Shown in pieces: positions 1-64,000 of a stretch of DNA of 64,000 bases (position 1 is the first letter of the stretch; each line of letters starts with the position of its first letter). This stretch comes from Heliocybe sulcata. Taxonomy: Eukaryota > Basidiomycota > Agaricomycetes > Gloeophyllales > Gloeophyllaceae. The stretch is from assembly GCA_004369045.1 (NCBI GenBank), contig ML213529.1:163563-227562 (forward strand). Reading direction: 5' to 3'. The notes beneath the pieces were generated by a model. The model saw only the letters and a program-made list of their open reading frames with translations, was not told where the DNA came from and did no database searches. Both the position numbers and the translations under genes were made by a program.

Positions 1-1632
1 TTCGCAGCTGCGCAGAAGCTCAGTCGCCGTCAACTTGTGAGACGTTTTGATTCGGCTTTCCTTCCGTGCTTGGCTTGATTTTTTGATGTCTAAGCTCGTG
101 TATCAGGACTTCCCCGCATAAGCTGGACTGCTATTTTGAGTGCCTTGCGGGCTCCGAAATGTACTGTGAATCACATAGCGTAAACAACGTCTGTTATAAG
201 ACTGCAGCGTCCCCGGTAATAATTTGCTCGTAAATACTAAATAGTGTCGTCCACCGAGTCGTCTCTTTACAGTCGGGTCGCTAGCGGTTGTTTCCCGCGG
301 CTTTGTCACAATGCTTCCGATTTGCCATCCGCTTGTATCATGACCGAATCACTGCTTCCTGCTTGTCTCCGTCCCTTCATGTGCCTTGAGAACCTACACT
401 CTAATTATTCTTGGAGCCGACTGATCATGAACAAACAAAGTTCGCCCGACATGCTTCTGAACATATGGACCCTCAGGCGTGTCATTATCATGCCGTGGGT
501 TACCGGTCACGAGTATTCTTGATCAGACCATGACAAGATATACAATTGCGATCTGGTGTTATTACGGCGTCAAGAAAGGTGTGCAGATGATGTGTATCGC
601 TCTCGCTCTCGTCGAGACCGTCTGATGCATCCTGCTACCGAACTCCAAAAATATCATCTGTGATACCCCGCTTCGTTTGACCGCGACTGCGTAAACTCAG
701 CTCGCTTGATGCAGATCATTTAGCGGCTCGTATCTATCCCGCCTCTCGACGCACGCCTGGCACGTCTCCGAAATGCGAGGTTCATGAAGATCATTGGTAC
801 GTTGGCGGCGTGGTAGGTGTGTAGCGTGCCCAAGGGTCTGTGAGAGGCCCAGATATCGGCTCTTAGACTTCTTCGTACGCATTGCAATATTAGGTTCCGG
901 CGGGGCCGAATCACCCTAGCACCCCATGGAGCTCGTAATGCCAGTGGCCATCAGCTCTTTAGCGAGACCGTCTTCTATGTCAATTGTGCTAACATTAGAA
1001 GCGCTGGTGGGAATTATATAGCGATGTGCAACGGGGGTATCACACAGCGCGTCTCTCGCCGTCTCGCCACCTCGGTGACTGAAGCGGGTGAAACGAACAC
1101 GAAACAATGGCGCCCGGCCCCAGTTTGATAAAGACAGAAAAGATTTGTTCCAGAACAGAGCTTTCGTATTCACGTAAGTAGTACAGGTGTGCCTAGGTTG
1201 ACTAGTGACTATCCACGGGTCTAGTGGAGGAACGCATAAATATCTCGTGATAGGCTACAAAGCTGACACCGCCAAAAAAAGGTATATATACAGTTAGGTA
1301 TTAGGCCACGTTATCCCAAGGCATAGAATTGTATGATAATGTCCGATACGGATACTCGAAAGCAAGCGACAATGCTACACAACATGATGCTCTATATAGG
1401 GTGGTTGCAGTACGGGCTAACATAGAACTTCTCACCGTCAAGGGTCGTCATAGACATAAGGACATAACAACGGGTATAGCGGGAACGATCACGGGCAACT
1501 GAGGAATGAGAAAGGCTCCTTCATCAGATGACCCCACGCTGTTCGATGCAAACGGCGACGTAGCAGGATGAGAACGGATCTCAGCCTCGAATGCCGAGAG
1601 GGATGCGCCGGCGGAGGAAACCGCAGGATGAG
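1..1632. other. No gene recognised (left edge)
   Basis: I find no reading frame with a recognisable domain on either strand and no convincing exon series. The open frames here are short (under 95 codons) and have no family features. It may hold the 3' untranslated region of the Myb gene that ends at 1633. Confidence 0.4.
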
Positions 1633-3330
1633 CTAGCGGTTCATTTGGGCGATGCTGTCTGGGAAGAGAGACGCATCACGCATAAGAGTTAGACTCGGGG
1701 AGTAGAAACTCGATTGATCCCCGCCAGGGGAGGACTGCGCCGGCCATAATCCCCGCATGGGCGACGGGGCTGTTCCTCTCGAAGCGGCCAAGTCCATGTA
1801 CGTCCTGAGGTTGGAAGGTTGCGCCGCGAGTGACTCGCAGCTGCATGGCCCGCCGCCGGTGCTGGTGCAACCAGGTAGATGGGAGAAGGAACCCAAGCGC
1901 TGACTTGGTTGAGGAACGCTCACAGCCTTCTCCGACGCCCAGCGTGACGAGAGTCCCTGTAATAGAACGTCGACATTATCGCCGGCTTGCGTGCCCCTGC
2001 TCGCGTCTGACAGCAGTGAAGGATATGTCACAGCATGCATAGACATGCGACGAGGGTCCTGGCCGGGTCCTGACAACGAGCCGCTGGTGAAGGAATGGTG
2101 TGGTAATGAAGCGGCAGATGGTATGGACTGCGCGTACTGCCCGCCGCCGTACGCCTCAAGGCCCATGGCATTGCTTTTATATCGAGACCCCTCGTAATTG
2201 CGCTGAGGAAACCCGATTCGGGGATCGTAATCGAGACCTAATACCGGAGGTAATTGCAGCTCGTCGGAAGACGCAGGAGAAGAGGTCGCATGTGAGGCTG
2301 GTGACATTCCCATACCCGAACTCGACCTCGGTGAGTCGAAAGCCAAAGAAGGCCCAGGATCAGTTCGATATCTCGGTAGTCCCAGGAAAGGGTCTGCACT
2401 GGTCCCTTGGCCCTGCCATGACGGACGACGGCCTATCGGAAGACATCAGAAGCTGAGAGACTATGCTACGAATGCTCTTACCGGTTAGGTCCAAGGGCGA
2501 GTTCACGGAGCTACCGCCAGGCATGAAACGGTCGCTGATCAGCGGTGAATCCATGTCGTACTACACAATAATACATTCAGTGGCATATTAGCAGAAGGCG
2601 GCATCGACGCGTACCTTGGACGATTTCGTGTCATCGTCGTCGTCGCCGTCATCATGCGCGTGCGAGGACGCAAGTAAGACGGGCGTCAACGAATCGCCTG
2701 ACGCGACGGAAGCAGTAGCACGCCGTGATACACGAGTGAGACTTTGATAGCGATTACGGCAGTGAACAGCAGGTCTTCCAGGGAGCATCGTAGAGATGAT
2801 ATTCCACTTCTTACCGTGGATTCTCCAAGCGTCCATGAGAGTTTGATCTTCCAACGCAGACCACGGCCGCCTTGAGATAGACGGATCCAGCTTCTCTCGC
2901 CACCGCTTGGCACATTGGTCGTCAGTGCGGCCTTCAATCTGCCGTGCCACCTTCCACCATTGCAGGCCGTGCTCCTTAATCGCTTCCTTGAGTTTCGCGT
3001 CCTCGGCCGCAGTCCATCGACCCTTCTTCAGCTGCGGATCGAGTGAGTGAATCCAACGTTTTCTGCAGCTCTTATTTGAGCGGCCTGCAGCATGTGGCAT
3101 TCGAGAGTAACATGAGGTCGAACCAATACTATAGGAAGAAGGGACGGGCTACTCACCAGGTAGGCGCTCTGATATCTTCTGCCAACTGTTCTTAGTACCG
3201 ACTGCAGCGAACTGTCAGTGCCGGCACGACCGGGGACTGCGGACTGAGGCTTACATTGAGCAACTGCTGCTCGAAGAACCTCGTCTTCTTGAGGAGTCCA
3301 TTTCTTCTCTGGTTTGGCAGAGGACGACAT
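1633..3330 (-). CDS. Three-repeat Myb DNA-binding transcription factor (copy A)
   Basis: Five exons: 3330-3255, 3201-3157, 3084-2615, 2560-2482 and 2393-1633. They total 1431 nt and close exactly in phase (476 aa). The N-terminal 160 residues carry three tandem Myb/SANT repeats, each with regularly spaced tryptophans: KKWTPQEDEVL about residue 9, KGRWTAAEDAKL about 60, and RRPWSALEDQTL about 112. Their recognition helices contain RSNKSCRKRW, RTDDQCAKRW and AVHCRNRY. This is the c-Myb/Bas1-like arrangement for sequence-specific DNA binding in the nucleus. The remaining ~300 residues are rich in Ser, Pro and Gly, low in complexity, and probably a regulatory or activation region. Copy B at 9.4-11.1 kb shares the repeat sequence and the first two intron positions, so the two arose by duplication. 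The start was chosen because MSSSAKPEKKW lies just before repeat 1 and matches the start of copy B. Target genes cannot be read from the sequence. Confidence 0.9.
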
Positions 3331-6300
3331 AGTGTAAGGGAAGTTACCTCAGTTGACAATATAGATGGCCATGGTTTTATGCCATACGCGCCGCGCCTTC
3401 TTGACATGCAATCCGCCGGCAGTGGCTGAATCGCCGTTTGCCGTAAATTGTCACCTGCCGCTCACCTAAAATGGACTCAGGCTCATCAGCGGGATCATGC
3501 TTCGGATCATGACAAACGCTATGACAAACTACGTTACCAGGCTAGCTTGCTTTTCCCACTGCTCAGGTGGCCTCGCAATGACCGTAAGTCGCAGACACTG
3601 TCACTATACATTCACACATCACCAGCGTGTGTGGAAATGAAACCGCTCTGCTGGGTGTGGATGGCGCTGTGGGTGGCAACGGGGCGCGCATGCCTCCTCA
3701 GACGGTGCTAATCAATCAAGCAACCCCGCCGACGCCCGAATACGGGTCGGCATCGACTTCTTCGTGCGCTCTCTCCGGAGAAAGCAACGTGGACAGTGCA
3801 TACCAATACGGTCTGGGCTATACGTAGTACGTACCGGCAACGGGGGGGCATGGGAATGCGAACATTTCTGTGCGTGACGTTACTGCAATGTCCTCCGCTC
3901 ACGAATAACTGAGACATGTCTGAAATCTAGCAAAGGGAGTGGTCTGCGGAAATGATGGATTATTAGAGCTTACAATTAAATAGTTTCACCGCAGGCATAA
4001 GGTGTAATGACAAACATACTAGAAATCGGTAATGAACCAATGGAGTAAGCGAAGACTGCAGAAGCTGATGTAGATCGTGGGAACTCAGATCTGGATCGTC
4101 GGGCTTCTTAGAAGACCGAACCCACCACATCTTCAGGCACTTTATGCTTATCCCTGCAGACCGCCGCGGGGTTCAATCATTGCAGCGTACTCATCGCAAG
4201 CGAGTACAGTTGCAACACATATTCAAGGTTTTGGAATACTCTGCACATCTCTAAGCCGTTCAGTCTCTCGAGATTGCTGGTTCACACAATATATTCAAGT
4301 CAATTTTCCGACCACATTTGATAGAACTGCCTCATGACGATTGCTTTCACAGACCTGTCTTGCTGTATCAGCTAGGTTATCAGTGTCGCTGCTCGAGACG
4401 GAGGTTGTTTGCAGATATCTCGGCGTCAAGACTACAGCGGACTAAAGCTCCGCCCTATGTTACCGGCGACCATCAAAGAAACGCGCTCCATTCCCCTGGA
4501 CCGTAGCTCGGCCTGCGCTGTTGCCAGCGGATTGTTAAGGAAGACAATCTAGACAGTCTCAAGATACCATCATTCGGTGATTTATCTGTCCGGCACGTCG
4601 TTATTCATGATGTGCGACGTCATGAGAATCGCTCTTCTCATGTCCTAGGCTTCCAGGCAATTCTACATGCACCGACATGTTATAGATTCAAAGGTGCAAC
4701 GTTATCTTGAAGTCTTGAAGCTTCACTGACTGCTTTTCGTACGTGGACGCACCATGACTGTGGGACGGGTCGTGATAGGCTTGTGGATCACGCACGCCGC
4801 CGAAGCGCTTGTCGTAATGAATACAATCGCGTGTGCCTCCGCTCGGGCATTGGACCCCAGGCTGGCCCGATCAGAACATCGCCACAGACCCAGATGACCG
4901 CCGTCTGTGAACCGTTGCAGGTACGTAGACGCGCTACTCCCCTCTCGAACGTCTAATTTAGGTGCAAAGGCCAGAAAGGCCGCCATTTCGTGACAGCCAC
5001 GTTGGCTGCGCTTCATAAGCCCAGGTTCCACACGTGACGGCGGCGTTAGTAACGAGCGCTAGCAAGTCGTGCAAAGTAGAGGCTGAGTTTCACTAGCTCG
5101 TTAGCCGATGAATGATCGCAGGATGTGGGTCGATGGCAATCTGCGCTTCGTCCGACCCAAGTCAAAGGTACACGTCTTCACGCAATCGGAGATAATGTAC
5201 AAAATCTTTTCTGTGTAGACGCAGCAGTGCGCATCGCTGTGTGGAGTTAGAGGGGCAGGGCTAATCTACGATACCCGCCGCCCGAATCGGTGGCGAGTAT
5301 TCGTTTCCTTCCGCAGCATCCTCCTCACCAAAGGAACGACGCTACTCGGAGAGTGCCGCACATTCAGTAGGAAGGCCCGTTAGGGCGTTTCGACGCATGC
5401 CACATAGCACCGACGTATTTTTGGATGCATCACGAAGTGGTGCGTTCTTTCGATCACTCGATCCACCTACCCTTGACACTCTCCTTGATGGGACCAAACA
5501 CTCCCCGTCAAGTTGATTCGCCATCTATAGGATGCTTCGATACGGAGCCATCTTGTAATTGACCGGAGCCTCGCCCGTCATCATCGAGGGTAGGTAACTA
5601 CTTTGGTTCCCAGATGATTAATGCGATTTGAAGTAGGCGCAGGAGACTACAACTAGTATGCAGCAAGTGCACTGGCTTATGTACACACACCGGAAAACTA
5701 TCCACTTGCACACTATCGCAGATATGGATCCAGATTCCTTCGCCTCCTGAATATCCACTGGTGGCGACTCCGGCCGTGCCGTATGCCAGTTGGTCCTGTA
5801 CCGTGGCTCGCCGCTGCGCAATGAGTAACCCAGATCGACCGGTGGGTATCCGGTTCGATCATGATCACAACTCTCCGAATCCTTACGAGAAGACAAGTCA
5901 TACAGCTCGCGCTCATGCGACTGCCCGACTGCTGATGCGCCCTACTTACTATGCATGCACAGGTTTGGCCAGGCCAGTGTAGGAAAGATAACGCCGCGCT
6001 TGCAAATGCCCGGTGTGAGTAGGGGCAGGTTGTAAAGATACACGCGTCGGGGCCCGTCCGTGTCATGAACTACCGTAAGCATCTCTCTCTACTGCTATAG
6101 TCACAAATTATGTTTATTCATACACTACACCGTAGGAAACGCCACCATCATGCAACTGACGAATCGCTCTGGATGCTCAGCCAGTCCAGCCGTGGAAATC
6201 CGTGCGAGCTAGCTGACGAATTCACGTATCGCAATTCTAGAAACCCATCCTCCATAGCCTACGTTGGCCGGAGCCGCTCTACCCGACTCTCGACTCTCTA

Positions 6301-9300
6301 GCGCGGGTGTTATGGCCCGCTGACACATGTTCCACGACGGCTCCGGTGTTCCAGCTCCCGCGCAAATGCATCTCCTTCTCGTTCCCTTTACCTCGCGTCC
6401 CTGACTTCTGCCGCAACTATTCGTTGATCTCTGGACGTCTGGATGCTTAGCCTCTCCCTTGGGCCCGACTCGACCCCGGAAGTTGTCGCTCTCTCTCAAA
6501 AATAATTTGCACGCTCTGGTCTCTGGCTGTCCGGCTTTTTTGCGAACCGGGATACTCGAAATATGGTCGTCCTAGCAAGCCTGTTCATATTATTCCTGCT
6601 CTTCTGTTCTCTGCGTGCCAAGAGACTTGGGCGACCCCGAGTCGGATAATGGCGGTCTTGAACTTGGGCTCTGCATTCGGCGTTCTCGCTTATGATCACC
6701 GAACCGTTCCGCTGCCTTGGGAGTCTCAGAGCGCTGCGTCCTCTGGTTATACTCGCGGGATATAATGCCAAAATAATCTCTTGCTCGACTCTACGCGGTA
6801 TTTGTGCTGCGACCATGTGCGCGCCGTCTTACGCCGATAGCAACCACCCTTCCACGACGTTGTCAATTCTTTAGGAATTATCTCCATGCTGTGGTATCTA
6901 CGAGCCTTCGCGGCATGTCTCTAGCGATGGAATCCTCGAACTGTGTCCGTCCAAGCAAGACCTGGTCATACTACGCCTGCCCTCCTTCTCTCTATGTGCC
7001 GGAATATTCGTGTAACGATAGTCGCCGACTCAGCCTCTGCACTCTGTATTGTCATCCATGACCACGTGATGACCCAGAACGCTGTGTCTTGCCAGCTCTC
7101 TACGCGCAACAGGATAGGCCGGCGATTGCGTGCTCGGTTCTTACGCGCCGTCTCCCGCGCGATCCTCTTCTACACCGATGACAGCCATCCTTCTGCGAGG
7201 CACGAAGTTCAGGACCGAATGACAGTCTAGGCAATGACATTGGTGCGCTCCTAGGTTGTTCTCGGCCGTACGATGACTCGATACTTGCCTGTCGCCAACT
7301 TGCTGGCGCAGGTGATATCGTGATCCCGAGGAAGGCTAGTCCTCGCAAATGACGTTCAAGTAATTGGATTGTCTCCTCCTTTATGCAGTATAGCCTAGGA
7401 AGAGCACTTCGAAGCGTGTAGCGATCGCCCCTGAGGCCTCCGGCGATGATCCTTCTATCTTTAGGTATCGACGAGGCCAATGGAAACTCTGGTGTTTGCG
7501 CTACCTACCGGGACAGTAGTGCTGTAGTCTTTCGTGCACATCTGTTGTCACGGAACAGCACTGACTCCGTGGACGTCGCCTAATCATGCGTCGCATCACG
7601 GGGCCAGACGTGTCTGGCTGACCATTGCTGTCGACCGATGTTACGGGAGATAAGTCAGGCGCACCAATGTTCATTCTTCCTATTCATCAAGGCCTTCTGA
7701 AACAGAGTCTCCTTGACCATATGGCGTATGCTGGCCTGCGGAATCAACTGTGCTCCGATACTGCACAGCGTTCTTATTATAGCCTTGTTGTGGGTAATTT
7801 CTCTTGCATGGCGCTCGAGCTAAGTGCTGATGATGTATGATATCCCGCTCGGCCCCAGAATGCCCGCCCCAGCTACCGCGCAGGCGTCTGGGGTTTTCCT
7901 CCGTTGCTTCTCAATTTATTCCACCGGTGTCTGGACCTGTTAGTGCAGCCAGGCCGCAGTCCCGGAAGTGGGAGGCAGTTCTCGTGTAGAAGCAAAACGA
8001 TCGTCGACGGTCAGAAGTGTACTTCATACAACGAGGTGCTCTGACGTATGTTGCGGACAACCAGACTGTCCGTCCGAGTGATTTCATTTTGTTGGTGCGG
8101 TCATGATGAGATCAGTCTGGAAGTGCTGTCAAAACTGAACACATTACAGATCTCCAGAATCCCCCACAACGTGCTTCTTTGCTTCCGCCTAGTCACGAGG
8201 CTGGAGGTTACACGAGCACTTGCACGAGCTTGTTGAGCTCGCGGAGCTGAATTGCTGGGTGGGGAGAGACTTGGCATGACGCGAGAGCCGGTTGCATTGG
8301 ATTTTGGGAAAGTGCGACGCTCGGTTCCGAGCGGGAGGATATTATCATTGGTCGCCGGTCAGACCGATACCGCATGCTCTTGCGCTCGCTGATCGCCGGG
8401 TTGAGCTGGACTGCACACAATGATGACGAACGGGATTAGGGATATATCCCCGCAAGGTCGCCTTGGATGGGGTACCCTCCGTGGCGACATGGCATGGGAC
8501 ACAATTCTTTGACCTGGAACATGACAAGCATGACCTCATTGCCTAGTCCAAGTCAACATGACTGCTGCGACTGACTGATAGACTGGCTGCGTGCGAGAAA
8601 GTAGCACGCAAACCTATGTGCCGGATGGCGGCCGTAACTTTCATCAAACGTTATTGGAAGTATATTTGGACCCTCATTTTCGAGACTTCCAGGTGAGATG
8701 ATGGCCGTATACAAGGCTCCGGTCGCCCTATTGTCACCCACATAAGACACCCGCTTGGCCCGGGTAGTGCGAGTCAGCCAGCAGAAGACATCGTACGAGT
8801 GCCGTTTCATCCGGATCGTACCACTGCTGCGCACATACTTGCGGTCCAATCGGTTGTGGCACGGAGTTGTTTGTGGCAGTTGGGCCTTGCGGTGGCTGTC
8901 GGGTAATTCCTTGCTTATCAGATTAGATTCCCTATTTAGGCATATTGAGCCGGCCGTAGTTCGGCAGCCGGTCGGCCGATGAAACGCCGATGGCCCAGCC
9001 GCCCGATGTCATCTTGCACGTGTACTTAATAATCTAATCAGATAATTTGGCTGAGGTGAAGTTAGACACCTGCTTCGAACTCTCACAGCTTGCATGTTGT
9101 ACTACAACAGTCAAATTCACCGCTCAAAGACCGCGACAACATTGCTCAGTAAGTATTTATTTCACTGGCAGTAAATGTTCCGTACCAATATCCGTACCAA
9201 TATCTCTGCAGGAATTCAGTTGAGCTGAACCTTTATTTAAGGTATGGCAAAGATGACCGATAATTGTGGCGCACTCTTATTTCGTCCGAGCAGCGCTGGT

Positions 9301-9399
9301 ACTCTTATACCTCCGCCTATAATCCCGTGAACAACCTCAGCACTACCGGGGTGAGAAGTCAATATATACTCCCTCTGGACGTACGACGCGATAGTCTCC
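3331..9399. other. 6 kb gene-empty interval between the divergent Myb genes
   Basis: No coding region with a recognisable domain or exon chain was found on either strand. Open frames are short and look random. Visible structure is limited to an inverted repeat (8915-8929 with 9031-9045) and a short direct repeat of CCGTACCAATAT near 9180-9202. The interval must contain both Myb promoters. It could also carry non-coding transcripts, which sequence alone does not show. Confidence 0.4.
8915..9045. repeat. Inverted repeat (15 bp arms, about 100 bp apart)
   Basis: TTATCAGATTAGATT at 8915-8929 is answered by AATCTAATCAGATAA at 9031-9045. The arms are reverse complements with one mismatch, at the palindromic CAGAT core. 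The spacer is GC-rich and contains CGGCCG and CGGCCGATG runs. It sits about 350 bp upstream of Myb copy B and could be a cruciform, a protein-binding site or a remnant of a very small element. No target duplication is obvious. Confidence 0.45.
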
Positions 9400-11103
9400 A
9401 TGTCATTTGCCCAGAAGTCAGAGAAGAAGTGGACGGAGGAGGAAGACGAGGTCCTCAGGGCTGCTGTCGCAGAATACGGTAGTAAGAGCATCATAATTGA
9501 TCTTCAGATTTATCTAACGACATCCTAAAATGTTCAGAAGGAGCCAAGATTAATTGGCAGAAAATCTCAGACTGCTTACCTGGTGAGCAACGAGCAGACC
9601 TCGTCGAGTCCGACGTTCGGACAATGTGGTTGACGTCTCGACGAGCTATAGGTCGCTCGAACAAGAGCTGCAGAAAGCGATGGATCCACTCGCTCGACCC
9701 GACGCTGCGGAAGGGGCGCTGGACGTCGGCAGAGGACGCCGTGCTGCTGGATGCGGTCGCGATGCACGGTCAGAACTGGTCCAAGGTCGCTCGCCACGTT
9801 GACGGCCGGACGGACGACCAGTGCGCGAAGCGGTGGCGGGAGAACCTCGACCCGTCCATATCGAGGGAGCCTTGGACACCAGAGGAGGACCGCACGCTGC
9901 TCGAAGCCTTGCGAGCGCACGGCCAGAAGTGGAACACCATCTCGACGCTGCTCCCCGGGCGCGCCTCCGTGCACTGTCGGAATCGCTACAGCCGCCTCCG
10001 ACGCGCGCGCGACACCACCTCGTCCCAACAGGAAGGCTCCAGGGCTTCCTCGCCGTCCGGGCGATCCTCGCCCGCTGACCCGTCCTCTTCTTATTCCACT
10101 CCAGTACGTTCTCTATTCAGTTGCGTGCAACACTGTATAACGTTCTGTCATTTGCAATCAGATTGACAGTCGAAGCAAGAGGTTGCCCGATGAATTGCTG
10201 CGACTCAACGTGGATACCAGCGCATCAGCATCGCGAAGCGCGGGCGTGGGGTCTGGCCCGAGTGTCGCATCGAGTGGCGTTACCAGTATGTCGCCCCTCT
10301 CAGCATCTGTCTACGACGTCCCCAGCAGTTCAGCGCTATCGCCCACCACGCCCACTTCCCCGCACCACGCTGGGCCTGCGACACACCCCACTCTGCAGTC
10401 GCGCTATCCAGTCGTCACCAACCAGCCCGAGCTCTCGCACCGCCTGATCGAAGCGTTCTTCAACGACAACGCGCAAGTGCGGAACCGAGAAGGGCGCTGG
10501 TATCCCCAGCCAGGCGACGACATATTCCTCTTCAGCACGTCCCAGGAGGAGGAGTTCATGCGCAATATGCAGCAGGGACAGCCTTACCGTGGCACGACTA
10601 TGAACAACATTGCGTTCTCCTCGGCAAACGTTCCGAACCCGGGCAATCGCGGGTTCGACGCGGGGCGCTCTTACATGCCGAACATTCCCCCATCATACCA
10701 GGGGTCGTATGTGGACGACGGGATGGGTAGCCTGCTCGGGGGAGCCGAAGGTGCGGGCCCGGAGTACGTCCCGCAGCAAATGGGCTACCCGACATCGTCA
10801 CAGACAGGCCAGTACGACAGGACACGCTACCACCAGCCGTCTCAAGGTCACGCAAGCTCGGCATGGCCGGTACACGAGGGGTACGCTCAGCCATCTCGTT
10901 TGCCGTTCCAGATGCCGGTGCTCGATTCGAGCAACGAGGCGCTGAATCTCGCGACGCTGTCGACTTGGTTGTCGATGACGCTCCCGCCTGATGATACCAC
11001 GCCGGAGGTGTCGGGATCGACGTCGCCCGGGTCGAGCGAGGCGTTCGAGTCGAGTCCGTCCCCGACGGATGACGATGGGTATTCAACGGTCCATGATCGC
11101 TGA
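9400..11103 (+). CDS. Three-repeat Myb DNA-binding transcription factor (copy B)
   Basis: Four exons: 9400-9478, 9538-9582, 9652-10103 and 10162-11103. They total 1518 nt and close exactly in phase (505 aa). Like copy A it begins with three Myb repeats (SEKKWTEEEDEVL, RKGRWTSAEDAVL, SREPWTPEEDRTL) containing RSNKSCRKRW, RTDDQCAKRW and SVHCRNRY. The first two introns interrupt repeat 1 at the same places as in copy A, which shows common descent. The C-terminal 340 residues are Ser/Pro/Gly/Tyr-rich with no second domain. The third-codon positions here are much more GC-rich than in copy A. The predicted role is a nuclear sequence-specific transcription regulator. The start codon lies directly ahead of repeat 1. 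Confidence 0.9.
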
Positions 11104-11254
11104 GAAGGTGTAATACTATGGGGAACTTGATTTATTTGGCTTTCGTCCGCGGACAGTGCACTCGTAGTCTACGGTATTTACGATCGTTATGATAGGTACA
11201 GTATGGGATGTCTCTGCTGTGTCCACAAAAGCCCGCCTCGCTCACGTGTACAAA

Positions 11255-11950
11255 TTAAAACGAGGGGTGTAGTTTATTCTTTCGACGTGAGGTCATACAC
11301 ACAGCGGTAGTTATTGACATCAGATACATATCCACGTCTAGTGCCTGGCCCGTATTCACCTCCACGAACGTCACCGTCCCCTTCTCCCGCTTCTCGAGGG
11401 CCTCGAATGCGGAGGGATCTTCCTTTCCCATGATGACAGCGGTGTACGGAACTCGAGGGCTTCGCAGACCCTCGCAACGCCTGACTTCTCTTCCTCAAAG
11501 GCGGCGAGGATCTGCGCGTCCGCGTTTGCGCGTGTGCCTGGCCAGTCCTTTGATAAATCGATAGCTTGTGATACGGCCGTGCGTACGCGTGACAATAGGG
11601 TGTTCTTATGGACTGAAACGGGAGGGTGGCCCATGAGGACGAGGCGTCGAGCTTTGTCTGGGTAGCCGGCTAGTGCTGCATGGCATTAATCAGGCATCTG
11701 CCCGAGTGTGGCATGTGCCACAGTATCTGCTCTGGTGTAGCCTAGCTTGCGGAGGGTCCAGTCTACCTCGGAAGCTGGAAATCGAGGATAACCGCCTTCG
11801 TTCGCAGGGTGTCTTCCGGTGACGCTCGTAGTCGTACGCAATGCGATGGTGATCTGAGAAGATGGATGATAATGGCGCGAATGATTTCGACGAACTCAGA
11901 AGGCCGGGATAACCAGGATCGGGGTTTGAGAGTTCGCACTAGGTAATTCT
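11255..11950 (-). pseudogene. Decayed unknown gene with in-frame stop and frameshift
   Basis: Reading the minus strand, a conserved-looking protein frame runs through ANEGGYPRFPASEVDW, LRKLGYTRADTVAHATLGQMPD, a TAA stop at 11688-11686, then AALAGYPDKARRLVLMGHPPVSV and DWPGTRANADAQILAAFEEE in the same frame. Near 11450 one base appears to be missing. The continuation VPYTAVIMGKEDPSAFEAL, then GTVTFVEVNTGQALDVD, lies in the next frame and ends at a TAA at 11257-11255. The coding character is clear but I do not recognise the family. The 5' end is not resolved. It is either a pseudogene or affected by sequence errors. It lies 150 bp downstream of Myb copy B and converges with it. Confidence 0.5.
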
Positions 11951-12818
11951 GTTTTGTAGAGCGCGACATATATTTCTGTCCGGAGGGGAGCTTCATTGCT
12001 TCATTGCTTTATAAGTTAATCATGACTGCTTGATGCTATCAATGTGAGTCTGTTCCGTTACTGTGAAACAATAGTAAAGAGAGACGTAACGTACTTTGGA
12101 CTAGTATGGACAGAGGACTCGACGTCTTCAAACCTTTGGCTCGAGGCATCGTAAATAACCACGGACTGATTTAGAGCAAGCCCTCGTACCTAGGAGCGAA
12201 GAGAGTATATACAGAGTGAACTCAGAGTGCATCACAGCACGGTTGTCTGCCATGTCTCTGCCATATCTGCATAATACAGGTTCGTTTCCTGTCGTCGAAA
12301 GTTCTGCCGCCAGGTAGAGTCGACTTGGAGAGTATTCCGTCCCGCCCTGCATGGTGGGGATGTCATTCCCGACGGCTAGCGCTCGGGTCTATCTGCCACC
12401 ATCCAGTGCCGTTGCCACTTTACTTATCGTCATCCTTGTCGGTCCTGCATCTATTGCGTCCTGTCCTCTGTCGTTGGGCTAGAAAGCGAGACATAAAACA
12501 TAGGAGGATATCTTGCGAGGCGTCTGTCCCATTAAGTTGTTGCCTACTGCAAGTACGACAAAATCATCAAGTATTGTGAACTCACTCGACAGACGGCATC
12601 TCGAGCTCTTGTCGTCTCTATCACATTGGAGCGTTCCTTCAAAGGCATTTCTTTTGCAGAGCCGACTCGAGGTTGCAGGTTTAGCGGCCGCATGGCATGC
12701 ACAGCCACAAGGCGATCCCATCTTCGCCCTTTTCCGGGTGGCATGCGGGTGGCGTGAAGAGGATGGGCGTCTGTCTCAAGGACAGACGCTCAACACCAGG
12801 TCGTCGTCTGCTTCTGCC

Positions 12819-13792
12819 ATGCCGTCCCTCTCTGAAGTTCGCGCCTTCAATGCTGCCTTCAAACCGACATATCTCCCTGTCGCTCTCTTCGTTGGTGGAA
12901 CCTCCGGCGTAGGCCAGGCGCTCGCCAAAGCCTTTGCATGCATCACGAACGGAAATGCGCATATTATCATATGTGGGCGCAACAAAGCAGCTGCTGAAGC
13001 TACCATTGCCTCCTTCCCAAAACCGACGAAGGAGGGGTCCGTGCACGAATTCGTAGAGTGCGATGCGACGCTCATGAAGAACGTCCACAAGACGACGAGC
13101 GAGCTCCTCTCGCGCCTGACGAAACTCAACTTCTTGTCCGTCTCTCCTGGTATTGTTACACTCAATGGACGGACGGAGACGGAGGAGGGGATAGATCGGA
13201 AGATGGCGTTGCATTATTATGCAAGGTGGAAGTTCATTCACGATCTGACGCCGTTGCTGAGGAAGGCGAAGGACGCTGGGGAAGACGCGAGCGTCATGAC
13301 GATTCTGGGTGCTGGAAGAGGTGGCCCTGTTGACCTCGGCGATTTAGATGTCAAGAAAGAGTATACTCTCGGCAAGGCGGCGAAGGCCACCAACACGTAC
13401 AACGACCTGATGCTCGAGGTGCGCCATCAGACATAAGGTCTGGGATTATGAGACTGATATCGTCTCCCCAGTCTTTCCACGAGCAAAATCCAGACATTGG
13501 ATTTACGCACCAGAACCCTGGTGCCGTGAATACCAACATTGTCAAGAACTCCGACATCCCAGGCAAATCTATCATGCAATTCATGCTGTACCCAGTTGCT
13601 GCCGCGTTAACTCGGAGCCCTGAGGATGCGGGCCATTATCTGTTGCATGGACTGCTTCGTGGCGCAGAGAATGGCGGCGTCTATAGGAGAGATTCGAACG
13701 GTGTGGATATTGGAAAGTCGAAGTACTTTGGAAGTGATGAGAAGAGGAAGGCGGTCTGGGAGCATACTGTTAAGACGACGTTTGTACCTTGA
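12819..13792 (+). CDS. Short-chain dehydrogenase/reductase-like protein (tandem copy 1)
   Basis: Two exons, 12819-13418 and 13472-13792 (921 nt, 306 aa), closing in phase. The N-terminal beta strand and glycine-rich loop VALFVGGTSGVGQALAKAF (residues ~21-39) match the NAD(P)-binding Rossmann fold of SDR enzymes, followed by ICGRNK as the cofactor-specificity strand. The segment NFLSVSPG fits the strand that carries NNAG in classical members. At the position of the usual catalytic YxxxK the sequence reads YNDLM, so the lysine is methionine; this is shared with the neighbouring copy. The substrate is unknown. The neighbour at 14039 is a tandem duplicate with the intron at the identical position, after YNDLM(L/M)E. 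Translation from the ATG at 12819 matches the start of copy 2. Confidence 0.85.
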
Positions 13793-14038
13793 TTCCTGGA
13801 GTATCGTGACTTACCTTTCTCTGTACTATGCTAGCTATCATGCTCTGTAGTTATTCTTGCATCTCACTAACCAGCATGCTCTCGTGCTGCTTCATATCCT
13901 AGCGGCCGTACACAGCCACTGACTACTACGGCAAACGCCGTTCGATCAACGCCATCCGCGATCATTGCATGGATGATTCTGTTCCAGTACGCGAATCCCG
14001 GAATGTAGCACTATACTCGCTTTCTCTCTCACTACAAC

Positions 14039-15004
14039 ATGCCCTCTCTGAGTGCCGTCCGCGCGTCAAATGCAGCGTTCAAGCCGTCTTATATCCCCGT
14101 CGCGCTCTTCGTCGGCGGAACCTCCGGCGTTGGCCAGGCTCTAGCGAAGGCCTTCGCGTGTATAACGAACGGGAACGCACATATCATCCTTTGTGGACGC
14201 AACAAGGCCGCTGCCGAATCAATCATTGCATCCTTCCCTAAGCCCACTTCAAATGGGTCTCTGCACGAATTCGTGGAATGCGACGTTACCCTTATGAAGA
14301 ACATCCAGAAGACCACGTCCGGTCTTCGCTCGCGCTCGAGCAAGCTGAACTTCCTGGTGCTCAGCCCGGGTGTCGTGAGCATGGCGGGAAGGACGGAGAC
14401 GGAGGAGGGTATTGATCGCAAGATGGCGTTGCATTATTATGCGAGGTGGAAGTTCACGAATGATTTAATGCCGCTTCTGAAGAAAGCGAAGGACGCGGGT
14501 GAGGAAGCGAGCGTTATGAGTATCCTTGGGCCAGGACGTGGAGGCCCGATGGACGTCAACGATCTGGGTCTGAAGGACACGTACACCGTGGCGAATGCTG
14601 CCAAAGCTGCGAACACGTACAACGACCTTATGATGGAGGTGTGTTCTTTTGCGTAATTTAAACCGTCACGGAAAATTGATAACATTTCTGTGAAGTCCTT
14701 CGCAGAACAGAACCCTGGCATAGGCTTCACGCACATGCACCCGGGCGGAGTGCGCACCGACATCCTCAAGAACTCCCAATTACCCATGAAGTCCCTGCTC
14801 GAACTCATGGCGTACCCATTCACCACCGCCCCCGAGGACGCCGCGCAGTTTATGCTGCACTCCCTACTGGAGGGTGGCAGGCAAGGCGGGTTATTTAGGA
14901 GAAACCCGAAGGCTGAGGATATTGGACGGGAGAAGCTATTTGGCGGCGAGGAGGAGAGGAAGAAGTTGTGGGAGCATACGGTGGAGGTGCCGAAGGTGGG
15001 GTAG
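14039..15004 (+). CDS. Short-chain dehydrogenase/reductase-like protein (tandem copy 2)
   Basis: Two exons, 14039-14638 and 14696-15004 (909 nt, 302 aa), closing in phase. It is clearly paralogous to the gene 250 bp upstream. The first exon is exactly 600 nt in both genes and most residues are identical, including PVALFVGGTSGVGQALAKAF and EEGIDRKMALHYYARWKF. The SDR Rossmann loop is intact. As in copy 1 the expected YxxxK is YNDLM, so classical SDR catalysis is doubtful. Such proteins may use another base or may have a non-catalytic role. Both copies are on the same strand and could be co-regulated. The pair is a recent tandem duplication by eye. Confidence 0.85.
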
Positions 15005-17850
15005 TATTTGGGATGGTGTATTAGGTTTGATGAATGTTAGGACTAGGGTATTCAGCGTGATCATTTGACGAGGAGAAGATTGTAGACGGGAGAAAGCTAT
15101 TCTCAGCGGAAACGAAATCGGGGAGGTGGACCTACCCGAATGTGCAAGAGCGTGGAATCCTAAGCATCTGTACAGTGTGCGGCACGTGTACCAGGAAGAA
15201 TGCAATGAATGTATGCAACCGCGACGCTCGTATGATTGAGCACACGGATACTTCATACTTCGCTCGCGTTGCATGTCGCACACATGCTGATTTCGCCCTG
15301 TCGATTCACAGGCCATGGCTGCGTCTGCACGCCCGCGAAAATATCTTCAACCAAAGGGATTGGATCCCTTCAAAAACCGTGTATGCAGTGGAGCACAGAA
15401 GACCATGAACTCCGCAGGACGCTCTCCACAATAAGCCCGAGTAGCCCGAGGTGCTGCGCATGTGAGGGTATAGCTTGAATGGGACGGTCCGGGTTCAAAC
15501 TCATACGACCGGGCAATAAATGGAAAGCGGCTGCTCGGATGGAGAATGCTCAAGTCTTTGTTCATAGCAGTTTTGCAGACTCTGGAAGCACTGGTTCGAA
15601 ACGGGCGACTCAGTTTGAGGTGACCTGGCTGCGGTGCGATTCAGAGAAGGACGATAGGAGGTATGCATAGCGTCGGATCTTCCGAGACACTTGGAATATG
15701 GTTCACCCAGAGGGCCTTGCCATCTGAGGACGTAGGCCACACTGGTACAGCCGCAGCTGACCTTGCGCGGACTCGGTGTAGGGCCCATTGACGTGGAAAG
15801 ATACCGCATGTAGGACAGTTGACGATACAAAGATCGCAGCTCAAGCGTGGCGTAAAGAAGTACGACGAAGCGTGCATAGCACGGATCTTGCAAAACATTC
15901 GGAGCGACAGTACATCGGAGGGCCAGCTCCCCGGTATCGCCTACGAATCCATAGTGTAGCTGTAGAAGGGCTTGAATAGCCAACGGCTGGAAATCATCGG
16001 CTTGAACAATCGCCAAGTTGAGAGCTGTTGAATGGAACGACGATCGGAGCCCAATACGTCGGTAGAGAATAATGACGGGTCTGTATAGCGTGCAAATTCG
16101 GAGAGATCCATACGACAACCCATCGAAAGTGGCAACCCTGGTAAGGCTGTTGAAGGTCTTGAGATAGCCGCAGCCTGGGAGTCGTCCGCGCTGAAGAGTT
16201 GCTGAGTCCCGGAAGGCTGGATGCCAACATGGTTGAACAACGTAGAGCGCTTAAAGGCAAGCCTCTACGCCGGTGAGTCTAGCACACATGTCCAACTCTT
16301 GTTAAGGTTAGATGAAATAGAGTTAGTAGCCTAGTATCTATGAGGGAGTAGCGGCGGTGCGGCTTCGCGGGAAGGTGCAGTGGTGGGTCCCTATCTTCAG
16401 CTTCTAGGCTCCACAAACTTCTACTTGTCTCATAGTATCCAGCCCCAGAGGCAGTCCCTCGAAGTAGACCCCATGGATTCGTCTGCCGCTGAAAGCATTT
16501 GAAAAGATATTTTTGGGTACTTCCAGCGTCAGGGATGTAGGAACGTCCGACGACCACTATTGACCCGTAAGCGCCGTGAAATATTATTAATCGTCTTCCA
16601 GGTGAGATCCAGGCTGCGTCTCGGTGACAGTATAGATAGATATAGCTCACTTGAGGGGCGGAGTATCTGAGGGCTCAGGGAAGACTGCGGACGCCGCAGG
16701 AACAGCGTAGAAACATCTCCGGCTTGTCCAGTATATGGGTATGTGGCTGATTAGCCTGGAGACCAATAAGAGCATCCAAACAGTTCTAGAGAACGTGATA
16801 TCCAGTGGTCAGCGGAGCTGTAAGCACCCGACATGTATCTCTTGCAGTGGAAAGCTGCAATCGGCGGTGCTGGCGTTGTTCTGAAAGGAGCGCGCTCTCG
16901 ATCGTCAACCGGGCGATCTACAGAGTGACCGAGGCAGGATACGGAGCTTGAATACAGTGTGATTCACCTACGCAGCGGAGAGTCGCACATCCAGTTGCTC
17001 AACTGCAAGAACGTTGCACAGCAAGGAACTTGCAGGCCTCGGCGAATCCAGCGTTCCAGGTAAGCGCTCCTCATAACTCCTCAGAAACACTGGTTCGTTT
17101 CAGTGAAGGCGACGGTGGATGACGAGTAAGCTCGAGAGACGGAATATGAGGAACTGAAGAAGGACAAGCGAATGGTAGTGGAATGCTCCGGGAAACGCGT
17201 CAAGAAAAAAGTCAAAGCGCTCTGATCCGGACTTGTGGCTGTACAAATTTTCTGGTTGCAGCTCCTCCGCCATCGTCGTCCGTCTTGCCAAAGGCTGCCC
17301 TAGGTTGCGACTACATGAGAAACAAAGTTGGTAACGATATGGAGAAAGCTTACTGCGAGCGCCTACCTCATGCGGTGTGAACCTTACCTCCTAACGTGGG
17401 CACGTAAGTAGGGCGTCTGTTGCTCTCGAGCTAAATCCGCTAATGATGCCTTGATTGACTGCTATTGGCAGATCGATGAAGAGTCTCAGCTGCCACTACT
17501 GGATCGCCAAGCAGGTGTCGTGGCTTGATGGGTGTTGCTAACTGACTACAGGTGCCTATAGATTAAACTCAGGGCCAAAGTCATGTCGGTATAAACTCTC
17601 GGAGCTCCAGACGATGGTACAGCCGCACATTGCCCACTTCTCTCACCGCCACCTCAGAGCGCTAACGCACTTCTCGACCATCCTAAGTAGGTAGCGGCTG
17701 CAGTATGTCACAAGGATGGTTATCTGGGCTGACTCTGCTCGTAGGCTGTTGACTCGGAAGTTCCTGGTTCACGCTTCGCCGCCTCGCGCGCCGGCTCCGC
17801 GTATCACCACTTTCCTGGGTCTTTCATACAGCCACACCGGCTCTTTAGTC
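15005..17850. other. Interval without a recognisable gene
   Basis: Several potential splice signals occur (for example GTGAGT near 16272) but I could not join them into a protein with a known domain on either strand. Open frames are short. The stretch holds the 3' end of SDR copy 2 and the promoter of the DUF6699 gene at 17888. Confidence 0.35.
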
Positions 17851-17852
17851 GA

Positions 17853-17858
17853 TATAAA
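17853..17858 (+). promoter_or_regulatory. TATA box of the DUF6699 gene
   Basis: TATAAA within CGATATAAAAGAGG lies 30-35 nt upstream of the ATG at 17888. This suggests a very short 5' leader. Confidence 0.45.
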
Positions 17859-17887
17859 AGAGGAATCCTCCCTTCGGTGCTAAACTC

Positions 17888-18838
17888 ATGGCGACACTCC
17901 CTTACCTCTACCCTCCGATCTACTACCCGTCCAACCCCTACCTCGATCCTTATTATTATCAACAACACGCACCATTTGTGCCTCCGGTAAACCTGCAGGG
18001 CCTCCAGCCCTTAACTCCCCCAACTCGAACAGTGCATTTCGAGGATGAAGATCCAACACCAGTCCGGCCGAGGGTGGTATCCTGGCACGCTGGGATGACG
18101 CTACCTTCACCCCCTCCAGGCCCGGTTCCCTTCTACTATCCCTCTCCCCAACCGCAGCCCATTCCTCTGTATACCCATGGGCGCAGACACTCCTTCGGTA
18201 ATTCGCCCGTAATGTCCCCACCCTGGATGGCTTCTCCGCCTTGGGGAGGTTGGCCGGGATACGTCTACCCTCCGCAGCCCTATGTTCCGCAGCCGATACT
18301 TCACCCGCTTCTGAACGGGGAAAGCCAGTCTCCGCCCATCTTCTTCGATATGTCGATAGCTAAGTTCTGCCCGATGAAACTCACGGGACGCACAACTAAG
18401 GCGCTGTTGACCAATGAGGAGTTGGCGCAGCCTGCGACGTGGCCCGCGACTACACACATGCGTATTGTGTGTGACGCAGTCAAACAGTGGCCGATCGAGC
18501 TCAAGGATAGGAGAGAGGAGGGGAATGCGATGTTCCTCCAGGTGCCTGGGACGGACTCGTCCCGACCTATCACCCTAGGCGACGTTCTGCATGCCATCCA
18601 TGTTGCGATGCAGACCCAGATCACGCACATGGACTGGGCCCGTCTCTCCAAGTCGGATGAGATAGACGTTGCGAGGGCGTATACTCGGAGATGCAGAGCG
18701 TTCCCCAGCGTGGAAGAGTTTGAGACCCGGCAGGGAGTGAGGAGAGTCGATTACCTCAAGAAGCACTATATGTTCAAGGGCCTGAAGCGATCTGGCGACG
18801 ATAATTTCAAGCTGCTCATAGGAGCGCCTGATTTATGA
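17888..18838 (+). CDS. DUF6699-type hypothetical protein (copy 1)
   Basis: A single open frame of 316 codons. The first ~150 residues are rich in Pro, Tyr and Ser and look disordered. The C-terminal ~160 residues form a domain recognisable from the pattern ARTTKALL..LAQPATWPATTHMRIVCDAVKQWPIE, then ITLGDVLHAIHVAMQ, a Tyr-Arg rich helix, and GVRRVDYLKKHYMFKGL. This is the architecture of the Agaricomycete DUF6699 family, whose function is unknown. The gene at 20018-21699 encodes a second member with the same layout, so the locus holds a pair. No signal peptide or membrane segment is visible. A TATA box precedes it closely. Confidence 0.75.
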   Translation: MATLPYLYPPIYYPSNPYLDPYYYQQHAPFVPPVNLQGLQPLTPPTRTVHFEDEDPTPVRPRVVSWHAGMTLPSPPPGPVPFYYPSPQPQPIPLYTHGRRHSFGNSPVMSPPWMASPPWGGWPGYVYPPQPYVPQPILHPLLNGESQSPPIFFDMSIAKFCPMKLTGRTTKALLTNEELAQPATWPATTHMRIVCDAVKQWPIELKDRREEGNAMFLQVPGTDSSRPITLGDVLHAIHVAMQTQITHMDWARLSKSDEIDVARAYTRRCRAFPSVEEFETRQGVRRVDYLKKHYMFKGLKRSGDDNFKLLIGAPDL

Positions 18839-19254
18839 TATACCCCTCCGTACTTTATTCCAACAATCCTATAAGAGATCTCAGGCAGGACTGGTCGTAC
18901 TGACGTGGTTTAGCTGTATATTCTATATTACGAGAACATTTGTACAGTAATCATCAGAGATACCCAGTTGTCCTCGTTACGAATTCACGTACACTAGTAA
19001 CATATAACTAAACATACTAATGACCATATATTGTTTCTTCAACGTCAAGACCTCTTGAGACTTGGCGCCAGCCGCGGTGACGAACGCATTCGTCACCCAG
19101 GGTTGTGGCAGCATTGGTCACGTGCCTGTGACGCGTCGCGCATACAGTACATATCTCACGGCACGGGAAAGAATATTCCGCATTTACCCTTCCGCCACAA
19201 CATACCAATATCGCAGGTCTCTTATAACCACCATATTTCAACATCGTTTTGAAC

Positions 19255-19801
19255 ATGGTGCGCTGGCACGGTCTCAGATGCGAAGAGAATCTGACTCGTA
19301 GACAGTCGTCGATACCGCCTCCCCAGCAGTGGGCGACTGGAGACGGTGAGTATCATAACAGTACGCGCATGAAGAAACAATCGTTAACTACAGTCTATAG
19401 AGCCTATGACAGAGAAGCAAGGCGCCTTTCTGAACAAGCTCATGGCAGAAAAGGGGGTCAATATGGATAGCGAGGGAATCTCCAAGTCGCACGCGAGCGA
19501 AATGATAGACGACCTGAAGAAACAATCAGGTGGAAGCAGCGGGCACGGAGCTACAGAGAAGGTAAGTGGAATGAATTTCGGAGACAGTGTAGGCTCATTG
19601 ACCACGCCGTAGGGGGGCGACTCCCTATTGAAGAACCCGTCAGACTGGACCACGGGAGACGAGGCAGCAACGTCTCGCCAGCGAGGGTATGTCGCTTCCC
19701 TGGCGAAGAAGGCGGGTGAGCAAGTGCCCTCTACGGACGAGATGAGCAAGGCGGAAGCATCAGAGACCATCGATGATCTGCGAAGCAAGACTGGTCAGTG
19801 A
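19255..19801 (+). CDS. Two-copy DUF3072 small protein
   Basis: Three exons, 19255-19345, 19401-19561 and 19613-19801 (441 nt, 146 aa), closing in phase. Two tandem copies of the same ~45-residue unit are visible. The first is QWATGDEPMTEKQGAFLNKL ending SHASEMIDDLKKQSG. The second is DWTTGDEAATSRQRGYVASL ending KAEASETIDDLRSKTG. The pattern TGDEPMT...KAEAS..IDDL is that of DUF3072, a short helical family best known from bacteria, often located by the phrase 'MTxxQxxYLxxL'. The function is unknown. The last intron separates the two repeats exactly, consistent with exon-level duplication. The ATG at 19255 is the first in frame; an alternative start after an upstream intron cannot be excluded. 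Confidence 0.7.
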
Positions 19802-20017
19802 AGGTACCCAGACTACGAAGTTGCAACAACGAATGTAAGTCTGTAATCCCGCGTGATGTGAAAGATCCCTTCCTCTATATTTGACATATACATATAATAG
19901 GTGCCGGACTACAAGTTGTATTTTTAATGGTAAAGCATATTCTAGCACATGATCATAAACCTAAGGCATACGATTAGGACGTTAGTCGTAAATAGTCGTA
20001 ACTCATGCAGTATATCA

Positions 20018-21699
20018 CTATGGCTGTCGAAGCGGCATCAGGCCAAGATTCAACTGCCACGTATCGTCCGGATTATAGGTGACCCACACTCCCCACCAGA
20101 CTCGACTATCGCCCAGGACGTCCACCCTCTTATACCCCTGCTGCACTTCCCATTCGTACAGACCCGGCGAGTCCTGACATCTCCTGTAAAACGAGTCGCG
20201 CAGGATCGCCTCGTTTCCCGGCTGCAGCGACTGGATGAACTCGACTTCCCGTTTCCTCAAACGCTTCTGGAAGAATTCGTAAATCGCATTCATGACATCC
20301 CAGACGGTTATCGGGCCATCCTGCTCTATCTCAATCTGAGGCCACAGTGAGCGGAGAGCCCCGAAGTCGCAGACGATCACAAGCTTCTGGACGGTAGGCG
20401 CTGTCGCCGGTTGTTTGAAATCCTCTACCATGTCGAGGATGATATGCCGTCCTGTGATTTTCCTCGCGGTAGAAGGGCTCTTCGAGACGTCCCACACAAT
20501 CTGGGGCAGCAGAGCATTGACCGGGTTCGGGATCAGACATGGTGCAATGCGCATCGGCATCTCCGTGCCAGGCATCGATACGGGTGGCCAAGGTGGAGTG
20601 GTCCAATTCGGCGAAGTGCCGGGCAGAGGGTACCCACCGCTGACCGACATGGTGGCGTTCGGATCCCAGACAGGCGAGAACGCAGCAGGATTGGATCCTG
20701 TTATGGCATTCATAGGGAAAAAGGCTGCTGGCGGGATCTGAGGATGAGGCTGGGGGTGTGGCGTCCATGTCAAGTTGCCTGACGGAGTGACGTAGACGAT
20801 TTGGTTCGGCGTTTGAGCGGGGGTTGCAGTCGGTACTGCAACATACGTTTGAGCAGGGGTCACAGCTGGAAAGGAAGGTGTCCATGGCGGCTGTGGTGGA
20901 GGACAGAGCCAAGGGGAAGGTGGAGGGAGACTCGGCTGTAGCGTATATGACGCGTAAGCGGCTGCCTGAGCCATAGCAGCTGGCTGACAACACGGCGGAG
21001 AACCGCCGTCCGGTATGACTGGTGGGATGAAGGGATCTACTGCAGGTAAGTTGAAGGCAGGGGAGGGAATAAATGGTGAAGAAGTTGACGGTGAGAGATG
21101 ACCAGTCAGGAACAGAGGGGATGTGCCGGTTCCTGTTGTTGGCACCGGCGAGATGAAGAAATAAGGAGTGGAACTTGGTGTGGTCATGACGAGAGGTGCT
21201 GAAGATGATCACTGCGCTCAGTATTGCGTATTACGAAACCGAAAAAACATACTTGGTGTTGTCATAACGAGAGGTGCTGGAGATAGTCATTGCGCTTAGT
21301 ATTGCGTATTACGAAACCGAAAAACATACCTGGCGAGGTAATCCCAGGATTGAAGCCTCCTCGCGAAGTCAGAGGCGTCTGAGGTTCATCCGGTAGTCCA
21401 CGGAGAATGGATCGAGACGGACGAGTCGTCCGATGCGCAGGCGTGTATCTTGCACTGCTTCGTCGACGTGGGCGCTGCAGGCAAGCGCCTGTGACAGGGT
21501 CGCGATATTGTTCGGACGCCACCGGACGATCTTCGGGGGGAATCCAGCCTCCAGGAATAGGTTTATGACCGCAGTCCCGGCATGGACAAGGCCTTGGGCA
21601 TGACGCAGCTGCGAGTGTCGCCGATCTGGCAGCATTAAGACAGGTGAAATGCCGCAGGGCTTCTCCGTGGCTTATCGAGCTCCTGACCAGATTAGCCAT
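20018..21699 (-). CDS. DUF6699-type hypothetical protein (copy 2) with duplicated microexon
   Basis: Exons 21699-21330 (5' end uncertain), 21276-21253 (only 24 nt) and 21198-20018. The lengths sum to a multiple of three and the phases match (phase 1 at both junctions). The last ~160 residues repeat the copy 1 domain: QIVWDVSKSPSTARKITG, VCDFGALRSLWPQIEI, ITVWDVMNAIYEFFQKRL and YKRVDVLGDSRVWWGVWV. The middle is Pro/Thr/Ser-rich. The 24-nt exon and its following intron are a tandem copy of the start of the next exon, so the protein contains APLVMTTP followed by TPLVMTTP. The 5' exon encodes RSILRGLPDEPQTPLTSRGG; the true start upstream is unsure. It is transcribed towards copy 1. Confidence 0.65.
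21181..21330. repeat. 83-bp tandem duplication spanning an exon and intron
   Basis: Two copies of a unit containing CACCTCTCGT(C/T)ATGAC, an intron beginning GTATGTTTTT, and the sequence ACGCAATACT(A/G)AGCGCA. They follow each other with a few mismatches. The duplication adds an in-frame 24-nt exon to the DUF6699 copy 2 gene. Confidence 0.75.
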
Positions 21700-23067
21700 G
21701 ACCTGGATGAAGTCGCGCAGATCACTGAAGTAAGGCTGGAGAATAAAGTCGCAGTCTTGAGACTAGGGCTGATAAACTAGAGAAGACGAAGGTGGGCTAA
21801 TGGGAATGCAGTGAGGGAAGTAGCCCGTCCTGCTGAGCATTATAGATACAGCCATGGCTCCTTCACCGGAAAGAACACAAGAACAAGGTACCATGGACAA
21901 TACCGCCTTCGTCTTCTACAATTCGCCAAACTGTACGTCGCCAGGGGAGATGGCGAGAGAGCAGGAAGGACAGCTCGGAATGGCGAGCTAGAGGCGTCCA
22001 AGTACAATAAAGCTCGATGTATAGACAGACATGAAATATCGACGGAGTTTTGAAGAACAAGGGTGTTCCTGAGCGTGAGAGTAGCTCATTATGTTTCGGG
22101 TGTCAGGTTGGCAAGATGCGATGCCGAGCTTCAGTTTGTGGGTCCTTGTATTCGGCCAGCGCGGCTACCCGATGACTAGCAGCACAGGCCGCTATCAACG
22201 TTGATATTGGGTACAAGCGTGGTTCACCACTAGTCCCAAGATAAGTTCTTAGCTGTGGAATACTCCAGGTGGGTTACAGCTCCTGACAGTTTTGGCACAA
22301 AGCAGGCACATGCACGTGGTTTGTGGCGCCATCAGTTCCTCGCTCAATATTTGCAAGTCAAAACATCTTCAACATTATCATCCAGACTGGCAACTGGTCC
22401 TGGAAAACAGCAGCAGAAATAATTTCAGATCGTTCTCTAGAGACATCACATCCCGCACTACGTATGTAGCCTGGACGTTAGGTTGCAGTCCGGGTGGCTG
22501 AACGAGGCCTAGTTACTCTCCGGACTGTCTGCACCCCGTTACTTCAGGGTCGCTATTTGTTTGCGTATAGAAAGCCACTCCGTATAACGAATATAAGAAC
22601 TCTACTTTTATGCTTGTACGGTAGCTTAGCTTGTCTCAATATCTCACTGTTCGGAAAACCGTCTCTGTTTGAATCTGCATGTGCCGCCACCTGCTCAGTC
22701 AGCTAGCATCACACCCAGACCCTTCCGGAAAGTCAGTCTCCCATGTGAGATTTAGATACGAGTTCTCGGCGAAGACATCAGGCTGTCCGGGCGGACATTC
22801 ATCCTCGGTGGTCACATCATGTAATGTGGCTTGGTGTTGAAAGAGGTCCCTGTCTTTGCCGCTAGTTTGCCTCGAAGCCATCAGCAGACCGCTGGTGGGC
22901 GGCATGCCTATACTTTTCAAGTGCGACCAGTTTTCTGACTTCAGGCCATACTTTCTACTAGGAGTTGCTTGGACAGCAGAACGGCTGGATGGTTTAGGAA
23001 GCGAATCCGTGGCCGGTATTGATGTGCGGACTCTGCCAAACATGAGATGGCGAAAGGAGTAAGTGAG
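21700..23067. other. Interval without a recognisable gene
   Basis: It lies between the 5' region of the DUF6699 copy 2 gene and the stop of the kinase gene. Open frames are short and carry no known motif. It should contain the promoter and any missing 5' exon of DUF6699 copy 2. Confidence 0.35.
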
Positions 23068-24597
23068 TCAAAGGGTTCCGTACTCATGATCGCGTACGGT
23101 TCCTTCCAGAAGTTCTTTCATAGACAGCCGCATTCCTGGATAATGACGCCAACAGCTTGTCGCCCACATCCACAGAGCATCTGACATCTTGCGGCTTCCT
23201 TCGACCGGTCGTTTAGGACGTTCCCCTCTTATGATCGCAAGGAAAGCGGCTCCGTCGGTCCTGAGATTAGAAAAGGGGGCCAATCCGCTTGAGACCTGAC
23301 CATATCCAAAGCATAATTAACTTCCAGGTTAGACCCGGAAAAACAGTGTTACCTCTAGACAGAGCATCCCGAACGCGAAGACATCCGATTGCCGAGTCCT
23401 AACTGAGTGTTCTAGGCCAAAGGTTCTCGGATCGTGAAGTTCAGGTGCCATCCACCTGGCAGATCCTGATCCATTGTTGCTGTGAGACATATCAGACAAG
23501 TGAGCGAGACCGAAGTCGGCGATGCAAGGATGTAAGTCTTGATCGACAAGTATGTTCGCCTTGACACTGGTCAGGGTGCGCATACGGAGGTGAGGAACGG
23601 ACGCACGCCCCGGATATCGCCATGGACAAACCCGCGAGCATGGAGATATTCGAGCCCGGTGGCAACCTCGCGAAGCTGGAGATTGAGGGTATTAGGCTTG
23701 GCACTGAGGAATATCGCAACCACGGTAACACTTACCATGGCATCTATCATGCTCTGAGAAGCCTTTTTCGAAGTGGTGTATCGGACGATGTTGCCATTCT
23801 CCATCCACGGCGAAACCATGAGAGGTGGAGATATAACGTCGCCTACACATACCCCTACGAGTGGCAGAATATTCCTATGTCCTAGAGTACACCATATCAG
23901 GGCTTCACGGAAAAGCGTCTATGTTCCTTTGAGTCAGAAAATATCCGCCGACATTGCCATTACCTCACCTTTATTAGCTTCTGTCGCTTTTCCGGAGAGT
24001 CGTCACTGTAGAAGCGTAGGCGCTTGACGGCCACTGATGTGCCGTTCCAATTTCCTTTGTGAACGTCTGCGAACCCGCCCGCAAATGATGCAAACTTTCC
24101 CATCTTGATGTCACGTATGAAAAGAGAGGGAGGATACAGGGAAACATCCCGAGTGAACCTCAGCAGCGAACGGAGGGCTCTCCTATTTATGTTTCTCTCT
24201 TCTGGAGTTTCGTCGTCTCGCCTCTCCTTCAACATCTTGTCCATGTCAGTCCAGAGAGGTATAAGGGAAATGTGAAGGAAAGCGCTGTGAATACCTTTAG
24301 AAGCACATCCAACGACCTCTCCGTCCTATGGCGGCCCCAGGACTTCAAAATTTCGTCTTCGCGGCACCTCTCAAAAGTACCGATGAGAAGCTGGATATGA
24401 CTTTCTATCTCCACGGTACCGACGGAGTATTGGCTGCCACGCTCCTTCACATCAAACTCATACAACCGCATTCCTGGAGCATCGAAGACGGGACGTTTCC
24501 CCAGCGATTTCGAAGGGAATCGAGTCTTGACTGATGATTTAAAAGGCGACAGGCAGCTGTAGCCATTTCCAGGATCGGAAGCGCGGATGGGATACAT
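23068..24597 (-). CDS. Tyrosine-kinase-like protein kinase
   Basis: Six exons: 24597-24295, 24235-23969, 23918-23736, 23675-23607, 23559-23353 and 23295-23068. They close in phase (418 aa). The kinase domain starts near residue 150. It has a glycine loop FASFAGGFADVHKG, the ATP-binding lysine in VAVKRL, the catalytic loop HGDIRGANIL, the metal-binding IADFGLAHL, the activation segment ending SARWMAPEL, and SDVFAFGMLCLEV. The HGDIRG form and RWMAPE are typical of the TKL-like kinases expanded in Agaricomycetes. All key residues are present, so an active cytoplasmic Ser/Thr or dual-specificity kinase is expected. The N-terminal ~150 residues are unclassified. The first ATG of this frame is at 24597. 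Further upstream exons (open frame to about 24806) are possible. Confidence 0.8.
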
Positions 24598-25239
24598 GCT
24601 CCCCGAAATGTTGCTGACGACCTGGTGAGATGCAAGGTTAATGAGGCAAATGTGGGGGATCGCCACGCATGACAGAGGTGCAGGACTGACTTAAGAAAAT
24701 CCGAAAAGACGTCCTGATGCTGCGCAGGTACCGCCCTATATGGCCGGCGACTGATCATCAGCGCTAGTCGAAACACCGCAACAATCGACAAGTCGCCCGA
24801 AGACAATTAGATTCACTGCCACACAAGATATGTATAAAGCACTCTCACGGTCCGTATAACAGTCACTGCCATGCTAGGGCTGCAGGGGCAGGCAACTCCC
24901 AAAGACTTTGCGGGGTTGTGCCCCCAAATGCGATGCTAGACCAAGAGAGCAATCCGTGCACCGCAGGAGCGTAGAGCCGAGACGATAGAGAGGTAGCTGT
25001 CTCCGTCGGAGACCGACGGCTTACAAGTGGACGCTGCTATCGATGCTGTATTTTCAGACAGCCTCCGGACTGACGTTCCCAGTATCGGCCGATCCTCTTC
25101 TCACACGCGCAGGATCATCATGGGGGTATGAGCTTCGGGAGACTAAGCAGTGGCATGAGTCCAAATACCAGATCATGTTGCGGAGACGAGCATCGCGGAC
25201 ACAGGTCAGAGCGGACGCAGGGATAGCTAGCTCGACTCA

Positions 25240-26963
25240 TCACATGTGTTTCCCTTCGTCCATGTCGTCCCAAGGCCAGTGCCCCATGAGCTCCACCCTT
25301 TCCTCCTCCGGCATGGCCTCTATCACCGCTATCTCCTTCATCTGCTTACAAAGTGCCACCTTCGCCTCGGACTCCTCGATGGGCATCCAGCCCTCCGGCG
25401 CGAGGCCAAGCAGGTTCTGGCACATGTGAAAAGTCTCGTCTGCTTTTCGTTGGGCTTCATTCAGCTCCATCGTCTCGCGTACGTCACCAGCGTCGAACAC
25501 GAGTGGACACGGCGCGCTACCCCCCGTAAGCGTCTCCCACCTCTCCGTTGCTCGTATGAGCGCAACCTTCAGCTCGAAAGTCTCGCCCTCCCAAGGGTCA
25601 CTGGCGTGGTTGAACAGGCGGCTGCGGAGCACGCACATGTGATCCGATAGGGCAGCGTAATGGGGCTTGTTGCACTCCTCTGTGCTCGTCACATAGTGGT
25701 AATGGACGAGGCGGCGATGGTAGACTTCCTCCGCCGCGGCTCACTCGGTTTCTCCTAACTCGTCGAAATTCTCCGGTAGCGAAGGGGGCGTCATGTATTG
25801 CGAGACAGGATCATCGTGGTTCTGGATGCGTTGGGGTACGCGGGCAAGGAGAAACAGGGGCAGGATGGACGCGTGTTGCCAGTCGAGCAGGCTAACGACT
25901 TGCCAGCCAGAGTCGGACGACCTCCGGACGACGATATTGCTCGGCTGGAGGTCTGGATGGCGGATGCAGAAATGTCCGAGGGCGGAATCCTCGGGGACGA
26001 GAGAAGGTGCGATGAGGAGATAGCGCTTCAAGTTCTCGATGTGGGCCGAGGGCGACTGCTCTTGATACTGATAGCCTTCCCTCCTTTCGCGGCGGAACGG
26101 CAACAGCGGTCGCCCGAACTTCTCGAGATAGGCCAATTCCTTGCGGGCTGGTGTTACGAGCGCTGCTTCGGCACTTTCGTCTACAGTAATTGGTTAGTTT
26201 AAGAGAGTAATAGATAACAATACAGAACGCGGCTTACACGGTCCCCTATCTACATCGAGCTGTGATCTCCTGCCAAACCACATAGGCAGTCTCGTAGCTG
26301 GACCAACGCAGAAACACCCGTCCTTGAGCGGGATGGCCGCTGTCCCGGTCGCCTTCTCCAGGTCACGAGTGTAGTAGAGGCTTCCGCCAGCGGGGAAAGG
26401 AACCGTCATCATTTGAGACTCGAGTTGAACAAGTCGGCGCAAGATTGAAATGATATCCGATTTCCCGAGTTCCAGCCATACATCGCTCAGTTTCGTGCCT
26501 GTTATAAATTCCATAAAGATGTACTCAGTCTTCGCCGCATTGGCCGAAACAGGTGAGTATCCGTACACCTGAGGAACAGGCAACCCAGATCGACGGAGGA
26601 ACTCCATTGTGGCCACTTGCTGGCAACAGCGTAGTACTTGGGGACCGTAGCCGGGTACGGAATACGAGCGACCATTTGGAAGTTGTCGCGAGAGGTGATG
26701 AGGAAGGTACGGTTGAATCTGCCCTCGGCAAGCTTTGATAAGTCGACGACATCAGCAGGACTTAGACCAACGGACTGCGCTGCAAGTCGACGTAGCTCCT
26801 CGACGTCGAAAACGAGCCTCCGCTCTGCATGGCGGAGAGCATCATTGTACCTGAACAGGTTAGATTACGGGCCGGAATATATCATGGTATAAAATAACAT
26901 GTATGAGGCTCACATCCAGCGCCCTGACGTGTAGTCAAAAAGGTCGGTATGAGGATTTGCCAT
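25240..26963 (-). pseudogene. APH-family phosphotransferase, disrupted by frameshift and stop
   Basis: Exons 26963-26914, 26850-26238 and 26180-25240. The protein matches the Agaricomycete branch of the aminoglycoside phosphotransferase/choline kinase-like family: MVARIPYPATVPKYYAVAS, SGLPVPQVYGYS, YIFMEFITGTKL, catalytic loop HPDLQPSNIVV, metal-binding SLLDWQ, and the characteristic C-terminus ELMGHWPWDDMDE. Two lesions are seen. Near 26616-26622 one base is missing between AVAS and the expected EVATMEFL (the frame changes from SK to VATMEFL). At 25743-25741 an in-frame TGA interrupts GETE and AAAEEVYHRRLVHYHYV, which continues in the same frame. Apart from these the domain is complete. The substrate of this family is unknown; true drug-modifying activity is not implied. 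It is a recent pseudogene or contains sequence errors. Confidence 0.75.
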
Positions 26964-27370
26964 GATGGAGAATGCGCGACGTGGCACCAAACGTGCCGTG
27001 ATGGAGCTCGTTTAACGAGCGCTGTCACGGTGAGGCTAGAGCTTTCAGCGAGCTGAAGACGAGTCTTGCGCTTCCAAGGCAGGGCCCGCCAAAGGTGTGT
27101 GTAATCTGGAGGAAGACGCCAACCAGCACGATGTCTAAAGAGAGAGGCTGCAATTGTTAGCAGGCCGAGTAGACGCAGCACTGATAAGTAAGATTTGTTT
27201 CTGGCTACTTGGGAGGCTTCGTAACGTACGTCTTCGAGTGAAGATATGCCTAGGAAATGCTGTAAGATGGCGACGAAGTGAGTATTCCTTCAATTAGGCG
27301 CTAGCCTAGCGGCACTAATACTGTGACACGTGACACAGCGGCTTGAGATTTACCGATTTCGGACAAGTTC

Positions 27371-28041
27371 AGGACCCTGGATAATACTAATAGAGGTCTA
27401 ATCCGAGTCCCGGTCAAAGTGGACCTCGCCAGCGTCCATGTCGGGGTCGCGTCCCGGTCAAAACGTGACACAGCCACGGCTTGTCGGATCCTCGCGTCCC
27501 GGTCAAAGTGGCCGTCCGCCGCGAGGTTGGATCCGATCCCGGTCAAAAATTAGAAGTCCGCCCGCCTCTTCAAGCCACACAGGCATATGCATACTCGAGA
27601 GCGCATTTCTCTCGTGAGCAATATCAGTGCAGATGGCATTCTCATTAGCTCCAGCAGCTGACATTGAGGAGAGCTACATTATGAATGACGTGAGTTTTTG
27701 ATCGGGGAAAAGGCTATGACTACGATGTACACCACTAGCTGTAGACTTTTCCGCAATTTTTGATGGATATTATAGCAGATGTCACAATTCCTCTAGTTGA
27801 CAAGGGTCAGAATTACATGCTTAGCCATACAGTCGCGTTTTTGATTTTTCCAAAATTGTTCTATAATTTTCGTAAATTTGGAGGTCTGATCAGGATATCC
27901 CGGTCAAGTTGGCCCTGTGGCCGAGGGCCTGTGTGCGATCCCGGTCAAAATGACCCCAAAAGGAGACTCCGGGTCCCGGTCAAAAATGTCCCGGATGGCC
28001 AACTTCCGGATCAGACCTACATTGGTATTATCCAGGGTCCT
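27371..28041. mobile_element. Non-autonomous DNA transposon, 8-bp target duplication
   Basis: The element is 671 bp. Its left end AGGACCCTGGATAATAC is repeated inverted at the right end, and the similarity continues for about 35 bp with four mismatches (AGGTCT, ATCCG shared). It is flanked by the exact 8-bp direct repeat ACAAGTTC at 27363-27370 and 28042-28049. Inside are seven copies of TCCCGGTCAA in one orientation, four near the left end (27408, 27452, 27497, 27537) and three near the right (27898, 27939, 27974). They resemble subterminal transposase-binding repeats. No transposase is encoded; the AT-rich centre has no long frame. An 8-bp duplication fits hAT or KDZ-type elements, but the superfamily cannot be fixed without a related transposase. 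Confidence 0.85.
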
Positions 28042-28514
28042 ACAAGTTCGAGCTCGAGGGGATGTGGTTACTGGTATGTCCCATGGGCTTGTAGCATATC
28101 TGAACATGCATACTTACTTCATCGACCTAGAGCAGCGCATCGATCTAACAGATGTACCAGAAAGCACAATAGATATCAAAGCCGCCCATTACCGCCGTGT
28201 TTATCGACGGTCTTCCTTGGGGCAGGAAAGACGGCATATGTAAGTCTACGCTATTTCGCACAGCAGCCGAAATTCAGTGCGTCTGTCGCTATCACAGAAG
28301 TTCCGGGTATCTGAGCGGACGCGAAGATCTGGGCTTCCTTAGAGAATGCTGGACGAAAGCTTCCAAACATTTGAGTAACACGGGAGGCCTGGCATGCGCC
28401 TCCATGGATACCTTCCCTCTGAAGCTACTGGCTACGTACGTGTACGTGACACGATGCGTCAGCATAGCTGATATTGTCACCACCTCCAAATTGCAGATTG
28501 ACAGCGCGAACTGT

Positions 28515-31435
28515 CTAGATGCAACGAAGAAGACTGACGGTAAATACGAAGGTAGCCACCAGACTCCCTGAAGAGAAAGTATCTTTCCATGCTGCACTCT
28601 TCTGCGATGAGCTTGATCCCGCACTAGTCGTGACTGGGTCAGCCGTCTGTATGAATTTCTCCCATGCCGCGATAGTGGCACTGGGAGCGAAGTACGTGCT
28701 CTGAGTGGTGCCAGAGCCGTAGTAGATCGCCGACCCTCCTGGGATATAGTCTCCAGCGAGGGAGCTGACCTCCCCGCCAACAACATTGCCCGAGCTGGAA
28801 TCAACAAAGCCGGTCTGATTATTGCCGAGGACGAATTCTCGCAGGAACGTGTACGCCTTGTTTGATGTCAGGGTGAAAAAGGAAGCTTTATACTTGATGA
28901 TCCGATAGACGACTTACGGCTGCAGGCTTTCCGGCGGCCACCAAGTGGCCTGTCCCTTCGAATAGGACATATGTCCAGTTCCGTTCTTGGTGAACGATAC
29001 CGGCGATATTGCCGGCATCGTCGTACCATGGGGTAGAAGGCTTTCTGGTAAAGCCTTGTGTCCCGCCGAAGGTCGTGTTCTATGTCAAAAACGATGAAAA
29101 TGAATATCATAACAAGAGTGATAGTTGAATGAATTGATATCACCTGAATCACAACTAGAGCAGCACGATCGTAAGCGCAACAAGCTTGATGATACAGTAG
29201 CAGGCGTACCTTCAGAGCCCCGGTGAGCCACAAGGGAATCGTCATTGCCAGAAAAGATTACCACCGAAACATTCCGCTCAGTAGCATTCGTCGCAAGATC
29301 CGTCAGGAACGCCATCGGCCTGTAATACAGTGGTTTCTCAGTAACCGCTTCCAAAACCTATAGACTCAGCGACTAACTCGACGCCTGAATGAAATGTCAA
29401 TGACGAGGTCTGCAGTAGAAACAGTTGATATCGATGAGGGACATACTGGGATCATTGCCATCTTCTCCGCCGGTGAAATTGTAGTTGATGCTCTCTACCC
29501 AGTCCTTGCTTGTTGGAGCGTGGATCGCAGCCCGCATGGCGTTGTCTGATGAGATGAAGGTGGAGTACTTAGGGCTATCCGAGATACGGCCGGAGACACA
29601 ACTCACCATTCAAGAACACACTAGCATCTTGTGGCGCTTCCGGACTCAAGGCGTCAGGGATGTCGTAGATCTATTACAATAAATCGTGAATATATCTATG
29701 CCAAGTTACATCAGACCGCAGGTACTCACATCAACGTCCTTACCAGCGGCTGCTCAACCAAGTCAGCACGGTGTCTGGGGATACGGAAGCACACCATGAC
29801 CGACTCACACCAAGGATAAGTGAAGTTGATCGCATACTCTAACATCTCTGTAAAGAGATCGCACCCATACCAAGGATCGAGCGTCCCGTTTGCCCTACCA
29901 CTCAGGTCTCTCTTCTCCGTCTTCCACAGCTCGCGTCGCATCTCCCTATCGCGTTTGCTCAGCTTTTTGCTCTTGCTCGCGGCATAGCGATCTGCGATCG
30001 CCGTAAGAAGACTCTGCCGATTCAAACGGCTGCCTTTGCTGCTGGCGAAGCCATTGTCTATGGTACCCTCGGTGAAGTTGAGCGTCGGGAAGTGGCCGTT
30101 CTGCGGATAGGTGAGGTTGAGGTCATACCCGCAGAGGTGCTCTCTGTGATTCTAGGTGAGGGTCGTAACAGCACCGTCGTGGCATCTCACTTACTGTTGC
30201 TTGAAGTATTGGTAGACCTCAGGATCGTATCCAATCAGTTGCGGGTACGTCTCGAGTGTGGTAACCTGGAGCCAAGTTATGACTGTATACGGATTAAACT
30301 CGAGAGCCGACTTACAGTAGGGAGCAGCTCGAATACCTCTCCACTGCCAAGGGTTCCATCTCCGATAGCGATCTTGGAAAGCTTTACAGGCGGGTTTTCC
30401 AGCCCAAAGTATGTCTTCGTAATATACGGCTATAAAGACTCTGTTTCAGTAGCTTGTCAGCCTGCAAGCAGCAAAATCCCTGACTATGTATGTTCCGCAG
30501 TAGCTTTCGCCGGTGATATAAAGCGGCCGAGTCGCAAGGCTCGGGAAAACTTTGACGAGATTCTCCAGGAAGCCAAACTATATTTCGACAGACACGTTAT
30601 TTCACGGGAGACATGAAGAGCTATTTGAGAACTTACGAAGTCGATACCCATTTGGTCTTCGTCCGCAACTGCAAGAGATTCAGGCGTCAACGTGAGTGAT
30701 AGACTGACTAGCTAGACGTACGTACCCCATGCGCCCTGGTCCACGGTCGAGAAGCCTGTGCCACTGAAAGACCATGAGTTGACATCACCGGATCGTCTGG
30801 GGTAATCGAGCATACACTGGCTGGTCAATCCAGACATAGTCCGCAAGTCCGTTCCAGCTATAGTTATTTGAATAAGCCGAGTAATCCGGTGCGATGTGTA
30901 TAGGCCCATTCTGCATCGCGATGAGTATATACGAATATCTGTACTTGATCCCCGCCTACCTCAAACATAAGCCCGATGAGACTAGAGCTTCCCGGTCTGC
31001 GTTGATACCTCGGTAAGCATTTCAGAAAGACATCATGAAATATCAGGACTTACCCGCCGTTGAGCCATATTCCCCAAGGAACGTCGCTGTTCTCGCCAGC
31101 AGCGGCAGTGAGGGAGCCGTTTGTCTTCTCGAAAGCCCAGAAGAACAAGGTATTATTGGGATGTCCCGGGCGCTGGACGCCGATGTTCCCAGCCCAGTTT
31201 CTTCCGAGAGTCCAAGTAACGTTGGGCAGCGCCTCAGTGACTTGAAAGTCTATTCGACACTTTGTTTTAGCTCTTGTACCATCAGGTAACGATGCTACTT
31301 ACATTCCTGCCATTCAGGACTGTAGTCACCGGACGGAATCCCCGTATAGTTGTGAGGATACCCTACACCGGTATTTGGCTGAGCTTCCCCTGCGACAGCC
31401 AGAACTGCCCCAAGAGCAGCATACAGCGCCAGCAT
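28515..31435 (-). CDS. Serine carboxypeptidase, peptidase family S10 (copy 1)
   Basis: A many-exon gene with the same exon plan as copy 2 at 49687-52609, followed exon by exon without a break. The start MLALYAALGAVLAVAGEAQ is a signal peptide. Conserved S10 blocks are WGIWLNGGPGSSS, ADYVWIDQPVGTGFSTV, the nucleophile loop GESYCGTY (Ser), the aspartate block VVIFSGNDDSLVAH and the histidine block EGTGHLVAAGKPAA. It has two microexons: 29384-29378 (7 nt, phase 1 to 2) and 29154-29144 (11 nt). The C-terminus SAGSSSSQKSAAW followed by TFSSGSLVATFVFTVSLLRCI resembles a GPI-anchor signal, so a cell-surface enzyme is likely. It should remove C-terminal residues from peptides at acidic pH. GESYC here versus GESYA in copy 2 is the notable difference near the nucleophile. 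It diverges from the antiporter gene across 1.1 kb. Confidence 0.88.
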
Positions 31436-32532
31436 AGTGGGAGATTTGGATGGAAAATCAGACCCGTCTATAGCTGCTTTATGAGTGCGACGGGTTGATG
31501 GTTGATGGTTGATGGTGCTAACAATAACGGCGCGGCGCCTAAATCACGTAACGGTACCCCGAGAGGACTGTGCGCGCCCACGCGCCTCGCACAACGTAGA
31601 CGGACATCCAGTTCCGCTGCCCAACGGTAGAGGTAACAGATGCTCTCAGCAGAGCAGCATACGTTCTCATGAGGAAGCGGAGAATAGGAAACTTCCACAC
31701 TTCCCCAAGTCGGACTTGCCAGCTGCCCGGCCGGGCCGGAGCACTATTGCGTGTCGGTCTGAACAGTAAGAGTTTGGATTTCTCCTCTTACACTTGCTAC
31801 TCACCTGCTGATGTCGAGGAAGCCCACAACATCCCCAGAGTCGAAGGCGGAAGTTATTGTTGAATGTCCGTGACGACTGATCTCCACGCCAAGGATTGGT
31901 AGCACCAAGTTGCGACCTACCCGGCCCATATGTGCGGTGCTACACAATCTTCGGCGCTTTGACTGCTACTGAAGCAGGCCCTTACGATCCTTGCTTACTT
32001 TGGGGAAGAGTGCATGCCAGCGCTAGCTGCAATACCCATCGACGCGATCCAGTGCTAGGGGATCCCGCCTTAGGCTGGAAGGAGATGCAAGCGTGGTTCG
32101 CAGGGTAACCTGACGCGCAAGAACTTGAGCATGACGTTGATGTTCATCCTAGTCATCCACAAACCTATGTCAATCTGGTGCCCACTGATAAGCATTGTCG
32201 ATACCTTTGCGTTGGGTTTTCTTGTTCAGGTGCAACAGCACAGGATTTCTGATAGCGGTGAGCCTAGTATCGTACTACCTTACACGTTGCGCGAAACGCT
32301 GAATGGTAGTGCAATATCATAGCGCCTTTATTCAACTGCCATGCCCTTTGTGTGCTGGACTTGCCGATATTTATGGCGACATGAGCGCTTTCCAGCCATG
32401 CGTCTACCTTGAGTCACGACTTCCATTCGACGCAGGCGCAGCACGTCGCCAAGCCTCCTGGATTGCTCCCTGTCTCTCTTAAATACTACTGAACCCTCTT
32501 CTGCGCTAGCTTTCACCTGTCCAGCATCCCTT
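31436..32532. promoter_or_regulatory. Shared intergenic region of two divergent genes
   Basis: About 1.1 kb separates the start codons of carboxypeptidase copy 1 (minus) and the Ca2+/H+ antiporter (plus). It must contain both promoters. I see no coding exon and no definite TATA element. Confidence 0.4.
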
Positions 32533-35123
32533 ATGTCTTCGGGCGCTCACAGAGTTTCCTATCATTACGACGCTTCCACAGCCCGGACGACTGCACATTC
32601 TGACTCTATCCCAGTTCTTTTGTCGAATAACATGAGATCAGGTTATGGTGATGCTCCTCATACCAACGAAGCGCCCCAATCTGCCACCGGTGCGACTGTA
32701 CCTTCGAGTTCCGGTCCAGGTGCCCACAGGCCCAGTGTTCAGCGGACCATGACAGCGTTGAGTATCGCTGGTAGCGAATTCTGTCTCAAATGGAAGTCGG
32801 AGTCTCGCGTGGAGAGTCCTTCCACGAAGGAGAGCCTCAAAGCCATCGTTTGTCCCAGTTCGTATCCTCAATATTGGCAATTTTCTGGAACCTTGCTGAC
32901 TTCCTTATAGAGTTTAACGTCTTCCTTGTGCTTGTTCCCATCAGCGTGTGTTTTTTGTTATCCGGCAATCGCATTGGTCTCAATTCATCCGGGTATGCTC
33001 AGTGGTGGCTTCACTTCGTTCATCCGACCGAGTATAAAACTATATTCGCATGTGAGTGAGGCAGTCTATACGGAATGCAGGTACTGAGTGACGGATAGGT
33101 GCCTTTATTTCCAAATTTCCGCTTGCAAATGTCAGAATCAGGTCCCCTCTGGTATATCACTACTTTACATGCCCGCTGACGGTCACACAGCTACTCGCAC
33201 TCGCTGTAGATTCCCTCAGTATGCACGTAGGGGATATCCCTCGTGGTATCCTGCATTCTACCTCCGGGAACGCGTAAGTACACCAATCTGAGATAGTCCG
33301 GATTTGTATTGACATGGCAAATAGCATTGAATTTATCATAGCGGTTTGCCATTCGTCATTCCCTCTTCGAATTCCGATAGCACTCTAACCAGTCAATATA
33401 GCTTGTCGCACTCATCCGCTGCGAGTATCAAGTAGTGCAGTCTTCCCGTGAGTAAATTCAACATGGTTGTATGTGTCCATGCCAATACGCAACGCATGAT
33501 AGTGGTAGGGGCGATCGTGAATCACCTTCGCAAGTCATTCCCTTTCCTCATCTTTATAACAAGCTAACGAAAGACCGAAGTCCTCAGCGTCGGCATGTGC
33601 TTCCTATGGGGAGGCTTTGCACATTACGAGCAAGAGTTCGATGCCAGTGCGTACGGCCATCGCCTCCAAGAATGTACCAGGCTTATATCAGAACTTTAAC
33701 TGCAGAGGCTGCGGAGATCGACTCCTGGTTACTTATATCCAGTATTATGGTCGTCTTGTTTCCGGCCGTATTGCATGCAACCATCGACACCAACTTATCG
33801 GATCCAACGGAGAAGCAGAATATCTTAAGCGTTAGCCACGGAGTAAGCGCTGGTGACTTTCGCACTACATCTCTTGACTGATTGCCCTCTTTACAGGTCG
33901 CATTGGTCCTCCTGTGCAGTACGTTGCTCTAACAACAGCCGTGCTTTTCGGTAGAGCTTGACCATTTTCGCAGTATACGCAGCGTTCTTGGTCTTCATGT
34001 TCATCTCGCACAAAGATAGGTATATCGACGGAAAACGCAGGTCGTCTTCTTTTGCCGATCACGAAGCCCAAGGGCAAGAGCACGTCCTTTCGACCATGTC
34101 GCAGGGTCCGGACCACGGCACGAGCGATGGTGCGTAGACGGATCACGACTGGGGAAAGGGTAGTAAGCCATCTCATCCTGCCCATGCCTGTGAACATAGG
34201 TCATGACAATAGAACCCTGGGAGAAGAACGTCCGCAAAGACCAGTACTCAATCTTTCTGTGGCTACAATGTTACTATTTCTTGTAATAGCGGTTCGTCTC
34301 GCTTGAGGCGAGTCCCATGGTTGACGCTAAGCATCTGTCTGTTGTCATCCAGACCATCACCGTCACTGCTCTCTTCATGATTGACTCGGTGGACGGATTA
34401 TCTGAGACGAGCAATGTCAGCAAGGAATTTATTGCGATGATTCTCATCCCTATAATGGGAAACGTTCCTGGTAAGTCGATTCACCAGCGACATGTCTTGT
34501 TGTTGATCGATACCGTCTGCAGAGCATCTGCATGCCACTGGGTTGGCTGTCAAAGGTCGCTTACGGCTTTCTATGGCTGTCGTAATAGGGTCTGGGATTG
34601 TACGTCCGGTCCCGCATCTCCTCGTGCACGCGTGCTCACCTATCGCTTAGCAAATCGCTCTCTTCATAATTCCGTGAGCAGTGTCGATACCTTGCGTATA
34701 CAAGGATTTACATAGTCCGTCAAAGCTTCGTGGTCTGCCTCGCATGGTGGACCCATAAACCTCTGACCCTGTTGTTTGACCCTGTGGAGGCAATTACTCT
34801 TGTCGTGACCGGTGCGGAATTTGGCTAAGGCGTTTCACGACCGAACGAAGTTCTGAATTTATTACAGCCGTCGTCGTGGCATTTATGACCACCAATGGAC
34901 GATCCAACTGGCTTGAAGGAGCGATTCTGATAGGTCAGTCGGACTCATACATTTGGTGACTAAAGACTACATATACCCCCATTTCCACTAGGTCTCTTCG
35001 CGGTCATTGCGGTTGTATTCTTCTACTACAATCCAGGTATCGTCTGTTCCTTCTCATCTGCCCCGAACTCCTCTGAAAGCAGGTTGCACGCAGCTGTTAG
35101 CTCCGTCAGGGCCTGCTAGCTAG
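32533..35123 (+). CDS. Vacuolar-type Ca2+/H+ antiporter (CAX/VCX1 family)
   Basis: About 20 short exons could be followed in phase from the ATG at 32533 to a TAG at 35121-35123. CAX landmarks appear in order: FNVFLVLVPIS, PLANLLALAVDSLSM, the first alpha repeat HSTSGNAIEFIIALVALIRCEY (split over three exons), VVQSSLVGAIVNHLLLSVGMCF, the acidic linker, VDGLSETSNVSKEFIA, the second alpha repeat IPIMGNVPEHLHATGLAVKG, IGSGIQIALFIIPFVV, LTLLFDPVEAI and NWLEGAILIGLFAVIAVVFF. The two GNxxE alpha repeats bind Ca2+. The enzyme exchanges cytosolic Ca2+ for vacuolar H+. Usual VCX1 wording (GNAVELIVA, ILSNLLL) is altered at several places, so it is a divergent member. Introns include a GC-AG intron (33530-33580). 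Confidence 0.8.
33530..33580 (+). other. GC-AG intron in the Ca2+/H+ antiporter gene
   Basis: The exon encoding LVGAIVNHL ends with C before GCAAGT, the classical GC-donor consensus, and the next exon starts after GACCGAAG. Joining them gives an in-frame L-L-S-V-G-M-C-F, which matches the family. No GT donor gives this join. Confidence 0.6.
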
Positions 35124-35445
35124 GCGGTACTTCGCAATATTTATGGGTCATGAGGCCTTGTGTAGCAGAAGTATAATATCAGGCTATCCAGTAGTCAGAC
35201 CTCATCTGTATATTATGAGCGAGGGTTTTTAGGCTCGGCATCTTCGACGTTCAAGTAGATACGAGACCGACATGCGGCAAAGCGTCCTGCCATTATAGGC
35301 GGGCTGTAGTCGGATATTCCCGCAAGGATTCCTCTGCTTCGCTCAAGCTTCGCCATAAGTAACTCGAACTCAACGTACATCTGCTCCTCGCGCGCATCTG
35401 AAACCCTGCCTGTATTGCTCCAGCTCCAGGTTTTGTAATAGAAAC

Positions 35446-36442
35446 ATGGGAGATCGTGCCGATGGTCGCACTGCAGAACAACTCCGGAAATTGTCTATCG
35501 TATACGAAGGATTAGACAGAGCTGATGGGTCTGCTCGATTTGCGTTCGGTGGGTTCATCTGTTCCTTAGCACGTCGCGGGCATCAAAGAGGGTGCAATTG
35601 AACATTGTGTAGGCCCCACGACGCCGACATTGACCTCCGTATCTGGTCCTATTGAACCCCGCCCACAATCCGAACACCCGTCTCTCGCGACCTTAGAGAT
35701 CCACGTCCGCCCCCTCCATTCACTGCCCTCGACCCAGTCACGTCAACTAGCGGCTGTTCTGAAATCGATATTCTCACAAACAATTCTACTGAATCAAAAT
35801 CCGAGGACGCTTATCCAAATGGTCGTGCAAGCCCTGTCCGTGAGCGAAGTAGTCGGACATTCCGGTCTTGGAGCTGGAACCGCAGGAGTCTACGGGCCAG
35901 GGACGATCGCGAGCATGGTGAACAGTGCAAGTCTCGCGCTCATCAATGCGGGAAGTATCCCATTACGGGGCGTCGTGTGCGCGGTTGCCGTTGGTCGCCT
36001 GGCGTCGTCCTCTGCATCTGCTCCTGCATCAACGTCGAGTTTGATCCTGGACCCCTCACCTGAAGAGATACCAAATCTTACAGCCCAAGGTGTCTTTGCT
36101 TTCCTCTTCTCATCTGCGTTATCTGGGACATCCCCTACTTCGGAACCGCCGAGCGAGCTGATATGGAGCAACTGGTCCAGCACTAACCTTGGAACGGCCG
36201 AGATTGATGAGGGGCTAGTCGACGAGCTAGGGCGCGCGCGAGAGATGGCGAAGCAGGGAGCGGTGGAGGTGTGGCGGCAGATAAGATCCAGCGTCCATGG
36301 GATGGAAGCGGGCAGGAATGCCTCGCTTGAGTTGGCGGGAGCGACGGAGGAAACTAGGGGAAATGCTGGCACGGGGCACGCAAATACCGAGGATGATGAA
36401 GACGACGAGGACGAGGACGAAGACGATAAAATGGAAATTTAA
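35446..36442 (+). CDS. RRP46: Exosome complex subunit Rrp46 (EXOSC5-like)
   Basis: Two exons, 35446-35548 and 35613-36442 (933 nt, 310 aa), closing in phase. It begins MGDRADGRTAEQLRKL, followed by GSARFAFG, TSVSGPIEPR, RTLIQMVVQALS, SASLALINAGSIPLRGVVCAVAVG and further RNase-PH-fold strands. These are the landmarks of Rrp46, one of six RNase-PH-like ring subunits of the RNA exosome that processes and degrades RNA in nucleus and cytoplasm. The ring subunits are structural and lack phosphorolytic activity in fungi. The C-terminus carries a strongly acidic tail (EDDEDDEDEDEDD), a lineage-specific extension. This is the only clear housekeeping gene in the window. Confidence 0.88.
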
Positions 36443-39400
36443 TTGAGCTTTAGGTGTGTGCGTCTACTTAACGAGGCAGGAATGGCTAGAGGTGCCAGGA
36501 GGTCTGCGTCCTTTACTGCCTGAGTCACTTCGCAGATGTGCGTCTTGCAGTGCTCATTATTGACGTTTCTCATGCCTGTGTGGAATTACAATTGTGTCAG
36601 TCTGCTGTGGTGGTACGTTCGTTTCCGTTCGTCAAGCTTTTCCAAATTGTCCTGTCTCGCTCATCGATGCGCTCTTGATAGATGGATAATGTCAATTGTC
36701 AAGAGACAGCTACAGAACTTTTTAAGAGACCTATTTGTCCATGTCTATGCTGAATCTGTGGTCTCACTGAATATCCATGCTGCCAACTGTTGCCGCCCTT
36801 GCAGTGTGGCAAACGTGGCTGAGCTGCTTGTTGATGTTTGTTCCTCAGAGGAATTCCATCGGAGCTCAAATTTTCGGGTACGGGCGCTTGTCCACAACGA
36901 GCTGCTGCCTGACGCCCACAGAGCAGACGCCCAGCAACGCGCTAGTTACTCTTTCACTCGCCTGGACTGTAAACTGTGAGCGCCTAATGCGATACATGCT
37001 GCAAGCCTCGTTGTGATCCGTGCTGTCGACTCGTGTTGGAGGGTATAAAGGAGAGAGACTCAAGTAGCGCTGTCTCCCTGCAACTGGAGATGCGCGGACG
37101 TTGTCTCAACGTGGGTATGTTCCTTCGCCCTGCCAGTATTCAGTCATGCATAGTTCGCATGGATCGTTTGAGAGTGCGTCATATTATTCGTTTGCTCGCC
37201 CTGACTAACCAGTCATCTCCAGCAGTCTTCCGTAGTACAACGTCCTGACCTCGTCTTTTCCGCGACGGGTGTGCGCCTTCTACTCATGCGACTCGCTCAC
37301 ACTCTTCTCTGAGTGACTTCTGCCTACTCGGAGCTGTTGGAAGTCATCGTTCTCGCCGACCTATCCGTTGGAAGCTGGAGCATCTCTTTTTAATACGGGT
37401 ATGCTTGAGACGTGACGAATTTTGTTGGGTACCCGCCCATGCGATGGACTTCGTAGCGTTTTATCAGCGCTTTTGCCAGCAAGTTCGGTCTATCTTCGTC
37501 TCCTACTTCGGATGTCTCCTTTCTGTTGATATTCTCTGCTCCTTTTGGCTTTATAGTCATTGTATGTTGTCCGTAACATAGGTAAGCTTCTCCACTCGAT
37601 GACCGTTCTCCTCCACCACGATGCTCATGACTCCCAAGGTTTATCGATTCCGTTACGGAACCATGTGCTGCGATACTCAGATGCAGTGGAAATGAATTAT
37701 TGGGCGCTACCCTACGCCCAACGTTGCCCTCGGATACCCTTTCATTTCGGATTTTCGTCTCCTTCTGGAATGTTGATCTCCGTTCTGCGCACAAGAGCCG
37801 TCGCTCTCGAAGACCACAACGATCTATCTTCGCCCGATTCCGCTGTCCTGTCCGAAGGAGCTTCATGCACGGCTTCCATATCAATTTTAACACCAGCTAC
37901 TGCCGAGAGCCTGTTCGTGTACTGGATTCTCCAGTCGTAGACCCAATTGGTCGGTAAAGTCCAGAAGGCTTGCCGGCTCTTCTCAGCGTTGCCGTGCGTC
38001 GTTCTGACTACGCTTCCGTATTCTCGTCTATTCGCGAGTCTATGAATTCTCGAACGGCCGCTTACTTGGATACTAATACTCGCGGATTGATATAACCCTG
38101 TAGGTGAGTCCATAGCGATAGTCCCATAGGCAGGGTCCTCGATGCTGATATAACCTTATTATTGATGTTTCAGGTCAGACTACAGAACGTTCGAAATCGG
38201 TAGCTTTCGGAGCTAATGCCGTGTTTCCGCGTCAACAGTGATGAGACGTACGAAGAGTGGAAATTCGTTCTAGTGGTGCCTTCTCATATCCTCAGGTTAC
38301 CTCGCGATTTCATGATCTCCGTTCAATGCCGCAACCGGCCTATCAGATGAAATTGGGTCCGATGGTCCCGGTCTCGGGTTCGTCATGATCCCAGCTCATA
38401 CTCATTCATAGTTTACCTCAAGCAACGACTACAGGTAACGCCGCTACTTGACGTGTCGGTCTTGTAGTCAAATTTTGACGTACGACTAGTTTCCATTTTC
38501 CAGCACCCAGTCAAAGGAGGATTGGAATATGAACCGCAAAGCGAGGAGCACGCTTTTGAAGCTTATAATTTCAGGGTCCACGTGAGTAGCAATTAGACCT
38601 TGTTCAGCCACTGCTGATGCTAACAGCTCGCAGGTGAGTATACTTACGACGGCTTGATGACGGACCTTTAGGTAAGGGAGACGCTGGAGCGTGCTATCGA
38701 TGGCCCGGGCTGTCGTCCTCCGGGAAAGTCCCGCTAGCTTTCGTCTAAGTTTTCGAGAAACATTGAGTGGGTCCCCACGCATTATCACCGTCTTCTGGAC
38801 GTTTGGAGTGCACCTATCCGCTCACCGACATGTCCGTCCGCCGACGATTCGTGGAAGCGAGCCTCGTGCAGTCCATTGCATTACTTTGCCAACGTAACTC
38901 GTTGCCTCGAGGTCGATGAGATTGCCTATGACTCTCGCAGTCCCCGACGTGACGGCGACGTGTTGGGCAATTACGCAAGCACAGCTGGATCAACAAGTCG
39001 GGACTCGGCGATTTACCTCTGCCGAACGTCAGTAGGCTTGTGAACATGTGAACATTAAGGGAACAAGATGTCCTCGCGTGGAGACGTGTTCTTCCTTCCA
39101 TTCTCATCAGACCTAGGTGTGTATTCCTTATTAGACCGTGTGTGTATGTTATTCAGCTGACAAATTAAACTTTCGTCATCATTACCAGTATCCTAGCCTA
39201 TCGTTAACTTCAATACGGCGGGCGCCCGTTAACTCTTGGGAATGAAGACGCCTCTATCGAAGAGAGCGACCTGAATCCCAGAATACATAGAAGTATTTAC
39301 AAATAAACAAGATTTTCGTCGCCGAGGATAGAGGAAAGTGCGACAAGAACGATGTGAGTGTCGAGTTAATGGAAACAACAGGCAAGATAGCGTGAGGAAC

Positions 39401-39529
39401 TGATACAGTGCGGAGTATGCTCCGGAATAGTGATACAGCCAGGAAGAGACCAGTGAAAACGCCTTCAATAAATAGCGTGTATGGTGGAGGGCAGAGACGC
39501 GGGATATATGGATTTAATAGGGAGGCGCA
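36443..39529. other. 3 kb interval without a gene I can model
   Basis: Several pieces look mildly exon-like, for example HPVKGGLEYEPQSEEHAF near 38509-38565 and a hydrophobic stretch near 37500. I could not join them into one protein with a known domain. The 168-codon minus frame at 37390-37893 has no recognisable motif. A fast-evolving gene with many introns may be hidden here. Confidence 0.35.
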
Positions 39530-41147
39530 TCAATAGGCTGAAACCGCGAACGTCGAGGTATTCGTGTTGAGATGTGGGAGGTCGGGCTTCTGCTCCTGGG
39601 GTATATATTGGTCCTTGTCCGACGGGGCGTACTGCGGCGCAAAGTAAGGTGCACCGTTCATTTGCGCCGCGTTGCTAAAGCCGTTGTTGAAGTCGTAGTA
39701 GGACGGCATTTGCTGGTTGTTGTCGAACGACTGCATCGAGCTCTCGAGGGCGTACTGGTATGAGGCGTAGTTAAAGCCGCTGATTTGGGGAAGGGAATCG
39801 ACGGGCGATAAGGGCTCGCAGGGGCTAAGCGGGCCATAGGGACTCGGCTGCATCGCGGAGAAGCACTGCGGCGTGCTCGGAATGCTCGGCACGGGGGAAG
39901 CGACGGGGTTCCACGTGTCGACGAAGCTGGTGTCGATGGTCAGCGTGCCCTCGAAGGTTGTCGGGCAGGGCATGACCGGCGCCGGCTCTGGGCTGTACAG
40001 GTTCGGGTGCTGTACCTCGGGGACTTTAACGAGAGGATCGCACGGCGCATCTGGTGCTGGGGTCGTTCCGGCGAAAGAGAAGGAGCCGAAATTCTATGCG
40101 AAAGTAAGCGGGGTGTGGCGTTCAGGAAAGACAGTGACACTTACGAACGATGGATCGATGCTAGAAGTGAATGCATAGTCTGGTGAAGGAGCGTGTTGAT
40201 ATCCGTCGTAGTATGCGTCGGCCTCCGAGGTGGCGTCGGAACCCAGGGGGGAAGGCGCGTCGCTCTCGTAGTAGGTGGGCGCAGGCGAGGAGTTGCGGCT
40301 CGGGTGGATGGGCTGGGTGCTGCAGGCGCGGAGCGGTTTGGAGTCCGGACTGGAGGGAACGAGGAAGTCCGGGGCCTTGGAGTACGCTGTGTCCGGCGCA
40401 GGTGCAGAGGAGGAGCGGCGATAGGCGCGGGCGGTGAGCGGGGCCTCGAAGCGCGTGACGATCTCCGGTACGTGGTGGCGGTCGAACTCACGTACGGCGC
40501 TGTCGAGCTCCTCGCCCTTCTTGCCCTGCACCAGCAACTCTGCGATCTTCTCGCAGCGTTTGATGTCCTTTGGTCCCACCTCTCTCACTTTCCGCTTCGC
40601 CGTCGGCGCGCCCTTGGATTTCGTGTGCAGAGGTCGGAATGCGTACTCTGGGAACCTCCGCTTGTGCTCGTCCAGAGCGGCCTTGGCCTTGGCGTGCCAC
40701 ACTTGTCGCTCTTCGTGTGGCAGGTTCTGCCAGGTGAGTCCGATGATCTTCGACAACGTGCTGTGGTTCGTTTCGACGTCGGAAGAGACGTGCTGGTTCT
40801 TGATGAAGGCGGAGCGGAAGAGGATGAAGGCGTTCGGGGGACGGGGGATGTGGTTGTCTGGCTTCTTCTTCGTGTGCGTCGGGCGCGGAGAATCGCCAGA
40901 GCCGTCGGGAGCGGGGAAGAGGGTGGATTCGGGGAGGGATTCGGGAGGAGGGGACTCGTTGAAGGTGTCGGGGGTGAGGTTGGATGCGAACGCGATGGCC
41001 TGAGGGGTGGATGGCTCTACCGGTGTAGTCCAGGTGAGTTGCACACCTTCCAGGTTGGTCAGAACATGAATCTGCAGATCGAATCGGAATGGCGCGCGTA
41101 CCGTCTACACCGTTGCGCCTCGAGTGCTTGGTCCTTTCCGCAGGCAT
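39530..41147 (-). CDS. HMG-box transcription factor
   Basis: Three exons, 41147-41102, 41016-40145 and 40093-39530 (1482 nt, 493 aa), closing in phase. The HMG box spans about residues 71-141: IPRPPNAFILFRSAF, STLSKIIGLTWQNLP, VWHAKAKAALDEHKRRFPEY. It is of the sequence-specific (MATA_HMG/Sox-like) type, marked by the PRPPNAFILFR start. Downstream are basic KRKVREVG and a long Ser/Pro/Tyr/Gln-rich tail that may act in activation. Such proteins in Agaricomycetes include regulators of mating, fruiting and development; which of these applies is not visible. TATAAA lies about 100 bp upstream (41256-41251). The short first exon MPAERTKHSRRNGVD was chosen because its donor and phase fit exon 2. Confidence 0.85.
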
Positions 41148-41250
41148 GTTCGCTGGAGGGTCGGGAGAGGACAGGACGCGCTTTGGAAGAAAAGTGGAGG
41201 TACGCCGAACGTGGATATCACGAAGAGGGCCCAATGCGAGGATTACATAC

Positions 41251-41256
41251 TTTATA
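41251..41256 (-). promoter_or_regulatory. TATA box of the HMG-box gene
   Basis: TATAAA on the minus strand, within ATCTATAAAGTATG, about 105 nt before the ATG at 41147. Confidence 0.35.
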
Positions 41257-41663
41257 GATGGTTCCCGTGGTACGGGCCATCGGAACTGGGGTTCATCTAG
41301 ATACGAATTCCACTAGCGAATTTGGGTCTCGAAACTGCCCAAGATAGTGGATACAGCTCATTCTATTCCCGGCACTCGCCGCCGCGTATCTGGCCATCAA
41401 ACATGCGCTAAAATGACGGCACACGCGTCCCTCAAAGGTAGGCAAGGCCCTCGCTAGCGGCGCCAGATGCCCGGGAGGTGACACTGAGCGGCGAGTATTG
41501 CCTTTAATTCGTTTCCAGGCATTCGACGCTGTACTCCTCCCGATTCGCGCCTCCCAGCTGCAGGCGAGTGCAGAGTATTGCGGTACCCGGACTGCACGGG
41601 ATGTGGCGTAAATGCGATTTACTGCAAATATTGTCCACGTAGGTGGGGAACGTGTTTCTCTTA

Positions 41664-41864
41664 CATCAGGAAAATGCTAAATCGTCTTTTCTTCTTAGCG
41701 ACATCTTTTTCGGTCTTAATTCCGATTTTCCCAGAGAAAATAAGGCAAGTCAAGCGCTTAAACACTTAAAATAGGCCTTAAAACCTCACTAAGACGGATT
41801 TAAGACCAGCTAAGACAATAAGATAAAATAAGGCAAGTCATTTTGTGCTGACATTTTCCTGATG
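41664..41864. mobile_element. Mariner-like MITE (201 bp, TA target site)
   Basis: Perfect 13-bp terminal inverted repeats, CATCAGGAAAATG at 41664-41676 and CATTTTCCTGATG at 41852-41864, are flanked on both sides by the dinucleotide TA (41662-41663 and 41865-41866). TA duplication is the signature of Tc1/mariner elements. The interior is AT-rich, has no coding capacity, and contains a direct repeat of AAATAAGGCAAGTCA (about 41738 and 41826). Confidence 0.75.
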
Positions 41865-43641
41865 TACCCAAGGGTGTCACGTCTCTTCCTATTTCTGCAG
41901 GTGTACGTGTTTTCTTTTAGTTCCGTCTAGAGTATTAGGTAAGCGAATGGCGCGTATTTGTACCTCATGATTCGTTATCAGCAAGCCTAGATGCGGAAGC
42001 ATATGCATATGCCGACTGCCTCTTATGGGGTGCCTTGTTCAACGTAAAGTCAGTTCCGACCAACCACCATCCTCCTCGGAAAGCTACGTGAACAACGCTA
42101 TCTACACTGGTTAACGGTCTACTGACAATGCAGTATCACCGAGGTCATATGAGTACTTGGAGCGTCCGCCGCCTCCTCGTCCGGCACCAGTTATACCACG
42201 GGCGTCTACGCAGCCCTGCACGGTCAGATAAGCTAGGTCTGTGCGACACGCCCGTACTTTACGCATCAGACTGAATCAGAATGCCCGCAATGTGCACATG
42301 AATACGTTCTGGGTTTATCAAGATTCCAGAGTGGCGCAAGATCAGGCATGACGATAGGGTGGGCCCTTTGGACAACGATTTCCTCAACCAGACAAGGCCT
42401 CTTCATGACAACGCTCCCCTGACTTCGAGATCGGTGACCGAAGCCAGTAGGTCCCATCGTCCCACAGACGGGATCTGCATGATCGAGGCGGTCCCCCGAT
42501 AGACTAGCTGCCGGTCGTCATTGGCCTGGCTAACCTCCACCGCTTCGAATGCCAGCGGACGGTGCTCTCCATTGCCCGGATCCTCAAGGAGCTCACATTA
42601 GACTCTGAAACCAAGCGCTGTAGCTCCGGTGTGTATAGTCAACGAAGCTCTCCTGGTTACCCGCGACACCGTCGAACTGATTTCATAGTCTTACTTCACC
42701 TCTGAAATAGCGTTGGGGCCGTACGCAGGCATTTGTCTGCATTCGAGCGCTCCGCCGGCCGGGAGAACGGTGGTGAGATGTCATTGCCTTTGGCCCAGTC
42801 TGATTGCTACCGGACCGCCTCTAGGATATACGTATACCATTTTACACCCCTAATTTTTGCCGAATATCCCGTGCCTTTCGAGTCTGCGTGCGGCGCGTCC
42901 ACCAACGGTGAGCGAGCCATCTCTTCGCGGGGTCTAGGCTATGTGGAAATTCACGCTACAAGCGAACATTAAATCTTCTATTTACGATGGCTGGAATGCA
43001 ATGTAGGCCAATGGCGGTCGTCGCCACGTGCGAGAGCGCGCCTCGAGGCGAGTGCACCTTCCAATTCAGACCTTGCTCCGCCCGTCCCTGGCCCAGAGAG
43101 CATCGCCGCTGCCATACACCTCTGGCGAGAACCCACACCCGTTGCGCTTTTCGGTGACTGTACTTTGGTGAAGAGCTGTCAATTCTCCATCAATTCGACT
43201 AACCGTTGACCCTCCGGCACCGGCGTGACACTCGCCCATCAGACACAGCTGCAGATCGTTCATATTGCTGTAATATGAACGACACCGAAAATTCATGGAT
43301 TAATATCGCGCGCGTACCCCCTTTCCATCGCTGGGGAATTTAGTACTACGCCTGCGCAGCGTGGCGCGGATGAAAAATCTGGTAAGCCACGATGCAGGGC
43401 GATGATTGCGCAGCAAGACGGCAGAGTCCATAAGCACATGATAATCCCAAGCTACCAGGAGTCAGGACGATCCAGCCAGAGCGAAAATAGCGGTACAAAG
43501 TTAACGGCTAGCTGCCGAGAAGACGGAGTCGGACAAGACCGTATCCGAGTTCGCTCCGTGCTGTCGAGTCAAGAACAAGGCATTCCAAGCTGAGCTACTT
43601 CTCGTGTGGCGCTTCTCTTCCAGCCGTCCATATGGCGACGG

Positions 43642-43962
43642 CTAGTAAGACTTGTGTTGGAGCAAGTCTCCGAATACCAAATTGTGACAGGCTGAGACGC
43701 GGGCATCGCGTCGGACGATAACCACCGGAACCTTGGAAGACCCAAGAGACAGGTACGCGTATGCCAGCTCATCGGGAATTGCGCAGCAGTGGAATGGAGA
43801 CTTGGACTCCATAGCCACGTCGTGATTGTCGATACGACTGCTCAGGTTCACAAATGGAAGACTAAGCCTCTTCGCGGGTTTGGAGATATGCCAAAGAAGG
43901 GGTAACTCGTCGACAATGATGGGAAGCGACTGGACGCCACCGGCCGCGAGTCTCGGTATCAC
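43642..43962 (-). other. Possible coding fragment, unknown
   Basis: A 106-codon frame containing LPIIVDELPLLWHISKPAKR, IPDELAYAYLSLGSSKVPVV and VRRDARVSACHNLVFGDLL. Residue composition and alternating hydrophobics resemble a folded protein. No splice partners or family were identified. Confidence 0.2.
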
Positions 43963-44809
43963 TGTGGAGAGGTGTCCCCAGGCTGAGAAACCAAGGCTTG
44001 CCCGCTATCTAGCGCTCTAGAGTCCCTCCCTCGCAGTAGTACAGGGCGACGCCCAGACTCCCTTGCTCAGGTATCCTCGCTAACCGTACGGTTAGTCCCG
44101 CTAAGAGTCAGACGCAGATCACCCTCCCGTGGCCAGACAAGTGGACTGCATGGAAAGCAACCTGCACTCTGTCGGTCAACCCCACAGACCGAGGAAGGGC
44201 AACCGCTCAGACGCAGAAATTGCCGCCAGCATCGGTTCTCCCCGCTCCAAGAGTGAACCATTGCGCCTATGCGAAGAGCAGCCATCCAATTTCACCCGAG
44301 TAGAAGGGGAATAGTCGTCCGTCGTAATGTGGCTCGCCCGTCGCCAGTCCTAGTGGTATCCTGTGCGGACGATCCAGGAATAGTCAAGGTACGTCGCGGC
44401 GCATATTGCAGCGAGCAAATCCCCGCTGAGGAACGAGACTGGTGTTTGCATCGCCCAGATTCCTGGTTGCTTGCAAAAATCGGCGACCCTGACGAACGGA
44501 TGGCACGAGTCTGCGAAACAAACGGTCTGAAGAGACGAGTATCCCACTCCAGGTGCAACGACAGTCTCTGTCGAGCTAGAAGCACTCAGGTTCAAACTAT
44601 GCGTCGGCAAACAGAGTGCTCACCTGTCCTATTCGCCGCTAGTGCAGGGACAACTCTAAATTGCCTCCGTCAGGTTAGCCCAATAAGGCTATAGAAGCGA
44701 CGCAACCGAGGCGAGGATACGCCAAGCAGGTATAAGATGCCGTAATATTTGCTTCCGGACTGACGATGGCGATCAGTCATCGGACGCTACGCCAGGTTTT
44801 GCTATATGT

Positions 44810-45240
44810 GGGTCCCAACAGACGGCGCTAATACTCCCGCGACGCCACAAGCTTATCGTGGGTCCCCCTTGAAATGTTCGCGTCCCTCGCAGGTCTAGGT
44901 GCTAACGCCCTTCGCACTAGCCACTGGGGAAGACAACGAGCTGTGCCCAGTGTGGGTCCCATTAGCAGCCGCAACGCAACGAGCTTATTTGAGCGGCCCC
45001 TCGAAACAGATTCTATCGCGGTTATTAGCACACTCAAGCACTAGTCACTTGGACAGCACAAAGAGCTGTGCCCAACGTGGGTCCCAGAAGCTGCCACCAA
45101 TAGTCCCGCGAGCACCCTTCGGAAGCGCGTCCCTCGCAGGTACCACCAACCCCAGCACAGGTCACTGGACGCCACGACAAGACTGTTCCGGATATGGCTC
45201 CCACTAGTAGCCGCCACTAGTCCGGCACTCGCGACGCCAG
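44810..45240. repeat. Degenerate minisatellite, unit about 120 bp
   Basis: Three to four imperfect direct repeats built from the same boxes in the same order: GTGGGTCCCA, then (A/G)CAGCCGC or similar, then GCGTCCCTCGCAGGT, then CACTAGCCACTGG or CACTAGTCACTTGG, then GACAACGAGCTGTGCCCA or GCACAAAGAGCTGTGCCCA. GTGGGTCCCA-type boxes occur near 44811, 44859, 44952 and 45078. The unit does not form a long open frame. Confidence 0.6.
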
Positions 45241-47449
45241 CAGTTGTGTTTCAGTGCGTCACCCTCGATACTCCCTACGCCGACTTGACCGCTGTTAGTA
45301 TTCGGCACCTTGTTGGACGCCCTGAATCAGACTCAGATAGAAGGTAGCTTGACTAGATGAACGGGTAGCTGATGGATCGCGTTTCGAGGATTGCGGGAAG
45401 CGGGTTCTAATGGAAGGAGCCTCTATCAATCTCGGCCCAGCACGGGTTCGCAAGTAAGCTACCTCCCGCGCGATGATGTCTTGGAAGTGCAAGGTGAGTA
45501 TGTATGAGCCGCACGTATCACGTAGCGATTGAACTTTCACGTACGGTATACCTTCACGTATCAAAGACGACTCGATACCCTGCGTGTTCACAGACCAACA
45601 CATCGTTCATATGGTGGGTGGATCAACCAAGACATATGGCTGACTCTGCGCTCTCATTCTCTACGAGAGCATGGCACCCCTTGGTTCTCCATGTATCCCG
45701 TACGAACAAAGCTCTGGCAAGCATCGTAGCAGTCGGGGAAGCGTCGCCCTGACTGTTCGCCAGGATAGAGGTTTGACGATCCCGCGGTCAACCAATAACA
45801 GTGCAGAGTCGTGTGGAACGCCTGATACAGTGATCGTCGGTGGTAGCATTGATCCCGTCAACGACGAGTGAATCGCTGCGTTGACAGGAACGAGATTGAC
45901 ATGATCTGTCCGCAATCGAGGAGCATGAAGGGAAGACGATGCTGACAGTGATGAGAGACGCTATAGAGGTTGAGAGCAACGCTGAGCCAACGCCTCGAGG
46001 CCCGCCACTGCGTACTGACGCCATATCGATGGGAAAAGTCACATCTGATTGCCTCGTGTCCGCTAGGTCTCCTGACTCCTATGAGCATCCTGTGGCAGAT
46101 GGTGGGGACGGAGGGATATGCACCTGCGCATTCCAATGGAAATTATCTTTCATGTCGTTTGGCTTTACTGAAGCCACCAGTAAGTACTACAAGATTTGAT
46201 GAACTCCCTGAATTAGCTGCATTTCTGGTTCGGAGCATGCCGATCAGCGGGCCGAGCTTCCCGGCTTGCGAGAATACTTCGTTGAGGACGCATCCTCAAC
46301 GAAGCCTTCCACGTATCCTATCTCTTCGCTTTGAAGCTGGTACGTCCCAGGTTGAGGATTCTACCAAAACTTTTGCCGTGGTTGCCAGCAACATCGACTT
46401 CCCTTCTTCAGCTTGAGATCCCATGAGATACTCTTCTTTATAGAGATCTCCTATGAACAGGTACGCCCACGGTATATTGCTTATACAGAGGACTTACAGG
46501 GCACGTTCTGGATGCTCCTATGGTCTTGTCGCCAGGAATGCATAAGTATTTCGCCGCTGTGTCGGTCCCAACCTGAGTGCAAAGACAAACGATGCCAGGG
46601 CAACGACGGCAAAGAAGTGCGCATGTTCCGAGGCTGTTCCGCGCATTATAGCGAAGCAGGCATGTCCCAAATAAACCCTTCTTCTGAAAGAAGCGCAGGG
46701 AACTTGGTAAGTATCCACGGTTGGTGCAAAGCAGTCGCACAACTGTCGCTGACTTCTGCAGACATTAAGCTACTCATTGACATGCAACTACGGAGGATGA
46801 CACCTTCTGGCCGGAGTGCTTTACGTGGCGGATGGTCCTCTATATGAACGAGCTCGCGATGCCGTTTTGTGCGAAGGTGGTACGGACGGACTGAAGGATA
46901 GAAGCTCGTCATGTGTCTGCGGGAACGTTTCAGCCTTGCAAGTTCCGATACTGGAGGCCTGAAACGCAGATAAGCTCGAGATTTCTAGCGGAATCACATA
47001 GTTCTATGCAAAGGTACGCCGCGATGAAGGTCATGAGTTGTTCCGTGGTACGTTGCGTGCCGACTTTACGAGACAAGGTAAGAGCGGAGCTCTGACGGAA
47101 GTAACGCTGCAGCCAACTTAGCTTCGTATACGGTCTCAGGAGCGTCAGCAATCTGACCCCTTGGCATGTCCTGGACCATCCTCTCTGGCTGTGTGCTATG
47201 TTGGCGTTCATGACTAGGACTGGTGAATTGGAGCTGTCATGTGGTCTTCAGATTATCCAAGCAAATTCTGCTTCGACTGGGTACTCCAATGGCCTGGTTT
47301 GGATGCGAATGTCCTCTTATCGTTCCCCGGCTGCACCATTGTAGGAATGGATAGACGCTTTCCTATCTAATAATCTCTCCGAGCTCCTCTATAAGTCAAG
47401 AGCGGAGACAGGAGGCCCTCTCTGTTGTCGCTCGTTCTGAGCAGAGTTC

Positions 47450-48991
47450 ATGTCTCTCAATCAGCCAGACAGGCACTGCCAACGCTTGCCAGTTCTTATC
47501 ATTGGCTCGGGTGAATGGTTCAGTGGTTGTATTCAGGAGTCTTAAGTATATTAAAACGTCCCAGGTGTCACTGGTCTACTCATCGCCCAGGGCCTCCGTA
47601 AGGTACGCAAACCGAACCTCTGGTCATGATGTCGTGTCCGAAAACTGACCTGCGACCTTTCAGGCATCCATCCCATACATCCTCTTCGAGCGAGATGGCC
47701 CAGCAGAAGGACACGAATGGATCGAGCAGCAAACCCGAGAATGGAGCATGTCTCTCCACTGGGCTTTCCCGCACATGGCAGCGCTTCTACCAGATGACCT
47801 CTTGTGTCGATTTAAAGACGTTTTGTGTAATCCGTTTCGGGATCCGCCCGACGAAGACGAGCTGCCCCTCTTCAACGCAGAGTCAGGGGAGCTACTCACT
47901 GTGCTGCCCTTACAGCGGGTCTATCGCGTCTCGCGAGAGAAATTGAGGGCGCTGCTGCGCGAGGGAGTTAACGCTCAGGTACTTTATTTGCTTGCTACCT
48001 ACTAGCAGTACCCCTCATGTCGATGTTATACCCACCAGTACAACAAGCGTCTTATGGACGTCAATTTATCTGATGACGGAAGCCAAGTTACCGCTCGATT
48101 TCAAGACGGCACAGACGCTATTGGGTGCTCGCTCGTCGGCGCAGACGGTGCTAGGTCGACTATACGCAGGATTCTATTCGGCTCTGACGATTCCTTGCCG
48201 ACTGATATTCCGTTTGAGGGCTTTTCTGTGATCGCCAGCTATCCGGAGAAGATTGCGACGATGCTTTGCGATGTCCATCCTATGTACATGATTGGAGTGC
48301 ATCCTGATGGTTACTTTTTCTGGTTGTCTGGTGAGTATGTGTCAGTGTTGCACCGACCTTGCTGAATATTGTCTACGTAGTTCAGGACGTCCCAAACCCT
48401 GAAGACCAAAGGAGTTGGCAATTTGTGATATCCGTGACGAGGAAAATGCCTGTTCAGGGTAAAGATTATGATCAGCCATCTCGATTGGCGATCGTCAAAG
48501 AGATAGCGGCTCAATGCTCTGAACCTTTCCGAAGCGCTTTCATGAGTCTCCCTGATAGCCATCCCGTATGGCATGTCAAGCTCTCGTATTGGGCTCCGCT
48601 TCCTTGGGATAACCGCAGCGGTCGTATCACTCTCGCTGGAGACGCGGCCCATCCGATGACCTACCGTGCGTTGGCAAAGTCACGTTCTATTTATTAACCG
48701 GACCAGTAATATGTTGATGTTGTACCGTATACAGATCGTGGCCAAGGATTGAATCACGCAGTGAACGACTCCTGGACGTTCGTCGAGCGGATGAAGGAAA
48801 TCGTGCAGAGACAGAAGACTCTCGCAGAGAGTATTTCTGAATACGATGCAGAATGCCGGGAACGTGGGGGCAAGGAAGTGCTCGCCTCTCTCAGAAATAC
48901 GGAAGTGGTGCACTCATGGACTCGACTCAAAGAGTCCGACCTCTTCAATCGCGCGTTCGCCAAGGGTATGCAGCACGAGGAAAGTAAATAA
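47450..48991 (+). CDS. FAD-dependent monooxygenase
   Basis: Six exons (47450-47510, a 38-nt exon ending at about 47602, 47664-47978, 48039-48330, 48381-48665, 48735-48991), 1248 nt, 415 aa, closing in phase. The dinucleotide-binding motif is PVLIIGSGVTGLLIAQGLRK, interrupted by intron 1. It is followed by FERD, the DG motif GADGARSTIRR (about residue 180), and the FAD ribityl-binding motif GDAAHPMTYHRGQGLNHAVND (about 320-340). This is the group A flavoprotein hydroxylase fold (salicylate hydroxylase/kynurenine monooxygenase-like), which uses NAD(P)H and O2 to hydroxylate aromatic or related small molecules. The substrate is not deducible. Family members often act in secondary metabolism, but no such cluster is seen around it. 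Confidence 0.85.
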
Positions 48992-49686
48992 GACGAACAT
49001 CAACGCCATAATTCAAGTTCATGGGGTTACCCTTGCATCTTCCAACGTAGGATGAGCGTCCCTTAGCACTCGACCGTGTCGGTGGATGTCGTAGCTAGCG
49101 CTGGCTTGTACTCTTCCTCAGACTGGAGAAGAATAGAAAGAGTTTGGTTCAGTACTAGCAGTCATAACGCCGAAGATCGCGTAGCATCGCATATGAATCC
49201 ATGGGCCAGGTAGATCGCAACCTAACGTCGCCATTAATAAAATATCCTAAGCGCAGAGGTCAGTGACTCATTGACCACGAACTTCTCGACAGGTACTTTC
49301 CATCTTGGACTCTATGAGTCTTTTGCGCTCCATCGACAACTGCTCGTAAGTGGGTAACGAGTCCCAGTGTAACAGGTCAAAGCATGACTCAGCTGGTCGA
49401 TTTTCCATTACTAGTGTTTTCTGAAAAGTCGACGCAAGCTGCTGCAAGGTCTCTCTTCGCCGAGAGAAGCCTTTGCCTCTACGATTTGGCAGTAGAATAT
49501 CTCCTCAATGAAACTCGGTAGGCGGGCAACGATAGTCTAACGCTGTGCGAGGCGCGTGGTCGCACAATTGAACCGATTTGAACACCGCTTCGTTGTAGTG
49601 GAGCATCGAAGCATCGAGTATCAGCCATCTCTCAGTCATAAGACAGTAACCTTATCAGATGATATCTGCTGACTACGTCTCCCACT
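48992..49686. other. Intergenic region upstream of carboxypeptidase copy 2
   Basis: No coding exon is seen. It should contain the promoter of carboxypeptidase copy 2 and the 3' end of the monooxygenase gene. Confidence 0.35.
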
Positions 49687-52609
49687 ATGCTGGCACTGTA
49701 TGCTGTCCTTGGGGCAGTCACTACTGCTGCAGTGAAAGCTCAGCGGCATACCGGCGTAGGGTATCCTCACAACTACACGGGTATTCCCTCCGGCGACTAC
49801 AGTCCGGAATGGCAGGAGTGTAAGTAGCATCGTCATCTGATGCTACTAAAGCTAAACCAAAGCGTTGAATAGACTTCCAAGTAACTGAGGCGTTGCCGAA
49901 CGTCACTTGGACTCTCGGAAGAAATTGGGCCGGGAATATTGGCGTCCAGCGCCCGGGACATCCCAACAATACCTTATTTTTCTGGGCTTTTGAGAAGACA
50001 GACGGCTCCTTGACCGCCGCTGCTGGCGAAAACAGTGATGCTCCTTGGGGACTATGGCTTAACGGCGGGTGAGTCCTGATATACCGTGAGTCCATGATGT
50101 CTGCTCGAAATGCTTACCTACGTATCTGCAGACCGGGAAGCTCTAGTCTCTTCGGACTTCTGCTTGAGGTAGGCGTGGACCAGGTATAGATGTCGGTACA
50201 TGCTCATCGCCAGGCAGAACGGGCCTATACACATCGCGCCGGATTACTCGGCTTATTCGAATAACTATAGCTGGGATACGCTTGCGGACTATGTTTGGAT
50301 TGACCAGCCAGTGTAAGCTCGATTTTCCAGATGTCGCGATGCTGTCAACTTATGGTCTTCTTAGTGGCGCAGGCTTCTCGACGGTGGACGAGGGCGCATG
50401 GGGTACGTACATCTAGCCAGTCAGCCTATCACTTAGGTTAACGCCTGCATCGCTTGCAGTTGCGGACGAAGACCAACTGGGTGTCGACTTCGTGAGTTCC
50501 CGAATATCTCTCTATGTCTCCCCTCAGACGACGTGTCTATTGAATTATAGTTTGGCTTCCTGGAAAATCTCGTGAAGGTTTTCCCGAGTCTTGCCACTCG
50601 GCCGCTTTATATCACCGGCGAAAGCTACGCCGGAATGTATATTGTCAGGGGTTTTGCTACTTGCATGGTCACAGGCTACTAAAACGGAGTCTTTACAGTC
50701 GTATATTACGAAGACATACTTTGGGATGGAAAACCCGCCTGTAAAGCTTGCCAAAATTGCCATCGGCGATGGAACTCTCGGTAACTCAGAGGTGTTCGAG
50801 CTGCTCCCAACCGTAATGTCGTCGTCGAGTTCCGTTCACATAAGATAATGACTCTGCATCAGGTTACCATTATTGAGACGTACCCGCAAATAATTGGGTA
50901 CGATCCCGAGGTCTACCAATACTTCAAGCAACAGTAAGTGTGGCACTATAACCTTCCTGTTGAGACCCTAATACAGGATCACAGAGAGCACATCTGCGGG
51001 TATGACCTCAACCTCACCTACCCACAGAACGGCCACTTCCCGACGCTGGAGTTCACCTCGGGCGTCATAAACGTCGGCCACTCCAACTCCCGCGAAGTCC
51101 GCCGCTTGGACCGGCAGAGCCTCCTTAGGACGGTTGCAGACCGCTATGCCGCGAGCGAGAGCAAAAACCTGGGTAAGCGTGATAGGGAAATGCGGCGTGA
51201 GCTATGGAAGAAGGAGAAGAGAGACCTCAGTGGTAGAGCGAACGGGACACTCGATCCCTGGTACGGGTGCGATATCTGGGGAGAGATGCAGGACTATGCG
51301 ACCAACTTCAGTTATCCTTGGTGTGAGTTGGTCATCACGTGCCCCCAATGTCCGCAGTGTACTGACTTGGGCGAGCAGCTGATAGCGAGCACTTTGATGT
51401 GAGTACCTGCGGTCTGGCCTATCTTAATATAGCGATACCTACGATTCGTTGTGACAGACCTATGATATCCCTGACGCCTTGAGTCCGGAAGCACCACAGG
51501 ATGCTGATGTGTTCTTGAATGGTGAGTCGTGTCTCCTCCCGCATGTTGGATAGGCCCTGATCAATCCGCCTTCGTCTCACCAGACGACGCCGTGCGGGCG
51601 GCGATCCATGCTCCAAGAAACAAGAACTGGGTACGGACCATTGACTATAACTTCACTGGCGGGCGAAATGGAAATGATCCCAGTACGTCCCCATCGGCTG
51701 TGTGCATTGCAGGACTGGTGATTAACATGACATTTAGGCATCGAGTTAGTTGCTGCTGCCTGTAGGTTCTGTAAGTGATTACTGAGCCAAACACCGTGAC
51801 AGACCTATGGCGTTCCTCACGGATCTGGCGACGAATGCTACGGAGCGGGATGTTTCGGTGGTACTGTTTGCCGGCAACGACGATTCTCGTGTGGGTCACA
51901 GGAGCTCAGAAGGTATGCCTACTCTTGTATCGTCGAGCTCGTTGCGCTTACAGTCCTGTTACCCTAGTTGTGATCCAGGTGATTACGAAGTCATTCATCT
52001 ACAACCGATACTATGGTATTGATTTGCGGCATTTTGACGTAGAACACAACCTTTGGCGGTACGCAAGGCTTTACTAGGAAGCCTTCCACCCCATGGTATG
52101 ATGACGCCGGTAACGTCGCCGGTATCGTGCACCAAGAACGGAATTGGACGTATGTCCTGCTGGAAGGGGCAGGCCACTACGTGTCAGCCGGAAATCCTGC
52201 AGCCGTAAGTCGTCTACTAGATCGACAAGCACGGAAAGCTCGTTTATTCACCACGATCATCAACCAGGCGTACACATTCCTGCGAGAATTCGTGCTGGGC
52301 AATAATCGGACTGGTTTAGTCGATTCCAGGTCAGGCAATGTCATTGGCGAGGAGGTCAGCTCCCTCGCTGGTGACTATATAGCAGGAGGGTCGGCGATCT
52401 ACTATGGTTCTGGGACCACTCAGAGCACGTACTACGCTCCCAGTGCGACTATCGCGGCATGGGAGAAGTTCATACAGACGGCTGATCCAGTTCCGACCAG
52501 TGCTGGGTCAAGCTCGTCGCAGAAGAGTGCAGGAGGGAGAGAAACCTTCTCTTCAGGGAGTCTGGTGGCTACCTTCGTATTTTCCGTCAGTCTGCTTCGT
52601 TACACCTAG
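49687..52609 (+). CDS. Serine carboxypeptidase, peptidase family S10 (copy 2)
   Basis: Seventeen exons were placed, from 49687-49819 to 52268-52609. Total 1950 nt, 649 aa, with every phase matching. MLALYAVLGAVTTAAVKAQ is a signal peptide. S10 blocks: WGLWLNGGPGSSS, DYVWIDQPVGAGFSTV, nucleophile GESYAG, aspartate block VLFAGNDDSRVGH, histidine block EGAGHYVSAGNPAA. The catalytic triad is therefore complete. N-glycosylation sequons are frequent. The C-terminus SSSSQKSAGG plus a hydrophobic tail suggests a GPI anchor. Exons 51738-51744 (7 nt) and 51968-51978 (11 nt) are microexons. Two donors are unusual: GTCAGG after YAGMYI and GTCATC after YPWCEL. Both also occur in copy 1, 18 kb away in inverted orientation. 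The enzyme is expected to release C-terminal amino acids from peptides outside the cell or in the vacuole. Confidence 0.9.
51738..51744 (+). other. 7-nt microexon of carboxypeptidase copy 2
   Basis: GCATCGA between ...CATTTAG and GTTAGTTG. It joins GATCCCA and ACCTATGG to give D-P-S-I-E-P-M-A-F. Without it the frame cannot be closed. The counterpart in copy 1 is GCGTCGA at 29384-29378. Confidence 0.7.
51968..51978 (+). other. 11-nt microexon of carboxypeptidase copy 2
   Basis: TTGTGATCCAG between ...TACCCTAG and GTGATTACG. It gives S-E-V-V-I-Q-N-T-T-F-G-G across the joins. The counterpart in copy 1 is TTGTGATTCAG at 29154-29144. Confidence 0.75.
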
Positions 52610-52788
52610 ACAGTAATTTCGCGATGTCAATCTGCAACTTTAGATTTGTTCATAATGATAGTCATTGTGACACGTAGTGAGCACGCATATTTCAAGCTGC
52701 ATTCCTGAGAGACGCATGCTGCGGTCGGATGGCAATGGATAGCTTTGGTATCTATTGCGCTTTCGGGTACGTTCCTTCGGTAGATACT

Positions 52789-53222
52789 ATGCTGGCAGGT
52801 CACAACACTCGCTGGCGATAGTGCAGGTTCGTTCGATGATGCAAGAGACGCATGGTTGAGGTTCATAGATGCTATGTGGCGGTCTGGCCAGGCAGAGTTG
52901 TACCATATGCCCATCAAATCCAAGGAAGAAATTATGTGGATAATCAAAGCAGATGGCGAATTCTGGGCTGATTGGGTCTGCGTAAACCCGCTCTTTCCAG
53001 ACTATGTCTCTCCCTCCTGGTCTGGGTGGAAGCGGTGCGACGCTGTTCTCCCTCATTCAACTTAACCTTAACCGCTCCTTCCACTACACCATCCCTCCCC
53101 TGCCTTTGTCGTAGGTTCTCTACGAACCCGAGACGTCCGAATACGACCCGGACGTGCCGAGGCGGTGGGCGAACGCGGCTGCGGAGAGTCAGAAGTGGGG
53201 GTTGGGTATGAGGGGGGACTGA
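52789..53222 (+). CDS. Small hypothetical protein, possible alpha/beta-hydrolase remnant
   Basis: A reading frame gives TLAGDSAGSFDDARDAWLRF, then AMWRSGQAELYHMPIKSKEE and DWVCVNPLFPDYVSPSW. An intron of about 90 nt ends in GTCGTAG before VLYEPETSEYDPDVPRRW and SQKWGLGMRGD, then TGA at 53220-53222. LAGDSAG resembles the nucleophile elbow GDSAG of hormone-sensitive-lipase-type alpha/beta hydrolases, but the rest is too short for that fold. The 5' end is unresolved. It may be a truncated gene, or an independent small gene in which GDSAG is coincidence. Confidence 0.35.
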
Positions 53223-53581
53223 GTCATCGGTGTGCGATACAATGCGGAGGCGAAGGATTGAGGTTTTGAACAATATTAGATAGCCCTTCGTAGGTATCCC
53301 TGGGATGGTGGACCGGCGCTGCGTACCGCCATGGTAATTGAGTAAATGACTGGCCGAAAATGCTCCCGACGGAAATGGTTGGTGTCCTCTCTCCGTGAAG
53401 TCCACCTCCGATAGGTTATAAATGGGCGCGTGAAAATGCCATGTTCTGTGGTGGCCCACTTCCATATCATGATAGCTAGAATTGAATAACAGCTAGAACC
53501 AGTGTAATGAATTCTGGGCAATGCAACAAGGAGAACAAAAGGGGTAACTACTGCAATCGTCTCAACAAGAAGACGGAACTA

Positions 53582-56280
53582 TCAATTAACGTGTCCATCA
53601 CCTATGGAGATGATATTCGGCATTGGTAAATAGAGCGACAAGGTTGTGGACATACCGTGGCAACTGTGCCAGAGGTGCAGTAAATGAGGTACTTGGTAGC
53701 CCTCCATAAATCGCGCCACCGCTTGCGAACACTCGTCATACTCCGGGTCCATGGACTTGATTTTGGTATCGAAGAGCTCGCACAGGCGCTCAAAATACGC
53801 TTTTGGCGTCTCAGGAGGTGCTGGCACGCCCGGATGCATGTCCTTGAATATAGACTGTGCAACACCTCTCTCGTCAGCCCTGCTTATACAACGGCTTGTC
53901 TCCAGCGTGAGAGCCATAATGGTCGCAAAGTGTCCAGTGTGTGACTCAGTCGCAGGTTCGGGGTGTGTCAGATGGACGCGCTTCTTTCCCGCTATGAGAT
54001 CCGGACCGATCGTGTCTGTCCACTCCCGGTATGCACGGTGCACTGTAACCTTGCCCTCCTTGTAGCGAGCACAGATCCACAGGCCCACATACGCAAACGA
54101 CTCTACGTCGTGCTCTGGCGGAAAGATTAACTCCTGACTCCGCCAGAATAAACTTCGAGATGGGACGCACCGTAGAGGTGCGCGACTGAGTCACCCGTTC
54201 CGAACGCCCATAGGAGAGCAGAGGCCATAAACGGGATGGTACCAGTCCGCTCGTTTGCGAGAGAACGGCCTTCGGCATGAATGACCGACAAGTCGAAGTC
54301 ATTCAAGACGCCAACGACGTGCCCACCCCTCCTAGTGAACATCAGATTGTCCTCACTGATGTCACGATGGTGGATATCATTTTGCCAGAGAACACCATGG
54401 CCTACAGGAGTCATTAGCAAGCCAAGGAAGGTCTGAACCGGCCCGATCCACTCACAGCGGAAACAATCGTAAAATGCGCTCATGAACTCTGGGCCAGAGA
54501 GTTTATAAATGTGTTCCAAATGTTCAAATAAGAGTACGCGGAGGCGGCGAAAACAGCGCCTTTTCCCATCCCTGGATATGCCCAGGATCTTCGTCATCCG
54601 TTCAGCATATTCGTCGTCAAAATCGGCCGAAGCGCATAACATCGGTAAATGACCGCGAACATGTTTTGCGTCTTTGTCACCGCTGCACGCTACACCATAC
54701 GCCCTTGCAAGTACCCGCACCTCACTTTCCCGTCGTTCATCCGGGTGATAGATCTTGGCGACGAACTTGGAAGAGGAGTTTGGCAGGGTCGGGTGCACAT
54801 CAGAGTTTTCCACATCGATAACGTCCGTGGCACGACCAAAGAGATGGAGTGCCCTGGCATACTTAGCTTCCTTCAGCGTTACTGTAATTGAATGTGCGTC
54901 TGGCGTGGCAAGCTCGATCTTGAGCTCGCCGTCAGGCGTTTTGCGAAATACGCGATTAGAACCCCAAGCGTGCTCGTCGAAGCGTCGGAGGATATCTAGA
55001 ACGACCACCAGGTACGGTAGATTGGTGATGAAATCGAACCCGCCGGATCTGATCGCCGAACACCGGTCAAACCACCACAGCGAGATGACGCTATCTGCTC
55101 GTGGTCAACCGTCAGAAACACAGGTGGACAACTGAAAAGAACCCGAAGTGCGCACTGTTTATGATGAACTGGAAAGAATGGTTGATCGCGACCGATGATG
55201 AGAGGCGCTCGGAAGCGTAGATGGCGACCTGGACGTCGGGAGGCACCTTCGTCGGCTGTTGATCAGGGTCCCTCTCGTGGACGCCTATCTCGTACTGAGC
55301 AGCGCGCAATTCGCTCTTGCTCTTGCTCTTGCTCTTGCTCTTCGTCTCCGTTCCCTCTCTCGACTTTGACTTCTTGGAAGGCACATCCGCGCCGCTACCT
55401 GACTTCCGTTTCTTTCCAGGGACGTCATTGTTGCTAACTTCAGACATCGTAGCAGTCCAAGGTACATCCACGGCCCCCTCTGCCATCTTGAACTCGAGAG
55501 GGATCTGCTCCATCGGCGTGTCTGTTCGCTTGAATTCCAGACTAACTAGCGTTTTGTCGAAGGCAGGAGCTTTTTCCGATTTCTTGAGCGCCGGGCCAAT
55601 CCTATGCTTCTCCCAGAGATCATCCCAATTCTCACCGGGCGTCAGCTGCAGTTCAGCAGCTTCTTTGACAGTAAGAAGAGCATCACGGAGCATTAATCCC
55701 ACTACATCAGGCTTGCGTTTGGTGGTCTCCGCGAGAAGGCAGCCATCGGCGCCTACGTGTTCTGAAAGGATTTCCGTCGGGTCATTGCACTGGAAGACCA
55801 ATTGGTTCTCTTGCCCAGAGGCGGGGGGAAGACAGCCCACTGACGTCGGATCAGGCCTCGTCTTCTTGATAGCCAGAATGGTGTTAGCCAATTTGCAGAA
55901 GGGAGCGTATTCTTGTTGTTCCGTCTTCGTTTGACGACTGGAAGAATTAGACCAAGGATAATGAATCAAAGAGAGATGACGTACAATTCGGCCAGTAACT
56001 CCAGGAGCCCGTGTATCTTTCCTCCGATACTGTCCTCAGGGGAGGCACTTTTGGCCTGGTTGGCGATGGGAAGCGTTTTGTGGGCATTGCACATTATAAC
56101 AGCATCCAGGAGTAGCTCGTCGAGGATGAACTCGAGTTCCACCTTGTCCTTTTCTTTCGTTTCCGTGAAGAGGCTCAGGAGGAAAAGGAGGAAGGTTCGG
56201 ACAGACACGTCCTCGACATGTTTCTTCATCTGCTCTTCATAGTATGGTCTTATCTGTTTAACCCTATATTTCGGAGGCAT
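53582..56280 (-). CDS. FunK1-type fungal protein kinase
   Basis: Four exons, 56280-55985, 55937-55156, 55094-54195 and 54114-53582 (2511 nt, 836 aa), closing in phase. The N-terminal ~360 residues are helical and charged, with a Lys/Ser repeat (KSKSKSKSKSE, near residue 330) and KKRKSGSG that could direct nuclear import. The kinase part has KFVAKIYHPDER (lysine), the catalytic loop DIHHRDISEDNLMF and LNDFDLSV, where DFG reads DFD. HRDIS..N and DFDLS are the hallmarks of FunK1, a kinase family expanded in multicellular basidiomycetes, where it has been linked to development. A third intron with donor GTGACT and acceptor CGCCAG removes a stop and joins FGT to EHDVESFAYVGLW. All catalytic residues are present. 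A further 3' intron is possible near 53655. Confidence 0.82.
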
Positions 56281-56599
56281 GAGGTTTATGACGAATCGTC
56301 CTCCAAGCGATGAAGGGTACGAACTGGCCAGTAGTGAAGGTGCGCGTATTTCGTTTGCCCGGTGGCGTTGACTGGGTCGGGTTCAACGAGGCTGCAGACC
56401 CGGGGGGCGTGGTGGGCGGTTCCATCTGTACTCGAAGAACGTGTGGGCAACGTCGAAGCGTGTGGGCAACGTCGAACGAATGGGCGCCCCCTGAGCGCCC
56501 GCCCGACAACGCCACATGAGATTCCCACGATTGGTGCTGTGAACTTTTGAAGGCTGTGAACTTTTGAAGACACGACGGTCTTATACATTAGCTAGCTAC

Positions 56600-56932
56600 C
56601 ACAGCGGGAGTTGCACCATTTCGAATGTTGCAATATGTTGGTCGGAATAGATTACACCTAGTAAATATATAGGATTAGCTTTTGACGGCGGCCAATATAA
56701 TTACTGAGAAGGTGATGCAGATGTATAGCGATTTATTTTATCAAATATAACATTGTAGTGACATTCGATATGCGATATTTTGATGATGTCAATATGTGTT
56801 GCAAAATATCACATCCGGCATGCTGGGGGAAGATTGCCAAATCTAACATTGAGGGAACGAGAATATGTGGTAGAAAAGATCATATTTCCACAACATCAAA
56901 AAAGGAAGATAAAAATTAAAATATAGAAATAC
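56600..56932 (+). repeat. Solo terminal segment of a CACTA-like element
   Basis: This 333-bp segment begins CACAGCGGGAGTTGCACCAT. It matches, at roughly 90 percent by eye, the reverse complement of 62522-62854, the right end of the complete element at 62052-62854. Similarity stops at about 56932, so the other end of this copy is missing or lost. It is AT-rich and non-coding. Confidence 0.7.
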
Positions 56933-56934
56933 TG

Positions 56935-57286
56935 TACCGGGCCGCGTACTCGGACACCCTAGCTTAGCAGCTCTCCACTGCTCGCAAACCATCACTTCTC
57001 GCCAAAGTAAATAGTGGAAACTGTCTGCAAATACCTCTTCTACATCATGGACATACATTTCTATTTTCTTGTCTTGCATAAGATGCACTACGAATATTTT
57101 TTTGCGGAAGGTGTCTCCGGTGGCGCGGACTACGTACTCGGACAGCGTGGGAAATCGGAGTTCGGTTTCGCAGCAACAGCCACCGGGGACTTGTAAGACG
57201 GATAGAACAATGAGCAGGCCCTCCACCTGGATGTCAGAGACACTAAATGACCTTGAGGACCCTCCCTGACAGCCTGCTGAAACCAT
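56935..57286 (-). other. Possible coding fragment, unknown
   Basis: A frame containing LRFPTLSEYVVRATGDTFRK, MYVHDVEEVFADSFHYLLWR and EVMVCEQWRAAKLGCPSTRPG. The composition is protein-like and it abuts the transposon end at 56932, so it may be a piece of element-encoded protein or of a gene cut by the insertion. I do not recognise it. Confidence 0.25.
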
Positions 57287-57533
57287 CAGAGCTTTTGTAG
57301 CCTCGAACTTCTGCGAACAGGAGCAACCTCAGGCTGTAAAGACTTCTGTCCAACTCCTATAGCCAATCGTGAGTGCTACTAGTCGTGTTGGCTTCATACC
57401 GACACAGACTTACCTGTTTGATTAGAAGAGCTATCCATTGTACCCTTTTGTGTGGTAATCAGGGCTGGGAACATCACAGACTCGGAAGATGGTCGGGAAG
57501 TGGATGGATCCGGTACGTCATGTGTGTTATCTG

Positions 57534-57835
57534 CAGTGAAAACTGCCCTGAGGAATGCGTCCAGCGCGAGAGCATCTCGACGATGAGGAGAATGTTGATG
57601 TTGAGGTAGGCATTGGCGTCTCACAGCAGTAACTGTGGTAAGATGGTACCGCATTAGTGGGCGTCCGGTGTCGGACAGCCCGGCCATCCAGGTGGTCTGT
57701 CCTGATGCAATGGGCTTCGCAAGTTGTTGAGGTCTCACAGCAGTAAAAACTGCTTTGAGACAATCTTCATGATGAGGGAGATATTGACCTTGAGGTAGGC
57801 GTCCGGGTCTCACTGCAGTAAAACTGTGGTGAGAC
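57534..57835. repeat. Hairpin-repeat array, left block
   Basis: About 30-bp imperfect palindromes built on GTCTCA..GCAGT, a short A-rich loop and ACTG..TGAGAC. Units: 57618-57644 (degenerate), 57732-57761 (near-perfect, loop AAAA) and 57807-57835, preceded by a further degenerate unit near 57530-57555. They are separated by spacers containing GCGTCCAGCGCGAG and GTTGAGGTAGGCGTCCG boxes. The spacers recur in the right block at 61356-62014. Confidence 0.7.
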
Positions 57836-57839
57836 GGCG

Positions 57840-58419
57840 CGGGACAAGCTACGCGTCGGGGAAAGAGGATGAAGAAAACTAATTCGAACTGCGGGCGACT
57901 GGGCGCACGTGGAATGTGGCGCGCGCCACTCCGGACTTGGCGTGAAACTCACGCGCGCCTAGGCAGCTATGGGCGCTTTCGCGTCTTCAGGGCTGTCTGA
58001 ACGTCAAGATTATCTGAGAAGTTCCTTGCGAGACCGGGCAAAGGAGAGCGATAGAAAATCAGAGCCCGTTCCAACTGAGAAAGTCACGATTCCTATCGTA
58101 GAGCTCATCAGATGAAACCATTGATATTAGCATGGGCCCTACTACCGCTCCTGAGCCCTCAGGAAGACCCTATTTGCCTAACGCCCGCAAAGCTGCATGC
58201 CCATCTTTGGCCGCCATCATGATCAAGATCTCATGGTTGAACTTTGCAACTGCAATTTATTGGTTGAAGCACATTATGATAAGCGTCTCTGCCGAGCTGA
58301 TGGAGCTCTGATGAGATTTCACCCTGATCACCGGAACTCGCTGCGACTGGCACAAGGCAGACGTGAAAGAGTATCAACGGAAAGCGACTGAAGTTTGGAG
58401 CAATTGTCGTTGTAATCTG
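57840..58419. other. Interval with no gene recognised
   Basis: It lies between the left hairpin array and the fragment at 58420. There is no clear exon and no element ends are visible. Confidence 0.3.
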
Positions 58420-58880
58420 GATCACCGGCCGGTCTGCCACAGACAACGCAGATTATAATTAGGACATGCTTCACATGATGAGAAGTTATAGGCACCTTCT
58501 TGGTCTTCCCGGTCGCCCGCCTCTTCCGGGTCATAACAGCTTCCGCTGCTGCTTCCACCGCTGCCTCTACCCGACTCTTACGTGACGTATATTGCAGGTG
58601 TTGAATGAGATAGTCTTTGATGGGCCAGCAATCCTTGTACTTCCCCAGGTCGGGGAATTCTCTCGTAGCCTGAGGAATTATTCAATGATGGGGTTAGACT
58701 ATCGGCGATCAATGGTGTACTGGAGAGCTTACATGCTTGTAAACCGTCTTCACTCGATTTGCAGACTGCTTGGCGAAGGAGGTCGTGAGATCGAGGTGCT
58801 GTTCCGCGAGGACATTGATCCGGTTCTAGGTATGTATGTCAGCGGATGCATACGGATGAACGGCAAGCCTAACCTGTAAC
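58420..58880 (-). other. Hypothetical coding fragment (two exons)
   Basis: On the minus strand an exon ending at 58733 encodes NVLAEQHLDLTTSFAKQ and ANRVKTVYKH. After an intron with GTAAGC donor and CCTCAG acceptor (exon start 58669) it continues ATREFPDLGKYKDCWPIKDY, LIQHLQYTSRKSRVEAAVEA and RKRRATGKTKKVPI. The pattern (T..FAKQ..., V...VY..., FP.L..Y..CWP...) recalls uncharacterised, often transposon-associated Agaricomycete proteins. Complete ends were not found, so it is probably a fragment. Confidence 0.4.
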
Positions 58881-59496
58881 TTTTTGTAATCTGCAGCTGG
58901 CCACCGCAATGTGTCTCTGAGGGCGTAACCTCCTCAGCCAGGCCTTCCCGCTTCTCCCGACGGTTTTGCTAATGCTACTGTCACATCCACCATGGAATCA
59001 TGCGACGATTGTGACCCAGTTTCAAAAGAAGTGTCGGACAGAGCGAAGGAACCCCGCACAGTCGCGTCGGCTTGGGTTCCGGGATGAGCGAAAAAGGGCA
59101 GGGAGGAAGTCGAAGAATCGGAAAGAATACTAATCCGAGAGTCCTCCCTGCTGAGCGATGGAGTTGGCGTCCCGCGGGGGGAAAGTAGAGATTTGTTTGG
59201 GCAATGGGAAGTGGGAGGGGGAGGCGTCGAGGAGCAGAGTCAGGCTTGCAGAGTGGTTCTACTGGTGTCGAGAAGATCGCCATCGTTAGTGAGTGGCGAT
59301 AGTTCGTCACACTTTTATGGATAATCTTGCAGCACGTGCCGGTCGTCAGCCGCCAAGCCGCCACAGGCATATCTTGCACAAGGCATCTCGAAAATCTCCA
59401 CGCGTGCCAAGCGAAGGGGCAGAGACACGTCGAATATTGATTGGACTCTTATAAGGATGAAGGACGAGTGAGAAGATACCCATACGGCAAGGCGAA

Positions 59497-61139
59497 ATGC
59501 CTCTCTCGAGCACCACGTCTGGAGCAAGGTACCGACTACAGGCCATGCTAGTCGGCCATACAGCCCCTGTCTTCGCGCTCCGATTTTCTCCGACCGGGAA
59601 ACTCCTCGCCAGTGGTGGTGAGCAGATGCAGATTAATACTCGCAGTCACAATTACGCATGTGAGGTTCACAGGCACTGACAGTGTTCGCTTATGGGATGT
59701 CAAGACTGGCAGCGAGCTTCCTGTTCCTACGCAGGATCCTGAAGAATATGGCCAGGCAACTTACATTGCATGGCTAACCTCTGACAGGGAGCAATTACTC
59801 AGCCATGGGACGAGCCGTGGGTATTTTGTGATATGGTTAAGGGGCTTGGGGAAGAAGCCGTGCTTCAGTCCCATAGCGAAGCTACGGCTGGGCACAGGAT
59901 GCGAAATCACTAGCATTATCCAGGAGCACTTGACAGAGCAGATCGGTGTTGGATGTATTGACGGAGTGGTTCAAGTCTGGCATATTGATCCTGGGTGGAC
60001 TCTAACCAATGTCTTCTCTGTCCAAATTGCAAATTTTTTGCCCAAGACTCTCTCATTCGTTCCGAATGCGAGGCACGACCTTCACGTCTTCAGTTGGGGA
60101 GACGGCTACTGGTACGTACGTATGCATACTCATATGCCCTACTAGATCTGAGTTTGTCTAGGACCCGGATTTGCGGAGACGACGGAGCTGTCCTACACTC
60201 TTGGGAATTGAGAAAGACCATGCGAGTTAAGCATATCAACTCTGCATGCTTCCAGACTGATACCCACGCAGTGCAGAAACGGCCGTATCCCCCACTCAAG
60301 AAGATTTTGTCGTCGACAATTGTAGTGATGGGTTCGATCTGCACTCCCTAACAGACGGCAGATTCATCCGAAAGTTCATGACACCACCTGTATGACACAC
60401 ACGGCTGAGACAAGTTCAATATGTGGAGAATGGTAGGATGGTCGTCACAGGACATACAGAGGGCGGCGTGTACGTCTTCGGCAAGGACAGCGGGAAACAA
60501 GTGGACTATCTGCAGCACCGCAACGGCAGGATGGTGACCACAATCGGGGTAAGAGGCAAGCCGACAGATGTCCGACAGAGCTGAATTTATTAACAGACTT
60601 GCGACACATCAAAAGGGAGCTTGATTGCCTGCGCAGACACGGAAGTGTGTCCCATCATCAAAATTTCAATCTGGTCGAAGCGGGATGATTCAGAGGAGCG
60701 CCCTCAACGAGGCTCCCCAAGACAGTCGCTGCACTGGGCCATGCATGCAATAATGGTCGTAATGGTTGTGGCGTGGACCACACAGTACTTCGGCATTGTG
60801 AGTCTTTCCATCTTCCTCAGGGTTGAGACTAACAACACGTAGGACATCGAGCCACAGAGGATCACGAAGGCTTTCTACCACTATGGCTGGGCGGAGTACA
60901 TGAACCCAGCCGTCACGTCGTGGCTCAAGCCAAATGTGGGCAAGGCAAAGACAAATGCGAAGCACCTGAGAGCATCAATTGAAAGGACAGCATCCAGGCA
61001 GGCCAGCAAGCTGGGCAGCAATGGCTACGTTTTCAAGAGAAACGAGCACGAGCCTTTGGATGACGGCGAGAACAGCGGCAACGGGAATGCAGAGCAGCTT
61101 GACGAGAAGGATCCTGGGACGGATCTGATTGAATGGTAG
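59497..61139 (+). pseudogene. WD40-repeat membrane protein gene with in-frame stop
   Basis: Exon 1 starts MPLSSTTSGARYRL and reads LVGHTAPVFALRFSPTGKLL, then after an intron DSVRLWDVKTGSEL, a complete WD40 repeat. Further blades: IGVGCIDGVVQVWHID, ICGDDGAVLHSWEL, VVDNCSDGFDLHSLTDGRF and VVTGHTEGGVYVFGKDSGK. After GTCDTSKGSLIAC comes a hydrophobic segment (AMHAIMVVMVVAW) that is a likely transmembrane helix, then a charged tail ending at TAG 61137-61139. Two oddities: a TGA at 60393-60395 interrupts the frame between MTPPV and HTRLRQVQYVENGR, and the exon join near 60222-60271 needs a GC-AG intron. WD40 propellers serve as protein-binding scaffolds. The gene is either recently inactivated or carries a sequence error. 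Confidence 0.6.
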
Positions 61140-61355
61140 ATGGTGCACGGTATAAGTCGAAATGAGTTTGTAGATGGTGCACTATAGCAGTGGAAATGAT
61201 ATTGCTGTCATCCTTGTGGTGCTCCATTAGTAGGCGCCGGGTATTGCAAGGGAAGAGACGTACTAAGCGAGACACAATCCGCAATGCCAGCTCCCACCCG
61301 ACAACAACCTCCATCTTTCCCGCGTGACGCGTCCAGCGAGAAGGAGTGATACCGG
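61140..61355. other. Short interval before the right hairpin array
   Basis: No gene is seen. It contains fragments similar to the spacers of the repeat blocks, such as CCAGCTCCCACCCGACAACAA, which recurs near 61770. Confidence 0.35.
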
Positions 61356-62014
61356 GTCTCAAAGCAGTAAAAACTGCTTCGAGGCATACGTCCAGCGCGA
61401 GGCCTTGAGGTTGAGGTATGGTATGCGTCCGCGATGGCAAGACAATACTGAGGGTGAAGGGAATCTTGCAGATGAGGGAGAAGCATAGCAACGGCACAAT
61501 GCTACTGTTTCGACAGATACGTCCATGGCGAGAGCATCCGAGTCTGATAGCAGTAAAAGTGCGGCGAGACAGTGAGGTGACAACCGTGCTGCAGACAAAG
61601 ACCACATTAGTGGGCATCCAGTGTCATGAACGAGCGGACGTACGAGCATGACGCAACACTGCAAGACTGTCGGATAGCCTGGCCATCGAGGTGGTCTGTC
61701 CTGATGCAACGGGCTTCGCAAGTCGTAGAGACCATGCTCCCCCCTGATGTCAATGGCGCCAACCCGCGATGCCAGCTCCCACCCAACAACAAGCTCCATC
61801 TTGCCTGCTGCAGACTTGGCAACCAAGTAACGTGTCGAGCGACCGGGTGCCCGCAACCGAGCCTGACGGCCTTGAGAGACGGGTCGACGTTGAGGCCTCA
61901 CAGCAGTAAAAACTGCTCTGATGCATACGTCCACCACGAAACGATATTGACGATGGGGTATCTTGACGTTGAGGCAGGCGTCCGGGTCTCACCACAGTAA
62001 AACTGTGGTGAGAC
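61356..62014. repeat. Hairpin-repeat array, right block
   Basis: Four clear units: 61356-61385, 61542-61570, 61895-61924 and 61986-62014. The last is a perfect palindrome, a 13-bp stem GTCTCACCACAGT / ACTGTGGTGAGAC with loop AAA. Units differ in the inner stem (AAGCAG/CTGCTT, CCACAG/CTGTGG) but the two arms change together, so pairing is kept. Spacers share TACGTCCANCGCGA and GGCATCCAGTGTC-like boxes with the left block. The block ends 37 bp from the CACTA-like element. Confidence 0.75.
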
Positions 62015-62051
62015 GGCGAGGGAGAGGCTACGCATTGGCAAAAGAGGATGA

Positions 62052-62854
62052 CACAGCGGGAGTTGCACCATTTCGGACGTGACAATATGTTAGTTGAAAT
62101 GGAAATCAAATCTATTTAATTTTGTAATTGACTTCGTAACTCGCAAAATTTATTATTCCCAAAATCCTTCATAGCTCCCTACAAATATTATCTATTGTGA
62201 TGCCTTTGGCAAGATTGTATAGCAGAGATATAAATGCCATGCATAATGTTAATAATATATCTTTCTCTGCAACGAATTTAAGACACGACAAAATTTGGGA
62301 TTTCGGGAGTTCCCTGAATGTTACTCGATAGATCTTTTTATGTGGACAATAATTCAATAAATACTATGAGATCCATAATATCAGCTGCAAACACTGCCCG
62401 AAAGGGTTATGAAAATTATATATTCCGCAATCTTGCAAAAGGTATTGGCTCAGCCAGGCAATACCTTTAGACGTTCGGTTATAGCTTTACTTTTGGTATT
62501 AGCTTTCAGATCAGTGCGAATGTATTTTTATATTTTGGTTTTATCTTCCTTTTTTGATGTTGTGAAATGTGATCTTTTTTACCACATATTCTTGTTCCCT
62601 CAATGTTAGATTTGGCGATCTTCCCCCAGCATAAGCCCAATGTGATATTTTGCAACACATATTGATATCATCAGAATATCGCATATTGAATGTCGCTACA
62701 ATGTTGTATTTAAGAAAATAAATTACTATACATCTGCATCGCCTTCTCAGTAATTATATCGGCTGCCATCAAAAGCTACTCCTATATATTTACTAGGTGT
62801 AATCTATTTTGACCAACATATTGCAACATTCAAAATGGTGCAACTCCCGCTGTG
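62052..62854. mobile_element. CACTA-like non-autonomous element (803 bp)
   Basis: The left end CACAGCGGGAGTTGCACCAT at 62052 and its reverse complement ending at 62854 form terminal inverted repeats of about 23 bp. Both sides are flanked by TGA (62049-62051 and 62855-62857), a 3-bp target duplication. Ends beginning CAC with a 3-bp duplication fit the CACTA/CMC group, which includes Plavaka elements of Agaricomycetes. The interior is AT-rich and non-coding, so a transposase elsewhere would be required. The right 333 bp is shared with the solo segment at 56600-56932. Confidence 0.7.
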
Positions 62855-62857
62855 TGA

Positions 62858-63165
62858 GCGGAACTGTGGGCATGCTGACACGTGAGGCGACACGTGGGTT
62901 GTGGCAGGACTTACGCGTGACGTGTGGCGTGCCACGGCGGGCGCCCTTTGCAGACCGTTGCGGTATGGGCGCAAGTGGCCTTGCTCATTACGAGGTCTGA
63001 ACATGAATATTATCTTCGAAGTCTTACTGCTGCGAGATCCGGCAGAGACATCAGATATGTAAGACATATGTACAGCTACAGCCAATTATCGCAGAAAGGA
63101 CACAAACATGGCGAAGGACGGCGAGACACCTAACGCATAAGCGGTCATAACGAGAAAATTCATGA
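62858..63165. other. Short interval without a gene
   Basis: No exon or repeat was recognised between the CACTA-like element and the hypothetical gene at 63166. Confidence 0.35.
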
Positions 63166-63842
63166 TCACAGGCCCTTCTGACTGAGGAAGTCACGACACA
63201 TATCTTCCATGCACTGCACGAGCGGAAGGCTATCCTTCTGGAAGAGCATACCCTTCTTCCATAAACCTGCAGGGCGCATCAGAGCATTTGCGTCCGGTAA
63301 ATGTTGCCCTAGTATGGTTGATATTCTCTGAAGTCGCTGTTGGTACCATTTTTCCGCGCCGTATGACCAGATACCAACGTTAAGGCCACTTGTTCGCCAG
63401 GCCGCGTGTGCTTTCGGCCACCAGCTTCGATCAGCCATCTGTGAGGCTTGCTCTAGCACAGGGTAAGTATTGAGTAATATATGGCAGTTGAGCCACTCAT
63501 ACCTGTGAACTGCCTGTATACACCACAAATGTAGTCCGCACTAGACTCTGAAAGCTCGTCATCCCAAAACGGTGGCATATTGGGACCCTGGAATAACATC
63601 CCGTGCATATAATCATCTGGGCCCTGCAGAATCACGTCGACAGCAGCCTGAATACCCAGCATCTGGAGAGTCAAGCGCCAAAGTATCCCTCCCTTCATCA
63701 ATGCAGCCCGCGCGATACTGCGTACATGTAGAATTGCGGCTCTTTCTTCCAGATAGAACGCGTAATCGGCCTCGCCAGGGACATACGTCTTCTCCCGATA
63801 CTGTGGAGGAGGTGAATCCGGACTGCAGTGACGGACTGACAT
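63166..63842 (-). CDS. Hypothetical Agaricomycete protein (WWPK/GLNVG type)
   Basis: Two exons, 63842-63503 and 63446-63166 (621 nt, 206 aa), closing in phase. The C-terminal half has SWWPKAHAAWRTSGLNVGIW, WYQQRLQRI and MRPAGLWKKGM. I recognise this pattern (WWPK..W..SGLNVGYW...AE.W...RL..I) from uncharacterised proteins found in many copies in Agaricomycete genomes; its function is unknown. The first half contains EREKTYVPGEADYAFYL-like charged sequence and no known motif. MSVRHCSPDS is the first ATG in frame. Upstream exons towards 64000 or beyond the window are possible. Confidence 0.55.
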
Positions 63843-64000
63843 CCACTTCCAGTAACCGAATATATGACTGCCCTGTAAATGTGGCCCAATATCGGGAAGT
63901 CACAGTTGAAATATCCGTGCAATTGGATACATGATTATCTATTTGATATATCACATATCGTTAAAATGAGAACATATATCTACAATTTGTGTGATTCTAT

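Follow-up and report, generated by a model that had tools for sequence, protein, structure and literature searches.

A rare block of two-type hairpin repeats in Heliocybe sulcata, probably carried by a cut-and-paste transposon

Repeats near the element ends that are bound by TNPA are a known trait of CACTA transposons, and both the TNPA-bound repeats of maize En/Spm and the subterminal repeats of soybean Tgmt consist of many short, similar motifs (available portions of PMC2613891). Near-end repeats and captured sequences are likewise known in the EnSpm/CACTA (CMC) class (PMC8978399, in the part available). EnSpm elements with CAC..GTG termini make 3-bp target duplications, and in fungi TET/JBP cargo has been described in both EnSpm and Plavaka elements (PMC12730594, in the sections available).

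Here we describe two arrays of hairpin repeats around a gene in the basidiomycete Heliocybe sulcata, within a 64,000-nucleotide stretch of contig ML213529.1 (the window). The transposon termini associated with them resemble those of EnSpm/CACTA elements in their CAC..GTG form and 3-bp target duplications, and one candidate element carries a tnp2 transposase domain; the difference lies in the hairpin blocks, which comprise two palindromic types and lie ~1.5 kb from the element end, further in than usual subterminal repeats. Multiple short near-end motifs are shared with En/Spm and Tgmt, whereas here each motif is a ~29-bp palindrome with an A loop, a putative binding site. The fungal elements with TET/JBP cargo are similar in element class and in having a chromatin-type gene nearby, but here the gene encodes a JmjC domain and lies near a candidate element. 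Searches of titles and abstract openings found no description of such hairpin arrays in fungal transposons.

All seven hairpin units reported in an earlier, sequence-only reading of the window are present, together with an eighth, broken one (Table 1). They belong to two alternating types, A with a loop of four A residues and B with three. All 20 fixed consensus bases are matched by three of the seven (57732, 57807 and 61986), one unit does have the perfect 13-bp stem ascribed to it, and the boxes said to be shared by the spacers are real. The label given to the gene between the arrays is weaker: two beta-propeller Pfam matches, on one open reading frame (ORF) of the copy on another contig, have E values of 0.002–0.003, below the curated cut-off; the gene is called WD40-like here.

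Table 1. Features of the window. C27 is the window's contig; C51, C9, C9b, C6, C24 and C45 are other contigs or loci of the same genome. TSD, target duplication.
Feature	Position	Strand	Remarks
Broken relative of the 803-bp element	56600..56932	-	Matches positions 471-803 of that element at 91%
Patched-in duplicate of C24:96143-96745 (603 bp)	56933..57535	+	100% identity as rounded
Array 1 (u1 remnant, u2, u3, u4)	57533..57872	+	C51 homology starts at 57533
Hairpin u1, array 1, type A	57525..57550	+	Left arm destroyed by junction 57533-57535
Hairpin u2, array 1, type B	57618..57644	+	Loop shortened
Hairpin u3, array 1, type A	57732..57761	+	
Hairpin u4, array 1, type B	57807..57835	+	
WD40-like gene between the arrays	59497..61139	+	Limits and introns judged by eye
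Array 2 (u1-u4)	61281..62051	+	More diverged module extends left to about 61221
Hairpin u1, array 2, type A	61356..61385	+	
Hairpin u2, array 2, type B	61542..61570	+	Diverged
Hairpin u3, array 2, type A	61895..61924	+	
Hairpin u4, array 2, type B	61986..62014	+	Perfect 13-bp stem
803-bp EnSpm-like short element	62052..62854	+	TSD TGA at 62049-62051 and 62855-62857

The seven hairpins are not a product of chance. With up to one mismatch, the window contains 16 copies of the half-site GTCTCANNNCAGT where 4.8 would be expected, a count reached in none of 100 shuffles, and the full palindrome TCANNNCAGTN{1,6}CTGNNNTGA is found four times on the plus strand of the window and not once in 100 first-order Markov sequences. 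Genome-wide, the pattern gave 30 strand matches, 27 of them in four loci, and its reversed control gave four. Scanning viral contigs for the palindrome returned no match; prokaryote genomes yielded 48 stretches from unrelated taxa with one site each, which is no more than chance given a rough estimate of ~120 for 257 billion bases of even composition. The modules are too diverged for Tandem Repeats Finder, which reported no array between 57534 and 62014, and a tRNA scan of the window was empty.

The two arrays of the window are diverged copies of one low-copy block with the order A-B-A-B. In the 31.6-Mb genome this block was found at four loci (a lower bound, some stretches being read as N): on C27, on C51, at C9:785.8-790.2k and, as a fragment, at C9:833.5k (C9b). 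The C51 block is a 97.6% copy of the window locus and may be its haplotype copy; there the first hairpin of array 1, broken in the window, is intact. Array 2 is followed in the window by an inserted 803-bp element, and the C9 counterpart is uninterrupted. Two candidate pairs of element ends were discarded along the way. The inverted pair 56595-56914/62539-62859 was dropped as the termini of a single element enclosing the arrays, since 62052-62854 is an insertion complete in itself, carrying its own target duplication, and 56600-56932 is a broken relative of it; C27:220162 and C27:250679 were rejected as paired ends, their flanking triplets being different (TAC and TCA).

The surroundings of the block point to a DNA transposon. 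Positions 8398-7022 of C51 match C9:777139-778478 at 87%, both ending exactly at a CACAG terminus, outside of which the adjoining sequences of C51 and C9 do not match. In both loci the array comes after this 1.4-kb left end, in identical order and orientation. Transposase-linked sites are accordingly the best fit among the three ideas of the sequence-only reading, and copies lying within a transposon, an outcome it had named as refuting its proposal, are largely what the block context shows. Members of this EnSpm-like terminal family have the termini CACAGCGGGAG..CTCCCGCTGTG, i.e. CAC..GTG, with one extra G at C9:777139. All seven short copies for which both ends could be read have identical 3-bp flanks; one further copy shows a single end. 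Longer terminus pairs have matching flanks on C6 (TAT/TAT) and at C9:4484-13948 (CAA/CAA) and differing ones on C45 (TAT/TCA) and C27 (TAC/TCA). The C6 pair, at C6:556341 and C6:588066, consists of same-subfamily termini 31.7 kb apart with a TAT flank on each, a match that would arise by accident once in 64 cases; between them, in an interior read only in small part, lies a tnp2 transposase domain (PF02992, 35.7 bits, above the cut-off), 2.7 kb inside one terminus.

We favour, as a tentative reading somewhat short of probable, that the arrays are what is left of repeats that lay inside a large EnSpm/CACTA-type element and may have bound protein. The left end and the block would form one element, with the block ~1.5 kb in from the left terminus and adjoined by gene cargo, WD40-like in C27 and C51 and JmjC in C9. 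A dimeric, TNPA-like DNA-binding protein encoded by the element would have bound the palindromes in double-stranded form, helping to pair the ends or controlling the element's genes. Several observations weigh against this assignment: 7.3 kb of other DNA separates the end from the array in C9, ~165 bp of C51 has no counterpart in C9, no matching terminus pair brackets the C27 arrays, the C9b fragment lacks a terminus of this kind over the 20 kb examined, the distance of ~1.5 kb exceeds that of ordinary subterminal repeats, and parts of C27, C51 and C6 are read as N. No right end was found for a block-bearing element in a search limited by N stretches and a contig end. The predicted protein binding is disfavoured by the short relatives that lack the block. 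CACTA subterminal repeats would be expected in non-autonomous members that still move. Here a scan found no hairpins in the 803-bp element of the window, and the exact pattern had no match at the places of its 803-bp relatives or in any further family member that could be read. The hairpins are thus not needed for this family to move.

The present copies, which drift much like the surrounding DNA, are probably relics. The claim that both arms change together holds only in part: pooled units exceed shuffles, but position-matched copies show mostly one-arm changes. Among 21 pooled units the covariation score was 0.182 versus 0.127 in shuffles and the number of doubly changed cells 12 versus 5.6 (each reached by none of 500 shuffles); pairs with a double change numbered 4 versus 3.9 (reached by 326 of 500) and further pair types 12 versus 10.7 (reached by 148 of 500). 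Position-matched copies gave, in comparisons that are not independent, 42 one-arm stem changes, four compensated changes and one double change without pairing, the four arising from two positions in a single C9 unit that was compared with two further units; drift without compensation, the other outcome the earlier reading had set against its proposal, is thus largely seen. The arm pairs it quoted (61356 and 61986) are correct, but in no other unit of the seven do the inner three bases pair fully by Watson-Crick rules; the remaining five have mismatches or wobbles there. Hairpins were better kept than spacers in all four block comparisons when CpG sites were included; with these left out, they were better kept in two and worse in two (96.4 versus 94.2, 94.3 versus 91.4, 86.3 versus 87.2 and 84.5 versus 90.8% identity). 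For this reason we do not claim selection on the hairpins.

Foldback elements consist of long inverted repeats of smaller units around other DNA. The arrays could, with a distinctly lower probability, belong to an independent non-autonomous element of this kind, with long inverted terminal repeats made of hairpin modules, located in or beside EnSpm elements. Its best copy would be the C9 locus, where two arrays surround a JmjC ORF as mutual inverted repeats (77–78% identity) and the DNA between them matched no other place. At C9b, no EnSpm terminus accompanies the block fragment over the 20 kb that was read. However, other repeats bound the C9 block on both sides, the arrays are direct repeats in C27 and C51, and neither an outer boundary common to the loci nor a target duplication of the array was found at C9, C27, C51 or C9b.

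Only a little less credible is a functionless satellite-like tandem repeat, captured by the transposon or grown inside it. Captured satellite arrays are known in CACTA elements (PMC8978399, in the part available), and the modular A-B-A-B order agrees with this, as does the lack of consistently better hairpin conservation outside CpG sites. Plain tandem growth, however, would not yield the likeness of the two types, which is confined to the hairpin itself: the left arms of A and B are 81% identical and the right arms 59%, compared with 32 and 22% for the flanks, which are near random. Since arms are shared in unrelated flanks, the hairpin itself may have spread as a unit in the past; the present-day spread as hairpins proposed earlier is not supported, because the copies found travel as entire blocks, spacers included, and only four loci came to light, a lower bound.

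We consider it unlikely that the blocks define a giant (about 30 kb) fungal EnSpm subfamily with JmjC cargo, in which two-type palindromic blocks would act as new internal cis-acting sites and the hairpins would control mobility or escape from silencing. Still less likely are regulatory sites of the neighbouring WD40-like and JmjC genes, bound by a transcription factor of the host or the element: the blocks flank such genes in C27, C51 and C9, but extra conservation outside CpG sites is inconsistent, and the ORF list identified no such gene beside the C9b fragment. A hairpin precursor of small RNAs is very improbable. Five window units do fold better than their shuffled versions (z −3.9 to −4.9), but the other two of the seven do not (z −1.1 and −1.3), the stems reach at most 13 bp, which is short for such a precursor, and no Rfam family attained its gathering score in the window.

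The block is probably a rare, decaying passenger of a cut-and-paste transposon and, therefore, a curiosity of transposon anatomy rather than a new hairpin-spreading system. If it works in the element, it would extend the cis-acting repeats of fungal EnSpm elements, which have been little studied, by a palindromic type and offer a defined sequence for finding the protein that reads the palindromes. If it is not functional, it would provide an example of the decay of a transposon-borne repeat, in which a near-identical piece of host DNA has been patched into a broken hairpin.

The seven hairpins that the sequence-only reading reported are all in place in the window sequence, and an eighth, with its left arm missing, lies at 57525-57550. 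Their two arrays, one on each side of a WD40-like gene, are direct repeats of one another, spacers included, and the units of every block follow the order A-B-A-B. In type A hairpins the loop is four bases long (mostly AAAA), the right arm resembles ACTGCTTTGAG, and a box like ATACGTCCAGCGCGAG mostly comes next; type B has the loop AAA (A in one unit) and a right arm resembling ACTGTGGTGAG. Left arms are 81% and right arms 59% identical between the two types, compared with 32% and 22% in the flanks; the hairpin formed a discrete unit in the past, its left half being better preserved than its right. Predicted RNA folding was strong in five of the seven window units and ordinary in two.

Half-sites number 16 in the window versus 4.8 expected, a count reached by none of 100 shuffles, and the palindrome has four matches on the plus strand of the window and none in 100 Markov sequences. 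The genome (31.6 Mb, 51 contigs) yielded 30 strand matches versus four with a reversed control; 27 of them, representing 14 hairpins, fall in four loci, a lower bound given the N in the separately read stretches L011 (1-2681), L043 (1001-10000), L049 (1-923) and L059 (1-3787), and the other three are single strays. Window positions 57533-61632 are 97.6% identical to C51:2682-6781 (C, contigs of this genome), and the inter-array DNA has matches at C27, the contig of the window (which spans C27:163563-227562), and C51 only. At C9:785858-790249, where pieces are 71-89% identical to array 2, the arrays are mutually inverted and flank an ORF with a JmjC domain (L009 4471-4887; PF02373, E 1.4e-9), whose neighbour (L009 5106-5603) has no Pfam match. 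A block fragment is found at C9:833461-833878; the ORFs near it (L010 589-4705) resemble a Copia-type retrotransposon.

The proposal that both arms change together held in part. Among 21 pooled units from four loci, pairing cells (81.7% of 252 vs 77.7% in shuffles), the covariation score (0.182 vs 0.127) and doubly changed cells (12 vs 5.6) were each reached by 0 of 500 shuffles, these pooled scores being inflated by kinship among rows; pairs with a double change numbered 4 vs 3.9 (a value reached by 326 of 500 shuffles) and further pair types 12 vs 10.7 (148 of 500). Position-matched units of homologous blocks, however, showed 42 one-arm changes, one uncompensated double change and four compensated ones, the last being two positions in one C9 unit, each against two others; these comparisons between units are not independent of one another. 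Hairpin versus spacer identities in four comparisons were 93.2 vs 88.4, 91.5 vs 86.1, 85.6 vs 83.3 and 84.7 vs 82.3% at all sites; with CpG sites excluded they were 96.4 vs 94.2, 94.3 vs 91.4, 86.3 vs 87.2 and 84.5 vs 90.8%. The hairpin excess is thus small and is lost once CpG sites are removed, and, as far as the copies seen today go, the idea that the hairpin is maintained is a weak one.

Features of the window around the hairpin arrays
Feature	Position	Details
Fungal-specific protein kinase	54130-55104, minus strand	PF17667 (Pkinase_fungal), one of the genes that mark the window as fungal; L042:6130-7104
Broken short relative of 803-bp element	56600-56932	91% identity
Near-identical 603-bp copy of C24:96143-96745	56933-57535	100% as rounded
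803-bp EnSpm-like element	62052-62854	termini CACAGCGGGAG; TSD TGA
High-copy repeat, beginning	63844-64000	all or part matches at least 39 other places, 90-100%

The 803-bp element was inserted after array 2. Near-full-length copies number 13 among those listed, the window copy included, and the flanking triplets are identical at each of the seven loci covered at both ends; at an eighth, a single end was visible. C9 carries the uninterrupted counterpart of the insertion site, its two alignments overlapping by the three bases of the target site duplication (TSD). PMC12730594 reports EnSpm elements that carry CAC..GTG termini and make 3-bp TSDs. Paired termini also lie 9.5 kb apart at C9:4484-13948, with CAA on both sides (L054, L055), and at C45:60478-69905, without matching triplets. 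Left of array 1, the 603-bp patch has the transposon remnant on one side and the damaged hairpin u1 on the other, its right junction, where GCA is shared, cutting u1; u1 of C51 is intact and continuous with the left-end side. This looks like a break mended with sequence from another part of the genome.

Left ends of a subfamily in which the terminus is followed by GTTACACC lie at C51:8398, C27:250679, C6:588066 and, with one extra G, C9:777139. Inward of the terminus, C51 and C9 have 1.4 kb in common (87% identity); directly outward there is no match between them, one weak 109-bp match lying further off. The block is the next feature after this left end in both, in equal orientation; in C9, 7.3 kb of other DNA lies between them and ~165 bp of C51 are absent. 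Just outside the C51 end are tnp2-like transposase gene pieces (L011 9261-9998, L046 593-1198), with PF02992 above cut-off in one search and weak PF02992 and DUF4218 matches below cut-off in another. C6:556341-588066, with termini 31.7 kb apart, TAT on each side (L050, L051, L058) and a tnp2 domain (PF02992) 2.7 kb inside one end, is a possible EnSpm-type element of that length. Its readable part holds no exact palindrome; the sequence inspected comprised 5.0 kb at one end and a few hundred bases at the other.

Because the palindromes share an orientation beside a transposon end, they may be sites for a dimeric DNA-binding protein, for which TNPA and its subterminal repeats, as treated in PMC2613891, are the model; the short 803-bp relatives, however, occur in repeated copies that lack hairpins. 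A captured or home-grown satellite, in line with PMC8978399, is a serious rival origin. The repeat block is real, rare and decaying, and most likely once belonged to a large EnSpm-type element.
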